52,878 nucleotides of DNA from a virus: IMG/VR virus record IMGVR_UViG_3300042099_000057, positions 1-52,878 of that record; one strand, written 5' to 3'. Positions 1-52,878 of the stretch are shown piece by piece; the first letter of the stretch is position 1; each line of letters starts with the position of its first letter. The notes below the pieces were generated by a model that saw only the letters and a program-made list of their open reading frames with translations, ran no database searches and had not been told where the DNA came from. A program made the position numbers and the translations under genes.

Positions 1-27
1 GTCTATAAGAGAGTAAAAGGGTTAATT

Positions 28-483
28 ATGATTAAGAATCAATTTCAATACTACTTACTTGTAGTTTCTGTGTTTATTATATTTATTATAACTTTACAGA
101 CTATAACTATGCTGCCTGTTTTATTTATTTTTTTATTAATATGTTACAATGTATATTACTCAACTATAGACAGTAGCCAGGATGAGTATAATGGTACCAT
201 ACCAGACACGTACACCGCAGGTAATCAGTACATGTCAGCTAAAGAGAAGCGAGAGTATCTTAAATCCTCAAAGTGGAAGACACTACAAGATCTTATGTAT
301 ATACTACACGACAGCAAGTGTGAGTGCTGCGGCAACCCAGAATCTTTAGAGGTACACCATAATACTTATGAACGTCTAGGCTCAGAAGATTTATCAGATC
401 TAAACCTAGTATGCCGTGACTGCCATCAGCACATCCATGGTAGGCTAGGTTACGATAGAACAACACAATACCCAATAAAATAA
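28..483 (+). CDS. membrane-anchored HNH endonuclease-like protein
   Basis: Residues 1-45 form two hydrophobic segments, so the protein should sit in the inner membrane. The C-terminal half (about 70-140) is a zinc-stabilised HNH fold: Cys98/Cys101 and Cys129/Cys132 as the two Cys pairs, His110-His111 as the catalytic HH, and the closing HQHIH. The likely activity is metal-dependent DNA nicking or cutting. No intron surrounds it, so it is free-standing rather than an obvious homing endonuclease. The start follows an AAAAGGG ribosome site. The membrane anchor on an HNH domain is unusual; a role at the membrane such as superinfection exclusion is conjecture. Confidence 0.72.
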   Translation: MIKNQFQYYLLVVSVFIIFIITLQTITMLPVLFIFLLICYNVYYSTIDSSQDEYNGTIPDTYTAGNQYMSAKEKREYLKSSKWKTLQDLMYILHDSKCECCGNPESLEVHHNTYERLGSEDLSDLNLVCRDCHQHIHGRLGYDRTTQYPIK

Positions 484-496
484 AAGGAAATATAGA

Positions 497-1084
497 ATGG
501 TTACATTACCACAAGCTATTGAATTAGCAACGAAAGCACATGAGGGGCAATGGAAACGACCTAAATACCTAAGACAAGGCCCAGGTGAATTAATTACAGA
601 TGAACAAATGTCAGATATGATGTATGGTTCCCTAGTAGGAGAATATCTAGCGCTGCCAAACAAGAGTATGCTTACATATTGCACTAATTACAAACAATGG
701 TATACAGTAGAACCTTACATTACTCATCCATTAGCAGTTATGAACATGATGGATACAGAAGAAGAGAAGATAGTAGCTGTATTACATGGCCTATTTAAAT
801 ATACGGAAGCGAAATTATTGCATTCCACTGAATCAGGGTATAGTTTTATCAAAATATATAAAGGTGAAGCCTATATTATATTTGAAAATGCGTATCATGC
901 ACTAAGTTTACTAACTAAGCAGTCAAACCAAACATATCTTGAATATATTAAAGGTATAGCACGTAATAAACTAGCAACTAAAGTGAAAATAGTAAGTATG
1001 TTCCATGATATGGCTTACACAGACTCACAGAAGCAGAAAGATAAACATCTTGAAGCACTACCAATACTTTTAAAAGGATTATAA
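497..1084 (+). CDS. degenerate HD-domain protein, (p)ppGpp hydrolase-like
   Basis: The order of motifs follows the RelA/SpoT (MESH1-type) hydrolase domain: A-x-x-A-H-x-G-Q near residue 15, Y-I-T-H-P near 75 and L-H-x-x-x-x-Y-T near 96, then F-H-D-M near 169. The signature His-Asp at 97-98 reads His-Gly, and the following Glu-Asp reads Lys-Tyr, so the manganese site looks broken. There is also an insert of about 40 residues between the first two motifs. It may bind ppGpp or a related nucleotide without hydrolysing it. Ribosome site AAAAGGAAATAT precedes the start. The family call is moderate; inactivity is inferred from the missing residues. Confidence 0.6.
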   Translation: MVTLPQAIELATKAHEGQWKRPKYLRQGPGELITDEQMSDMMYGSLVGEYLALPNKSMLTYCTNYKQWYTVEPYITHPLAVMNMMDTEEEKIVAVLHGLFKYTEAKLLHSTESGYSFIKIYKGEAYIIFENAYHALSLLTKQSNQTYLEYIKGIARNKLATKVKIVSMFHDMAYTDSQKQKDKHLEALPILLKGL

Positions 1085-1085
1085 A

Positions 1086-1241
1086 ATGGAACCAATTACA
1101 GTAAAAGTCATCAACGGAATATGTACAATTCACTATACCGACCATGTGGAATACATAGGAGAAGTAACTATCGGACAGATGGAAGAATTAATGGCAGACC
1201 TAGAGTCAAAATACTCAGTTTTTTTACAAATTGTTAATTAA
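1086..1241 (+). CDS. hypothetical small protein (51 aa)
   Basis: Short reading frame that starts one base after the upstream stop, with the AAAAGGA at the end of that gene as ribosome site. The product is acidic with alternating hydrophobic residues suggesting a small beta-alpha fold. No family recognised. The coupling to the previous gene supports it as real. Confidence 0.5.
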   Translation: MEPITVKVINGICTIHYTDHVEYIGEVTIGQMEELMADLESKYSVFLQIVN

Positions 1242-1335
1242 TTACGACCCTATGGAACTATAAAGCGTTTATTTTTTTAAAAAGTGCCAATTAAGAAAAA
1301 ACTCTAAACCACCTATAAACAATAAAGGAGCTATT

Positions 1336-1773
1336 ATGGCTAAAACTAAACACACTGACCTTGTAACATATAACGGGCTTTTAGCAATAAGAAGTATAGT
1401 AAAAGACTTTGTAAAGTACACACCAAAAGCCGCTAAAGAGCGTATTCATGCGGAATGTATGGAGAAGTTGCACAGTAAAACGCCTAAACTCTCATTCAAA
1501 GTATGGGAAAAACAAGAATTTCCAGCTTACGTACTTAACCGACTTATTAAAACTAAGTATTCAGAATTTCTTAAAGACTTGCCTTTTGAGGACATAGCTT
1601 TTGTACTAGGCGGAGTAACTAAACAACGAATTCAACAAATAGATGATCAAGCTAAGCGTAAACTACAAAATATATCGTTGAACGACAAAAAGGTTAAGAA
1701 AGCCCTAGATGAATTGAAAGTACTAATCCTACCGGAGCATATTGACGTAGAAGGAGTTAACGATTATGCCTAA
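1336..1773 (+). CDS. sigma-70 region 4-like DNA-binding protein
   Basis: Residues 83-110 (F-E-D-I-A-x-x-L-G ... R-I-Q-Q-I-x-x-Q-A-x-R-K-L) match the helix-turn-helix of sigma region 4, the part that reads the -35 element. No region 2 is visible, so this is not a complete sigma factor. It could redirect or block host RNA polymerase, or be a simple regulator. It is preceded by a 94-base gap and the strong site AAAGGAG, so it may head a transcript. The last codons overlap the next gene by 8 bases. Fold similarity is seen; the role is inferred. Confidence 0.6.
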   Translation: MAKTKHTDLVTYNGLLAIRSIVKDFVKYTPKAAKERIHAECMEKLHSKTPKLSFKVWEKQEFPAYVLNRLIKTKYSEFLKDLPFEDIAFVLGGVTKQRIQQIDDQAKRKLQNISLNDKKVKKALDELKVLILPEHIDVEGVNDYA

Positions 1774-2134
1774 TTTAAAAATAATAAATAATATCATAAA
1801 TGACTATGAGACAGAAATTAAGTACATAGCTAATGCCAGACGGCCATTTGCGGATATGTCACATAATTCAAACTACCAAATAGCCGCTGAAGGCCAAGCT
1901 TATGTAGATGAACTTGACCAACTAACTAAAAGACTAAAAGAAAACCTAGCAGTATTAAAACGCAGACGTGTTGACGCAACTATCGAACCTAATCGTGATG
2001 AGGGCAGTGCAGAAGTTATGGCAACTGTATTCAGTAAATCAGCTACGGCTATGAGTACAGAAATAAACCAAGTAGTAAGAAAACTTAAACACCCAGAGAT
2101 AATCAAACCATTGAGAATATATCTCAGAGAATAA
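1766..2134 (+). CDS. hypothetical protein, helical
   Basis: Charged, mainly helical 122-residue protein; residues 40-70 could form a coiled coil. No recognised family. It overlaps the sigma-like gene by 8 bases, so it is translated from the same message. Confidence 0.55.
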   Translation: MPNLKIINNIINDYETEIKYIANARRPFADMSHNSNYQIAAEGQAYVDELDQLTKRLKENLAVLKRRRVDATIEPNRDEGSAEVMATVFSKSATAMSTEINQVVRKLKHPEIIKPLRIYLRE

Positions 2135-2145
2135 AAGGATAACTA

Positions 2146-2412
2146 ATGTCAATAATAGCTAAATATACGGAGCAACTCGTACATGACATTAGTTGTCTAG
2201 AGACTAAAAACGAAGGTTTAGAGAGGGAAAATCAACAACTAAAACGTCAACTTGCTCAGTCTAAATCTTCAGAAACAATGTACTACGAGAGTTGTAAAGA
2301 TCATAACAAAAAGAATAAAGAACTAATGGACTTTATAGCGACACTGCTATATAATGTAGGAACTCCTGTTAAACAGGAAATACTAAAATACCAACAAATA
2401 AAGGATATGTAA
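2146..2412 (+). CDS. hypothetical coiled-coil protein
   Basis: Residues 10-40 are a clear heptad-type coiled coil rich in Glu, Lys and Gln with regular Leu. No family recognised. It is preceded by the junction AAAGGATAACTAATG that recurs in this genome, and its stop overlaps the next start by one base (TAATG). Confidence 0.55.
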   Translation: MSIIAKYTEQLVHDISCLETKNEGLERENQQLKRQLAQSKSSETMYYESCKDHNKKNKELMDFIATLLYNVGTPVKQEILKYQQIKDM

Positions 2413-4901
2413 TGAAACATTTATTGAAACTATTAGCACTTAGTGCTTTATTAGCTACATCATCTTACGCAGCAGTAGCAAATATGAGTATATCAACTAC
2501 AGAATCAAGTATCAAAATTGACACATCTGGTTCAGTAGGCTCTACTACTATATACGTATGGAAGAATGGTAGATACTTTACTAAATTAACTGGTACAGAC
2601 TATTTACCGCTAGTTGATGCAACTTATAAGTTTCTTATGGTAGCTAAAGATAGCGACGGTAAAAAATATAAACTAGTAAAGAAAACAGTATCAGCTTCAG
2701 GAGCTGAAGAAGTTGTAAACGCTAAACCTACACTAGTTCTAACAGCAACAACTAGTGGTCAATCTGTAACAGTAGACTCATCACAATCTACAGACAGTGA
2801 CGGTACTATTGTACAACACAGAGGTTTCTTGTATAAGAATGGTAGATACTTTAAAGTACTTAATTCATCTAAAGAAACTATTGATGACCTTCCTGTAGCA
2901 GACTACAAAATCCTTTTCTATGTAATGGATGATAAAGGTGATAGATCTGCATACGGTAAAGAAGAATTCACTATCAAAGAAATTCCAGTAGTTGCTCCAG
3001 TTAGAATAGTAGGAACACCTGATTACACTCTAGGAACTCCTGGAACTAAAGACCTTAATCCAATCACAGCAGAATATAAAGCTGGAAACTTCTTAGAAAA
3101 AGTTAACGCTGCAGCTGCTTATGAGCAAGGTTGGACAGGGGCAGGTGTTAAAGTAGCTGTATTAGATACAGGTATTGATGCTGATCACAGTGATCTTGCT
3201 GATAACATCAAAGGTACATTTACTATGTATAGCGATTCAGGTGAAGATCTTCATGGACATGGTACGCACGTAGCAGGTATTATCGCAGCAACTAAGGATG
3301 ACGAAGGTATGCACGGTGTTGCTTACAATGCTGATATTATTAGTATCAAAGTACTAAGCAATTCAGGAAGTGGTTCATTAAGTACTATCACTGCAGGTAT
3401 TAAACTTGCAGCTGAACAAGACGCTAAAGTTGCTAACTTATCACTAGGTACAACTTATTGGAGTCCATCATACTACGCTAGTAGTGTAGAGGATATTAGA
3501 ACAGCTTTAAAAGCTGACACATCATTAATATTTGCAGCAGGTAATAATTCTGGTCAATGTAAGGATATGGGATATACTTCAACAGGTAAATGTAATTACC
3601 CAGCAGCTCTTCCGGCTTTCGAGGATTATGCTGATATGGTTGATGGGACATATGACGGAGCATTTATTGCAGTTGGATCAATTAGTGATTCATATAACTT
3701 TAATTACACTTCTGGGAACGGAGTTAACAAATCAACAGATGACACTCTTGCGTATTATTCTAACGCTGCAGGTATAACTAAAGACTGGTACATAGTAGCT
3801 CCAGGTGGAGATTTATTCACAGCATCTGGATCTGACGGTATGATTATGTCAACTAAATCATCTGACAGTGCGGATAGAATATACGATGAGGGTGACTACA
3901 ATTATATGCAGGGTACATCTATGGCAGCTCCAGTTGTTACAGGTGCTTTTGCTTTATTAGCTGAGAAATTCCCTTACCTAGTAGGTAGAGAAATCAGAGA
4001 CATTATGTTTGCTACAACTACTGACTTAGGTGAGGAAGGTGTTGATGATATTTATGGACATGGTCTATTAAATATTGAAAAAGCTATGCAACCAGTAGGT
4101 ACTATAAACATTCCTACAGGTGGATACATTACTTCTACAGCACCTAAATTCGATTCAAGCAAGACTCAGATTACATCTAGTTCTGCATTTGGATCAGCAC
4201 TTAGTATATCAGCACTGTCTAGCACATTAATTCTTGATGATTTCAACAGAGGTTATACTCTTGACATGACATCACAAGTAGCTAACACAGGATATGCATT
4301 TGATGCAGATTCTTACCAGCAAATGGAATTCTCTAACAGTATTATTATTGGATTAGACGAAGCATCACAATCAGCATCTATTGGTACTAGTATCAAGGGA
4401 TTCAAATTCATGTATGCTCAATCTAATGACTTATTCGGTACTACAGGTGAGGGTGCTATGAGCATCTCAGGTAAAACTCAGTATTTAACTATAGATACTC
4501 CAACTTACAACGGACTTACTGCATCAGTAACTTATGGTACAGCAGATGGACAAGTAGGTGGAATGTTTACAGATATTACTGCAGTTACAGGTATGGCAGC
4601 TAAACTAACTTATGTTTCAACTAACTTTAACGGTGGTATTAAACTACCTATGAGAGTTGATTCAGGATCAGTTACTTCAGTTGTACCAACTTCAAGAGCT
4701 ATGGATGGATCAATATCTAATTCAACTCAATCAACTTCACTAGCTCCTGCAGGTCAGGAAGTTAGTGTTTATGCAAATTATAACCACAGGTTAACTGATA
4801 ACTCTTCTCTAGAATTTACAGCAGACTACACTCAAGATCAAATGAATATTTCTGGAATGGATTCTAGTAGATTATCATTTAACCACATTACTAAATTTTA
4901 G
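2412..4901 (+). CDS. exported subtilisin-family (S8) serine protease, autotransporter-like
   Basis: Residues 1-20 are a signal peptide with likely cleavage after S-Y-A. Two Ig/PKD-like repeats follow (about 21-90 and 100-190), each carrying the same K-N-G-R-Y-F strand. The S8 catalytic domain (about 225-560) has all three catalytic residues in context: Asp252 (V-L-D-T-G-I-D), His283 (G-H-G-T-H-V-A-G) and Ser503 (G-T-S-M-A-A-P). The remaining 250 residues alternate polar and hydrophobic strands and end in Phe, as an outer-membrane barrel does. The layout resembles autotransporter proteases that cut surface or secreted proteins. It is by far the largest gene in this accessory block. A phage copy suggests alteration of the host surface or digestion of competitors, which is inference. 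Confidence 0.88.
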   Translation: MKHLLKLLALSALLATSSYAAVANMSISTTESSIKIDTSGSVGSTTIYVWKNGRYFTKLTGTDYLPLVDATYKFLMVAKDSDGKKYKLVKKTVSASGAEEVVNAKPTLVLTATTSGQSVTVDSSQSTDSDGTIVQHRGFLYKNGRYFKVLNSSKETIDDLPVADYKILFYVMDDKGDRSAYGKEEFTIKEIPVVAPVRIVGTPDYTLGTPGTKDLNPITAEYKAGNFLEKVNAAAAYEQGWTGAGVKVAVLDTGIDADHSDLADNIKGTFTMYSDSGEDLHGHGTHVAGIIAATKDDEGMHGVAYNADIISIKVLSNSGSGSLSTITAGIKLAAEQDAKVANLSLGTTYWSPSYYASSVEDIRTALKADTSLIFAAGNNSGQCKDMGYTSTGKCNYPAALPAFEDYADMVDGTYDGAFIAVGSISDSYNFNYTSGNGVNKSTDDTLAYYSNAAGITKDWYIVAPGGDLFTASGSDGMIMSTKSSDSADRIYDEGDYNYMQGTSMAAPVVTGAFALLAEKFPYLVGREIRDIMFATTTDLGEEGVDDIYGHGLLNIEKAMQPVGTINIPTGGYITSTAPKFDSSKTQITSSSAFGSALSISALSSTLILDDFNRGYTLDMTSQVANTGYAFDADSYQQMEFSNSIIIGLDEASQSASIGTSIKGFKFMYAQSNDLFGTTGEGAMSISGKTQYLTIDTPTYNGLTASVTYGTADGQVGGMFTDITAVTGMAAKLTYVSTNFNGGIKLPMRVDSGSVTSVVPTSRAMDGSISNSTQSTSLAPAGQEVSVYANYNHRLTDNSSLEFTADYTQDQMNISGMDSSRLSFNHITKF

Positions 4902-4911
4902 TAACTATATC

Positions 4912-4953
4912 GTGCTCACATAATCCCTCTGAAACTTAGATTATTGTGGGCAC
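4912..4953 (+). terminator. stem-loop after the subtilase gene
   Basis: GTGCTCACATAATC pairs with GATTATTGTGGGCAC across a 13-base loop, with one mismatch and one bulge. It sits 10 bases after the protease stop. No run of T follows, so termination is uncertain; it may instead stabilise the 3' end of the message or mark a processing site. Confidence 0.45.
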
Positions 4954-4979
4954 TATTATACTTACACAAAGGAATCAAA

Positions 4980-5111
4980 ATGGAACATTACATAGATTTT
5001 ATCGGACTACTAGCATGCGGAATATTATTACTCATAGCTATTAAACTAATGGGTAAAGAACAGGCTAGAATTGATAAAGAAAGCGATTCAGGCTGGATTG
5101 ACATAAAATAA
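4980..5111 (+). CDS. hypothetical single-pass membrane protein (43 aa)
   Basis: Residues 5-24 form one transmembrane helix; the tail is short and charged. Ribosome site AAAGGAATC precedes the start. No family recognised. Confidence 0.5.
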   Translation: MEHYIDFIGLLACGILLLIAIKLMGKEQARIDKESDSGWIDIK

Positions 5112-5125
5112 TTAAAGGATAACAC

Positions 5126-5776
5126 ATGAATTGCACAGAAGACCAAATCAGAGACAGAAAAGTACTTATTGAATCTTGGAAATCCATTAAGAAGATTACA
5201 ACCAAAACCACCTATGGAGGGAGAACGTACTCAGACAATACTCCAACGTTTAGCCGTGAAATGAAACAACTATGTAACTCTGTTGTTAAACTAGACGCTG
5301 ATAGTACTTATGACAATTTCAAAATAGACCCATGGATGGTAGAAGCTATTGTATGCGATGACACACAGCTCGAAGAACCTAGTAAGTATGAGATAGAATA
5401 TGAGGCTGGAAGTACGAACCTTATAGGTAGTTATAGGACTAGGCAGGTAAATTCAGGAACAGACGAGGACCTCCTTAATACTGGTAGATACAGGAGTACT
5501 GAAAAGTTTACTAATGAACATTCCAAGACTCAAAATGAGATGATGAGATTAGGTGCTCTAATAGAAGCAGTAACTATTGAGATGAACATGGAAGATTGGG
5601 TAGCTGATTGGAATGATGATAATCAATCTAAGTACTATATTGATTGTGATTGCAAAGGTAATAGGTATTACTCGGATTGCTGGTGGACTTTAAAAACTAC
5701 AGGAGTAATCTATGTGCCTAAAAAAGTATCTGAAAGAGTATGTGAAATACTAAATAACAAAGAATATGAACTGTAA
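5126..5776 (+). CDS. hypothetical protein, acidic, Cys- and Trp-rich C terminus
   Basis: A 216-residue soluble protein. The C-terminal 60 residues hold three closely spaced Cys (C-D-C ... D-C-W-W), which could bind metal. No family recognised. The start follows TTAAAGGATAACAC. It is the first of three closely spaced genes of unknown function. Confidence 0.6.
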   Translation: MNCTEDQIRDRKVLIESWKSIKKITTKTTYGGRTYSDNTPTFSREMKQLCNSVVKLDADSTYDNFKIDPWMVEAIVCDDTQLEEPSKYEIEYEAGSTNLIGSYRTRQVNSGTDEDLLNTGRYRSTEKFTNEHSKTQNEMMRLGALIEAVTIEMNMEDWVADWNDDNQSKYYIDCDCKGNRYYSDCWWTLKTTGVIYVPKKVSERVCEILNNKEYEL

Positions 5777-5785
5777 GGACAAAGA

Positions 5786-6013
5786 ATGACTATTACGCAG
5801 GAAACTGTAGACAATACAATTGCAGGACTTGAAGCTAAAAGTGATGACACGCTTGTACACATTTTCAAGTGCTGTTCTTCGCTAGAGAAAACAGCTGACA
5901 AGAAGTTAGTTGATCCATTAGTATCGGCTATTAACCAAGAACGTAAACGTCGTGGTACAGCTAGAACTGTAACATCACGAGTATCAACAGTATCACTTAA
6001 TGAAGAGGAATAA
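5786..6013 (+). CDS. hypothetical protein (75 aa)
   Basis: Small, mainly helical protein with a basic stretch (E-R-K-R-R-G) near residue 55. No family recognised. Ribosome site AAGGACAAAG lies in the gap after the previous stop. Confidence 0.5.
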   Translation: MTITQETVDNTIAGLEAKSDDTLVHIFKCCSSLEKTADKKLVDPLVSAINQERKRRGTARTVTSRVSTVSLNEEE

Positions 6014-6015
6014 CT

Positions 6016-6147
6016 ATGGACCACATATCAGTCGAAGAGCTATCAATATGGCTTAATCAGCAAATCGCACAAGCTTCAACTTACCCGGAGAAATGCGCAT
6101 TTACGAAAGTTCTTAATAAACTCACAACTACACCAAAGGAAATATAA
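6016..6147 (+). CDS. hypothetical small protein (43 aa)
   Basis: Begins 3 bases after the upstream stop, and its stop TAA shares its last base with the next ATG. Its C-terminal K-E-I is encoded by the ribosome site AAAGGAAATA of the following gene, the same overlap used elsewhere in this genome. No family recognised. Confidence 0.45.
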   Translation: MDHISVEELSIWLNQQIAQASTYPEKCAFTKVLNKLTTTPKEI

Positions 6148-6797
6148 TGAAACAATATACAATAACTGAACAAATAGCACAACTAGTAGACGAATACTCG
6201 ACTTTTCCACTTAATAAGAAAGGTAAAAGAATAGCGCCAGATTCTTTTAAAATAAAAACAGTTAAATTATGCAAAGTATCTAAAATACCATACAAAACTT
6301 TTAGTAAGAAGTTTAATTTAGCTATCGGTACAATTGATACTTGGGCTCGTAAACTAAAAGAATCTGGCGGCATAGAGGCAGCTGGGTTTATCCATGGTAG
6401 ACAAGTTAGAATGTGCTTGGCTACTAAGTGTAATGCTGTTAGAAGACATGTAGAGCACGGAGAACTTCAATCAGGTATAGCTAAAGATCTAAACGTTAAT
6501 GCTAAAACCCTAAGTGGATGGGTTACTAAATATAGGCATACTTATAAACAATACGTTGATGCGCCTACAGGTATTCCATATATTGCTTCGAAACAGGTAA
6601 TCGGTACTAAGAACATCCATGATGTGCAAAAGGTACTTAATAAACAAGCTAAAGCTATTAATGACTTAGTATCTACTAAGGGTATTCAGTTATCAACTAC
6701 AGTACTAGATGAGTTAAACAAAACTAGTTCTGCAATTAATGATGAACTAAAAGACATTGAAATGTACAATAAAGTGAAATCTAAATACAAGATATAA
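6147..6797 (+). CDS. double helix-turn-helix DNA-binding protein
   Basis: Two transposase-type helix-turn-helix units can be seen, at about residues 40-75 (K-F-N-L-A-I-G-T-I-D-T-W) and 100-135 (D-L-N-V-N-A-K-T-L-S-G-W). No transposase catalytic domain follows; the C-terminal third is helical and lysine-rich. A transcription regulator or DNA-organising protein is the simplest reading. It is coupled by a one-base overlap to the small gene upstream and leads directly into the TelA-like gene. Confidence 0.55.
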   Translation: MKQYTITEQIAQLVDEYSTFPLNKKGKRIAPDSFKIKTVKLCKVSKIPYKTFSKKFNLAIGTIDTWARKLKESGGIEAAGFIHGRQVRMCLATKCNAVRRHVEHGELQSGIAKDLNVNAKTLSGWVTKYRHTYKQYVDAPTGIPYIASKQVIGTKNIHDVQKVLNKQAKAINDLVSTKGIQLSTTVLDELNKTSSAINDELKDIEMYNKVKSKYKI

Positions 6798-6807
6798 AGG
6801 AGATACA

Positions 6808-7851
6808 ATGTCACTATACGACGGAGATCCTGTAGAAATTGAAATAATTGACACAGATGACTCTTCACAACCTGTTGAATCGCTTGAAGAACTAATGTCT
6901 TCATATAATTCTACAAAGAAACAGGCGTCTACTAAGGTTGAGTCGTTAGCTGGAAACTTTACTTTAAGTGGTATGGACTCTATTAATGATAAAATATCAG
7001 AAACTATGCAAACAGTTAACGCTTTTGTTAATAATGGAAAAGTACCTTCGACAGTATCTAAAGTATCATCTCGAGCTATTTCACTTATTGACCCAAACAA
7101 TAAATGGGCAGGTAAGTGGCTTAACAACGCTAAAGAAAACTTAGATGAAGAGAAACTAAAAGAGAAATCTATATCTAAAATTGTTGATGAATTAATTGGC
7201 CATATTGAGACTAAACGTGAGGAAGTATTAGGTTTTATTGAAATAGCGGCATCAGTTAAACAAGACATGGTAGAATCTGTATCAAGCTATGAGAGTTTAC
7301 TAGTTAAAGCAGAAGCAGTATTAGCTAACGCTAAAGACTTATCTCGAGAACACTTTGATGCTCAGTTACTTATTTCTCAACTAACTGTAACTATTGAAGG
7401 TATCAAATCCGATATAGAATCTCAAGTAAATCCCCTTATTACAGGAGCAAGTATATCTGTTAAACAAATTGGAGCTATCTTACCTACTATTGAGAATGAG
7501 CTTAAGTACAAAACAGGATTCAAAGCATTCCAACAACAACTAGCAGATCTAAATGGGATGGTCCAAGCAACTACAGCATTAGCTTCAGAGGCTGGAGACA
7601 TTATACGTGTAGATATCAATGAAACTATATATGAGTCACTAGAAATGATAGGTGAAACTGGACTAGACACTGACAGGCTTAAGCGTATTCATTCGGATGA
7701 AGCTAGACATCGTCAACGTTTAGACACTGTTATGCAGAAAACTAAGGACAAAATGGACAAGAAGTTTGTAGATGTACAACAACTAAAGATCCAATTAGAC
7801 CAAAGTAGAGAAGACAGAACTAACCTTTTAATTGAAAACTACGCTAAGTAG
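6808..7851 (+). CDS. TelA-like (toxic anion resistance family) protein
   Basis: A long helical protein of 347 residues. The part from about 140 on follows the TelA/KlaA pattern: repeated coiled-coil segments, a P-x-I-E-N-E-L segment, an alanine-rich A-L-A-S-E-A block, then G-L-D-T-D-R-L-K before a final charged coiled coil. TelA proteins are linked to tellurite and cell-envelope stress resistance, with unclear mechanism. The acidic N terminus (1-45) is not part of that family. The following two genes look co-transcribed, and the 182-aa product nearby is also coiled coil, so a partner complex is possible. Recognition is by pattern only. Confidence 0.5.
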   Translation: MSLYDGDPVEIEIIDTDDSSQPVESLEELMSSYNSTKKQASTKVESLAGNFTLSGMDSINDKISETMQTVNAFVNNGKVPSTVSKVSSRAISLIDPNNKWAGKWLNNAKENLDEEKLKEKSISKIVDELIGHIETKREEVLGFIEIAASVKQDMVESVSSYESLLVKAEAVLANAKDLSREHFDAQLLISQLTVTIEGIKSDIESQVNPLITGASISVKQIGAILPTIENELKYKTGFKAFQQQLADLNGMVQATTALASEAGDIIRVDINETIYESLEMIGETGLDTDRLKRIHSDEARHRQRLDTVMQKTKDKMDKKFVDVQQLKIQLDQSREDRTNLLIENYAK

Positions 7852-7859
7852 GAGTATTT

Positions 7860-8069
7860 ATGCTTGACCAAAAAATTGAATTTATCAGAAGTACCACTTC
7901 TGATACTCAATCTGAAAAACTATCAAAAGCGCTATCCTCTTACAATAAAAAAGGCTACAGACTTGTAATGCAGTCTAATGCTATAGCTGCAGATAGCCGC
8001 TATAACTACTACACCTCTCAATTAGTATTTGAAAAAATACAACCACAACAACCAAAGGAAATAACATGA
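7860..8069 (+). CDS. hypothetical protein, DUF4177-like pattern
   Basis: Residues 20-50 (L-S-S-Y-N-K-K-G-Y-R-L-V) resemble the small beta-alpha DUF4177 proteins that end in a strand of the type L-V-F-E-K. It lies between the TelA-like gene and a coiled-coil gene and overlaps the latter by 4 bases. The family call is weak. Confidence 0.45.
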   Translation: MLDQKIEFIRSTTSDTQSEKLSKALSSYNKKGYRLVMQSNAIAADSRYNYYTSQLVFEKIQPQQPKEIT

Positions 8070-8614
8070 AATCAATCTTAGAAATGGACAAGGACGAAAT
8101 CACTAACCTAGTATCATTTACTGGTTCCGGGGAATCAAGTTACATATTCTACTATTCAAACATTAAGTACTTCTCAGGTACTCAAATGATGTATAACGGG
8201 GAGTTAATCAATATCAAAACAGCAGAGTCTTTAGAGGAATTACTAGCTGGTAAAGCTAACTACGAACTATACGTACTACAAGCTGGGTCAAATAACCTTG
8301 AAACTATTATTGCTTCTAGAGTGAATGAAATCTTATCGTCGTATGTACAGAACAAGATGAATGATACGGAACAGGCATTCTCTGAAACTACATCTGAATT
8401 AGCTAAGGATATGAAAGAACTTATCACCGCTTTTAACAACGACTTAGGTGAATTTGCTAATACTAACGCTAAACTGTCTGAATTTTCTGATAAAGCACAG
8501 AAGTTAAACGGAAAGCTATCTTCAGCTATCAAGGATATTGATACTAACCAACTTGAACCTGTTAAACAAGAGTTCGATAAAACAGTACAAAAACTTAAAT
8601 CACTATTTAACTAG
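8066..8614 (+). CDS. hypothetical coiled-coil protein
   Basis: Residues 1-90 look like a compact mixed fold; 95-182 are a long amphipathic coiled coil with repeating Ala, Leu and Lys. It overlaps the preceding gene by 4 bases and shares the coiled-coil character of the TelA-like protein, so a shared complex is plausible. No family recognised. Confidence 0.55.
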   Translation: MKSILEMDKDEITNLVSFTGSGESSYIFYYSNIKYFSGTQMMYNGELINIKTAESLEELLAGKANYELYVLQAGSNNLETIIASRVNEILSSYVQNKMNDTEQAFSETTSELAKDMKELITAFNNDLGEFANTNAKLSEFSDKAQKLNGKLSSAIKDIDTNQLEPVKQEFDKTVQKLKSLFN

Positions 8615-8656
8615 TACGTACATAGAGCAGATATTACTCTGCTTTATTGTGTGTAC
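8614..8656 (+). terminator. stem-loop after the TelA-like operon
   Basis: GTACGTACATAGAGCAG pairs with CTGCTTTATTGTGTGTAC around an 8-base loop with small bulges. The stem begins at the last base of the upstream stop codon. No T tract follows, so it may be a processing or stabilising element rather than a terminator. Confidence 0.45.
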
Positions 8657-8687
8657 AGACACAATAACCAAAACTAAAGGAGACATT

Positions 8688-9017
8688 ATGTCATTAAGCA
8701 AAGCGATTAAGAAACAAGATTTCAAGAAATTAACAGAAGCCGTAGAAGCTGCGGTAGCAGTATACGGAGCAGGTATGCCTACAACTGAACCAAAAGTAGA
8801 AACTGCTTACGGTCAAATGCCTGTATCGATGTTAATCGATGAGGACTCTAAATGGGCAACAGTTACCGCTGAATACGTAGCAATTACGGACGCAGTAACA
8901 GCTATACCTAAGAAAGCAGATAGAAAGGTAGAGATTGCTAAGTTAATTGCGAATAACGCAGTACTTAGATGTATCGTATCTGAATCATCAGCTAGTAACG
9001 GCGAAGGACTATTATAG
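8688..9017 (+). CDS. hypothetical protein (109 aa)
   Basis: The ATG at 8688 follows a perfect AAAGGAGA site; an earlier in-frame start at 8538 would overlap the upstream gene and the stem-loop and is rejected. The product is alanine- and lysine-rich with no recognised domain. Its own strong ribosome site and the terminator right after it suggest a separately expressed, possibly abundant protein. Confidence 0.6.
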   Translation: MSLSKAIKKQDFKKLTEAVEAAVAVYGAGMPTTEPKVETAYGQMPVSMLIDEDSKWATVTAEYVAITDAVTAIPKKADRKVEIAKLIANNAVLRCIVSESSASNGEGLL

Positions 9018-9024
9018 TCTAACT

Positions 9025-9048
9025 AAAAGGGATTCAGTTCCCTTTTTT
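9025..9048 (+). terminator. intrinsic terminator
   Basis: AAAAGGGA and TCCCTTTT form a perfect 8-bp stem with loop TTCAGT, and the descending arm runs into six T. It is the clearest intrinsic terminator in the window and separates the left accessory block from the AAA+ operon. Confidence 0.85.
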
Positions 9049-9077
9049 ACTCTACGGTAATATATAAGTTATTACTC

Positions 9078-9108
9078 AATTATTTATATATTAACGTAAG
9101 GAACTTTT
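9078..9108 (+). promoter_or_regulatory. candidate promoter upstream of the AAA+ operon
   Basis: The AT-rich run AATTATTTATATATTAAC followed by GTAAGGAA lies directly after the terminator. Closely similar strings occur near 19902 and 27131, each in a gap before a gene block or structured RNA. A promoter is inferred from position and recurrence only. Confidence 0.4.
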
Positions 9109-11592
9109 ATGTCTTTAACTAACACTAAAATACTTTGTAACTCTGCAGAGGAATTTAACTTAATCTACAAGTATATGTCTTATAAAGTTAAACCTTTTTC
9201 AAACATTTCTTTAGAAAGACTTAATAGTTCAACAAAACCGGTAGGATTATTCTTAGACAACAGCAGTAAGTTAACATACTCAACAAACGTACCAACGTAC
9301 GAGGATGATAGCTATCGTGAAATTACTATCCAGCAACTACTTGATCGTAATTACCCTTGCTACATAGCAGTAGAATCTGAAGCAGAATTTACTGAAATGA
9401 AAGATCTAATTAGAGAGCTACCAAAGCTAGATAATCAACTATTTGTAGGTCATGGCTACAGACATGCGGGTGGAGCTAACACTATTAAGGGTATTGCGCT
9501 TAATAACGCTATTGCCGACTACACCTCTTGTGCAGTACGTACTAATCGTAGATTTAACGGTTTAAACCCAGATACAATCCATTTAACACTAGAGGACCTG
9601 AAATTGATTCAAACACTAACTAGTAAAACAATAATTAGTAAACCAATAAACCTAAACCAAGAATTTCAGATCATTATAAACGACGAAACTAATTTTGATC
9701 AAACACAAACAGCTTTACTTAACAATGGTTATAAATGGGGAGCATCCGGAAGTAGAAGCATATCTTATGTTGGACATCGGTATATAAATGTAGAAAATAA
9801 CTTCTTAAGTTTATCCAATAGTGTTAACTGGGAAGTAAGTCAATGCACAGTTCCAGAAATAATATCGTTACTTAAACCTGCGCCTAATAATATCAACTAC
9901 TTATGTGACTTGGGTATCGCGGTAAAAGTAACTACAGAAGAAGAGATACGTGAAGTAGTAACTCAACTAAGTTATTACCAAACTGGTAGTAATTACAATT
10001 TAGAAGACAATTACGGTAACCTATCGAGCTATTTCAATCGTATTAACTCAACTCCTATGCTTATAAGTCTTAGCACATCATACGAAAATGGTATTATACC
10101 TGGAGCCTGCAGACATATACCAGCGCATACCAAGGACAGTACTGTAATAGAATCACTTAGTGAGCTACACGAACTGGATGCAGAAGATTTCTCACAAGTA
10201 GTTATTTCTTCATGGGAGAGTATGGAAGCAGTATACGGATTAGACCGTAATGGGTGTATAGATACTGATCCGTGTTTTACTGCTAGCATGGAGAACGTTT
10301 TACCAGTAAACAGAACTATTACTATAAAATCTTACGTATGGAAAACTAATAATAGTAAGCATTCATATTACATAAGTTACGATATGGTAGAAAAAACAAT
10401 AAACACAGGAGCAAAAATGAAAATCACAATTGAAGAACTAGGTACGTCATCTAACCAACAACCAGCTAAACCTGCCCCGGTTGAACTATCACCGGTTCCA
10501 GAGAAAGCTAAATGGAAGAATCCTGAACCTAATGTACCTAATCCTTACGATGTATCTAGTTATACTTATGTGGTTGTTGATGGTGAAACAATACCTCAAT
10601 CCCAAACTGAACATAACACAGGTGAACAATACCCAATATTTAAACTTGACAAGTCTGCGAGAGTTAAAGTAAAAGATATTATTTTGTGTAACGCATCACA
10701 CACTTGGTCTGTTATAAATAATAGAAAAGATTTAGCTGAGTATAAAGCTGATGCGGATAACTATACAGTATACAGAGTACTTACTGAAGCCAGTAGCAAA
10801 GACGTAGTTCACAATCTTACACAATACTCTTGCGGTAAATACAAGTGTTCTAGCTCTGGAGATATCTTAGACGATATTAGTCATTTACATAAGACTAATA
10901 TATCACCAGTTGATTATTCTTATAACTACCAATTAATTTCTGATGAATTTTCTACTCCAGTTGAAAAACTATCACCTAAAGATAAGGAAGTATTCGACGA
11001 GTTATTAGTTACTCTTGACCATGAATTGAACATTGAAGCTAGAGAATGGGCGTTACTTACAGGGCCATCTGGTTCAGGTAAAACTACTATAGCTATTGAT
11101 TATGCTAAGCACCATAATAAAGAATTAGTAATCCAGCAAGGCACTATTCAGTTAACTGTTGATGACCTACTAGGTTACAAGTCTATCACTACTGGTGAGT
11201 ATATCTCATCATTACTTAGAGACGCAGTAGAGCACGGTAAAGTATTTATCTTAGATGAGATTGATGCTTGTAATCCTAACACTATACTAGTGCTTAATGC
11301 ATTAAAGAAGGACCAATTTCAATTCCCTGACGCACTAGTTGATGTACACCCTAATTTCAGATTAATTGGTACAGCTAATACTACTGGTAATGAGTACTCA
11401 GAGAAATTTAACGCTAGACAACCTATGGATGCAGCAACACTTAAACGATTTCACACAATCAACTATGACCTAACTCATGCTCAATTAGCAATTAGGTATG
11501 GCCTTGAGTATGTTAAGGGTATTGATTTAACTAACATGGATCCGAGAGATGTAGAACGACATGTAAGGCAAACTAAAATCAAACAAGGATAA
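9109..11592 (+). CDS. large MoxR/CbbQ-type AAA+ ATPase with repeat-bearing N terminus
   Basis: The C-terminal third is a AAA+ ATPase: Walker A G-P-S-G-S-G-K-T at about 652, Walker B V-F-I-L-D-E-I-D with Asp716/Glu717, and G-T-A-N-T sensor 1 near 750. Such ATPases remodel protein complexes, often together with VWA proteins. The first 420 residues are unrelated and contain at least two copies of a module of about 75 residues (about 5-75 and 185-255; pattern E-E-F ... Y ... I-T-I-x-x-L-L). A proline-rich linker near 440-480 joins the parts. An in-frame ATG at 10417 has its own AGGAG site, so a shorter 391-aa ATPase may also be made. The gene heads a long operon. Confidence 0.78.
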   Translation: MSLTNTKILCNSAEEFNLIYKYMSYKVKPFSNISLERLNSSTKPVGLFLDNSSKLTYSTNVPTYEDDSYREITIQQLLDRNYPCYIAVESEAEFTEMKDLIRELPKLDNQLFVGHGYRHAGGANTIKGIALNNAIADYTSCAVRTNRRFNGLNPDTIHLTLEDLKLIQTLTSKTIISKPINLNQEFQIIINDETNFDQTQTALLNNGYKWGASGSRSISYVGHRYINVENNFLSLSNSVNWEVSQCTVPEIISLLKPAPNNINYLCDLGIAVKVTTEEEIREVVTQLSYYQTGSNYNLEDNYGNLSSYFNRINSTPMLISLSTSYENGIIPGACRHIPAHTKDSTVIESLSELHELDAEDFSQVVISSWESMEAVYGLDRNGCIDTDPCFTASMENVLPVNRTITIKSYVWKTNNSKHSYYISYDMVEKTINTGAKMKITIEELGTSSNQQPAKPAPVELSPVPEKAKWKNPEPNVPNPYDVSSYTYVVVDGETIPQSQTEHNTGEQYPIFKLDKSARVKVKDIILCNASHTWSVINNRKDLAEYKADADNYTVYRVLTEASSKDVVHNLTQYSCGKYKCSSSGDILDDISHLHKTNISPVDYSYNYQLISDEFSTPVEKLSPKDKEVFDELLVTLDHELNIEAREWALLTGPSGSGKTTIAIDYAKHHNKELVIQQGTIQLTVDDLLGYKSITTGEYISSLLRDAVEHGKVFILDEIDACNPNTILVLNALKKDQFQFPDALVDVHPNFRLIGTANTTGNEYSEKFNARQPMDAATLKRFHTINYDLTHAQLAIRYGLEYVKGIDLTNMDPRDVERHVRQTKIKQG
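10407..10419 (+). promoter_or_regulatory. internal ribosome binding site and start in the AAA+ gene
   Basis: AGGAG at 10407-10411 sits five bases before an in-frame ATG at 10417. The resulting 391-aa product would begin just before the proline-rich linker and contain the whole ATPase domain. Confidence 0.5.
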
Positions 11593-11595
11593 TCC

Positions 11596-11916
11596 ATGGA
11601 ATCTGCTAAGTTCAGCTTAATTATTAATAATACAGAACACTTTGATGATTTTTACGATAGGTATTTCTGCTTTTTATGGTATAACGTACGCGTTTCACTG
11701 ATAGATGAACTACGTGCATTTTACTACGATTCGGAGGGAACTTTACAGTATCCAATAACTTTACACATAGAAGCAGATCCAGTAGACTTTAAAATAAGTT
11801 TATTACGTCGTGTATCCAGTATCTCAACGTTACCTACTACAACTATACCAGAATTTATTCCGTTTAATGACTGGTTAATAGCTAATTTAACTAAAAACAA
11901 CCCGGAGCGTGTGTAA
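11596..11916 (+). CDS. hypothetical protein, first of three tandem paralogs
   Basis: 106 residues with the shared pattern F-x-L-I-I near the start, a Trp around 30, S-L-I-D-E-L-R near 35-42, Y-P-I-T-L-x-I near 53, D-F near 63 and a final P-F-N-D-W-L. The next two genes repeat this plan, so the trio arose by duplication. No family recognised. It follows the AAA+ ATPase by 3 bases and may be an adaptor for it; that is inference from context. Confidence 0.6.
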   Translation: MESAKFSLIINNTEHFDDFYDRYFCFLWYNVRVSLIDELRAFYYDSEGTLQYPITLHIEADPVDFKISLLRRVSSISTLPTTTIPEFIPFNDWLIANLTKNNPERV

Positions 11917-12254
11917 TGATTAATTTTACTATTACCATAGCAGACGCTGACGAGCACAAAGTAATTAACAGCTACCTCTCACGGATTTGGTATAGTATTC
12001 ATTGTGCTTGGGGACTTATTGACTTGAGGGATAAAATAAAAGGTTATCCGCGTAAAACTTCTACTTACCCTTTATTAGTTACAATAGAAGCTATGAAAGA
12101 GTATGATTTTACTTATAACACTAAAGATAAAGACTTTTCTGATTCATTGCATACAAGTATAGCTTGTGTAATGCCGTTAGCTGACTGGTTACAAACTAAC
12201 TATAACCTGCACGGAAAATCTGGTGTTACAGCTAAACTGTGGGAGTGTACATAA
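11916..12254 (+). CDS. hypothetical protein, second of three tandem paralogs
   Basis: Shares with its neighbours the opening F-T-I-T-I strand, W then G-L-I-D-L-R, T-Y-P-L-L-V-T-I, Y-D-F and the closing L-A-D-W-L. Start and stop each overlap the adjacent paralog by one base, giving strict translational coupling and hinting at equal amounts of the three proteins. Confidence 0.6.
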   Translation: MINFTITIADADEHKVINSYLSRIWYSIHCAWGLIDLRDKIKGYPRKTSTYPLLVTIEAMKEYDFTYNTKDKDFSDSLHTSIACVMPLADWLQTNYNLHGKSGVTAKLWECT

Positions 12255-12589
12255 TGAATAACCTTAATGCTACACTATGTATTCCAAAGTTTTGTATACA
12301 AATAAACGACAAATACGATTACGATAAGATAAAAAACTATGTAATTAACGTATGGGTAAATACCTTAAAGATGAAATTGATTGATAATTTACGTGATAGC
12401 TTAGCAACAGCAACTCCCTATACTTTTCCTATTGTACTTAGTATTACAGACTTAGTAGAAAGTGATTTTATTTATGCTTATAACGATAGACCTTTTGATA
12501 AACTATTTTCCACTAACATCCATACAATACAACCATTAGCCGCTTGGCTATACGATAATTATACCGAATTTGGTAACAATAAGGACTAA
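12254..12589 (+). CDS. hypothetical protein, third of three tandem paralogs
   Basis: The ATG at 12254 overlaps the preceding stop (TAATG) and is preferred over an alternative at 12239. The 111 residues carry the same landmarks: F-C-I-Q-I, W, K-L-I-D-N-L-R, Y-T-F-P-I-V-L-S-I, S-D-F and L-A-A-W-L. It is the most diverged of the three at the N terminus. Confidence 0.6.
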   Translation: MNNLNATLCIPKFCIQINDKYDYDKIKNYVINVWVNTLKMKLIDNLRDSLATATPYTFPIVLSITDLVESDFIYAYNDRPFDKLFSTNIHTIQPLAAWLYDNYTEFGNNKD

Positions 12590-12591
12590 CC

Positions 12592-13389
12592 ATGAAAAAC
12601 ACACAAACTAACAAACCTGCTAAAGCTATTGAAGCGCATTTAGATAAACGATGGGTTGATAATACAATCTATAATCACTATGAAAATCCTATTGATTTCA
12701 TGAATGATATTATTAACACACCGACTACTGACAGTGAGGCAATAGATCTTATTACTGAAGGTAAAGAGAAATATAAAGATATCCAAACAAAGAATGGATC
12801 TTACTCTACGTTATACGCAGACGTTGCTAGGGAAGTAAAAGATAAACTGCACTCTAGAGGATTTACTACTAAAATGCTCTACGGGGATGTATCATTTACT
12901 TCTCAGAACACAGGTGTATTATCTAAGCAGAGAGTTATGCTTGGTAAACGTGATTGCTACTTCCAGAACACAGCTATGGATGACAGTAAACTATTCCACG
13001 ATATTTATATTAACTTATCATACTCATGGAGTATAGATGACAAGGTAATTGAGAACAATGCTTACGCATTATACGCACTTTGTAAAGAATTAGCTAGACT
13101 AGTATCAATCAGAGTATTTGTAATTAACCATGTTGGTACAGATACTCCAACTTGCTACTCTTACTGCTTGAAAAAGTTCAGACAGCCTATTAAACCTGAA
13201 GAATTTTTATTCTTTACTGCAGACTCTAAACGTACATTTGGATGGGCTTCATATGAGTTACTTAATCCAAACAACAGTAATTCAACTATTGGTGAACCAA
13301 CTAATACAGTATCAATTGCAGATTTCAATCTTGATAAAACTATTGATACAATCTGGGAGAAAATCCAACCAACTGTAACTGAGGGCTAA
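12592..13389 (+). CDS. hypothetical protein, possible VWA-like partner of the AAA+ ATPase
   Basis: 265 residues. About 130-190 reads as a strand-helix unit, I-Y-I-N-L-S-Y-S-W-S-I-D-D then a helix and a second strand R-V-F-V-I-N-H, which resembles a von Willebrand A fold without a clean D-x-S-x-S metal site. AAA+ ATPases of the MoxR class usually travel with VWA proteins, so its place two genes below one fits. The fold call is tentative and catalytic function cannot be named. Confidence 0.5.
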   Translation: MKNTQTNKPAKAIEAHLDKRWVDNTIYNHYENPIDFMNDIINTPTTDSEAIDLITEGKEKYKDIQTKNGSYSTLYADVAREVKDKLHSRGFTTKMLYGDVSFTSQNTGVLSKQRVMLGKRDCYFQNTAMDDSKLFHDIYINLSYSWSIDDKVIENNAYALYALCKELARLVSIRVFVINHVGTDTPTCYSYCLKKFRQPIKPEEFLFFTADSKRTFGWASYELLNPNNSNSTIGEPTNTVSIADFNLDKTIDTIWEKIQPTVTEG

Positions 13390-13391
13390 TT

Positions 13392-14183
13392 ATGAGACAA
13401 ACTATTTTACCAGGAGACATAGTAGTACGTGTAGAATCGTCACCAAAGGGTAACCTTATAGCTGGAAACTTTTATTTAGTAGGTAAACTGATAGATAAGG
13501 CTGTAATTACTATAGCGTTAAATAGTCATGACGGTACAAATTGTTGGCATACTTCCAAACACTTCCGTAAAGTACGGACTGCCTCTCTTAGCCAGACTAC
13601 TACCTTAGCTGATCAATATCTAATTATGTGTACAAACTGGGAGGGGGATACTTTTACTCCAGGTAAAACCTATGTAGTAACTAATGGCATTGTAACTAAC
13701 AATGTCGGGGTAGTACTAAGAGTTAGTACTATAGCGGATAGCAGCTTTGTAGTTATTACTGACGAGGTATACTATGACGTAGGTGATGAAGTCCAACTCA
13801 AACCTAACCTTACCCTCGATACTAAGTATGGCGAAGCTACTCTTCTGCGGGGTATGCTTTTTCACAGTAATAAAATCGTTGACATAGTTGACGATTTAAC
13901 TGTAGAGCTTACCGAAGTTGCTTACTCATATGCATCAGCTATGCTAGAACCAGTTAACTATACATTGAACCTTCCGTCTAATAAGTTTAGACCAGTACAA
14001 GTGACTTTTACTATTGAATCTTTAGAAGAACTAAAAGCTTTATACGCTATGACGAATGCTCCAGTATCTAGTATTGAACAGTACACAGAGTCATTCCCTA
14101 TTAAAAGTATTGACGCTGATTTTGAGTTCAAATTAGGGTTATATGATAAAATTTTAGACCTGGCGAAACAGTATAACAACTAA
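13392..14183 (+). CDS. hypothetical protein with repeated beta-barrel modules
   Basis: The first 130 residues hold two related units (G-D-I-V-V-R-V ... A-G-N-F-Y-L-V and Y-L-I-M-C-T ... P-G-K-T-Y-V-V) of the kind seen in small SH3-like barrels; a third G-D-E-V segment follows near 135. The C-terminal 60 residues are helical (F-T-I-E-S-L-E-E-L-K-A-L-Y). No family recognised. Part of the AAA+ operon. Confidence 0.55.
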   Translation: MRQTILPGDIVVRVESSPKGNLIAGNFYLVGKLIDKAVITIALNSHDGTNCWHTSKHFRKVRTASLSQTTTLADQYLIMCTNWEGDTFTPGKTYVVTNGIVTNNVGVVLRVSTIADSSFVVITDEVYYDVGDEVQLKPNLTLDTKYGEATLLRGMLFHSNKIVDIVDDLTVELTEVAYSYASAMLEPVNYTLNLPSNKFRPVQVTFTIESLEELKALYAMTNAPVSSIEQYTESFPIKSIDADFEFKLGLYDKILDLAKQYNN

Positions 14184-14198
14184 CTAAAGGAGTTTATT

Positions 14199-14924
14199 AT
14201 GTTTGATTGGTATAACCAGCGTAAACTGCAAAAACAACTAGATAAACTCTTAATTGCAGACATTGACCTTCAACAGGATTACAATAAACTGCCCGTTACT
14301 GACGATATTTCTCAACTTAAGCGTGAGAAGTTAGCCATTGAACAGCAGAAGTTAGCTTTGTACTTCGATGAACTTAAGTACCAAATCAGTAACTTTACGT
14401 ACATTACCACTAGTACGTGTTTTAGTAAATTCCGTAAACCAATTAACTCTGAAGGTACACTGTTTGAAGTAAACCCATACGTATACACAAACGATGAATT
14501 TTTATCGAGTATTACAGCATCTGATCATTTAATTTCACAGTATGACTCATACATTACTGAGTGTGACTTATTACTACACGAGGTTTGTATAAACCCTACT
14601 ACCCATAACGCAAAACCTTGGCTAGTACAAGCACTAGTTAATGACCGTAAACGTACACAGATCAACCACTCTATTACTTATTTATCTAATTATATACCTA
14701 ATAAATTACTAATTAAACTTTCAGAAGACAACCATCGTGAGCTATTTAAGCTCAGTAAGTTTTCTTTGGGTTTTTCAGACATAACTAAAGTGCAGATTTA
14801 TACTGCTTACACAAATACTACGTACTATTCAGTACTTAAGCAAGCTCTTATTGAACTGGCTAAGTCTACTAATACTAATATAATACTTATTAATCAATCT
14901 GAATCAGCTGAAGGAGGAATCTAA
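14199..14924 (+). CDS. hypothetical protein with N-terminal coiled coil
   Basis: Residues 5-65 are a Gln- and Lys-rich coiled coil; the rest is a mixed fold ending in a hydrophobic strand (N-I-I-L-I-N). Ribosome site AAAGGAG is strong and its stop overlaps the next start by one base. No family recognised. Confidence 0.55.
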   Translation: MFDWYNQRKLQKQLDKLLIADIDLQQDYNKLPVTDDISQLKREKLAIEQQKLALYFDELKYQISNFTYITTSTCFSKFRKPINSEGTLFEVNPYVYTNDEFLSSITASDHLISQYDSYITECDLLLHEVCINPTTHNAKPWLVQALVNDRKRTQINHSITYLSNYIPNKLLIKLSEDNHRELFKLSKFSLGFSDITKVQIYTAYTNTTYYSVLKQALIELAKSTNTNIILINQSESAEGGI

Positions 14925-15421
14925 TGCTACCAGTTATCCACAAACAACAGGACGAGTACTGGCAGTTTACACCAGATTTCTTTGATGCCTTACAGAAAGC
15001 TTCAAATGATCATTTTTTATTCAGTATAATTAATAGACATGATAATACTGATGATTATACCTTCAGAAAAGAAGTTACTAAACGTATTTTACGTAATAAG
15101 GAATTTTACAAAACGTTTCCATTTAGAAAAGGAAACAGCCACGAACTTGGGATAGAACTTTACAGTGATAACTTAGGTAATTTTGTTATACCTTCAGAAT
15201 ACGTAGTTTACGTACCAGCTATCGATGCGACTGTGGACTTTTCTACTTGCCAGGATTATTTCATCTATAAGGCAAGTGACGCTCATACCGGCACGACAGT
15301 AGTTAACGCAGCACTGAAAGAGGGATATAAACTTATTAACATTCACGGATCAATACTTATCGAAATGGCTAAAACTAATCCATATTTTAGCACAAACCAA
15401 CCTACAAAGGAAATATTATGA
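14924..15421 (+). CDS. hypothetical protein (165 aa)
   Basis: Mixed alpha/beta protein with no recognised motif. Its start overlaps the upstream stop by one base and its end overlaps the next start by 4 bases; its C-terminal K-E-I-L is encoded by that gene's ribosome site. The tight coupling says it belongs to the AAA+ operon. Confidence 0.55.
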   Translation: MLPVIHKQQDEYWQFTPDFFDALQKASNDHFLFSIINRHDNTDDYTFRKEVTKRILRNKEFYKTFPFRKGNSHELGIELYSDNLGNFVIPSEYVVYVPAIDATVDFSTCQDYFIYKASDAHTGTTVVNAALKEGYKLINIHGSILIEMAKTNPYFSTNQPTKEIL

Positions 15422-17412
15422 ATTTTAAACAATTCGCACAATTAGTGCACAACCAATTCAACCATATGGCGAATAACTACCCACTATTCAGAATGAATAT
15501 CGATAGAGACGAAATTAAAGAACATTACCTTAATGCGTTCCCGGAAGGAACTAATCCTACCTACATCACTAACACTAAGCATGATTGTTCATGTTGTAAG
15601 AACTTTATCAGAAACGTAGGTAATTTAGTAGCAGTAAAAGATGGTAACTTTATTTCAGTATGGGATATAATTGTTGATGATGAGTACCAAGCTGTAGCAG
15701 ATAGTATGTCAGCTTACGTAAAAACTAAACCTATTCACTCAGTATTTTATGCTTCTGAGAAGAAATACGGAGCATATGAATCTAAACAAACCTTACCTGA
15801 CGGTTCAGTTATTAACTGGAATCATTTCCACTGTGAGATGCCTTCTAGCCTGTTTAAAGGCCCTAGTGTCGGAGAAATTACTGGACAAGCAACTACTTCA
15901 GCAACTATGTTAACTACAGCTATTGAATCGTTTAAACTATCCGCACTTAATGATGTTATTGAACTTATTGAATCTAATTCTCTGTACAGAGGGGACGAGC
16001 ATCTTAAGGCTGTTAAACAGTTCAAAGATTTATTTAACAAATCACTGTCGTACTCTGGTACAAAGAGACTCTTCGGATTTGAAAATTATAATAACCCAGC
16101 AGCTAGGTTCAAGAACACAGTTATTGGTACATTAGTTGAGGACCTATCTAATGGAGTCGACTTAGTATCTGCAGTTAAGTCTTTTGAAGCTAAAGTAGCT
16201 CCTCAGAACTATAAACGTAGTAAATCTCTTATTACACAGGGTATGATTAATAAAGCAATGGAAACTATCACTGAACTTGACCTTGAGCCTTCTTTAGCTA
16301 GAAGACATGCAACTATTCATGATGTTAATGTAAATGACGTATTATTCTCTGATACTGCAGTTCAATCTCTAATGAAAGGTGGTGTAGCAGATCTGCTTAA
16401 ACAAGAAGTAAAAGTTAAGAAACCAACTACTGATAATGCTCAGGATATCTCAATTGAAGATTTCTTAGCACATCAATTACCTAATGCACAATCTATAGAA
16501 GCTTTAGTTGATAACAAACACCAATCCAACTTTATGAATATTATAGCACCTATTAATGAGTCTAAGCACTTACTTAAATGGGATAACAATTTTACATGGT
16601 CTTATAATGGTAACGTTACTGACTCTATGAAGCAACTAGTGCAGTCATTTGGGGGTAAAGTAGACGGAGCAACTAGGTGTTCTATTATGTGGAATGAAGA
16701 TAACGATAATCCAGATGATCTTGACTTATACTGTAAATCACCATACGGTCATATCAAATACTCAAATAAAGGTAATGCAGCATTTAACCTTGATGTTGAT
16801 ATTACTAGCCCGGGTAGTAAAGTGGCAGTAGAGAACATTGTTCATGCTCACGGTAAAGTAAAACAAGGTATATATGAATACGCTGTAAATAACTTTTCAG
16901 CTAGAGGAGCCACATCAGGTTTCAAAGCAGAAATTGAGTTTAACGGAGAAGTATTTGAATACAGTTACCATAAACCACTTAGTGACAAGGAAAACGTTAG
17001 GATAGCGACATTAGTTGTGGATTCTTCTGGAAATATAACTATTACACACCACTTAACCCATTCTCAGTCATCTAAAACTATTTATGGTGTTAAAACTCAG
17101 CAGTTTGTTAAAGTAAATAATATTATGTTATCCCCTAACCATTGGCAAGATAACTCTACCGGTAATAAGCATTATATGTTTATACTAGATGGTTGTAAGA
17201 CTACTGATCAAGTTAGAGGATTCTATAACGAATTCTTAGCCGCTAATCTTAATGAACACCGTAAAGTATTCGAAGTATTAGCATCTAAAATGAAAGTAGA
17301 AGCAGCGAATGAACAATTAGCTGGACTAGGCTTCAGCTCTACAGTGAATAACGAGGTAGTACTTAAAGTGACTAACCCTAATTCAACAAAACTATATAAC
17401 GTACAATTTTAG
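15418..17412 (+). CDS. large operon protein with YfaP/DUF2135-like domain
   Basis: 664 residues, last gene of the AAA+ operon. Residues 56-60 form a small Cys cluster (D-C-S-C-C) suggesting a metal site. About 415-555 reads as a DUF2135-like beta domain: I-M-W-N-E-D-N-D-N-P-D-D-L-D-L-Y, then P-x-G-x-I-x-Y, D-V-D-I-T-S-P-G and G-I-Y-E-Y-A-V. That domain recurs in bacterial proteins linked with VWA and MoxR systems, consistent with the ATPase at the operon head. The middle is helical with conserved charge. The function is unknown; the domain call is moderate. Confidence 0.6.
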   Translation: MNFKQFAQLVHNQFNHMANNYPLFRMNIDRDEIKEHYLNAFPEGTNPTYITNTKHDCSCCKNFIRNVGNLVAVKDGNFISVWDIIVDDEYQAVADSMSAYVKTKPIHSVFYASEKKYGAYESKQTLPDGSVINWNHFHCEMPSSLFKGPSVGEITGQATTSATMLTTAIESFKLSALNDVIELIESNSLYRGDEHLKAVKQFKDLFNKSLSYSGTKRLFGFENYNNPAARFKNTVIGTLVEDLSNGVDLVSAVKSFEAKVAPQNYKRSKSLITQGMINKAMETITELDLEPSLARRHATIHDVNVNDVLFSDTAVQSLMKGGVADLLKQEVKVKKPTTDNAQDISIEDFLAHQLPNAQSIEALVDNKHQSNFMNIIAPINESKHLLKWDNNFTWSYNGNVTDSMKQLVQSFGGKVDGATRCSIMWNEDNDNPDDLDLYCKSPYGHIKYSNKGNAAFNLDVDITSPGSKVAVENIVHAHGKVKQGIYEYAVNNFSARGATSGFKAEIEFNGEVFEYSYHKPLSDKENVRIATLVVDSSGNITITHHLTHSQSSKTIYGVKTQQFVKVNNIMLSPNHWQDNSTGNKHYMFILDGCKTTDQVRGFYNEFLAANLNEHRKVFEVLASKMKVEAANEQLAGLGFSSTVNNEVVLKVTNPNSTKLYNVQF

Positions 17413-17422
17413 TACGTTATAT
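17394..17422 (+). terminator. perfect stem-loop across the operon stop codon
   Basis: ATATAACGTAC and GTACGTTATAT form a perfect 11-bp stem with a 7-base loop; the stop codon lies at the loop edge. No T run follows. It lies 7 bases before the first tRNA, so it could be a terminator, a 3' end stabiliser or a tRNA-processing signal. Confidence 0.55.
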
Positions 17423-17428
17423 ACCCAT

Positions 17429-17575
17429 TACTCGGTAGCTCAGTGGTAGAGCGTCATCCAAAATCTGTAGCTCAACTGGTTAGAGCACTAGCTTAGTCTA
17501 GGGGTTCTAGGTTCAAATCCTAGCAGATTTACCATTACACGATGAAGGCCGTAGGTTCAATCCCTACTCGAGTAA
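17429..17575 (+). tRNA. tRNA-Val(TAC) interrupted by a complete tRNA-like insert
   Basis: If bases 17460-17534 are skipped, a standard 72-base tRNA remains: acceptor TACTCGG/TCGAGTA, D arm GCTC/GAGC, anticodon stem TCATC/GATGA, loop CTTACAC with anticodon TAC, T arm GTAGG/CCTAC, then A. CCA is not encoded. The 75-base insert falls between loop positions 32 and 33 and is itself tRNA-like. Whether the outer tRNA is ever joined is unknown. Confidence 0.7.
17461..17534 (+). tRNA. tRNA-like gene nested in the tRNA-Val anticodon loop
   Basis: Acceptor AAATCTG/CAGATTT, D arm GCTC/GAGC, T arm CTAGG/CCTAG with loop TTCAAAT, discriminator A and encoded CCA are all present. The anticodon arm is short: CTAG/CTAG closes a six-base loop CTTAGT instead of 5 bp and 7 bases, so the identity is unclear (TAG, Leu, if T at 17493 is position 33). 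It may be degenerate. Confidence 0.6.
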
Positions 17576-17580
17576 CCTAT

Positions 17581-17662
17581 TACCGTATAGCTCAGTCGGT
17601 AGAGCGCTTGCCTTAAAATGCAAACAAGCAAGATGTCTCAGGTTCGATTCCTGATATGGTAA
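17581..17662 (+). tRNA. tRNA with enlarged anticodon loop
   Basis: Acceptor TACCGTA/TATGGTA, D arm GCTC/GAGC, anticodon stem CTTGC/GCAAG, T arm TCAGG/CCTGA are intact, but the anticodon loop has 16 bases (17612-17627). Removing nine gives CTTACAA (Val, TAC) or CTTAAAA (Leu, TAA). A class II folding with TTGC/GCAA and a long variable arm would read TAA, Leu. Identity is left open. CCA is not encoded. Confidence 0.6.
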
Positions 17663-17705
17663 CCTTATGGCCAAATTGGCAACCACAAATAACAAAGGAA
17701 ATAAT

Positions 17706-18074
17706 ATGAATTTATTCAAAGAAGCAACAAAACACAATTGGACATTCCAATCAACTAAAGGTGTACTTAACGTACAACAGCTATGGCAATTAACTCCAGC
17801 ACAACTAAATGATATTGCTATGGAGCTTCATTCGCAGTTTAAGCAGTCAAAAAAGAAATCCTTTCTAGACACAACTGAACCAGATACATTAGCTGAACTA
17901 CAACTTAATTTAGTTGTAGATATTATTAAAACTAAACAAGACGATAAATTAGCAATTCAGTCAGCTAAAGCAAATACTTCACATAACGATATGATAGATG
18001 ATCTTATTGAAAAGAAGAAAAATGCACAATTAGCTGAAATGTCTATTAAAGACTTACAAGCGATGAAAAAGTAG
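17706..18074 (+). CDS. hypothetical phage protein (122 aa)
   Basis: The ATG at 17706 follows AAAGGAAATA; an in-frame start at 17667 lacks such a site and crowds the tRNA. The opening M-N-L-F-K-E-A-T and the segment V-Q-Q-L-W-x-L-T-P-x-x-L-N-D-I-A recall a small protein seen in many phages without known function. The C-terminal half is a lysine-rich helix (M-I-D-D-L-I-E-K-K-K-N-A). Confidence 0.6.
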   Translation: MNLFKEATKHNWTFQSTKGVLNVQQLWQLTPAQLNDIAMELHSQFKQSKKKSFLDTTEPDTLAELQLNLVVDIIKTKQDDKLAIQSAKANTSHNDMIDDLIEKKKNAQLAEMSIKDLQAMKK

Positions 18075-18102
18075 TAATTACAATTTTACGAAAGGAGAAA
18101 AT

Positions 18103-18432
18103 ATGGAATTAACATTACAATGGTTCTGGTTAGCTAAACTAGCTTTTAGTGCAGCATTCTTACTTGCTTTGTATAAAGCATGGAGAACGTCTCAAGCATC
18201 TTTTGAAGCTGGTGATAACAAATTATGGAATAAGTGGACTACCGTATCATTAGTTATACTAGTACTGCAGATTATATCACCAGTAAAAATGGATGTAAAT
18301 ACTAAAGCTAAAACTGACTATGCGAATACTCAAATTGAGCAATCAAAAGTACTACCAGCTAAAACAATAGATAACTCATTTGATAAATCGGTTAACAAAG
18401 ACTTCGGTATATCAGCTGAAGATTTAAAATAG
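18103..18432 (+). CDS. hypothetical membrane protein (two transmembrane helices)
   Basis: Hydrophobic segments at about 8-25 and 47-63 are joined by a short polar loop; the last 45 residues are charged and soluble. Ribosome site AAAGGAG. It lies in a small operon with a coiled-coil protein and an SPFH-like lipoprotein, so a membrane complex is plausible. No family recognised. Confidence 0.55.
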   Translation: MELTLQWFWLAKLAFSAAFLLALYKAWRTSQASFEAGDNKLWNKWTTVSLVILVLQIISPVKMDVNTKAKTDYANTQIEQSKVLPAKTIDNSFDKSVNKDFGISAEDLK

Positions 18433-18440
18433 GAGAAAAC

Positions 18441-18665
18441 ATGTTTAGTATGAAACAAAACGGAAGTGACTTAATTAAGTCAACACTAAGTCAGTTTGAA
18501 AGTGTAAAAACTAAGCTTCAAGAGGGTATTAATTTATGTCAAGAAAGTATTAATACTAACTTAAAAACAATGGAGTTGTTAGATGCAGAGAATGCTGATA
18601 ACGATGCCAGTATTGTACAGGCTACAAACACAATCGAACAACTTGATAAACTACTAGGCGCTTAG
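18441..18665 (+). CDS. hypothetical coiled-coil protein (74 aa)
   Basis: Almost entirely one amphipathic helix (S-T-L-S-Q-F-E-S-V-K-T-K-L and repeats). Site AGGAGAAAAC precedes the start. The stop lies within a short stem GCGCT/AGCGC. Likely a partner of the neighbouring membrane proteins. Confidence 0.5.
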   Translation: MFSMKQNGSDLIKSTLSQFESVKTKLQEGINLCQESINTNLKTMELLDAENADNDASIVQATNTIEQLDKLLGA

Positions 18666-18688
18666 TCGTCTAGCGCAAAGGAAAATAA

Positions 18689-19555
18689 ATGAAAAAACAA
18701 TTAATAGTATTAGTATTAGCCGGTTTGGTGATGTTTGGATTTACAGGCTGTAACACGCAAGTCCCAGCAGGACACAAAGGTAAAATTATGGGTAAAACTG
18801 GTTTCCAGCCAGAAGTATACCCTCCATCTAAAGTTTGGTTAAATAACAATATTTGGAATTTAACTCCTGAAAAAATGTTTTTAGTACAAACAACAACTAA
18901 GAAATATTCTCAACCAATTAAAGTATTGCTTAAAGATAAACTTACATTGAAAGCTCATATAGTATTCAGAGGAAGAATTAGTGGTGATAACAAAACTATC
19001 AGTACAATCTTTAATGATATGCAAATGGACGATAAGATAGTTACTACAGACGAGGTATATAATACTTACGGTAAAATGGTAGTACTTAATACAGCGAGAG
19101 AAGTTATATCACAGTACAATGTTGATGAAGTAAATACGAATTATGCTAGAATTACTGTAGAACTATATAATGCAATTAAACCTAAGCTAGACCACTTACC
19201 TATCGAAATCTCTGATGTAACTATCGGAAGTATTGAATATCCAGCAATCGTAACTGAAGCTATTGAAAAAGCTAAAGAAAGAAGAATGGCTATTGAAAAG
19301 GAAGAAGCACAAGTTCAAATTGAGTTAACTAAACTAAAGGGTAGAGAAGCTATCGCTAAAGGTGAGTACAACATTAAAATGATTGAAGCTAAGAGAATTG
19401 CTGACTACAATAAGAAGATCGCTTCAGGTATTACTAAAGACTTATTAGAGCTTAGAAGACTTGAACTTAGAGAACAAGAATTAACTAAGTGGGATGGTAA
19501 GTTACCAACAACACTTATGGGTGGAAACGTCCCGGTTATAGTTAATACTAAGTAG
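18689..19555 (+). CDS. SPFH/prohibitin-like lipoprotein
   Basis: Residues 1-21 are a lipoprotein signal ending in F-T-G-C, so Cys21 should carry lipid. Then come V-P-A-G-H-K-G-K-I and L-T-L-K-A-H-I-V-F-R-G-R-I, the strands of a band-7 (SPFH) domain, and from about 190 a long Glu/Lys/Ala-rich coiled coil (A-I-E-K-A-K-E-R-R-M-A-I-E-K-E-E-A), as in prohibitins and HflK/C. SPFH proteins form ring or cage scaffolds on membranes and control proteases. Being a lipoprotein rather than having a transmembrane anchor is unusual. It shares an operon with two small membrane/coiled-coil proteins. The target is unknown. Confidence 0.68.
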   Translation: MKKQLIVLVLAGLVMFGFTGCNTQVPAGHKGKIMGKTGFQPEVYPPSKVWLNNNIWNLTPEKMFLVQTTTKKYSQPIKVLLKDKLTLKAHIVFRGRISGDNKTISTIFNDMQMDDKIVTTDEVYNTYGKMVVLNTAREVISQYNVDEVNTNYARITVELYNAIKPKLDHLPIEISDVTIGSIEYPAIVTEAIEKAKERRMAIEKEEAQVQIELTKLKGREAIAKGEYNIKMIEAKRIADYNKKIASGITKDLLELRRLELREQELTKWDGKLPTTLMGGNVPVIVNTK

Positions 19556-19563
19556 GAACTATT

Positions 19564-19776
19564 ATGCTTTCTCATATAATCTCAGCTGCAGCTGGAGCAC
19601 TAGCTACTCTTTACTTTATTGGAATTACTGTAGAACGTAAACCCCAATTTAACAGTGAGTATATTGTAGGCTTTAAGCAATTAGACGTATCGAATTTTAA
19701 GTGTATAAAAGCTAAAGACAGTTTCTTTAAAAACCCTATTACTTACAAAGAAGATTCTTTTGTAAGTGGAGAATAA
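19564..19776 (+). CDS. hypothetical single-pass membrane protein (70 aa)
   Basis: Residues 3-21 form a transmembrane helix rich in Ala and Gly; the rest is a soluble tail with one Cys. It follows the SPFH gene by 8 bases with site GGAACTATT. No family recognised. Confidence 0.5.
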   Translation: MLSHIISAAAGALATLYFIGITVERKPQFNSEYIVGFKQLDVSNFKCIKAKDSFFKNPITYKEDSFVSGE

Positions 19777-20150
19777 TGTATAGGTAGACGAAGTATAGAG
19801 CCTATACAATAGCAGAAACAGACTGTCAAATCGACTAAATCCTGAACAGTTCACATAGTAGAGCCAGATGACTTAGTCGTGAAGTCTTTAAATTTATACA
19901 CAAATTATTTTTATATGTTAACAGTAAGGGAAATTTTATCAGTATAATGCGAACACGCAAATCTACACTACTATTTATTATTAATTAAGAGCATCAACAA
20001 TATCCATATAGGGAAACCTTGCTGGTGATATGACATACTAACGCGTAGGACGTATGTAAATGGTCTTTGACCTTCATTGTTGGAAAACTACGACATAATC
20101 GACTATACGAATGCATGTAGTATAGTCGGATCCTTTAGGTGCTTTTAGTT
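19777..20150 (+). ncRNA. candidate structured RNA 1 (no gene in this stretch)
   Basis: No credible gene lies in this stretch, but many perfect stems do: TGTATAGG/CCTATACA (19777-19808), CGACTAA/TTAGTCG (19832-19879) with outer GACT/AGTC, CAACAAT/ATTGTTG (19995-20082) enclosing AGG-GAAA-CCT, ACATAC/GTATGT and GGTC/GACC hairpins, then CGACTATAC/GTATAGTCG (20100-20128). The enclosed hairpins form a multi-branch layout typical of a folded RNA. The motif at 19902 could be its promoter or a spacer between two RNAs. Ends are approximate and the family is unknown. Confidence 0.5.
19902..19939 (+). promoter_or_regulatory. candidate promoter motif inside the 19.8-20.2 kb gap
   Basis: The AT-rich run ATTATTTTTATATGTTAAC is followed by AGTAAGGGAAATTTTAT. 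It matches the string before the AAA+ operon at 9078 in order and spacing to within a few bases. It could start the structured RNA that follows at about 19990. Confidence 0.35.
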
Positions 20151-20189
20151 AATAGTAATAAATGAAGATTAAAATACAAAGGAAATATA

Positions 20190-20402
20190 GTGAATACAAC
20201 ATTAATAATAGCAGTACTTGTAGGTTTTATAGTACTTACACTGGGTATAACAACTTACAATAAGCAGCAAATGGAGTCTGACATAGCATTAGCTAAGGCA
20301 GGACTTGAACAGTGCAAATCTGTACCAGACTTTCAAAGTCACGCAGGTGTAATTTGGGTTAAGGATTGCAAAACATATGTAGAAGCTATAAGGAATAAGT
20401 AA
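20190..20402 (+). CDS. hypothetical membrane protein with Cys-V-P motif (70 aa)
   Basis: Starts at GTG behind AAAGGAAATATA. Residues 4-22 are a transmembrane helix; the short outer tail has two Cys, in E-Q-C-K-S-V-P-D-F and V-K-D-C. A similar layout (E-Q-H-C-T-E-V-P-N-L ... R-C) occurs in the protein at 23471, so the two are probably paralogs. Its stop overlaps the next start. Confidence 0.5.
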   Translation: MNTTLIIAVLVGFIVLTLGITTYNKQQMESDIALAKAGLEQCKSVPDFQSHAGVIWVKDCKTYVEAIRNK

Positions 20403-20644
20403 TGGAACGAAAACTACGTATAGAATTACAAAGTGAGACCGCTAAACCGTTCTTAGTATATGCTAGTGAGAAATTAGGCACAGAAGTCAATCTAGCTACA
20501 TTTTCTGGACTGTTAAATTGGGATGATTCTAGTCCTGATTCTTTAACTACATTCTCACTTGATGGTTATATACTCAGCAAATCAGAGTATGATGAATACC
20601 TTGACTTGAAAGATCTTATAATTAGAATCAAAGACACTATTTAA
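20402..20644 (+). CDS. hypothetical protein (80 aa)
   Basis: Small mixed-fold protein starting on the TAATG overlap with the gene above. No family recognised. It is the last gene before the 1-kb gene-free stretch. Confidence 0.45.
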   Translation: MERKLRIELQSETAKPFLVYASEKLGTEVNLATFSGLLNWDDSSPDSLTTFSLDGYILSKSEYDEYLDLKDLIIRIKDTI

Positions 20645-21686
20645 CCAGGTGTGGTCACCTTGACCCTAATAACTAGACCTAGCTCCTGAGTATGAGCCTA
20701 AAAGACTTCTATATAATTTATACCCTTTGGTCGAGGGCTGACCCTAAAGATTGCTCAAGACTTGGTCTGCTTGAGTATTTAGATTAGCTAACAGCTATAC
20801 ATCAACTGTACCTAGGAACGTGCCGAAACAAGCAGACATCCTAGGCTAAGTCACAGTAGAGCCCAAAAGACATTGATCCGTCAAGTACACGTTATACAGC
20901 AGTTATAGAGTCTCCCAAACGTCGACCTCTGGAAGAGATGCTCACGGTGTATAGTTGTTAGGTGATCTAACTGATCTGCATGAAACGCTAGTGAAAGCAC
21001 AGGTGTAGAGTTATTGGATATTCACTTATCTCGAATACGTAGCCTACGAACAAACGGGTAGTGATCAGACGGCAGACGCACTACATAATCAATAGTACGA
21101 GGCAGGAGTTTACTTCTAACCTCTTCCTATTGTGTTTATCAGATTGATAGCCGTAAGCTATTGCCGATGGTAAGGGAATTCGGGATATAAAAGAATCCTG
21201 GTGTGTGCACCAGTTATAGTGCACACATACGAGAACCTTTAGGCTCAATTGGTAGAGCAGGCGAGGGGCCGGGATCGTTACCCGTATTATGGATGGTCCA
21301 CCCTGCACGGTTTCAGGTTCGAATCCTGAAAGGTTCACCACTTAAGAGCCACACTATAAGTATAAAATCGTGGAGTTTGCTGGCTTAAAGCAATGTTTCA
21401 CTGTGTGTTTAGACAACTATCATAATTCGGTGGGTATTGTTGTACTTGTCGTATCGAAGGTAGGCTATGATGCAAGGCCTAGAAGTGTTAGTGATTGCCG
21501 TAACAACAATTATGGCTCAGTTGAAAATCAGCATAGTTTATTGTGTGACTGGCACATAAACACTAAAAACAGTCTATAGATGGATCAGACAATATCGGAG
21601 CAATTCTGGTAGGAGTCTGATCTAGTGTGTAGATTTGATGCCGACACTGATGTCGGTCTCAAAAACAATTTATAACTAAAGGAGAT
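20645..21686 (+). ncRNA. candidate large structured RNA 2 enclosing a tRNA
   Basis: About 1 kb with no credible gene but with many stems: AGGTG/CACCT (20647), CTCAAG/CTTGAG (20754-20775), TAGCT/AGCTA (20785), CCTAGG/CCTAGG (20811-20845), CAATAG/CTATTG enclosing GAGG/CCTC (21090-21132), ATAGC/GCTAT (21147), TGTGTGCAC/GTGCACACA (21202-21227), then after the tRNA ATTGTTGT/ACAACAAT (21436-21510), GATCAGAC/GTCTGATC (21583-21622) and CCGACA/TGTCGG (21641-21656). The base composition is visibly richer in G and C than the genes around it. GOLLD and ROOL are large phage-associated RNAs known to lie beside or around tRNAs and are the obvious families to test. Ends are approximate; it may be more than one RNA. 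Confidence 0.5.
21233..21340 (+). tRNA. tRNA-like gene with expanded anticodon region
   Basis: Acceptor GAACCTT/AAGGTTC, D arm GCTC/GAGC, T arm TCAGG/CCTGA with loop TTCGAAT, discriminator A and encoded CCA are clear. Between D and T arms lie 54 bases where about 22 are usual. CAGG/CCTG could be the anticodon stem; inside it GGGCC/GGTCC and CGGG/CCCG pair, giving a structured insert of roughly 30 bases. The anticodon cannot be assigned. Confidence 0.55.
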
Positions 21687-21689
21687 TTG

Positions 21690-21935
21690 ATGTTAAATTT
21701 TTTACAAAACTTATTATGCAAAGATATAGTGCATATAACATGGAATGGGACAAACAAAGATGGTAACTTCCATAAAATTTTAGTGGATAATAAAACCAAT
21801 GAAACACTGCAATATATTGAAGGGTATAGAGGACAAGAAGATACCCTATTTTATGTGGACTCTCTTGGTGGTTATATTGAACCAGACACAAAACTATTTA
21901 TTTATAAAAATAAATTATATAGAACCAAAGGATAA
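21690..21935 (+). CDS. hypothetical protein (81 aa)
   Basis: ATG at 21690 lies five bases after GGAG and is preferred to TTG at 21687. Small beta-rich protein with repeating Tyr and Asp. No family recognised. It opens the transcript that runs into the lysis genes. Confidence 0.5.
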   Translation: MLNFLQNLLCKDIVHITWNGTNKDGNFHKILVDNKTNETLQYIEGYRGQEDTLFYVDSLGGYIEPDTKLFIYKNKLYRTKG

Positions 21936-21938
21936 ATA

Positions 21939-22136
21939 ATGATTAAATACCGTAAAAACGACAACTGGGGAGTTATTTCTTTCAACACTGATAAGAATAT
22001 CGACCTAGAGTCAAAAATACTATCAGAACTAAATCTCCAGGTAAGCAGTACTATGGACATCGACATAGTGGATATTAATATTAACCTATCGGCAGCTAAC
22101 ATCTATCATGTGTCTGTATTCTATGCACTGGTATAG
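21939..22136 (+). CDS. hypothetical protein (65 aa)
   Basis: Starts 3 bases after the upstream stop behind AAAGGATAA. Two strands and a D-I-D-I-V-D-I-N-I-N segment suggest a small beta fold. No family recognised. Confidence 0.45.
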   Translation: MIKYRKNDNWGVISFNTDKNIDLESKILSELNLQVSSTMDIDIVDININLSAANIYHVSVFYALV

Positions 22137-22139
22137 CTA

Positions 22140-22337
22140 ATGCTTGACTATGACACTTGGTATCACAATACCGGATCAGATGAGTACGAGGAATACCTTA
22201 ACGACTTTCAGAACTTACATCCTAATGACGAACCTGAAGAGGAATGGGCATGGTTAGAAACCAGATACACGGAATTCATCAGTGAATGCAACGATAAGGC
22301 TTACGAAGCTTATAGAGATGAACAGATAACCGCTTAA
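22140..22337 (+). CDS. hypothetical acidic protein (65 aa)
   Basis: About a third of the residues are Asp or Glu, with five Tyr and three Trp. Such small acidic phage proteins can mimic DNA, but nothing specific supports that here. It starts 3 bases after the previous stop. Confidence 0.45.
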   Translation: MLDYDTWYHNTGSDEYEEYLNDFQNLHPNDEPEEEWAWLETRYTEFISECNDKAYEAYRDEQITA

Positions 22338-22368
22338 ACTAAAACAATACAATAACCAAGGACAACTA

Positions 22369-22761
22369 ATGTTTACAAACCCGATCAACAAAAAGCAATA
22401 TTGCGTATCACAATGTGCTAAAGACAAATTCCAGAAACACATAGTTCCACTTTTTACGTGGACTGTAATAATTATAGCTACAAGTGTAGCTGTGTTTTTG
22501 TTTGGACTAATTACTCAACAAGTACAAGTATGGTTTCTTAGTGGATTAACTTCCCTATCCCTACTTAGCGTACTACCGGTATTTCACATTTTACTTACAG
22601 GATTAATTGCTGCAGCCTTCATTGCAGTTATTTTTATTATGTTAACTATAGTAGGTGTAGCACTTTACGAAGCTAACAATAAACTAAACCACTGGTGTAA
22701 CACTAAGTATGAGAGCAAATACAAGAAAGACTGTGTACTATTCGAGGAATGTACAGAATAA
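22369..22761 (+). CDS. putative holin (membrane protein before the lysozyme)
   Basis: 130 residues with strongly hydrophobic stretches at about 27-48, 52-70 and 72-98 and a charged tail with several Cys. Two or three helices fit. It stands directly before a lysozyme gene, the usual position of a holin. Holins have no shared motif, so the call rests on topology and position. Confidence 0.5.
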   Translation: MFTNPINKKQYCVSQCAKDKFQKHIVPLFTWTVIIIATSVAVFLFGLITQQVQVWFLSGLTSLSLLSVLPVFHILLTGLIAAAFIAVIFIMLTIVGVALYEANNKLNHWCNTKYESKYKKDCVLFEECTE

Positions 22762-22782
22762 CGTACAACCAAAGGAGATCAC

Positions 22783-23253
22783 ATGAAACTACTTTATATA
22801 CTAGGTATTATCCTGGCTATCACATATACTCAATTACGAGCTAACCCAACTGAGTTATCTCTTGAACTTATCAAGGACCATGAGGGATTCGTATCTTCAG
22901 TATACAGAGATGCTAATGGATATGCAATTGGCTACGGTACTAATTTATCTTACATAACTAAAGCCGAAGCTGAGTACTTACTAGTGTCACGACTATTCGT
23001 AGTTGACCAGGACCTAGATCGACGATTTCCCTGGTACTCTAATTTACCTTATGTACCTAAATCTATCCTACAGGATATGGTATATAATATGGGTATTAGT
23101 AGATTCAGCACTTTCAAGAAGATGCACACACAACTATCTAGACAAAATTGGGTCAAGGCTGCATTGGAAATGAAAGCATCACGTTGGTTCAAGCAAACTA
23201 AAACTAGAGGCGTCTATTTGTATAATATGATGCGCAATCACAAGGATAACTAA
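22783..23253 (+). CDS. phage lysozyme (GH24), N-terminal signal or anchor
   Basis: Muramidase of the T4 lysozyme type that cuts peptidoglycan. Glu34 (K-D-H-E-G-F) and Asp43 (Y-R-D-A-N-G-Y) correspond to the T4 pair Glu11/Asp20, and the G-Y-G-T turn follows. The third catalytic position, Thr26 in T4, appears to be Ala48, one residue being deleted there. Residues 1-20 are a hydrophobic signal or release-type anchor, so export may use the host Sec system. Strong site AAAGGAGATC. It follows the putative holin by 21 bases, and its last residues K-D-N are encoded by the ribosome site of the next gene. Confidence 0.82.
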   Translation: MKLLYILGIILAITYTQLRANPTELSLELIKDHEGFVSSVYRDANGYAIGYGTNLSYITKAEAEYLLVSRLFVVDQDLDRRFPWYSNLPYVPKSILQDMVYNMGISRFSTFKKMHTQLSRQNWVKAALEMKASRWFKQTKTRGVYLYNMMRNHKDN

Positions 23254-23471
23254 TGGACAATACGTATAGAAGAATGCTAATTGATGCAATAGTCGGTAAT
23301 AGTCCTAGCTATGATGCAATGTCAACAGACGAAATATCGAAATGCGGATCTTATTCAGGAGGCTTTAAAAGCGAATGGACTTGGCACAGAAATGAATTAG
23401 CTAAGTTACCAAATGACTCCCTGGAACTGGTATATAGTAGAGTCAAAGAATGGTACAACAAGGATAACTAA
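23253..23471 (+). CDS. hypothetical protein (72 aa)
   Basis: Starts on the TAATG overlap after the lysozyme and itself ends in K-D-N in the same junction sequence. Soluble, with several Trp and Tyr in the second half. No family recognised. Confidence 0.5.
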   Translation: MDNTYRRMLIDAIVGNSPSYDAMSTDEISKCGSYSGGFKSEWTWHRNELAKLPNDSLELVYSRVKEWYNKDN

Positions 23472-23680
23472 TGGATAACATAATTACTGCAACATTGTTT
23501 AGTATATTTGTAGGATTAGGTTTAGTAATATACTTTGCTGTCGAGAGGGCTAATGCCCATACATCAGCTATTGAACAGCATTGCACTGAAGTACCAAACT
23601 TATATACGGATGACTACACTAAATCAGGTTCTCAACTTCGACCAGTATACCGCTGTATCAATTACCCAAAGGATAACTAA
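23471..23680 (+). CDS. hypothetical membrane protein with Cys-V-P motif (69 aa)
   Basis: Residues 5-24 are a transmembrane helix; the short tail has E-Q-H-C-T-E-V-P-N-L and a second Cys near the end, as in the protein at 20190. Its place behind holin and lysozyme could suggest a spanin-like role, but it is very short and that is only a guess. Confidence 0.5.
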   Translation: MDNIITATLFSIFVGLGLVIYFAVERANAHTSAIEQHCTEVPNLYTDDYTKSGSQLRPVYRCINYPKDN

Positions 23681-24129
23681 TGAAACTAAGCACATTTTTA
23701 AAAGATAATAATTGTTATGATGAGTTTGTAGAAAACTTTGATGAAGATGATAATGATTATTGGTTAGAAAATATTAGCTGTTCTATCACATCTGCTTTCA
23801 GCTGGAAAAACACTCCACAAGGTGATGTTTATTGGGATAATATTGATGATAAATGGGATGATATAGAAAACAAAGAAAATGATATGTTGTGGATATTAGA
23901 AAAGAATAATTCACACTACAACAAAGTAACATCAAATGATGAATTAATTATAGGTGAGTACTATTGGTGTGTGTCTAAACTATTTGATAGTCAGCGTATT
24001 GAAATTGTTCGTGAAACAAGTGATAGGAAGATTATTGGGGGTATATGGGCTTTTGAAGAGAATAGTCAAGTACTAGAAAAATATGATATTTATGGTCCAA
24101 TAACTAGACCTACTACGGTAAAAGGATAA
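23680..24129 (+). CDS. hypothetical acidic protein (149 aa)
   Basis: Very rich in Asp, Glu, Asn and Trp over the first 90 residues (D-E-D-D-N-D-Y-W), then a more ordinary beta-rich end. No family recognised. Starts on the same K-D-N/TAATG junction. Confidence 0.5.
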   Translation: MKLSTFLKDNNCYDEFVENFDEDDNDYWLENISCSITSAFSWKNTPQGDVYWDNIDDKWDDIENKENDMLWILEKNNSHYNKVTSNDELIIGEYYWCVSKLFDSQRIEIVRETSDRKIIGGIWAFEENSQVLEKYDIYGPITRPTTVKG

Positions 24130-24132
24130 CTA

Positions 24133-24657
24133 ATGCCACGCAAACATGGAGTCTTTCTTGGGCGTTTTCAGCCCTTTCACACCGGTCATCAATCTATCAT
24201 TGATCACATTATCGCAGACGGGTTAGAGCCTGTAATATTAGCTGGATCAGCGCAAGAATCATGCAATGTAAAGAACCCTTACTCGGTAGAGGATCGTACA
24301 TCTATGATTAACCTTGTATATCCAAACATCAAAGTAATTTCTATAGAAGACAGAAACTGCTGGGATGAATGGTATTCATTACTGAAGTCAACACTACAAG
24401 AACAAATAAGTGAAGACTTGGACGAAATAACAATCTATCTGCACGAAAAGTTGGAAGACCTACAAAACTTCACTTTTAGGGGTGTAGATTATCTTGATGA
24501 GTCATATTGTAAGATGTACGAAATCGACGGCTTACACACAACTAGTTTACCTATATCTGATATACCGATTAGAGCGAAGTTAATTAGAGAAGACCTAGAA
24601 GCTAACAAACACTATTTACACCCAAGTGTGTATAATTATATAAAGGATAACAAATGA
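24133..24657 (+). CDS. NMN adenylyltransferase (NadM/NadR-type)
   Basis: Joins NMN and ATP to make NAD+. Residues 5-20 carry the nucleotidyltransferase signature G-R-F-Q-P-F-H-T-G-H; N-P-Y-S-V-E-D-R-T-S-M-I follows near 50, and the C-terminal I-S-D-I-P-I-R corresponds to the I-S-x-T-x-I-R site with the Thr changed. Length (174) suits the archaeal/NadM type. Its end overlaps the nicotinamide phosphoribosyltransferase start by 4 bases, so the two steps from nicotinamide to NAD+ are made together. Confidence 0.85.
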   Translation: MPRKHGVFLGRFQPFHTGHQSIIDHIIADGLEPVILAGSAQESCNVKNPYSVEDRTSMINLVYPNIKVISIEDRNCWDEWYSLLKSTLQEQISEDLDEITIYLHEKLEDLQNFTFRGVDYLDESYCKMYEIDGLHTTSLPISDIPIRAKLIREDLEANKHYLHPSVYNYIKDNK

Positions 24658-26099
24658 AAAACAACATCTTAAACCTAGCCGATAGCTACAAATACTCCCA
24701 TGCTAACCAATACCCAGCTAATACAGTATCTATGTATGACTACATGGAATCTAGAGGTGGTGTATACCCAGCAACAGTATTTGTAGGACTTCAATACTAT
24801 ATTAAACAGTATTTAATGAGTATACCTACGCAAGAAGAAGTAGATAAAACTAGGGACAGGTGTCAAGCGCACGGTGTGCCATTTGATTATGACGGTTGGT
24901 CTTATATCGTGCAATTAGGTTACTTACCTATTAAGATCAAAGCAGTTGATGAGGGATCGCTAGTCCTAACTAAACATGTACTTATGACTATTGAATCTAC
25001 AGACCCTAAAGTACCATGGATAGCAGGCTTTACTGAAACGATACTTATGAAATTATGGTATCCAACTACGATAGCCACTAAATCTTACTATGCTAAACAA
25101 ATGTTAGAAAAATACGGTTCACCTGAATGGGCACAATTTGCATATCACAATTTTGGAGACAGAGGTTCTAGTTCTGTTGAAGCTGCAGCTATCGGCGGAT
25201 TTGCACACTCTACACAATTTATGGGAACTGATAACTTCAACTCATTAGACTTCTGTGAAGAATTTTACGGAGCAGGCATCGCTGAGTCATATTCAGTATT
25301 TGCTACTGAGCACAGCTCAACTACTTCATATGGTAGAGATAATGAAGAACAATTTGTATATGATCAATTATTAACTAACCCAGATGCGCCTATTATGTCA
25401 TTCGTGGCAGATAGCTATGACGTATATGCATTCACTGAATTCTGTACCCATCCAGACTCTAGGATTAGAAAACTAATCGAATCTAGACCAAATCAGAAAT
25501 TCGTCTTAAGACCTGATAGTGGTCATCCTATTAATGTCATCAAGCAAATGTTAGCTATAATGGTCAACAATGATTGTTTTGATACAGATATAGAAGGCAA
25601 AGCACTTTCAACAAACTTTGGTATTTTATGGGGTGATGGTATTACACCGCACACTATAGAAACTATTCTTAAAACATTTACTACTTATGAAACAATTCCA
25701 GCACCAGATCAAACATCAACACAACCTTTTGCTGCTGAAAACTTTGTATTTGGCTCAGGTGGTGATTTAATGCAGAATGTTAATAGAGATACTCAAAAGT
25801 TTGCTATTAAATGTAGTTCTATTACTAGACGGTATGATGACCCAATCTGTAAAGATGGTCAATCAGGATACATTTATGAAGACATAGACGTCTACAAAGA
25901 CCCAATCACGGACCATGGTAAAGCATCCAAGAAAGGTAAAGTAACTACTTGGTTCGATACTGAAACTAAGGAATACATCGCTGGAATTGTTGGTAAGCAA
26001 CCAAATATGCATTGCGTAGAGGCACTGAGTGTAGTGTTTGAGAATGGTAAACTGCTTAAAGAAACAACATTAGCTGAAATCAGAAACTGGGGTAACTAA
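24654..26099 (+). CDS. nadV: nicotinamide phosphoribosyltransferase
   Basis: Converts nicotinamide and PRPP to NMN, the first step of NAD+ salvage. The protein opens with the family signature D-S-Y-K-Y-S-H-x-x-Q-Y-P at 10-21 and carries the V-L-R-P-D-S-G phosphate site near 280 and L-W-G-D-G-I near 325. At 481 residues it is full length. It is coupled to the NMN adenylyltransferase, and the Nudix gene follows one gene later. Phages with this pair can rebuild NAD+ when host defence enzymes destroy it. Confidence 0.92.
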   Translation: MKNNILNLADSYKYSHANQYPANTVSMYDYMESRGGVYPATVFVGLQYYIKQYLMSIPTQEEVDKTRDRCQAHGVPFDYDGWSYIVQLGYLPIKIKAVDEGSLVLTKHVLMTIESTDPKVPWIAGFTETILMKLWYPTTIATKSYYAKQMLEKYGSPEWAQFAYHNFGDRGSSSVEAAAIGGFAHSTQFMGTDNFNSLDFCEEFYGAGIAESYSVFATEHSSTTSYGRDNEEQFVYDQLLTNPDAPIMSFVADSYDVYAFTEFCTHPDSRIRKLIESRPNQKFVLRPDSGHPINVIKQMLAIMVNNDCFDTDIEGKALSTNFGILWGDGITPHTIETILKTFTTYETIPAPDQTSTQPFAAENFVFGSGGDLMQNVNRDTQKFAIKCSSITRRYDDPICKDGQSGYIYEDIDVYKDPITDHGKASKKGKVTTWFDTETKEYIAGIVGKQPNMHCVEALSVVFENGKLLKETTLAEIRNWGN

Positions 26100-26440
26100 T
26101 GCCAATATCTAAAGAATTATTAAGTGAAGTATTAGGCTGTAAACTTGATATTGACGAACAGCTTCAGCCTAATGAGATTGAATATATTGAAAAAGTAGGA
26201 AGTAGGCTATATTATAGGTATATCAACATCTACGAACTAGCTAACAAATGTAAAGAATGGGCTTATACTAAGAATTACTTTTTGTTTTCAGGGCATGGTG
26301 CAATATCCGCGTCATGTGAAGTAAATCATCGCACAGCTTCACCTGGTAAAATAAACCCACAAGAAATAGTTTTAGCAGATACAGAATCAGAAGCAGTATT
26401 CGAAGCATGTCAATGGATATTAGAGAATAAGGAGAATTAA
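26099..26440 (+). CDS. hypothetical protein in the NAD+ salvage cassette
   Basis: 113 residues; the centre (I-N-I-Y-E-L-A-N-K-C-K-E-W-A-Y) and S-G-H-G-A-I-S are distinctive but I know no function for them. It starts on the one-base overlap with nadV and is followed directly by the Nudix gene, so a role in NAD+ metabolism is possible from context only. Confidence 0.55.
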   Translation: MPISKELLSEVLGCKLDIDEQLQPNEIEYIEKVGSRLYYRYINIYELANKCKEWAYTKNYFLFSGHGAISASCEVNHRTASPGKINPQEIVLADTESEAVFEACQWILENKEN

Positions 26441-27043
26441 ATGAAACCAGTTTTCATACACAAGCAAAAACCGTTAGTTGAACCTAAGTTCTTGACTAAA
26501 GACGCTCAGCTAGTTACTTACACTAGAGGTGACAAACTAGGCAAGCAGCACCAATGGGAAGTCGGGACAGGACATGACACTGTTCACATCTTAGTTAATA
26601 ATATCGATCATAATGAATTATTACTAGTTAAGCAAATTCGTATTCCTGTTCTGATCAATCAATCAGACCACTCAGGAGAAGTAATTGAATGTTGTGCAGG
26701 CCTTGTAGACAAGTACAGTTCTTGTACAGATGACTACAGAATACCGAAAACGGCTATCGAAGAAATGCATGAGGAACTAGGTTACCTAGTACCAATTAAA
26801 CGATTAGTGCCTATCACTACTACACTTAATGCTGTGGGTACCAAAGGTAGCAAATCACACCATTTCTACTGTGAAGTAGCTGATACTGATTATATAGGTC
26901 AGAAACTATCACCTGATGAAGATATCGAAGCGTATTCACTTGACTACATTGACGTATTTCCATTCCTGAATGAAGTAACTAATACTGACAGTACAACTCG
27001 TATGCTGCTGCAGTGGTGGCTACTTAACAAAATCAAAGAATAG
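26441..27043 (+). CDS. Nudix hydrolase, ADP-ribose pyrophosphatase-like
   Basis: Residues 87-113 form a Nudix box, G-L-V ... A-I-E-E-M-H-E-E-L-G-Y, with the metal-binding Glu residues kept and the usual Arg changed to Glu. Strands V-I-E-C-C-A-G and the insert before the box resemble ADP-ribose pyrophosphatases, which split ADP-ribose to AMP and ribose phosphate. That would recycle the product of NAD+ cleavage toward PRPP. It closes the salvage cassette and is followed by an inverted repeat. Confidence 0.75.
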   Translation: MKPVFIHKQKPLVEPKFLTKDAQLVTYTRGDKLGKQHQWEVGTGHDTVHILVNNIDHNELLLVKQIRIPVLINQSDHSGEVIECCAGLVDKYSSCTDDYRIPKTAIEEMHEELGYLVPIKRLVPITTTLNAVGTKGSKSHHFYCEVADTDYIGQKLSPDEDIEAYSLDYIDVFPFLNEVTNTDSTTRMLLQWWLLNKIKE

Positions 27044-27061
27044 AGGCTTTAATTAGCTTCT

Positions 27062-27187
27062 GTTGTAATAATTAAGCCTATCAAAAATCTAGAACCATCT
27101 GCATAGTACGCAGTTTAAAATAGTATGTTTGATTTATTTTTTTTTAACACGGAATTTATAGAGCCATGTAGGCTTAATTATTACAAC
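27062..27187 (+). repeat. perfect 19-bp inverted repeat around an 88-bp spacer
   Basis: GTTGTAATAATTAAGCCTA at 27062-27080 recurs as its exact reverse complement at 27169-27187. The spacer holds an AT-rich run (near 27131-27160) similar to the candidate promoters at 9078 and 19902. It may act as a large hairpin, a paired operator or a remnant of a small mobile element. No gene is present here. Confidence 0.7.
27131..27160 (+). promoter_or_regulatory. candidate promoter inside the inverted repeat
   Basis: ATTTATTTTTTTTTAACAC followed by GGAATTTATA resembles the strings at 9078 and 19902 (ATTATTT, T-rich, TTAAC, then GGAA and TTTAT). It lies about 45 bases before the next gene start. Confidence 0.35.
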
Positions 27188-27204
27188 CAACCAAGGATAC
27201 AACA

Positions 27205-27582
27205 ATGACACACCATGAGCAAAAAATTACCCAAATAGTAATAAAAAGGTATAACTTAAATGAAACTCTGTTGGCTGCACAGAAAGTAACTTACAAGCAA
27301 ATATATGAATTAGATAAGCTGTATGAAGAACTAGGTATATTACTAGAGTCAAATCCTACTACTACAAAATCTCACCGTACTGTAGTGGAAAATATCACAG
27401 AGCTTGAGTTTAAACTGCAAGATAATTGGAATTTTCCAAGAAATATAGCATTTCATACGTACACTATGGAGCTAAACGGTTGCCTTTGTCCAAAAATGGA
27501 TAACGCAGAACGTGTAGGATTTACTGAAACCAGAATAATAACAGAATCATGCCCATGGCACGGAGGATACAACAATGAATGA
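27205..27582 (+). CDS. hypothetical protein (125 aa)
   Basis: N-terminal 80 residues helical; the C terminus has C-L-C ... C-P-W-H-G, a possible small metal site. Site CAAGGATACAAC precedes the start. It overlaps the next gene by 8 bases. No family recognised. Confidence 0.5.
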   Translation: MTHHEQKITQIVIKRYNLNETLLAAQKVTYKQIYELDKLYEELGILLESNPTTTKSHRTVVENITELEFKLQDNWNFPRNIAFHTYTMELNGCLCPKMDNAERVGFTETRIITESCPWHGGYNNE

Positions 27583-27877
27583 AGGAACTAGAATTGGGAA
27601 CATTAGTTTTCGTACAACACGCGCAATTGGACCAAACCAGGTAGAGTATTGTGAATTAGTTAAGTGGGAGCCTAATCAGTCTACTGAGGGCGAGTACTGT
27701 TATACACTAGCAAAATGGGACATAGGTAGCGAAGACTACTACTTATCTTTTTGTGGTAACAGGCCTTTTGACTTGGATAGCGCAGAACAGCTAGTTTTTT
27801 GGCAATTAGCTAATTACGGTCAAAAACTAATGGACGCTGCATTCGTTTTAGCAGGTTTTGCAGAGGATAACTCATGA
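27575..27877 (+). CDS. hypothetical protein (100 aa)
   Basis: Beta-rich with several Trp and Tyr; no motif recognised. The start lies inside the end of the preceding gene behind GGAGGATAC, and the stop overlaps the next small gene. Confidence 0.5.
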   Translation: MNEGTRIGNISFRTTRAIGPNQVEYCELVKWEPNQSTEGEYCYTLAKWDIGSEDYYLSFCGNRPFDLDSAEQLVFWQLANYGQKLMDAAFVLAGFAEDNS

Positions 27878-28017
27878 ATACAATATATGGAATTCACGGC
27901 AAGTTCATATGGCACGTAAGTTATTGGATGTATTATCCAGATAACTACTTCGATACACCAGTAGCAGTAACTGACTGGAAACAAGCAATCAAACTATTTT
28001 TTACAGGAGCAGAATAA
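27874..28017 (+). CDS. hypothetical small protein (47 aa)
   Basis: Rich in Tyr and Trp (W-H-V-S-Y-W-M-Y-Y-P). It overlaps the previous gene by 4 bases and shares its last base with the next start, which supports it as real. No family recognised. Confidence 0.5.
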   Translation: MNTIYGIHGKFIWHVSYWMYYPDNYFDTPVAVTDWKQAIKLFFTGAE

Positions 28018-29126
28018 TGGCACAATTTGAAACAGTACAAGAACTAGCTAACTGGGTAGTAAATAACACTAACTCAAGTCAAATACAAGAATTTTACGAA
28101 TTTAATGATAATAACCAATCCTACCATAAAGAACACGTAGTCTCTGCAGAATTTGATAAATTACCGGATTTGGCTACTAAATTATTTGTTATGGGTGTGT
28201 ACGCAAGTAGCTCCCGAGTATGGCTAAATATCACACAGTCAGCCAAGACGCCAGTTTACGACTTAGCAGAAGACTATTGTAAGGAATTTATCACACATCC
28301 TCCAGGGGGATGGGGATTTTCCGGTAAACTTGAGGGTATAATAAAAGCTATTCCTGACGACAAACTTAAAGACTACGCAACAACCTCTGTACTTAAAAAA
28401 GAACGATCTAGGCGTAGAGAGCTAGAATTTAATGCTACTAAACCTAATCTCAAACTTGACATGTTTAGTTATACAGTTTTCGAAAACTTTCTTAAGTCGA
28501 AGAAGTATATTACAGGCGTAGATGCGGTTAACTACATGTCAGAAATATTACCATCAACGTATATAAATAATAACTACACTCAAGCAGAACTTGACATTAA
28601 AGTTAAATACATGAACCTAATTTGGAATAAGGCTAGGACAAAAACTAATCACCTTATTAGCACTATTAGGGATTGTAGATCAATAGACTGCACTAATCAA
28701 TCAGACTTACCTTTTAAATATATATGGTATGAAACTGCATTAGCGGATGTTGATGATAATAATGTATGCGATAACATAGCATTTTCAAATGACTTTTATA
28801 ACTCCGTAGCACGTAACCACAAATTACCGGTATCTACGTCTATACTAGCTGTGTATTCAACTGACTACATGTACGTTAGTGGTGTAACTAAACCTAGTAA
28901 ACTGGACGATAGAGAGGTTAACCTGCTAAGGGATAAGCTAGTAGTACTTAATTACCTTTTAAGTACTAACACAAATGGTAAATATTACTTAACTACCGCT
29001 AGAGATCAACTACTAGAAGTCTTTAACAGTGGTCTAGTATCAGATGAGTTACGTGACAAAATATCTACAGACAACGCGTTTTCTGCTTATGAAACAACAA
29101 TGAAACAACTAAACAAGGAACAATAA
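28017..29126 (+). CDS. hypothetical protein of the second AAA+ operon
   Basis: 369 residues, largely helical. It starts one base inside the previous gene and its stop overlaps the MoxR-type ATPase start, so the two are translated together. A substrate adaptor or chaperone client is a reasonable guess from context. No family recognised. Confidence 0.6.
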   Translation: MAQFETVQELANWVVNNTNSSQIQEFYEFNDNNQSYHKEHVVSAEFDKLPDLATKLFVMGVYASSSRVWLNITQSAKTPVYDLAEDYCKEFITHPPGGWGFSGKLEGIIKAIPDDKLKDYATTSVLKKERSRRRELEFNATKPNLKLDMFSYTVFENFLKSKKYITGVDAVNYMSEILPSTYINNNYTQAELDIKVKYMNLIWNKARTKTNHLISTIRDCRSIDCTNQSDLPFKYIWYETALADVDDNNVCDNIAFSNDFYNSVARNHKLPVSTSILAVYSTDYMYVSGVTKPSKLDDREVNLLRDKLVVLNYLLSTNTNGKYYLTTARDQLLEVFNSGLVSDELRDKISTDNAFSAYETTMKQLNKEQ

Positions 29127-30322
29127 TGAACCCATTAATTACAACAGTACTAAAAACAAATATCTCAGGTCAGCTTGCAGGAGCTGATATCGGTGGCGGA
29201 GTATGCCTAGTAGGACCTCCAGGAATCGGTAAAACACAATCTATGTACGCATTAGGTAAAGAACTTAATATGTCAGTTATTCATATCTCATTACCAGAGG
29301 CAACTATTGAATCCGCATCAGGGATTCCTACGTTCAAACCAGCGCCTAATATGGATAAGTATTCTACTGCAGGTGTAACTGATTCTCAATCAACTCAATG
29401 GTCTGTACCTGAACTTATAGCTAACTGTAATAACGCAGCAGAAACTGGTAATGGGGCAATTTTATTCCTTGACGATTTACATAAAATTCCTAAACCAGTT
29501 GAGCCTTACCTATATTCACTATTAGGTGAGCGTAAGCTAGGTAATTACAAATTATCGTCTAAAGTGGCCATCATGGGCGCAATGAATGATTCAGAAGAAG
29601 CAGGATTTGAAGGACTAGAAGCTCCTATCAAGAACAGGTTCTCTCTTATGAAGATTGATTTCGATTTCAATTACTGGTTTGATAATTTTGGTAACAGATT
29701 ACATCACTATGTAGCATCGTACTTAAAAGCTAATCAAGGTGACATAGTTGGTACAGAATCTACTGACTTAGAACAATTTGAATCTCCTAGGTCTTGGACG
29801 TACTTAGCTAACGAAATCGGATTACACTCTACAGAGTTTGTAAACGATAACATAGAAATGTTAGCTAGGATGAAAATATCTAACGACGTATCTAAAAAGC
29901 TGTATGAACATGTTACTTATATCAATAAGATTGACTTCGATAACGTAGTTAAATCACAAGCTATGCAATCAATCTCACAGCTTAAGGAAACTGATAAAGT
30001 ACTATGGGCTTATATAGTTAACTATATCCATACACCAACTGATGCGGCATATTTAATTGATTTAATTAACCACAATAGTAACGATGTAACAGCTCAGAAC
30101 TTTATCGGATACTTATCAGGGCAGATTTACATTAAATTTGTTATGTCATCTCAAGAGGGTATAGCTATTACAGCAGGACAACAAATCCTAATAGAGAAAT
30201 TCTTAGGTAATTACAATGAAGCTAATCACAAATTAACTAAGAAAGAGAAAGAGTTACTAGAAACTAAAGTATTAGCTAATCAGTCTAAATTACTGGACAC
30301 AGTAAGTGACTATATACATTAA
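29126..30322 (+). CDS. MoxR-type AAA+ ATPase
   Basis: Walker A G-P-P-G-I-G-K-T-Q at 30-38, Walker B I-L-F-L-D-D-L-H with Asp116/Asp117, sensor G-A-M-N-D near 150, then N-R-F as likely Arg finger. The length (398) is right for MoxR proteins, which act with VWA partners to assemble or activate complexes; the VWA protein follows 35 bases downstream. A second, larger ATPase of this class lies at 9109, so the phage carries two separate systems. Confidence 0.82.
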   Translation: MNPLITTVLKTNISGQLAGADIGGGVCLVGPPGIGKTQSMYALGKELNMSVIHISLPEATIESASGIPTFKPAPNMDKYSTAGVTDSQSTQWSVPELIANCNNAAETGNGAILFLDDLHKIPKPVEPYLYSLLGERKLGNYKLSSKVAIMGAMNDSEEAGFEGLEAPIKNRFSLMKIDFDFNYWFDNFGNRLHHYVASYLKANQGDIVGTESTDLEQFESPRSWTYLANEIGLHSTEFVNDNIEMLARMKISNDVSKKLYEHVTYINKIDFDNVVKSQAMQSISQLKETDKVLWAYIVNYIHTPTDAAYLIDLINHNSNDVTAQNFIGYLSGQIYIKFVMSSQEGIAITAGQQILIEKFLGNYNEANHKLTKKEKELLETKVLANQSKLLDTVSDYIH

Positions 30323-30325
30323 TTA

Positions 30326-30334
30326 TGGTATAAT
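30326..30334 (+). promoter_or_regulatory. candidate promoter before the VWA gene
   Basis: TGGTATAAT is an extended -10 element (TG, one base, TATAAT) lying 24 bases before the ATG. No good -35 is seen, which an extended -10 can do without. It would let the VWA protein be made apart from the ATPase. Confidence 0.45.
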
Positions 30335-30357
30335 ACCGTATAAATAAAGGATACACA

Positions 30358-31794
30358 ATGAAATACGAAAAATTTATTAAACAAGCCGAAGAGACAATCT
30401 TTAAAGACATTATGAAGAACATTAATATTCTTATGCAACAAGAGAAAACATCATTCCTATCGACGGGTATGATACTTAAGTTAGGTGTAAATATTTCAGC
30501 AGTACAGGATGATAATACTACTGTCACTAAAACACTATCAATAGAAGACTTAGATAATCAATTCATTTCATACATAAATCCAGATAACCCTTCAACAGTT
30601 GAGTTTAAGTTTGTGTATAAAGACGAAAAACACCTTAAGCACCTACTTAGAATCATAGAGAAGAAACCTTTACTGTTCTCATACCACTACCTAAGAAACA
30701 TGCATAGCATTATACTTAAGCATGGTACACTAGCTCATACTCAGTCATTAGCTAGGGTTATTGGCGATAAGCAAGATATCCATATGCTAGTAGAAATTGC
30801 TAACGACCAGGTAATAAGACAAAAAATGCGTGCTATACTAAATGTCTTAGCCCCAGCTACTAAAGCTATTAATGAACTTAAAAGTCTTTACCCAGCACCA
30901 TCATCAGACCTAAGTGCGGAAGATATTATCAAAGAAATAGCTTTTTCTGCTCCAACTCTGAAAGTAACTAGTATCAAAAAGTACTTAAAGAAAGTAAATA
31001 TTAACGGTAAACACTACACTATACCTGAAAAAGTATCTCACGGCTGTAATCCAGACCTCGGTGAATATGGATATCAAACAGGCCTAGGTAAAGTTGACGC
31101 TTCTATTACATCATTAGCTGATCAATTACATAACGATATCTCATCTAACTGTAAGGGTACTGGTGTAGGTGACCTATTTGCTGCTACATTTGACTCTGTT
31201 AAAGTAGACACATCATGGTTTAAGAAACTAGCTAAGTCTTTTCACAGAGTGGTTTATCATAGAACTAATGAGCATGAGGCTACTTGGGCAGGTTTAAACA
31301 ATACCTATAGGCATATCTATTCAGCACCTAAGCACAAGCACATAAAAAAGACTATTAAGCTAATCTTATCTATTGATAACTCTGGCTCAATGTCATATAG
31401 TGATTTACAGAAGTTATTAGGTCTATTTGAAAAACAGTCTAAAAGAATTAGCGAAATCATTGTATTACCACATACTTCAGCTGTACTGAAAGAATTCACA
31501 CTTCAAGCAGATGATAGTATTGCAGATGACCCGATGTTCAGAAAAGCAATCGGTACCAGACACGGAAATGGCGGTACATCTCATTTGGATGTATTCAAGC
31601 ACATAGCTAACCTAAAAGTAACTAATCCTACAGAATACCTATATATGTCGTTTTCTGATAACTATTCAGATATTGAAGATACATTCTATAAGTACCCAAT
31701 CATGGGTAAATTAACTTGCTACTGGGTATCACCATCCGATGGTAGACCGGTAGACACAACTAAAGTACCAGGAACTAATGTAGTTATCCCTTAG
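30358..31794 (+). CDS. VWA-domain protein, partner of the MoxR ATPase
   Basis: The C-terminal 150 residues are a von Willebrand A domain with the metal-ion site D-N-S-G-S-M-S near residue 340, G-G-T-S near 405 and a F-S-D-N strand near 435. The N-terminal 330 residues are helical and resemble proteins that pair a helical or metallopeptidase-like region with a VWA end, but no H-E-x-x-H is present. MoxR/VWA pairs commonly act as chaperones or insert metal. Ribosome site AAAGGATACAC. Confidence 0.75.
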   Translation: MKYEKFIKQAEETIFKDIMKNINILMQQEKTSFLSTGMILKLGVNISAVQDDNTTVTKTLSIEDLDNQFISYINPDNPSTVEFKFVYKDEKHLKHLLRIIEKKPLLFSYHYLRNMHSIILKHGTLAHTQSLARVIGDKQDIHMLVEIANDQVIRQKMRAILNVLAPATKAINELKSLYPAPSSDLSAEDIIKEIAFSAPTLKVTSIKKYLKKVNINGKHYTIPEKVSHGCNPDLGEYGYQTGLGKVDASITSLADQLHNDISSNCKGTGVGDLFAATFDSVKVDTSWFKKLAKSFHRVVYHRTNEHEATWAGLNNTYRHIYSAPKHKHIKKTIKLILSIDNSGSMSYSDLQKLLGLFEKQSKRISEIIVLPHTSAVLKEFTLQADDSIADDPMFRKAIGTRHGNGGTSHLDVFKHIANLKVTNPTEYLYMSFSDNYSDIEDTFYKYPIMGKLTCYWVSPSDGRPVDTTKVPGTNVVIP

Positions 31795-31807
31795 CGATAA
31801 CTGCCTT

Positions 31808-31829
31808 CTCCTGGGCAATTAAACAGGAG
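31808..31829 (+). promoter_or_regulatory. stem-loop covering a ribosome binding site
   Basis: CTCCTG pairs with CAGGAG around a ten-base loop; the CAGGAG is the ribosome site of the gene starting at 31836. Folding would hide it, so translation of that gene may depend on readthrough by ribosomes from upstream or on a factor that opens the stem. Confidence 0.5.
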
Positions 31830-31835
31830 CATTAA

Positions 31836-32138
31836 ATGACTACACTAACTAACTCAGAGTTAACTAAACTCAATCAACTAACTAGTATTTCCGTAGAACG
31901 ATTAGATACCGCAGGGAATCAAATTATTCTTAGAGATACTGCAAATAATCTACAAGTATTCTTTTCATACAACACTAAGATAGCTGCTAAAATAAACAAT
32001 AAAGTAATTATCTACCCAGCATACGACTACTCAAGAACGACTGGAAAATACAGAAATATATTCTTAGATGAAGTGAAAGCGGACACAGAGAAGAAATTAA
32101 AACTAGGTACATACCTATACATAGAAAAGGGCAAATAA
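31836..32138 (+). CDS. hypothetical protein (100 aa)
   Basis: Beta-rich small protein with N-terminal helix. Its ribosome site lies in a stem-loop. Its stop overlaps the next start by one base. No family recognised. Confidence 0.5.
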   Translation: MTTLTNSELTKLNQLTSISVERLDTAGNQIILRDTANNLQVFFSYNTKIAAKINNKVIIYPAYDYSRTTGKYRNIFLDEVKADTEKKLKLGTYLYIEKGK

Positions 32139-32830
32139 TGAATGACTTTGATTTTATACTTAAGTACAACAAAATAAAAGAAGCGCAATACGTTAAAGAC
32201 TACGAATCAGCCGTTAGGCAAAACACCTTACACGGGATTGATAGTAGCTCACCAACAAGAGAACTTGAACATACTTTCATGTTAGCTACATATGCTTATG
32301 AACGTCTTAGAGAGAAGTCTTCAAAAGAATTACCAGACTTTATAGAGTACTCATTACGTAACCAGGCTACAGAACTTATGCTACGGTACTTCAAACATCA
32401 ATCACCAGATTTACCAACTTACGAACGGATGATGGAAGTATTCCAACACACTACGCATGTTGAAATGCCAGGCAATTCTGGTGATATTATAACTAATTTT
32501 TCTACCGTAACAGAGGATAACCCTACTAATTTTACTGTTAATTGGAGAATGTATACAGACTCATTATATAGCTATTTAACTGGACCTTTACCTACCTCGG
32601 GTAGACATTATGCTAACAGGGGTAACGGTAATGAGTATCTAACTAAAATTATACAACTACAAAACATAGTTAACCATTTGCCAAACAAGAGTATTAAGTA
32701 CAAACATATTAATGAATACATGGATGAGTTATACACTAAGTTACCAGAAGTCGATGATAAACTAGTTGAACTTGACTACTACAGCAATTGTCTATTAACA
32801 GTATCAAACCAAATTAAAGCTAGGATCTAA
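32138..32830 (+). CDS. hypothetical protein (230 aa)
   Basis: Helical protein with many charged residues; no motif recognised. It is coupled to the gene above by the TAATG overlap. Confidence 0.55.
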   Translation: MNDFDFILKYNKIKEAQYVKDYESAVRQNTLHGIDSSSPTRELEHTFMLATYAYERLREKSSKELPDFIEYSLRNQATELMLRYFKHQSPDLPTYERMMEVFQHTTHVEMPGNSGDIITNFSTVTEDNPTNFTVNWRMYTDSLYSYLTGPLPTSGRHYANRGNGNEYLTKIIQLQNIVNHLPNKSIKYKHINEYMDELYTKLPEVDDKLVELDYYSNCLLTVSNQIKARI

Positions 32831-32832
32831 CT

Positions 32833-33279
32833 ATGGAATGGACTCATAAAAACCTGCCTGTAGACACTATACCTGATGACGTATTTGGGTTTGTTTACGA
32901 GCTGACGTACAAATCAGGGCTGAAGTACATTGGTAAGAAGCAAGTTCACTCATACAACGAGAAAACTGCACTAAAATCTGGCAAACCACGTAAAGGGCAT
33001 ATCAAGTTCCTTAACCGCATCAAGAAGAGCAAACGTGTAGCTATGGAATTAGTTGCCACAGAATCTAAATGGCGCAACTACGAAAGTAGCAGTAAAGATA
33101 TTGACCCTGAAGATAAAGTAATAACTAAAACTATTTTATTCTATTCACACAAAAAGCAGTATTTATCTTACCTTGAGGATAGAGAACTATTTAAAGTAGA
33201 AGCGTGTATCAACGATAACTACTACAATAAAAACATAGCTGGGAGATATTTCAGCAATTTACTAGACGATAAGGAGTAA
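32833..33279 (+). CDS. GIY-YIG-like endonuclease
   Basis: Residues 13-31 read F-V-Y-E-L-T-Y-K-S-G-L-K-Y-I-G-K-K, matching the phage-type GIY-YIG start (V-Y-x-I/L-T ... G-x-x-Y-I-G-K-K). The later Arg/Lys-rich helix (I-K-F-L-N-R-I-K-K-S) and a Glu near residue 120-125 could supply the rest of the site. Phages use such enzymes as free-standing homing or DNA-processing nucleases. Family call moderate. Confidence 0.6.
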   Translation: MEWTHKNLPVDTIPDDVFGFVYELTYKSGLKYIGKKQVHSYNEKTALKSGKPRKGHIKFLNRIKKSKRVAMELVATESKWRNYESSSKDIDPEDKVITKTILFYSHKKQYLSYLEDRELFKVEACINDNYYNKNIAGRYFSNLLDDKE

Positions 33280-33282
33280 TTG

Positions 33283-34443
33283 ATGAAGGTAACTAATTTA
33301 CCGTGGCTATATGCCAAATACAATACAAAAGAATTTATACTTAACATAGTAGATATCTTACCACCACCTAACCCAACTTGGACCCAAGACGTATGGGAAG
33401 TTAGTATACTTGGTAATATACACTACATGGCAGCTCCACAAAATACTAAATTTTATGAAGCTGCTGGAAAGATAGAAGTTTCTACCTCTATTAAAGTAAG
33501 ATTAGCGGACAACGGTAGATTCAGTAGCTCTAGCGCACCTTTCAGGTTAGAGTATATATCTCATGTAAAAGCCGAAGTTAAACCTGACGTAGTAGTCACA
33601 ATCACTGATGATGATGATGACAAACCTAGAATTACTAATTTACACGAAGTCAAAACTGGAACTAAGGATATTAGTTTTGATGCCTGTGCGAATAAAAGGT
33701 TCTACGGACTATACGTATTACCAGAAAAAGGCAGGGAAAGCTACTTAATCCTTATGGATGAGTCTGGAACTGCTCAATTAATCTCATATGACCAGAGTAC
33801 AGTAACTGTAACTGCTCCTTACGAACCTTTTACCGCTGTAGTAACTATTAAACAAACTAAACGTAAAAAATCAGTAAAGGTTATCAGTACAGACTCAACT
33901 ACAGTTGCCGACGAATCTGAAATAATTGAAGCTATGAAGAAATCTTTAGGTGTTTCTATCTTATATAATAACTTCCTTAGGAAGAAACGACATCAATCAG
34001 ATACAGAACCTGCACAACTGCCTGTAGTTGAACCAGCAGTAGACGACGTACCAGACTTTGACAGTACTAAACAGGTTGTCGATTGTAGTCCAACTATTAG
34101 TATAGGTAACTATACATTCAATAACCCAGACTTCAAATGCAGACTACTAGAGATAACTGATGATATTATTGTAGGGTATGTTAGAAACGCTAATAACGAT
34201 GTTATATCAACTCAGTGGCTGTTAACTGGTGAATGTAAATTCCACAATGACTATGACTTAACTATGTACAGATCATTGCAAACTTACACAGTACTAGCTA
34301 CTAAGTCAATAACTGAATCTACTACAGTAGAGGCTGCGTCTGAAGCAGAAGCATTAGCTTTAGCTGATTCAGCTTACACTGATTACACATGGGATCATGT
34401 TGACGGTACTGATTCAGTAGGTAATTTCGAAATATCGAACTAA
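33283..34443 (+). CDS. hypothetical protein (386 aa)
   Basis: The ATG at 33283 is preferred to the TTG just before it. A run of acidic residues (D-D-D-D-D) near 108 and a lysine-rich stretch near 205 divide it into at least three parts; the last 100 residues include an Ala/Glu-rich helix. No family recognised. It lies between a nuclease and a helicase. Confidence 0.55.
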   Translation: MKVTNLPWLYAKYNTKEFILNIVDILPPPNPTWTQDVWEVSILGNIHYMAAPQNTKFYEAAGKIEVSTSIKVRLADNGRFSSSSAPFRLEYISHVKAEVKPDVVVTITDDDDDKPRITNLHEVKTGTKDISFDACANKRFYGLYVLPEKGRESYLILMDESGTAQLISYDQSTVTVTAPYEPFTAVVTIKQTKRKKSVKVISTDSTTVADESEIIEAMKKSLGVSILYNNFLRKKRHQSDTEPAQLPVVEPAVDDVPDFDSTKQVVDCSPTISIGNYTFNNPDFKCRLLEITDDIIVGYVRNANNDVISTQWLLTGECKFHNDYDLTMYRSLQTYTVLATKSITESTTVEAASEAEALALADSAYTDYTWDHVDGTDSVGNFEISN

Positions 34444-34452
34444 GGAACTTAA

Positions 34453-35745
34453 ATGCTAAACGAAAAACAACAACAAGTATACGACAGGGTCATTAAAGAA
34501 CGGGCTCCTATAACTTACTTGACAGGTGAAGCCGGTACCGGTAAGTCATTCACAGTATCACAAATTATTCATGATATACCTTCAATACTAACAGCATCTA
34601 CACATAAAGCTAAATCAGTTTTATCACAAATGACGGGTAGACCTTCTCAGACTGTACATAAGTACTTTGGATTTCGTTTAACTAACATTAACTATAAACA
34701 GGTACTTGTTCAGAATGGTAATCACGATCTAAAGGAAACAAGACTTTTAGTTATTGATGAAGTATCTATGCTACCTGACAGAATACTCACTGCAGCTCTA
34801 GAAGCTTTAGGTGACTCATATGATCAACTACTATTTGTAGGAGATCCTATCCAGCTACCAGCAGTATCTAATAAACCTAAATTAGCTAAACTCGCCAAAC
34901 ATCAGATCAATTTGACTGAACAGATGAGACAACAACCGTGCGATAAGCTAGCTTCATATATGGATACATACCGTACAGCAATAAAGGAAGGTAATTTACC
35001 TGAATTAGGTACAGAAGCTCCAGCTATTGAGTTAATCGATGACCACAAGGTATTTTGCCGTAAGTACGTAACCTGTGAGGGTAATAAGAAGATTATTGCT
35101 TATAGAAACAACGTGGTGGAGAAGTATAACGCTAATATCAATGACGGTGATACATTCAATATTGGAGACGCTGTAATACTGGATAAACCAATCGGTCAAA
35201 TTGCACACAACCAGGATGTAGTAATAATAAACGACTTAGAGGAACTGGACGACTACTATTCTATACGAGTAGTAACCGATAATGGCAGCATGTCTTGGAT
35301 TAGGCACTATAAGGCTTCTTCTAAGTTGACTAAACTGTTAGGTGAATTGCAACTAGAAGGTAACGAAAACGGTTACTGGGACTTATTTGATAAGTCATTT
35401 AGACTTAAACATGTGTACGCTTCAACTGTACATAAATCACAAGGCGAATCAATTGACTACGTATTCTTAGATGCACTAGATATTGTAAATGCTTATGAAA
35501 CACCTAAATCTAAGTATAACAACCCTATTAATCTTGATCTAATGTTGAGATTGTTATACGTCGGTATCAGTCGAATGAAGATTAAATGTTACATATACAC
35601 TGGTGATGACGACAGGGGCAGGTGGTATAATATTTTACAAGAATCAGCTGAACAGGCAGAACGTAATCTTAAGCGAAAGAAACCAATTAAGAATCAGGAA
35701 TTATCGCAAGAGGATAATATACCACAACCAAAATTTATCATATGA
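34453..35745 (+). CDS. Dda/RecD-like superfamily 1 DNA helicase
   Basis: ATP-driven 5'-to-3' helicase. Motif I G-E-A-G-T-G-K-S-F at 25-33, motif Ia S-T-H-K-A near 50, motif II L-L-V-I-D-E-V-S-M near 98, motif III V-G-D-P-I-Q-L-P-A near 135, motif V S-T-V-H-K-S-Q-G-E-S near 325 and motif VI L-Y-V-G-I-S-R near 375. The length (430) is that of T4 Dda, which loads at origins and removes bound proteins. It opens the replication block. Confidence 0.88.
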   Translation: MLNEKQQQVYDRVIKERAPITYLTGEAGTGKSFTVSQIIHDIPSILTASTHKAKSVLSQMTGRPSQTVHKYFGFRLTNINYKQVLVQNGNHDLKETRLLVIDEVSMLPDRILTAALEALGDSYDQLLFVGDPIQLPAVSNKPKLAKLAKHQINLTEQMRQQPCDKLASYMDTYRTAIKEGNLPELGTEAPAIELIDDHKVFCRKYVTCEGNKKIIAYRNNVVEKYNANINDGDTFNIGDAVILDKPIGQIAHNQDVVIINDLEELDDYYSIRVVTDNGSMSWIRHYKASSKLTKLLGELQLEGNENGYWDLFDKSFRLKHVYASTVHKSQGESIDYVFLDALDIVNAYETPKSKYNNPINLDLMLRLLYVGISRMKIKCYIYTGDDDRGRWYNILQESAEQAERNLKRKKPIKNQELSQEDNIPQPKFII

Positions 35746-35756
35746 GGAAATAAACG

Positions 35757-36116
35757 ATGAGAGAGATTAAGTTTAGATATTACTTTAACGTAGATTTACC
35801 AAACCGTAAAACATTTCACAGAGATGCTACCCTGGATCAGATAGAAGATAGAAAAGCTTTTAATGGTGTAGTGGGTTGGGGTAATTGTAAATATAAAGTG
35901 CAGTACACCGGCCTTAAAGACAAGAATGGTGTAGAAATTTACGAGGGTGACATAATGACTGCTGACAAAAACTCTATTAATAGTTATATAGTAAATTATG
36001 TAAATAATAGTTTTACTCTAAGCAATAAAAGAAATACTCTAAGTAGTGTTTTATACTTTAAAGAAAGAGAAGTAATCGGAAACATATATGAAAACACAGA
36101 TCTACTAAAGGACTAA
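35757..36116 (+). CDS. YopX family protein
   Basis: M-R-E-I-K-F-R at the start, Q-Y-T-G-L-K-D-K-N-G-V-E-I-Y-E-G-D-I in the centre and V-I-G-N-I-Y-E-N at the end are the hallmarks of YopX proteins, common in phages and prophages. The function of the family is not known. Confidence 0.85.
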   Translation: MREIKFRYYFNVDLPNRKTFHRDATLDQIEDRKAFNGVVGWGNCKYKVQYTGLKDKNGVEIYEGDIMTADKNSINSYIVNYVNNSFTLSNKRNTLSSVLYFKEREVIGNIYENTDLLKD

Positions 36117-36117
36117 A

Positions 36118-36429
36118 ATGACGCATGAACAATTCAAGGAATGGTATGACGAATTACCAATATTGGCGTACGGTGAACTGTCAGACGAGGAAGTCTTTGA
36201 TGCATTCAGAACTATCTTGCAGTGGAAGGCGGATGACAAATTTATCTCTACTGATATACCGGACAACTTATATACGGTGCGTGAGTATTGGCTATTCCTA
36301 GGACTGCTTTGTGACTGTATTGAATACGGCTCATCACCTAGAGGTGGATGGCTTACTGACTTCGGAGAAGAAGTATTACTATTCTTACAAAATACGTCAA
36401 ATGAAGAAATATCAAGTTACTACGAGTAA
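36118..36429 (+). CDS. hypothetical protein (103 aa)
   Basis: Acidic helical protein (E-L-S-D-E-E-V-F-D-A-F) starting 1 base after the previous stop, behind AAAGGAC. No family recognised. Confidence 0.5.
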   Translation: MTHEQFKEWYDELPILAYGELSDEEVFDAFRTILQWKADDKFISTDIPDNLYTVREYWLFLGLLCDCIEYGSSPRGGWLTDFGEEVLLFLQNTSNEEISSYYE

Positions 36430-36443
36430 TTAAAGGATAACTA

Positions 36444-36656
36444 GTGAAATACGCACAAGAGCCAGGATACGAACTTTCACGATTAAATTACTTTAAGTAC
36501 AAATCAAGATTCACTGAAGAATTAAAACATAAACTTAAAGAACAGGCATCACAATATGGGTGCTTCGGGTTATCTATGTACATGGAAGCGCTAAACTATT
36601 TTAAACATAACCCAAATGCGCCACTTACTGATATAGAGTGGTACAAACTAAACTAA
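36444..36656 (+). CDS. hypothetical protein (70 aa)
   Basis: Begins at GTG behind AAAGGATAACTA, the recurrent junction with GTG in place of ATG. Tyr-rich and helical; no family recognised. Confidence 0.5.
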   Translation: MKYAQEPGYELSRLNYFKYKSRFTEELKHKLKEQASQYGCFGLSMYMEALNYFKHNPNAPLTDIEWYKLN

Positions 36657-36672
36657 TAAAGGAAAATAAATA

Positions 36673-37572
36673 ATGCAACAAATAATAACAAAACTAGACT
36701 ACAACAACGGTACTAATGTAGTACCTGAGGGTGAATTCAGAATATCAGCATCTGGTATCAGTAAATTCTTCACAGCAACTAACGCTTGGTACAGAGAGAA
36801 CCTACTTGGAGAAAGCGGTTTCACTGGAAACTCAGCATCTGTAACTGGTACTATTGTACATTACATTCTTGAGCAATACGCAGCTAAACAACACCTATCT
36901 GACGAAGATAAAGAACAAATGGAGCTATACATAACTAAACATTGTGATCCATCATCAGCAGATTTTGAAGCTGAAATTGATGAATCTTACATTAGAGACC
37001 AATACAAAGTTATGGCTGAAACAGGTGTTAATTCATATTTACAAGAGAATATGCCTACACATGTAGAACCATTCATTGCAAATGAAGTATTACCGGGAAT
37101 TCATGTTGGCGGATCGATAGATAACCTTACGCTGGAGAATCCTAAGTACTCATCTGATGACCATTCATTTGATAACTTAGTTTCATGTGACGGTGGAATC
37201 ATCTGTGACTACAAAACTACTGGTACTAGACCTACTTCATTACCTAAGAACATTCAATACTCACATAAAATGCAGTTATTGACGTACGCTTGGGTACTTA
37301 AGCAAATGGGTATTACTATTGATAGAGTTAGAATTATTTACATCACTAAGAATGACACAGGTAGAGTATCTGAGAAAACTGGTAAACCTTTAACTCAATA
37401 CCCATCACAAGTAGTTACTCTTACTGAGCAAATTACTGATGAGGATTTTGACATGGTTGAGGGTGTTATTAAACTAATAGCGCATTCAGTGGACCATTGG
37501 AACAAATCGCCAGAATTCAGGCACCTGTTGGCTCAAGACTGGAGACTACGAGATGAACGATCAAGTAGCTAG
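36673..37572 (+). CDS. RecB/Cas4-like PD-(D/E)XK exonuclease
   Basis: A conserved helix with V-H-Y-I-L-E-Q-Y near 58-65 and, near residue 178, I-I-C-D-Y-K-T-T-G, the D ... D-x-K core, then Y-S-H-K-M-Q-L-L-T-Y-A near 196, the Q-x-x-x-Y motif of RecB-type nucleases. It probably degrades or processes DNA ends in recombination. It overlaps the next gene by 20 bases. Confidence 0.78.
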   Translation: MQQIITKLDYNNGTNVVPEGEFRISASGISKFFTATNAWYRENLLGESGFTGNSASVTGTIVHYILEQYAAKQHLSDEDKEQMELYITKHCDPSSADFEAEIDESYIRDQYKVMAETGVNSYLQENMPTHVEPFIANEVLPGIHVGGSIDNLTLENPKYSSDDHSFDNLVSCDGGIICDYKTTGTRPTSLPKNIQYSHKMQLLTYAWVLKQMGITIDRVRIIYITKNDTGRVSEKTGKPLTQYPSQVVTLTEQITDEDFDMVEGVIKLIAHSVDHWNKSPEFRHLLAQDWRLRDERSSS

Positions 37573-37867
37573 TACGGTTGCAGCAACTGCAGACTACGCT
37601 AAAGCTACGTTAGTAACTTCTAACGCAGCTAGTTTAACTTACGATGTAATCTCTCGTTATGTGACTGAATCTGTAGCTAATACTCTTGAACTAAACCTTA
37701 GAATGATACTATTAACTAGGTCAACTGACATGGATAAATTGTTCTTTTTGAAATCACTATTTGATGACATATCAACAGGTGAACCAAACCCGGAACAAGA
37801 ATTTTTATTAGAACGTATAGAAAACGAAATTAATAACCAAAGGATAACTAATGAACCCATTTCGTAA
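37553..37867 (+). CDS. hypothetical protein (104 aa)
   Basis: Helical, alanine-rich N terminus and a charged C terminus. It overlaps the nuclease by 20 bases and the exonuclease by 17 bases. It lacks a strong ribosome site, so translation may depend on coupling. No family recognised. Confidence 0.5.
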   Translation: MNDQVASTVAATADYAKATLVTSNAASLTYDVISRYVTESVANTLELNLRMILLTRSTDMDKLFFLKSLFDDISTGEPNPEQEFLLERIENEINNQRITNEPIS

Positions 37868-38579
37868 AGTAGACTGGGTACACTATACAACGTTACCTCA
37901 AGTCAAACAAGCCCTGGCTAATCTACCAGCAAATAAACCAATCGCTGCCGATTTTGAAGCTGCCTCTATTTACTCTAAGGAGGAAGTAGTAGCAGCTAAA
38001 GATTACCGTGAGGAACTTGATGTGCCCTTTCGTGATCCGGAATTAGTATATCTTAACCAAGTTACTACATCAGACGGGTTATCACACCCATCATTAATAC
38101 AGATAACTCACATGTCAATTGCTACATCTGAATATGATTCATTTGTTATAGTATTTAACCCGGAAATTCACGAGTATGTACTTAACTGGATAGTTACAAC
38201 GGAAATTAAGCAAATATGGCATAACTTAGGTTACGATGGTAAATTAATTAGATATTTCACTGGTCGATTCCCTAAGAATTATGAAGATACGCAGATCTTA
38301 GCTAAAACATTAATCAACCACTGTGATATTAGTAAAGCACTTACAGGACTGAAGCATTTAGCAGGATCCGTATACGGTGAATGGTCTATTGCCGATGAGC
38401 TAGAATTTACTGAAGCTAACAAAATGGACCCTAAGATGCTTGAATACGCAGCTGTGGATGCATGTGCAACAATGTATTTATACAATGATATGAAGAAACA
38501 AATAAAGGAGCTTAACAATGAGCAACCAACAGAACCGGCCTTGGATGTGTCTACCACAACCGGCCCCTTCAGTATATGA
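37851..38579 (+). CDS. DEDDy 3'-5' exonuclease (separate PolA proofreading domain)
   Basis: The four acidic residues are in place: Asp34 and Glu36 (A-A-D-F-E-A), Asp129 (H-N-L-G-Y-D-G) and Tyr199/Asp203 (Y-A-A-V-D-A). This is the proofreading half of a family A polymerase. Elsewhere it is fused to the polymerase; here it is a separate gene whose last 62 bases overlap the polymerase start in another frame. Together the two would be about 850 residues, the size of T5-type polymerase. Starts on a junction AAAGGATAACTAATG. Confidence 0.82.
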   Translation: MNPFRKVDWVHYTTLPQVKQALANLPANKPIAADFEAASIYSKEEVVAAKDYREELDVPFRDPELVYLNQVTTSDGLSHPSLIQITHMSIATSEYDSFVIVFNPEIHEYVLNWIVTTEIKQIWHNLGYDGKLIRYFTGRFPKNYEDTQILAKTLINHCDISKALTGLKHLAGSVYGEWSIADELEFTEANKMDPKMLEYAAVDACATMYLYNDMKKQIKELNNEQPTEPALDVSTTTGPFSI

Positions 38580-39580
38580 CCCATCTGAATTACAACTAGA
38601 CTACTTCTATGAAAACATAGCAAAACCACTTATTGAAGATACGAACAAAATCATGTCAAATGGCTTACCTATAGACATGGAACGTGTAGCTGAATTGGAA
38701 TCTACTCTTGATGAGGTACTATCTGGTGTAAAGGAAATTATAGCTAATAACCAAATCATAATCGACTTTCATGCGCAGAAATATCCTAAAGTACGAGATG
38801 AGTACTTAAAAGAAATCAACTCTAAACTACGTAATGTACAGTACTTTATGAAGACATTCAAGAACGGTAACACTATTCATAGGTCTTTCTACATGGAAGA
38901 ATTTCGTAAACGCTACCCAAAATTTAAACTAACTCCGCCAACGGACATGCTAGATTTAGGTATTCCTAAATGGACAGCTAAATTAGTTAAAGCCTACTTA
39001 CAGATATGCCCTGAACTGCAATCAGTAATGGATAAAACTGTGCCAGAAGCGGATCCAATAGCTATCGAAGCTATGAATCAATTAGCTAGAGCCAAAGTTA
39101 AAGCAGACTCAATTAACCAACGATACCGTGAGCAGATCAAAACAGTGTCTATGGATAAACTTCTACCTGAATTTTTACCATCATCACCACAACAAAAAGC
39201 AGAACTATTTGCTTGGTTAGGTCTTGAATCTGAAACAACATCTAAAACTACAGGTGACCCATCATGGCCTCGTGATCAAATAGAGCGAATTAACCATGAA
39301 ACTAAGGATCCAGTTCTTGAGGAAATAACTCAAGCCTTTATCGATTTCTCATTCGGAGCAATTGTAAAGAATAACTTCATCGAAGCATTTTATAAATATT
39401 CAGTAGACGGTAAACTCTACGGAGATTACAAACTACTAGGAGCTAAATCAGCTCGTTATACGTCACAGAGGCCGAATATGCTTAATATGCCTTCAACTGG
39501 GTCAATATACGCTAAGCCTATTAAAAAGTGCTTTACAGCTCCTCCAGGGTACCTAGTATTCTCGATAGATTATGCAGCGT
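38518..39580 (+). CDS. DNA polymerase A, exon 1
   Basis: Begins with ATG at 38518 behind AAAGGAGC. Residues 1-354 hold the thumb and the start of the palm, with S-A-R-Y-T-S-Q-R-P-N-M-L-N-M-P near 320-335 and motif A, D-Y-A-A, with the metal-binding Asp at 351. The frame meets a stop at 39587-39589 inside the intron. Joining T at 39580 to T at 40522 restores D-Y-A-A-L-E-D-R-V-I-A-N-L-S, the expected motif A. The spliced protein would be 609 residues and lacks its own proofreading domain, which is the gene just before. Confidence 0.85.
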
Positions 39581-40521
39581 TAACATAAGTTACACTTAAG
39601 GTAAATACCCCTATAATTCGACTACACAAAAAGGATTACTATGGTATTTGAACAAAAACAATTTACAAAAATAAATGGGTATAGTGACTATTACCTCTGT
39701 AGGGAGACTACAGAGGTACTATCACTCAAAAAACGAAAAAACACAATAGACGGAACTTCTAAAATACTTAAACAAGTAAACAATAGTAAAAATACTAGTA
39801 ACAACTATTATATAGTTACATTAGTAGACAATAGCGGTTCTCGTAGAAATAGACCTGTACATAGACTTATGTGTGAAACTTTTTTACCTAATTTGGAAAA
39901 TAAGGCACATGTAAACCACATCGATGGTAACAAGCTAAATAACTGCTTAACTAACCTAGAATGGGCTACTGAGCAGGAGAATTCTCAACATGCAGTTGAT
40001 ACTGGGTTAACTACTCATGATCACTGCTCTAAAGAGATACACCAGTACACTAAATCTGGTGAGTTTATTGCTACCTATTGTAGCGATAGGGAAGCTACTC
40101 GCCAAACTAATGTGCCTTTTCAAAATATATCCAAAGTCACTCGTGGGTTACGTAAATCCGCAGGTGGCTATTTTTGGTCTCGAACCTTAATTAACTAGCG
40201 CCTGTACGCAGTAATGTGTACAGCAAACTCATCGAATTCAGGGAAACCCGTAGTATTAATTTACCGGCAATCCTGAGCGAAGCCTCTTCGGAGGAACGTG
40301 CAACGACTATCCCTTTGCAGGGAGTACACCCAAGTGGGTGGAAGTGGTGAGCATCCTACATGGATGATGATATAGTCTAGTCTGCATGGAAACATGCAGG
40401 AGTTCACTTCGCTTATAGAGTTCCAAACGAGTCAGCATCCTCCGGGTTAGTTTGATTTCCTGTAACGCTGTAAGCGAAGCAAGAACCGGCACAGCCTAAC
40501 GAGCTGTGTTGAATATAAACG
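39581..40521 (+). ncRNA. group I intron in the DNA polymerase gene
   Basis: 941 bases. The proposed borders obey the group I rule: exon 1 ends in T, the intron ends in G, and the join restores the protein. The core is visible after the endonuclease gene: AATCCTGAGC near 40270, GTGCAACGACTATCCC near 40300, GATATAGTC near 40370, all close to T4 td-type sequences, with hairpins CTGTAC/GTACAG (40202), CCTC/GAGG and CTGCATG/CATGCAG. It carries an HNH homing endonuclease, so it is probably mobile. Confidence 0.87.
39641..40198 (+). CDS. intron-encoded HNH homing endonuclease
   Basis: 185 residues. The N terminus (I-N-G-Y-S-D-Y-Y-L-C-R) matches the NUMOD4 module, the centre (V-H-R-L-M-C-E-T-F ... 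H-V-N-H-I-D-G-N-K-L-N-N-C-L-T-N-L-E-W) is the HNH site, and the C terminus (K-S-G-E-F-I-A-T-Y ... A-T-R-Q-T-N-V) is a NUMOD1-like DNA-binding module. It should cut intron-less copies of the polymerase gene to spread the intron. Ribosome site AAAAGGATTAC. Confidence 0.9.
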   Translation: MVFEQKQFTKINGYSDYYLCRETTEVLSLKKRKNTIDGTSKILKQVNNSKNTSNNYYIVTLVDNSGSRRNRPVHRLMCETFLPNLENKAHVNHIDGNKLNNCLTNLEWATEQENSQHAVDTGLTTHDHCSKEIHQYTKSGEFIATYCSDREATRQTNVPFQNISKVTRGLRKSAGGYFWSRTLIN

Positions 40522-41288
40522 TAGAAGATAGAGTTATAGCTAATCTTTCTGGGGATAACAATAAAATCGCAGTATTCTCTGAAGGCTTAGATGGCCACTC
40601 ATTAGCCGCTACATACTACTACCCGGATAGGATAGCAGACATGGTTGGAGAATTTACTGATAACAAGGAAGCTTCTAGACTATTCAAAAAGCTTACTAAG
40701 ACATCGGAAGAAGCCGGAGCACTTAGACAAGAGTCTAAACCTGTAACCTTCAAATTGGCTTATGGGGGCTTCCCTGATGTTGATAAAGGTGGTACTATTA
40801 CTCAGGAAATCTTTGATAACTACCATAACAAGATGTATCCAAATATATCAGCATTCCGTAATAAGGTAATCGATAAAGTTAAACAAACTGGGTACACTCA
40901 CATAGGATTAGGTCTTAGGCTTTATTCTGATACACCAGACAAAGACTCAAGAACGCTATTTAACGCTAATTCACAATTTTGGTCAATACTAACTGCTATT
41001 TCAATTAATGAGTTACACCATAGACAAGCAGAAGCTAAAATACCTGAATCGGACTTATACGTCACGTCGACTATTTATGATTCAATTTATGGAATAATCA
41101 AAGCTGATCCAGCCTTAATTAAATGGCTAAATAACAACTTAGTTGAAATTATGGTGAAGGATTTTATGGATAATCAAATAGTACATAACGAAGCTAACCT
41201 AGAAATAGGCCCTGACTGGGCTAGTCAAACTGAACTACCAAATAACTGCTCTACGGAGGAAATTAAACAAATAATGAAGGAATTATAA
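40522..41288 (+). CDS. DNA polymerase A, exon 2
   Basis: Continues motif A with L-E-D-R-V-I-A-N-L-S-G-D, then motif B S-K-P-V-T-F-K-L-A-Y-G-G (catalytic Lys and Tyr-Gly) and motif C S-T-I-Y-D-S-I-Y. Motif C reads Y-D-S where many family A enzymes have H-D-E, but the metal-binding Asp is kept. The open frame extends back into the intron to 40506 without a real start. The stop overlaps the primase gene by one base. Confidence 0.85.
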
Positions 41289-43591
41289 TGTGCACAACTA
41301 AAGACATGCTACGTGCTCACTTAGAGAGTAAAGGGGCATTCAAACCACTTACACACGAAGTAGTATCTGCAACAGTGGATATTCTCCCAGAAGACGCTCC
41401 GTATAACTTACGATTATCTATAGCATTATCAGAGTTAATTACTCTGATTTCACATCTACGTAGATCTATTACACTGCATGACGGAACTGTAGTACCATGT
41501 AACGCTATTACATTTGCACTAGCAAGATCAGGTCAAGCAAAAGATAGTTCTATGAATATGATTAGAAAAGCATTTAAACAATCTTATAACATAATAGAAG
41601 ACTACAGAGAACAATTTGCTGTACAAAAAGCCGAAGAAGCTGCTAAAGCTGACGGAGCTAATACTGATCAATGGATTAGTTACTATACTAAACCTAGAGC
41701 GCTACAAGCTGGTCTTGGTACAGTAGAAGGACTAGTTCAACATTTTGTTCACCTAGAAGAAGGGGCAATTGGAGCTGCTTCAGTTAATACGTCTGAAATT
41801 GGTACTGACCTACAATCAAACCCACTACTTATAGATATTATTAAAACTATAGCAGTTGGTTATGACTTAGGTAAAATACCTTCAAAGATTGTTAAGTCAT
41901 CAGAGAATCAAACCGGGGAAGTAAATGCTTTACCTATTAACGCTCTACTATTTGGCTCAGAGGATGCTATTCTTTATGATAATAATATAAAGGCTAAATT
42001 TCGTACAGTATTTAGTACACAGTTAGCACGTAGGTCATTATTTAGTTTCTCTCCAGATAAAGTGCCGATGAAGAATTTCAAATCAATCACAGAAGTACGT
42101 AAACATAAACAAGCTGAACGTGAAAGAGTATCGCATGCTCAAGAACTGGTGGGTGACTATGTTCATCAATTAGTTACTAATATTGATACTATCCCGGAAA
42201 CATTACCACTGGAATCATGCGCTCAAGACCTATTTGATATATACCTTGAATACAACTCCAGAGAATCTGAAGACTTAGATGCACATTATCCTATAAGTAA
42301 GCTAGCACGTAAACACAAGCAGTGGTTAGCCCTCAAATTATCAGGTACTTACGCAATTCTTGATCAATCAGAAACTATTAATGAATCTCATTATGTCGAT
42401 GCAATCAATACTATAGAGACTTTATCTCCGGATTTATTATCATTCGAAGAACAATTATCGAAAGAAGCATATGAACTATTTGTTCAATATATGCAATTAC
42501 ATGCTATTGATAACAAGTTTATGATAACTCTTCATGACTTACGTAAGCTAGGATACATACCACCTAAAGGTGATTCAACAACTAATATGTGTGAATTAGT
42601 ACATTTAGCTTCATCGTATGACCCAGAAGGCGTATACACTATCTGTAAAGAAAACTCAGCCATCTGCTATGAAAAGCAGGTAGTTGCTACGGAAATGGGC
42701 GTATCCTATATAGAAGTAGATAATTCTAATGTAGCGAAACTAGTTTCTGAAAATGCTGACTATGAACGTATCAAGAAAGCTAAAGCTTTTGTAGCTGCTA
42801 CTGCTGTACACGGGTATGACTATGGTCCAACCTCTTTCGAAGAATTAGCTGATTTATTAACTAATGACTTTGCTTATACACCATTCGAGCTGAAGGATGT
42901 ACTTAACGGTGCAGATATTGATCGTAAAAAGCATCCTAATCCTAGCGGCAGAGTTAGAGGTCGTAATAATATCGTAGGAGGGTGTTCTTGGGTAGTACTT
43001 GATGTCGATACGTCAGATATTACTGATGAGGAAGCTCACTACTTACTTGAAGACATTAACCACCATATAGCACGTACGTCGGACCCAGATAACCCATTTA
43101 AATTTAGAGTACTACTGCAACTAGATACTGTAGTTAGTGTATCTGACATACAATGGAAATACTTTATTCAAGCAATAGCAAATAAACTGCAACTTGAAGT
43201 GGATAACTTACCTAAAGGGCAGATATATTTTAGTTATGCAGACCGTAATGTACTATCAGTACTAGATGCAGAACCATTAGCTGCCAAAGAGTTTATATTA
43301 GCTTCATCTGACGCTTTATCTGGAACTAATTCACAACCTAAGAAACTTAATAAGTCTCAAATGGACGCGCAGTTACAGAACAAGCTTACTACATTCTCAT
43401 ATGCATTTGAGTGTGAAGCAAATTGTTCTAGAGCGTTAATCAGAGCCGCTAAGCACGCTAAAGACCTTGGGGCAACTAAGGAATCAGTGGTCGCCCTTAT
43501 GCACGAAATCAACGATTACTGGTATGATCCTATGGACGATGAACGATTCAGAATATCTATCATTGAACAGGTGGCGAGATGGGAATTTTAG
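41288..43591 (+). CDS. primase-type replication protein (DUF3987-like plus AEP-like)
   Basis: 767 residues. About 60-330 resembles DUF3987 proteins (S-S-M-N-M-I-R-K-A-F; L-P-I-N-A-L-L-F-G-S-E-D; L-A-R-R-S-L-F). About 555-640 resembles an archaeo-eukaryotic primase core: W-V-V-L-D-V-D supplies the paired Asp, and K-F-R-V-L-L-Q-L-D the Arg strand. The final 60 residues (A-L-I-R-A-A-K-H-A ... I-N-D-Y-W-Y ... F-R-I-S-I-I-E-Q) look like a PriCT tail. It starts on the TAATG overlap with the polymerase, so primer synthesis and DNA synthesis are coupled. Domain calls are from patterns only. Confidence 0.6.
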   Translation: MCTTKDMLRAHLESKGAFKPLTHEVVSATVDILPEDAPYNLRLSIALSELITLISHLRRSITLHDGTVVPCNAITFALARSGQAKDSSMNMIRKAFKQSYNIIEDYREQFAVQKAEEAAKADGANTDQWISYYTKPRALQAGLGTVEGLVQHFVHLEEGAIGAASVNTSEIGTDLQSNPLLIDIIKTIAVGYDLGKIPSKIVKSSENQTGEVNALPINALLFGSEDAILYDNNIKAKFRTVFSTQLARRSLFSFSPDKVPMKNFKSITEVRKHKQAERERVSHAQELVGDYVHQLVTNIDTIPETLPLESCAQDLFDIYLEYNSRESEDLDAHYPISKLARKHKQWLALKLSGTYAILDQSETINESHYVDAINTIETLSPDLLSFEEQLSKEAYELFVQYMQLHAIDNKFMITLHDLRKLGYIPPKGDSTTNMCELVHLASSYDPEGVYTICKENSAICYEKQVVATEMGVSYIEVDNSNVAKLVSENADYERIKKAKAFVAATAVHGYDYGPTSFEELADLLTNDFAYTPFELKDVLNGADIDRKKHPNPSGRVRGRNNIVGGCSWVVLDVDTSDITDEEAHYLLEDINHHIARTSDPDNPFKFRVLLQLDTVVSVSDIQWKYFIQAIANKLQLEVDNLPKGQIYFSYADRNVLSVLDAEPLAAKEFILASSDALSGTNSQPKKLNKSQMDAQLQNKLTTFSYAFECEANCSRALIRAAKHAKDLGATKESVVALMHEINDYWYDPMDDERFRISIIEQVARWEF

Positions 43592-43600
43592 GAGACAATT

Positions 43601-43828
43601 ATGGAAATTATAGAAACACAGTTTAGAGCTAGTCAGCGGGACATATTTGACCCTAACTTCAAGCGGGGGCTTATATCAAACTTAGCTAATAGCTTAGCGG
43701 AGAAACTAGCAAACCAGTTAATACTGCCTCAACCTGATGTATTTACTCATAGTTTCGAGAACCCTTACGGTGAAAGAAATAACATGGTATATAGTATCAA
43801 AATTGAATACAGGCAGTTACAAACATGA
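43601..43828 (+). CDS. hypothetical protein (75 aa)
   Basis: Small protein with an alanine/leucine-rich helix (L-I-S-N-L-A-N-S-L-A-E-K-L-A-N-Q). Site AGGAGACAATT precedes the start. No family recognised. Confidence 0.5.
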   Translation: MEIIETQFRASQRDIFDPNFKRGLISNLANSLAEKLANQLILPQPDVFTHSFENPYGERNNMVYSIKIEYRQLQT

Positions 43829-43874
43829 GAACAGACCGAGAAGTCATAAAACTAACATATTAAAGGAGACAACT

Positions 43875-44648
43875 ATGTCTGTAAAATTATTAATAAACGG
43901 TATTGCAGGGGCCGGTAAAACACAACTGCTAAAATCATTAGGCAAGGAAACATTTGTTGTATCTAGAGATGCGAAGGAATTCAATCTCCCGCTGCCTCAT
44001 ATGTTAGTTGATACCTATTACGGTATGGATATACTATTGTACGGCGGTACAGTTAAAAATAGCGAAAATGAAGATACAGTTATTGAAGGTGTTGTAGATA
44101 AACTAAACACGTACTACGAAAAGATAGGCCATCCGCCTGAAAATGTAGTAATTGATTCAGTATCACAAATCTTTATGGACGTTATTGATTCAGGAGCAGC
44201 AGTACCAGATTCGTGGGGTAGTAGAGGAGCATTTATTACTAAGGAAATGGCAACTTTAACTAAGTTTATCCATGAAGAGTTAGAATTAAACGGTATTAAT
44301 GTAATACTACTTAATCACGTTATAAATGAGAAGTTAGAAGGTAATTACACAGGAAACTTCTTACCATTCGGTCAAGGTAAATTCCTTGAAAAAGGTGGAT
44401 TCTATAGTACTGTAAATGAATCAGTAACTATTGTACCAGATGGCACTCATAGGATCGTGCATACTAGAGGGGATAAGAAGCAAGCTAGAACTTTTCTAAC
44501 TGACTTACCTAGTAAGATGTACGTAGCAAATATAGATGATCCTGATAAGAGTAAAAAACTTAAAGAGGGCGAAGAATACTTCAACCTTAAGGACCATATA
44601 GCAAAATTATTAGCTAACCAGAACGACGTTGAAGAGTGGAGAATATAA
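43875..44648 (+). CDS. Sak4/AAA_24-like RecA-fold ATPase
   Basis: ATG at 43875 follows AAAGGAGACAAC; an in-frame start at 43737 overlaps the previous gene and is rejected. Walker A G-I-A-G-A-G-K-T at 9-16, Walker B N-V-V-I-D-S-V near 95, and V-I-L-L-N-H-V near 150 fit the short RecA-like Sak4 group that assists single-strand annealing recombination. The next gene looks like an SSB, the usual partner of Sak4. Confidence 0.75.
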   Translation: MSVKLLINGIAGAGKTQLLKSLGKETFVVSRDAKEFNLPLPHMLVDTYYGMDILLYGGTVKNSENEDTVIEGVVDKLNTYYEKIGHPPENVVIDSVSQIFMDVIDSGAAVPDSWGSRGAFITKEMATLTKFIHEELELNGINVILLNHVINEKLEGNYTGNFLPFGQGKFLEKGGFYSTVNESVTIVPDGTHRIVHTRGDKKQARTFLTDLPSKMYVANIDDPDKSKKLKEGEEYFNLKDHIAKLLANQNDVEEWRI

Positions 44649-44697
44649 CTCTCTCATTCAATTAACCAAATTAACCAACCCGCCAAAAGGAGAAATT

Positions 44698-45384
44698 ATG
44701 GCATTTTTAAAAAAAGTAGTAACAGAAGAAGAATTAAACCAAGCAACTAAAGAAGGAGGAAACTCTAAACACATCACTAAATCAGGTATTTACCCGGTAA
44801 CGTTATTAGCTCCAGTAGTTAGTACAGGTAAAAATGGATCAATAGCAATTGATTTATTTGTAGACCATGCAGGACAAGAGCAAGTTATCTATGGTGGAAT
44901 GAGAATTTACAATAACGATGGTTCTGAGAACAAAATCGGTATGGGATTATTCCTTAAAATGTGTAAAGTTTGTAACATTGACCCTAACGACGTAGAAGAT
45001 TCAGTTGACGCAGAATTACCAATCGGTAAAAAAGGTGCAGCTAAAGATGTTAAAGCTTTAGAAGGTTTCGACGGTAGTAATATCCAAGTAAGAATTCAAG
45101 TTGAATATTCTAAATACAACGATAATATCAGCGAAAACAAAATTATTAGAGGCTTCTACGATGAGAAAGGTGCGTCAGCACAAGAACTTACTAAAGGGGA
45201 AGGTCACGGATCTCAACTAGAGAAAGATCAAGCTTATGCTTCAGATATATCATACAGAGATAACTTAACTGAAGAAGACATCAAAGACTGGATCAAAAAC
45301 AACAGAGGTCAAGGTGGCGGAGCAGCTGCTGGAGGATCTGACACAGTTAAACAGCCAACTAAAAAAGTTAAATTCGGTAAGTAA
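44698..45384 (+). CDS. single-stranded DNA-binding-like protein
   Basis: ATG at 44698 lies behind AAAAGGAGAAATT, one of the strongest sites here, as expected for an abundant protein. The pattern (S-G-I-Y-P-V-T-L-L ... D-L-F-V-D-H ... Y-G-G-M-R-I ... V-R-I-Q-V-E-Y) is that of DUF669/SSB-type OB-fold proteins often found beside Sak4. The tail has a Gly-rich stretch (G-Q-G-G-G-A-A-A-G-G) but ends basic (K-K-V-K-F-G-K), not acidic as in most SSBs. Confidence 0.65.
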   Translation: MAFLKKVVTEEELNQATKEGGNSKHITKSGIYPVTLLAPVVSTGKNGSIAIDLFVDHAGQEQVIYGGMRIYNNDGSENKIGMGLFLKMCKVCNIDPNDVEDSVDAELPIGKKGAAKDVKALEGFDGSNIQVRIQVEYSKYNDNISENKIIRGFYDEKGASAQELTKGEGHGSQLEKDQAYASDISYRDNLTEEDIKDWIKNNRGQGGGAAAGGSDTVKQPTKKVKFGK

Positions 45385-45386
45385 CT

Positions 45387-46475
45387 ATGACTTTACCGAC
45401 ACTTTATAAAGCTACAAAAACTGGAGCAACCCAGGTTTGTAGTATATCTACACTAGGTAATGTTATAACAGTCGAATTCGGCCAACTAGACGGCAAGATG
45501 CAGATTAAAACTACCTCGTGTAAAGGTAAGAATGTCGGTAAGTCTAATGAAACTACTGACAATCAACAAGCTGACCTAGAAGCTAAGTCAAAATGGGAAA
45601 AGAAGATCAAGTCTGGTTATAGTATTGATCAGTCTGCGCCAGTAACTGTACAATTACCTATGAAAGTTAAGGTATGGGAATCTAAACGGTTTAAACCTGG
45701 GTTTATTTCCACTCCAAAACTTAACGGTGTTAATGCTACATACAGATTAGTGAATAACGAGCTAGTATTAACTAGTCGTGGCGGTGAAGTCTACCCGGCT
45801 ATTCCACATTTGGCGGCAGATGTCAAGTACATTATGGCTATACTAGAATCCTCTGAACTAAACGGTGAGCTTTATATTCAGAATACCCACCTTCAAGATA
45901 TCACTTCAGCGGTTAAGAAGCCGAAAGAACTTTCTAAATCGCTTGAGTTTGCAATCTTTGATATTGCAGATTCTAATGATACATACACTAACCGTAGACA
46001 GTTAATTGTTGAGGCAGAGCTGATGTACCAAGACAAGATTGAGTTTGTATACCCACTTACCGGAACAGTCTGTCAAACTTTACAAGATATTGAAGATCAT
46101 TACAATGCTTGCATGAAACTAGGGTTAGAAGGTACTGTTATTAAGGACCCCTGCGGACTTTATAAGCACAACGTTAGGTCATCTGACCAGTGGAAGTACA
46201 AGAAAACACTAGACGACGAATACAGAGTAACTGACTTTAAACTAGACAAGAACAACCATCCAGTGTACACTTGTGTAACTCCGGAAGGTCTTGAATTTTC
46301 CGTTAAACGTAAAGGTACAGCAGAAGAACGATTAATTGATGCAGCTATTGCTAAATCTAATGTCGGACGCTGGTTGAACATAGAGTATGAAACTTTATCA
46401 AAAGACCTTAAACCACTTAAGCCTGTAGGTAATCACTTCAGAGCCTGTAATGACGACGGTTCTCCGTTAGAATAA
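45387..46475 (+). CDS. ATP-dependent DNA ligase with WGR-like N terminus
   Basis: Residues 1-80 form a WGR-like module ending G-K-N-V-G-K-S-N-E-T-T. The nucleotidyltransferase core follows: motif I P-K-L-N-G with nucleophile Lys111, S-R-G-G near 129, L-N-G-E-L-Y-I near 157, L-E-G-T-V-I-K near 250 and W-K-Y-K-K near 272. Motif I usually reads K-x-D-G; here Asp is Asn113, and motif III has N-G-E-L rather than D-G-E-L. It should seal nicks at Okazaki junctions. It follows the SSB-like gene by 2 bases. Confidence 0.8.
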   Translation: MTLPTLYKATKTGATQVCSISTLGNVITVEFGQLDGKMQIKTTSCKGKNVGKSNETTDNQQADLEAKSKWEKKIKSGYSIDQSAPVTVQLPMKVKVWESKRFKPGFISTPKLNGVNATYRLVNNELVLTSRGGEVYPAIPHLAADVKYIMAILESSELNGELYIQNTHLQDITSAVKKPKELSKSLEFAIFDIADSNDTYTNRRQLIVEAELMYQDKIEFVYPLTGTVCQTLQDIEDHYNACMKLGLEGTVIKDPCGLYKHNVRSSDQWKYKKTLDDEYRVTDFKLDKNNHPVYTCVTPEGLEFSVKRKGTAEERLIDAAIAKSNVGRWLNIEYETLSKDLKPLKPVGNHFRACNDDGSPLE

Positions 46476-46498
46476 TAAATACCAAAAAGGACCCAGAA

Positions 46499-47974
46499 TT
46501 GTCATATCAATTAACAAAACAGCAACAAGACATCGTTGATGAGATCATAAACCCAACGGCAGATACTTTATTAGTAGAAGCTGTAGCTGGGGCATCGAAA
46601 TCGTACACTCTGTCGAAAGCTTCGGATGCGTTCTTTGAACATAATACAAATAGGTCATTCCGGTATTTAGTTTTTGGAACATTGCAAGCTGAAGAAGCAC
46701 GTCAATCTATGAACTCTAATTGTATTGTATCTACTTTACATTCACTGGCATTTCACAATACTATCAAGTGCAGTACTATGTATCTAAGTCAAACATCTTT
46801 CATTTCTTGGAAGGACATACCTAAGTATATTCATCAGCCATTTGGGCAGACTCCCTCTGCTATTGAGCTTATTGAAACATTTTGTGCGTCTACTGAAATG
46901 GACGTAAATGACCTAGAGATTATAAATAAGTACACACCAGGAGCTGTTAAATTAGCTAATGATATTATGACTGCTATGGTAGAAGGTAAAATGGGATGTA
47001 CTCACCCTTTCTATCTTAAAGTATTTCATATGGAAGTTATGAGCGGTGAAACTAAACTTGCTACTACAGACATACTAGCTGTGGATGAGTGTCAGGATTT
47101 AACTCCAATTACGTTGGATATTATACGAGCATACCCAGCTAAACTGAAAGTACTAGTAGGTGATACCTATCAGTCTATTTTCTCATTCATGGGATGTATA
47201 AACGCTTTTGACTACTTCAAAGATGCTAAAGAATTATCCTTAACTAAGTCATTTAGATGCGAATCTGAATTAGCTAAACGTGTAGAAGCATTTAGCAGGG
47301 CGACATTTAACCATGATATGGTTTTTACTGGGTTTGAATACCCGGTAGTTCCGACAGAATACGCATCATCAGCCTATTTAACTCGTACTAACGCAGAACT
47401 AATAGGTAAAATGATTGAACTTAATGAGTCAGGTACGCCGTATAAACTAGCTACTACAGCTAAGATTAATCAGATGTTCGAATTACCTTTAGCGCTATTA
47501 AGATGCAAACCAGGTAATAAAGAGAAGAATCCTAAGTACAAACAAATGCAGCGACAGGCAGATCTATGGGGTAAATCTACACATTTACAACAACTCTACC
47601 CGTCACGTATGGCATACTTAGCTTCAGAGAACCCAGATAACCCAGACGTTAAACCTGCATTACGTATGATTTCCGCGCATTCACCTGCCGGAGTAATTGA
47701 TGCACATAATTCAGCTAAGTCCCACCAGAAGTGTACTACCGCTAGCCTCTCCCTGTTAACGGTACACACAAGTAAAGGTACAACTTTCGATTCTGTTGAA
47801 CTAGCGGATGACGTAAATCAATCAATCGACAGTATAATGTCACACATTTTAGAGTGCAGGGGTAATGGAACTACTCCACTACTAGCCAGCGATGAACTAA
47901 CTGAATTATACCTGTACTATGTTGCTGTAACTAGAGCTAGGTATAATGTAGATAACGCAGCTTACCTACTATAA
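46499..47974 (+). CDS. UvrD/Fbh1-like superfamily 1 helicase
   Basis: Starts at TTG behind AAAAAGGACC. Walker A at 28-36 reads A-V-A-G-A-S-K-S, with Ser where nearly all relatives have Gly before Lys. Walker B is L-A-V-D-E-C-Q-D near 200, followed by V-G-D-T-Y-Q-S-I-F near 222, L-L-T-V-H-T-S-K-G near 420 and Y-Y-V-A-V-T-R-A-R near 477. It should be a 3'-to-5' DNA helicase in repair or recombination. Confidence 0.8.
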   Translation: MSYQLTKQQQDIVDEIINPTADTLLVEAVAGASKSYTLSKASDAFFEHNTNRSFRYLVFGTLQAEEARQSMNSNCIVSTLHSLAFHNTIKCSTMYLSQTSFISWKDIPKYIHQPFGQTPSAIELIETFCASTEMDVNDLEIINKYTPGAVKLANDIMTAMVEGKMGCTHPFYLKVFHMEVMSGETKLATTDILAVDECQDLTPITLDIIRAYPAKLKVLVGDTYQSIFSFMGCINAFDYFKDAKELSLTKSFRCESELAKRVEAFSRATFNHDMVFTGFEYPVVPTEYASSAYLTRTNAELIGKMIELNESGTPYKLATTAKINQMFELPLALLRCKPGNKEKNPKYKQMQRQADLWGKSTHLQQLYPSRMAYLASENPDNPDVKPALRMISAHSPAGVIDAHNSAKSHQKCTTASLSLLTVHTSKGTTFDSVELADDVNQSIDSIMSHILECRGNGTTPLLASDELTELYLYYVAVTRARYNVDNAAYLL

Positions 47975-47983
47975 GGGTTAGTT

Positions 47984-48484
47984 ATGGTTTATTTCACTTC
48001 AGACACACACTTAGGACATAAGGCAATTATTAAGTATAGACCACAATTTGGTACCGTGGAAGAACACGATGACTATATCATCAATATGATTCTTTCACTA
48101 GGTAAACGTGACGTTTTATTACTCCTCGGAGACTTTCTATTTGACGGTCCTCATTATGAAGAATATGTACAACGGCTATCGCAAGCCAAATGCCGCATCA
48201 AATTAGTTATGGGTAACCATGATTCACGTAAACTCTATGATGAGTCTTTTGTAGAGATGCAGTTACCTCTGTTTTGCTACAAATCGATGTGGATATCGCA
48301 TTGCCCTATTCACCCAAAAGAAGTACGGGGCAGGCTTGGGAATATTCATGGTCATCTACATGGCGATGTTATACCAGACTCACGATACTTTAACGTTAAT
48401 CTAGATAACAATAACTTTGAGTTTGTTAAACTAGACACAATCAAACAATATTACAAGGAATACAATGAGTATAACAGTAATTAA
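47984..48484 (+). CDS. calcineurin-like metallophosphoesterase
   Basis: Contains the complete two-metal site: Asp7/His9 (S-D-T-H), Asp50 (L-L-G-D-F), Asn78/His79 (G-N-H-D), a His near 105 (S-H-C-P) and G-H-L-H near 122. Phage members act on phosphodiesters or nucleotides; the substrate cannot be told. It overlaps the ribonucleotide reductase gene by 20 bases. Confidence 0.85.
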   Translation: MVYFTSDTHLGHKAIIKYRPQFGTVEEHDDYIINMILSLGKRDVLLLLGDFLFDGPHYEEYVQRLSQAKCRIKLVMGNHDSRKLYDESFVEMQLPLFCYKSMWISHCPIHPKEVRGRLGNIHGHLHGDVIPDSRYFNVNLDNNNFEFVKLDTIKQYYKEYNEYNSN

Positions 48485-50735
48485 AGGTAAGTCCCACCTC
48501 GTAATTAAACGAAACGGTACAACGGAACCTTACAACCCTGATAAACTGTATAAGGTTATTAAGTGGGCATGTGATGGTTCACCGGCATTCGCTGATCAAC
48601 TAATCAATGCAGTTAGCATTAGAATATACGATAAAATCAGTATAGTTAAGCTATTCAATGAATTAATCGAGACAGCGGCTAATCTAATATCAGATATAGC
48701 TCCTAAATGGGAGACTGTGGCTAAGAACCTATACCTATTGAAAATTCATAAGGATATGGGAGTTCTTAGAGACTTTTATCCAGACTACAAGTCATTAACT
48801 TTAGCTAATATCGACAAAGGTATTTATGACGCTGATTTATTCAACTTTATTTATGATACAGCTGTATACCGTAGGCTATCTGACGCAATTAGACCGGAAA
48901 ATGACCTATTGTTCACGTTCGGTGGTCTAAATGTATTTGTACAAAAGTACTGCAACCACCATAAGAAACAGATTGTTGAACTCCCTCAGCATGTCTATAT
49001 GAGGATTGCTATTAACCTTATGCACAAACAGGGTGTAGACGCTATCATCGATAAGTATAATCAATTAGCAACTCACGCCGTAACAGAAGCAACACCTAAA
49101 ACAGTGAACTCTGGTAGAAAGAACGCACAAATGTTTTCGTGCTGTTTAGCAAGACCGGAAGATTCACTTGAATCACTAAACGTAGTTGATGATCTATTAG
49201 GTAGAGAATCTAAGTTTGGTGGAGGTTTATCTCTTGATGTATCAGCTATTAGGGCTAAAGGCGCAGTAGTTGATGGTAATAAAGGCTATTCTGGCGGAGT
49301 TATACCGTTTATACAGAAAACTCAAGCAGCGGTAGGAGCATATAACCAGGGATCTACTAGGTCTTCGGCTTGTGCTGTATACTACAATTGGTTTCACTAT
49401 CAATCGCCTGAGATTACTATGCTTAAATCTGAATCCGGTAAGGATGAAGACAGAGCGCGTAAACTTAAGTATTCAATTAAGTGGAATTCAACGTTATCAG
49501 ATGCAATCTGTAATGATGAACCAATATACCTAATAGATCCGCACAAGACTCAAGATATGACCTACGCTTGGGGTGATGAATGGAAGGACTTATACGCTAA
49601 GTACTCCAGAAATAATCACATCCACAAGAGGAAGTATTCAGCTAGAGATTTAGCTTACACTGTAGCTACTCAGAAAGCTGAAACTGGAAATATCTATACA
49701 TTCTTTACTGATAATGCTAATATTCAGAATATCGGAGCAGGTACTGTTACTCAATCTAACTTATGTTGTGAGTACTTACCTAACTTTAAAGCAATTGAGC
49801 ATCTTGAGGACGATTTAGTTACCAGTACCAATTATGGTACGTTTATGGGCAGAAAGTACAAAGGCGACATTGCTTTATGTAATTTGTCATCTGCTAATTT
49901 AATGCACTGGGTAACACTAAATATTACTGAGAAATCTAAGTTTATGTATACATTAGTATCATCTATGGATAACGCTATTGATAACGCATTCTACTCTAAC
50001 CCGTTAGGTAAGTATCACTCTGAACAGCATAGGAATATCGGTATTGGTGCTTCTAATTACGCAAACTTATTAGCATCTAACAGATTCCTATGGGGATCAA
50101 AAGGTGCTCGTAAATTAACTCACGAGATATCAGAAGAGATATCTTACTTCGCCATTGAAGCATCTATAAAACTAGCTTCTGAACGTGGTAGATGTCCAGT
50201 GTTTAATGACACTAAGTGGGCTGAAGGTATATTCCCTCACGAGTTATCTATCCTGCATAATCAGGACTCAGAACTTAACTACCCATTATTAATGGATTGG
50301 GAATACTTACGAACTCAATTACTCAAGTATGGTATCAGAAACGAATACTTACTAGCTATTGCGCCTACCGCAACCTCTTCTAAAGCTATTAACGCTACTG
50401 AAGGTGTTGATGCGCCTAGAAAGCTTAAAACTATCCAAGAAGGTACATACTCATTACCGTTTGTAGTACCCAACTTGAATCAAAATAGAGAGTACTACCA
50501 AACTACATTTAATATCCCTAATTCGGATACTATTGAACTTGCTGCAATCAGGCAGAAGTTTATTGATATGGGCCAATCAGTGTCATTAGCATACGCTAAA
50601 CCTGATTCAGCCTACGAAATAATTAATGACATAATCTATGCTGAGAAACTTGGCCTTAAATCATTATATTACACACATACACCTATTGACGAATCAGACC
50701 TTGAAGATGAGGAATGTGATGGATGTGGGGCATAA
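48465..50735 (+). CDS. nrdA: ribonucleotide reductase class Ia, alpha subunit
   Basis: Reduces ribonucleoside diphosphates to deoxy forms. The ATP-cone (V-I-K-R-N-G-T-T-E-P) lies at 13-22. Active-site residues are present: the Cys pair F-S-C-C-L near 226, N432-L-C434-C-E436 (the radical Cys context), L-C-N-L-S near 472, and the Y-Y pair in S-L-Y-Y-T-H near 735. The C-terminal C-D-G-C accepts electrons from a redoxin. At 756 residues it is full length, and nrdB follows after 12 bases. Confidence 0.95.
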   Translation: MSITVIKGKSHLVIKRNGTTEPYNPDKLYKVIKWACDGSPAFADQLINAVSIRIYDKISIVKLFNELIETAANLISDIAPKWETVAKNLYLLKIHKDMGVLRDFYPDYKSLTLANIDKGIYDADLFNFIYDTAVYRRLSDAIRPENDLLFTFGGLNVFVQKYCNHHKKQIVELPQHVYMRIAINLMHKQGVDAIIDKYNQLATHAVTEATPKTVNSGRKNAQMFSCCLARPEDSLESLNVVDDLLGRESKFGGGLSLDVSAIRAKGAVVDGNKGYSGGVIPFIQKTQAAVGAYNQGSTRSSACAVYYNWFHYQSPEITMLKSESGKDEDRARKLKYSIKWNSTLSDAICNDEPIYLIDPHKTQDMTYAWGDEWKDLYAKYSRNNHIHKRKYSARDLAYTVATQKAETGNIYTFFTDNANIQNIGAGTVTQSNLCCEYLPNFKAIEHLEDDLVTSTNYGTFMGRKYKGDIALCNLSSANLMHWVTLNITEKSKFMYTLVSSMDNAIDNAFYSNPLGKYHSEQHRNIGIGASNYANLLASNRFLWGSKGARKLTHEISEEISYFAIEASIKLASERGRCPVFNDTKWAEGIFPHELSILHNQDSELNYPLLMDWEYLRTQLLKYGIRNEYLLAIAPTATSSKAINATEGVDAPRKLKTIQEGTYSLPFVVPNLNQNREYYQTTFNIPNSDTIELAAIRQKFIDMGQSVSLAYAKPDSAYEIINDIIYAEKLGLKSLYYTHTPIDESDLEDEECDGCGA

Positions 50736-50747
50736 TAAGGATAAACT

Positions 50748-51818
50748 ATGATCAATATACAAAATGAACCTAAACGTTCTCCGGAGTTATTCTTCGGGGA
50801 GTCAGATGGGGTATCACGTATAGATTTACCGTACGATAGTGCTTTTAAGAAATTAGCAGAAGTTGATGAATCTAACGTATGGTTTCTTAACCTAATCTCT
50901 TGTTCGCAAGATAGATGGGACGAGATGCCAGATAACGCTTTATCTAAGTTCAGAAAAACTGTAGGCTACCAGACTGTATTGGATTCACTAGTACCTGACG
51001 TGTTCAGCTATTTATCAGAAATATCTAATGACCCTTGGCTTGAGTACCTATACAGCAGAATTGCTACTATGGAGCATACTCACGCTATGTCTTACTCATC
51101 AGGTGTTGACCAAGCATTCGGTGCTAAAGCGCAAGAATTCCTGGACATCATCTACACTGATCCTCACATCATGGGACGTATCGAGCTTGAACTTGATCTA
51201 GCTGAAAGATTTATATCAGCAGTTAAATCGGGGTGGACGGACTCAGAAGAACACCAAAAGTTACTAATTGAGTTACTACTAGGTGTATTCTTCTTAGAAG
51301 GTATCAAATTCCCGTTCTCGTTCTTTACTTCATGGACATTGAATAAAGCGTACGATAACTGTGCACAAGGTTTTAGCCAACTGCTGATTAAAATTGCTAC
51401 TGATGAGATGTCTGTACACACAGCAACTGGATCAACAGCACTGCGTAGACTAAGCAAGTCAACTACTACAGCACACCTGTTTAACTCAGGATGGTTCAAG
51501 GAATTAGCTACTAACATGGCTAAGGAGACAGCAGAACGTGAAATGGAGTGGGCTAAGTACCTACTTGAAGATGGTGCGGTGCCTGGATTTAACCAGGAAA
51601 TCTGTAATCACTTCATTCAGTACTGGACAGATAGACGGCTTAAGGAACTTAAACTTGAACCTATCTATAATGTACAGAAGAATGATATCGAACAATGGTT
51701 CGATGAATACAGAAACATTAACGGTAAAGCATCAGCACTGCAAGAAATTGATAATGTATCGTACCAAGTTGGTCAAGTTAGAAACGACCTAAGTAAATTT
51801 GATAAGAAGGATAACTGA
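50748..51818 (+). CDS. nrdB: ribonucleotide reductase class Ia, beta subunit
   Basis: Carries the iron-tyrosyl centre that starts catalysis in NrdA. M-E-H-T-H-A-M-S-Y supplies metal ligands Glu and His and the radical Tyr seven residues after Glu; F-F-L-E-G-I-K-F supplies another Glu. The last ligand pair reads D-E-M-S-V-H, one residue longer than the usual D-E-x-x-H. The protein ends in K-D-N, encoded by the next ribosome site (TGATG overlap). Confidence 0.92.
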   Translation: MINIQNEPKRSPELFFGESDGVSRIDLPYDSAFKKLAEVDESNVWFLNLISCSQDRWDEMPDNALSKFRKTVGYQTVLDSLVPDVFSYLSEISNDPWLEYLYSRIATMEHTHAMSYSSGVDQAFGAKAQEFLDIIYTDPHIMGRIELELDLAERFISAVKSGWTDSEEHQKLLIELLLGVFFLEGIKFPFSFFTSWTLNKAYDNCAQGFSQLLIKIATDEMSVHTATGSTALRRLSKSTTTAHLFNSGWFKELATNMAKETAEREMEWAKYLLEDGAVPGFNQEICNHFIQYWTDRRLKELKLEPIYNVQKNDIEQWFDEYRNINGKASALQEIDNVSYQVGQVRNDLSKFDKKDN

Positions 51819-52165
51819 TGGGAAGCCCATACGATTACATAACAACAGAGTACACACCAGTATCGGACACATGCCCGCTGTGCGGTGTAACACATTATGA
51901 CGGATTACTTCATGTATGTAAAGATGAACCGGAACCTACTAAACCTAGCCCATTTGACATTCAACATGGAGGTGACCATTACAAGAATAAAGGTATACAG
52001 CCGTTGGAATACATAATGGCTAATGACCTTAGTTTTTGCCAAGGTAACGTAGTAAAGTATGTAACTAGGTATAAAGATAAGAATGGACTTGAAGACCTCC
52101 GTAAAGCCAAGCACTACGTGGAGTTTCTTATAGCAGAAATGGAACAGCAAAATGGTACTGGGTAA
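51818..52165 (+). CDS. DUF3310 family protein with N-terminal Cys motif
   Basis: Residues 45-112 match DUF3310: H-G-G-D-H-Y-K, P-L-E-Y-I, F-C-Q-G-N-V-V-K-Y-V-T-R-Y-K-D-K-N-G, D-L-R-K-A-K-H-Y. This is a widespread phage protein sometimes described as a nucleotide kinase, with no firmly proven role. The N terminus adds C-P-L-C-G with a third Cys near 32, a small zinc-type motif. It sits between the reductase and ThyX. Confidence 0.82.
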   Translation: MGSPYDYITTEYTPVSDTCPLCGVTHYDGLLHVCKDEPEPTKPSPFDIQHGGDHYKNKGIQPLEYIMANDLSFCQGNVVKYVTRYKDKNGLEDLRKAKHYVEFLIAEMEQQNGTG

Positions 52166-52361
52166 CCAGCAACTACCAAACTATAAAGAAATGGGAGAAA
52201 AGGTTGGCAAAGAATTTAGAGCTCAGAGACTAGCAACTGATGCCAAAATTAGCAGTGCTATCAATGAACTTAGAATGGAATTTAGGCAAGAAATAATAAC
52301 TGTTCGAGCTGAGATCGAGGCACTTAAAACTAAACAAAACATAATAGGAGAAATTACATGA
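52152..52361 (+). CDS. hypothetical coiled-coil protein (69 aa)
   Basis: The last 45 residues are a coiled coil (I-N-E-L-R-M-E-F-R-Q-E-I-I-T-V-R-A-E-I-E-A-L). It overlaps DUF3310 by 14 bases and the ThyX start by 4. No family recognised. Confidence 0.5.
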   Translation: MVLGNQQLPNYKEMGEKVGKEFRAQRLATDAKISSAINELRMEFRQEIITVRAEIEALKTKQNIIGEIT

Positions 52362-52878
52362 GTAATAAACCAACAGTACAATTATTACACCACACACCAT
52401 TACATATAGCCTCACACGCTATTCGTAAATGTTGGGCTAGCGGAGACAAATCGGATACGTTTATAGACGATAGGCCTGCTAGCATAAACAGAGATGGCGT
52501 TGTTGTATGCGGTCCTAAAGACAGAGAACTTATAGAACGTGTGGGTAACAAATTCAAGCACGCCTCTACACTGGAGCACATTTCATACTCATTTGATATA
52601 TCAGAGGTGTCTAGGGCATTACTACAAGAACTAGCCAGACATAGAATAGCTAGTCCTAGTGTGAAGTCAACTCGCTACACACTCAAAGAACTGAAAGAAG
52701 AGGATGCTTTTGTAATGTATTCTGATGATAGATTTACTGCGTCATATGATATGGAACGAGCTAGTAAGTATTTAGTTTATACTGGAGATTCGGTAGTAGA
52801 TCAGCAATCCTGCTTAGCACTAGAAGGACTACGTACTGTATTAGCAATAGGTGTATCTAATGACAAAGCTAAGTACTG
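52358..52878 (+). CDS. thyX: flavin-dependent thymidylate synthase (partial, runs off the window)
   Basis: Makes dTMP from dUMP using FAD and methylene-tetrahydrofolate. The ThyX signature R-H-R-x-x-S-x-x-x-x-S-x-R-Y is complete at about 94-107 (R-H-R-I-A-S-P-S-V-K-S-T-R-Y), preceded by L-E-H-I-S-Y-S-F. ATG at 52358 follows AGGAG. The frame stays open to the last base. It completes the deoxynucleotide block with the reductase. Confidence 0.92.
   Translation, partial: MSNKPTVQLLHHTPLHIASHAIRKCWASGDKSDTFIDDRPASINRDGVVVCGPKDRELIERVGNKFKHASTLEHISYSFDISEVSRALLQELARHRIASPSVKSTRYTLKELKEEDAFVMYSDDRFTASYDMERASKYLVYTGDSVVDQQSCLALEGLRTVLAIGVSNDKAKY

Follow-up and report, generated by a model that had tools for sequence, protein, structure and literature searches.

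Architecture of the gene

The window, by which we mean the whole analysed stretch of 52,878 bases, is an IMG/VR virus record classed as linear and therefore perhaps a fragment. At 2412-4901 on the + strand, exactly where the original prediction had placed it, lies an ORF that starts with ATG and encodes a protein of 829 residues (P0001). Since its start shares bases with the preceding ORF, which ends at 2412 (ATGTAATG), and AAAGGAT is found a few bases 5' of it, P0001 is a credible gene. Its features, all on the + strand, are as follows.

2412-4901, + strand: P0001, predicted 829-aa exported subtilase with a C-terminal outer-membrane-barrel-like domain (ORF, Peptidase_S8 match, AlphaFold2 models)
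2412-2471, + strand: Sec signal peptide, residues 1-20, MKHLLKLLALSALLATSSYA (sequence; hydrophobic window 2.32, net charge +1)
2496-2966, + strand: two tandem beta-rich repeats, approximately residues 29-97 and 119-185 (repeat alignment)
3138-4064, + strand: Peptidase_S8 catalytic domain, residues 243-551, with D252, H283, N378 and S503 (Pfam)
4065-4340, + strand: linker between protease and barrel, approximately residues 552-643, including the conserved LILDDFNR (invariant columns D609 and R613)
4344-4898, + strand: predicted 12-strand outer-membrane beta-barrel, residues 645-829, ending in Phe (AlphaFold2, Foldseek, terminal-aromatic rule)

The first 20 residues have a basic start, a hydrophobic core and an AxA-like end, and by eye and by the hydropathy and charge pattern they form a signal of the classical Sec type, in line with the signal peptide proposed earlier. 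No lipobox is present in this plain Sec signal, unlike in the lipidated subtilases of the NalP/SphB1 type. The two tandem repeats that follow are real: they align with a local score of 85, whereas shuffled sequences average 26.5 (sd 4.9) and none of 2000 shuffles reached that score. The "Ig/PKD-like" label once given to them, in contrast, gained no support: Pfam gave no match at E<1, and no sequence in the PDB matched at an E better than 0.03. AlphaFold2 modelled residues 1-206 without confidence.

A complete subtilase domain

Residues 243-551 match Peptidase_S8 (PF00082) over the entire model (1-288 of 288, E 1.3e-54), and the domain was modelled confidently by AlphaFold2 in the full protein with 35 sequences. 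D252, H283, the oxyanion N378 and S503 all sit in canonical motifs and are invariant across 35 aligned sequences. The full catalytic triad of the original prediction is thus present, and P0001 has the domain, the Asp/His/Ser triad and the oxyanion Asn that define a peptidase S8. In the same alignment, D609 and R613 of the linker motif LILDDFNR are also invariant columns.

A C-terminal domain that likely forms an outer-membrane barrel

P0001 ends in ...SFNHITKF, the C-terminal Phe having been read correctly from the start. In the full-length AlphaFold2 model (35 sequences), the linker is in part of low pLDDT and is followed by a C-terminal all-beta domain spanning residues from about 645 to 827, with pLDDT mostly 75-95. 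Modelling of the C-terminus alone (39 sequences) gave twelve long antiparallel strands, in which the pLDDT is mostly 85-96, against 80 for the whole model; structure prediction of this region thus returned a barrel-like model rather than none. The last predicted strand stops at residue 827 of 829, two residues short of the terminal Phe.

When the domain was compared with the PDB by Foldseek, 45 of the 50 best matches were named outer-membrane porins or transporters; besides porins, the top 50 include FadL-type proteins and further outer-membrane barrels. These matches are weak, with a best E of 3.8e-3, none below 0.001, and a TM of about 0.3. No autotransporter barrel occurred among the 50 best PDB matches, and no sequence relative of the domain was found in the PDB. 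Neither P0001 nor its 34 relatives nor ten bacterial relatives matched the Autotransporter domain PF03797 at E<=1, so that, judged by sequence, the predicted barrel is not a Pfam autotransporter domain. The C-terminal alignment of relatives is too divergent for a pattern scan, and profile comparison of the C-terminus with this alignment is uninformative because it includes the query itself. Together, the models suggest that the C-terminus of P0001 is likely an outer-membrane barrel.

A family of tailed subtilases in uncultured phages

When P0001 alone was used as the query, scans of viral_contigs and genome_contigs returned no relative. A profile-guided scan of IMG/VR viral contigs yielded 393 relatives, 80 of which were kept; their reading frames were extracted and compared together with P0001. 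Proteins with 230-480 residues after the catalytic Ser were designated tailed, a grouping by tail length and not by signal. This group comprises P0001 and 40 other non-identical phage subtilases (n=41; identical tails were removed and near-copies are still counted).

The C-terminal residue is aromatic in 40 of the 41 tailed proteins (F in 37, W in two, Y in one). The sole exception, L051, carries an extension. An N-terminal signal is present in all 41, comprising 20 lipoboxes and 21 hydrophobic signals of Sec type, as scored by a simple hydropathy and motif test with a hydropathy cut of 2.0. Thirty of the 41 pass this cut and the remaining 11 narrowly miss it; of these, ten have a lipobox, and L049 scores 1.98. 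Among the tail-less phage subtilases from the same search, by contrast, neither an aromatic end (0/25) nor a signal (0/25) was seen. Of all the evidence for an outer-membrane domain in the tail, this contrast weighs most. The signal of P0001, its porin-like all-beta model and its terminal Phe point the same way, as does the pairing of a signal with an aromatic end in the phage relatives, and predicted export of P0001 to the outer membrane is well supported.

A soluble domain that precedes a barrel does not fix the side on which it lies. One alternative is thus that P0001 is anchored in the outer membrane with its subtilase facing the periplasm, where it would degrade envelope proteins, for example to aid lysis or to disable proteins that serve in envelope stress or defence. 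The lipoboxes of 20 of the 41 family members might tether the N-terminus to the inner leaflet of the outer membrane. However, NalP and SphB1, which have been characterised and are similarly built, work at the cell surface, and we consider a periplasmic orientation rather unlikely.

The tailed subtilases are not confined to one kind of phage. The N4-like primase of the window was found in none of the 33 other records searched, and among the records checked the T4-type capsid protein Gp23 occurs on the contigs of only three relatives, two of which also carry a terminase; the contig of another relative, L041, carries a phage DNA polymerase. By these markers, the other phages are not N4-like and some of them are T4-like, and a P0001-type gene was rejected as a marker of one phage lineage.

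The genes identified next to the relatives encode GTP cyclohydrolase, thymidine kinase, QueE, MetK, nucleotide-sugar epimerase, cysteine dioxygenase and phosphoribosyltransferase, and are mostly auxiliary-metabolism genes, not tail genes. One protein flanking L051 weakly matches a virion protein profile. These neighbours bear on a possible virion role, in which P0001 would be a tail or spike protease digesting host surface layers at entry. Enzymes on phage tails do occur, and as the window has no structural module, linkage gives no direct check. However, Sec or lipoprotein signals run throughout the tailed family, the neighbours of the relatives are of the kind just listed, and the terminal Phe and porin-like model also argue against packaging in virions. 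The family signals and the metabolic neighbourhoods make such a tail protease, the alternative named by the original prediction, improbable.

In five of the relatives (L011, L013, L015, L021 and L028), a gene for a protein of approximately 190 aa, to which no function was assigned, lies just upstream of the subtilase; the product from L015 has no PHROG or Pfam match. MetK is also encoded by many of the phages with this gene pair.

Among 50,697 phage records, P0001 matched 51, never over more than about 44% of the query; the matches listed all lie over the protease part. The family member L027 matched only the record of Pseudomonas phage Y5 (L002, OQ572407.1, UNVERIFIED). There the gene lies beside bacterial metabolic genes and resembles the bacterial autotransporter EprS, and Y5 was rejected as a phage relative; the record looks contaminated. 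Apart from this bacterial DNA, the tailed form was absent from the 50,697 records. A full-length structural match was found in BFVD, namely A0A6J5TBB6 from an uncultured Caudovirales, which is annotated only as an S8/S53 peptidase. No phage-encoded autotransporter of this kind was found in the literature searched. As far as we found, proteins with the layout of P0001 have thus been deposited yet not described.

Bacterial relatives and origin

Bacterial relatives share the layout of signal, S8 domain and aromatic-ended tail. The best relative of the tail comes from a Sulfuricurvum MAG (L086; 33% identity over 1-308 of 318). L086 aligns with residues 283 to 819 of P0001, barrel included, at about 29% identity, and lies in a chromosome-like setting next to HD-GYP, HipA and response-regulator genes. 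Most alphaproteobacterial relatives end in F or W. A Campylobacterota host for the phage is hinted at, weakly, by two pointers only, namely the best relative of the barrel and a GC content of about 36%; of 298 Campylobacterota genomes, only 3 were found to carry a relative.

In the tree, the 20 sampled phage relatives form one clade (99/97), which points to long retention in phages. P0001 falls outside this clade on a long branch, while forcing it into the clade was not rejected (p-AU 0.234), so that phages may have gained the gene either once or twice. The trees hint that P0001 may have been acquired independently. The position outside the clade of other phage subtilases, together with the existence of bacterial relatives, is what would be expected if P0001 were a recent bacterial passenger gene with no role in the phage. 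Against this stand the intact 829-codon frame and catalytic residues, the diverse clade of phage homologues, and the p-AU value, with which clade membership of P0001 is still compatible; we regard a passenger gene as very improbable.

The phage genome carrying the gene

The primase of the window is 45% identical over 97-99% to those of Alteromonas phages R22Y and PT11-V19 and 34% identical to those of the AD45 phages, all of which we take to be N4-like. The DNA polymerase is phrog_23226, and a Dda-like helicase, a ligase, a ribonucleotide reductase, an NAD-salvage pair, an AAA ATPase and a large conserved phage protein with no function assigned are also encoded. No virion structural gene was identified among the window ORFs searched. 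The longest ORF is that of 829 aa, and none has the size of the giant virion RNA polymerase of N4-like phages. With its N4-like primase and replication module, we read the window, from its gene content, as the early/replication part of an N4-like phage. Two further records, L172 and L173 (IMG/VR 3300042104_000041 and _000105), encode the primase and the 664-aa protein of the window at 100% identity and are probably, by these sequences, the same phage.

Several other loci of the window, all on the + strand, are worth recording.

17461-17664, + strand: two tRNA-like matches with odd anticodons
18689-19555, + strand: SPFH/Band_7 lipoprotein with a lipobox (FTGC), phrog_200, a second envelope-directed protein of the phage
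22369-23253, + strand: membrane protein followed by a phage lysozyme (PF00959) with an N-terminal signal or anchor, likely a lysis cassette
24133-26099, + strand: nucleotidyltransferase and nicotinamide phosphoribosyltransferase, the phage NAD-salvage pair
38518-41288, + strand: DNA polymerase whose two ORFs flank an HNH endonuclease (39641-40198), as if a homing element had split the gene

The NAD-salvage genes, and the metabolic genes identified next to some relatives, would fit an auxiliary metabolic gene, that is, a secreted protease with which the infected cell harvests amino acids from external protein. However, neither a barrel nor a lipid anchor is necessary for scavenging, and no linked genes for peptide or amino-acid uptake were identified. 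Nutrient harvest is thus an unlikely purpose. Among the alternatives, we give most weight to a periplasm-facing protease, followed by nutrient harvest, then a virion role and lastly a functionless passenger gene.

Discussion

We propose that P0001 is a phage-acquired, autotransporter-like surface protease of the infected Gram-negative cell, which processes or sheds host surface proteins like NalP and SphB1; we put the probability of this model at about two in three. The Sec signal would carry P0001 into the periplasm, and the C-terminal 12-strand barrel with its terminal Phe would insert in the outer membrane. The subtilase would then be displayed on the cell surface, if the outward orientation is right, and may cleave or shed host surface proteins in the NalP/SphB1 manner. 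The likeliest benefit to the phage would be the loss of receptors, or of other surface proteins, by which further phages would be trapped or let in, to our minds the most attractive of the possible gains. The earlier proposal of a surface-displayed phage protease is supported in part: the signal, the model, the Phe and the family contrast support export and an outer-membrane barrel, while exposure at the surface rather than in the periplasm is suggested by analogy with NalP/SphB1-type proteins. The roles suggested in that proposal, in changing receptors, blocking superinfection or feeding the host, are hypothetical.

The closest known systems are the subtilisin-like autotransporters (Group 15: NalP, SphB1, EprS and Ssp; type Va), which share with P0001 the signal, the N-terminal S8 domain and, as predicted for P0001, the C-terminal barrel. 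The known members process surface proteins; among them NalP and SphB1, which cleave such proteins, have a lipidated signal (PMC9289746, PMC9977779). P0001 differs in being phage-borne and in its predicted barrel, which has no Pfam autotransporter match and is not nearest to autotransporter barrels by Foldseek. In addition, a linker of about 92 residues replaces the predicted ~200-aa beta-helix, and two extra repeats stand at the N-terminus. Bacterial S8 proteins with the same kind of C-terminal domain, including L086 and those of many Alphaproteobacteria (for example L089 and L095), likewise have a signal (lipobox or Sec), an S8 domain and a tail that ends in F or W; L086 differs in its chromosome-like setting, and no match to the N-terminal repeats was seen in it. 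Other phage subtilases (the Bacillus phage type, intracellular-type proteins of about 300 aa; phrog_3677) have the S8 domain in common at about 30% identity, but neither an export signal nor a barrel is present in the 25 tail-less ones that were compared.

Superinfection-exclusion proteins of many phages prevent useless adsorption to infected cells and debris, and Llp of T5 inactivates the host receptor, thereby stopping superinfection and useless adsorption (PMC9586334). Like the proposed role of P0001, Llp is phage-encoded and acts on the host outer membrane (PMC9586334), but it is a small receptor-blocking lipoprotein with no enzymatic activity, and the analogy is functional only. Outer-membrane autotransporter anchor domains have been reported in N4-like phages as YadA-like anchors (PMC10654107); these are trimeric adhesin anchors with no protease. 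If the receptor-destroying reading is true, P0001 would be the enzymatic counterpart of receptor-blocking proteins such as Llp.

P0001 is a new phage-borne form of a bacterial type, and its interest lies mainly in the recurrence of the layout across unrelated uncultured phages. Distant relatives occur in many other uncultured viruses, and trimming of the host cell surface may therefore be routine among them. It is tempting to speculate further, as a tentative idea only, that outer-membrane subtilases are a widespread and long-standing phage family of receptor-destroying enzymes, displayed by infected cells to shave proteins off their surface, which would prevent superinfection and release progeny from debris.

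Subtilase autotransporters are known from bacteria, whereas the isolated phages found here have subtilases that align over the protease part only. A phage clade with an export signal, a subtilase and an outer-membrane barrel would imply proteolytic remodelling of the host surface by uncultured phages, and superinfection exclusion via receptor cleavage becomes directly testable.
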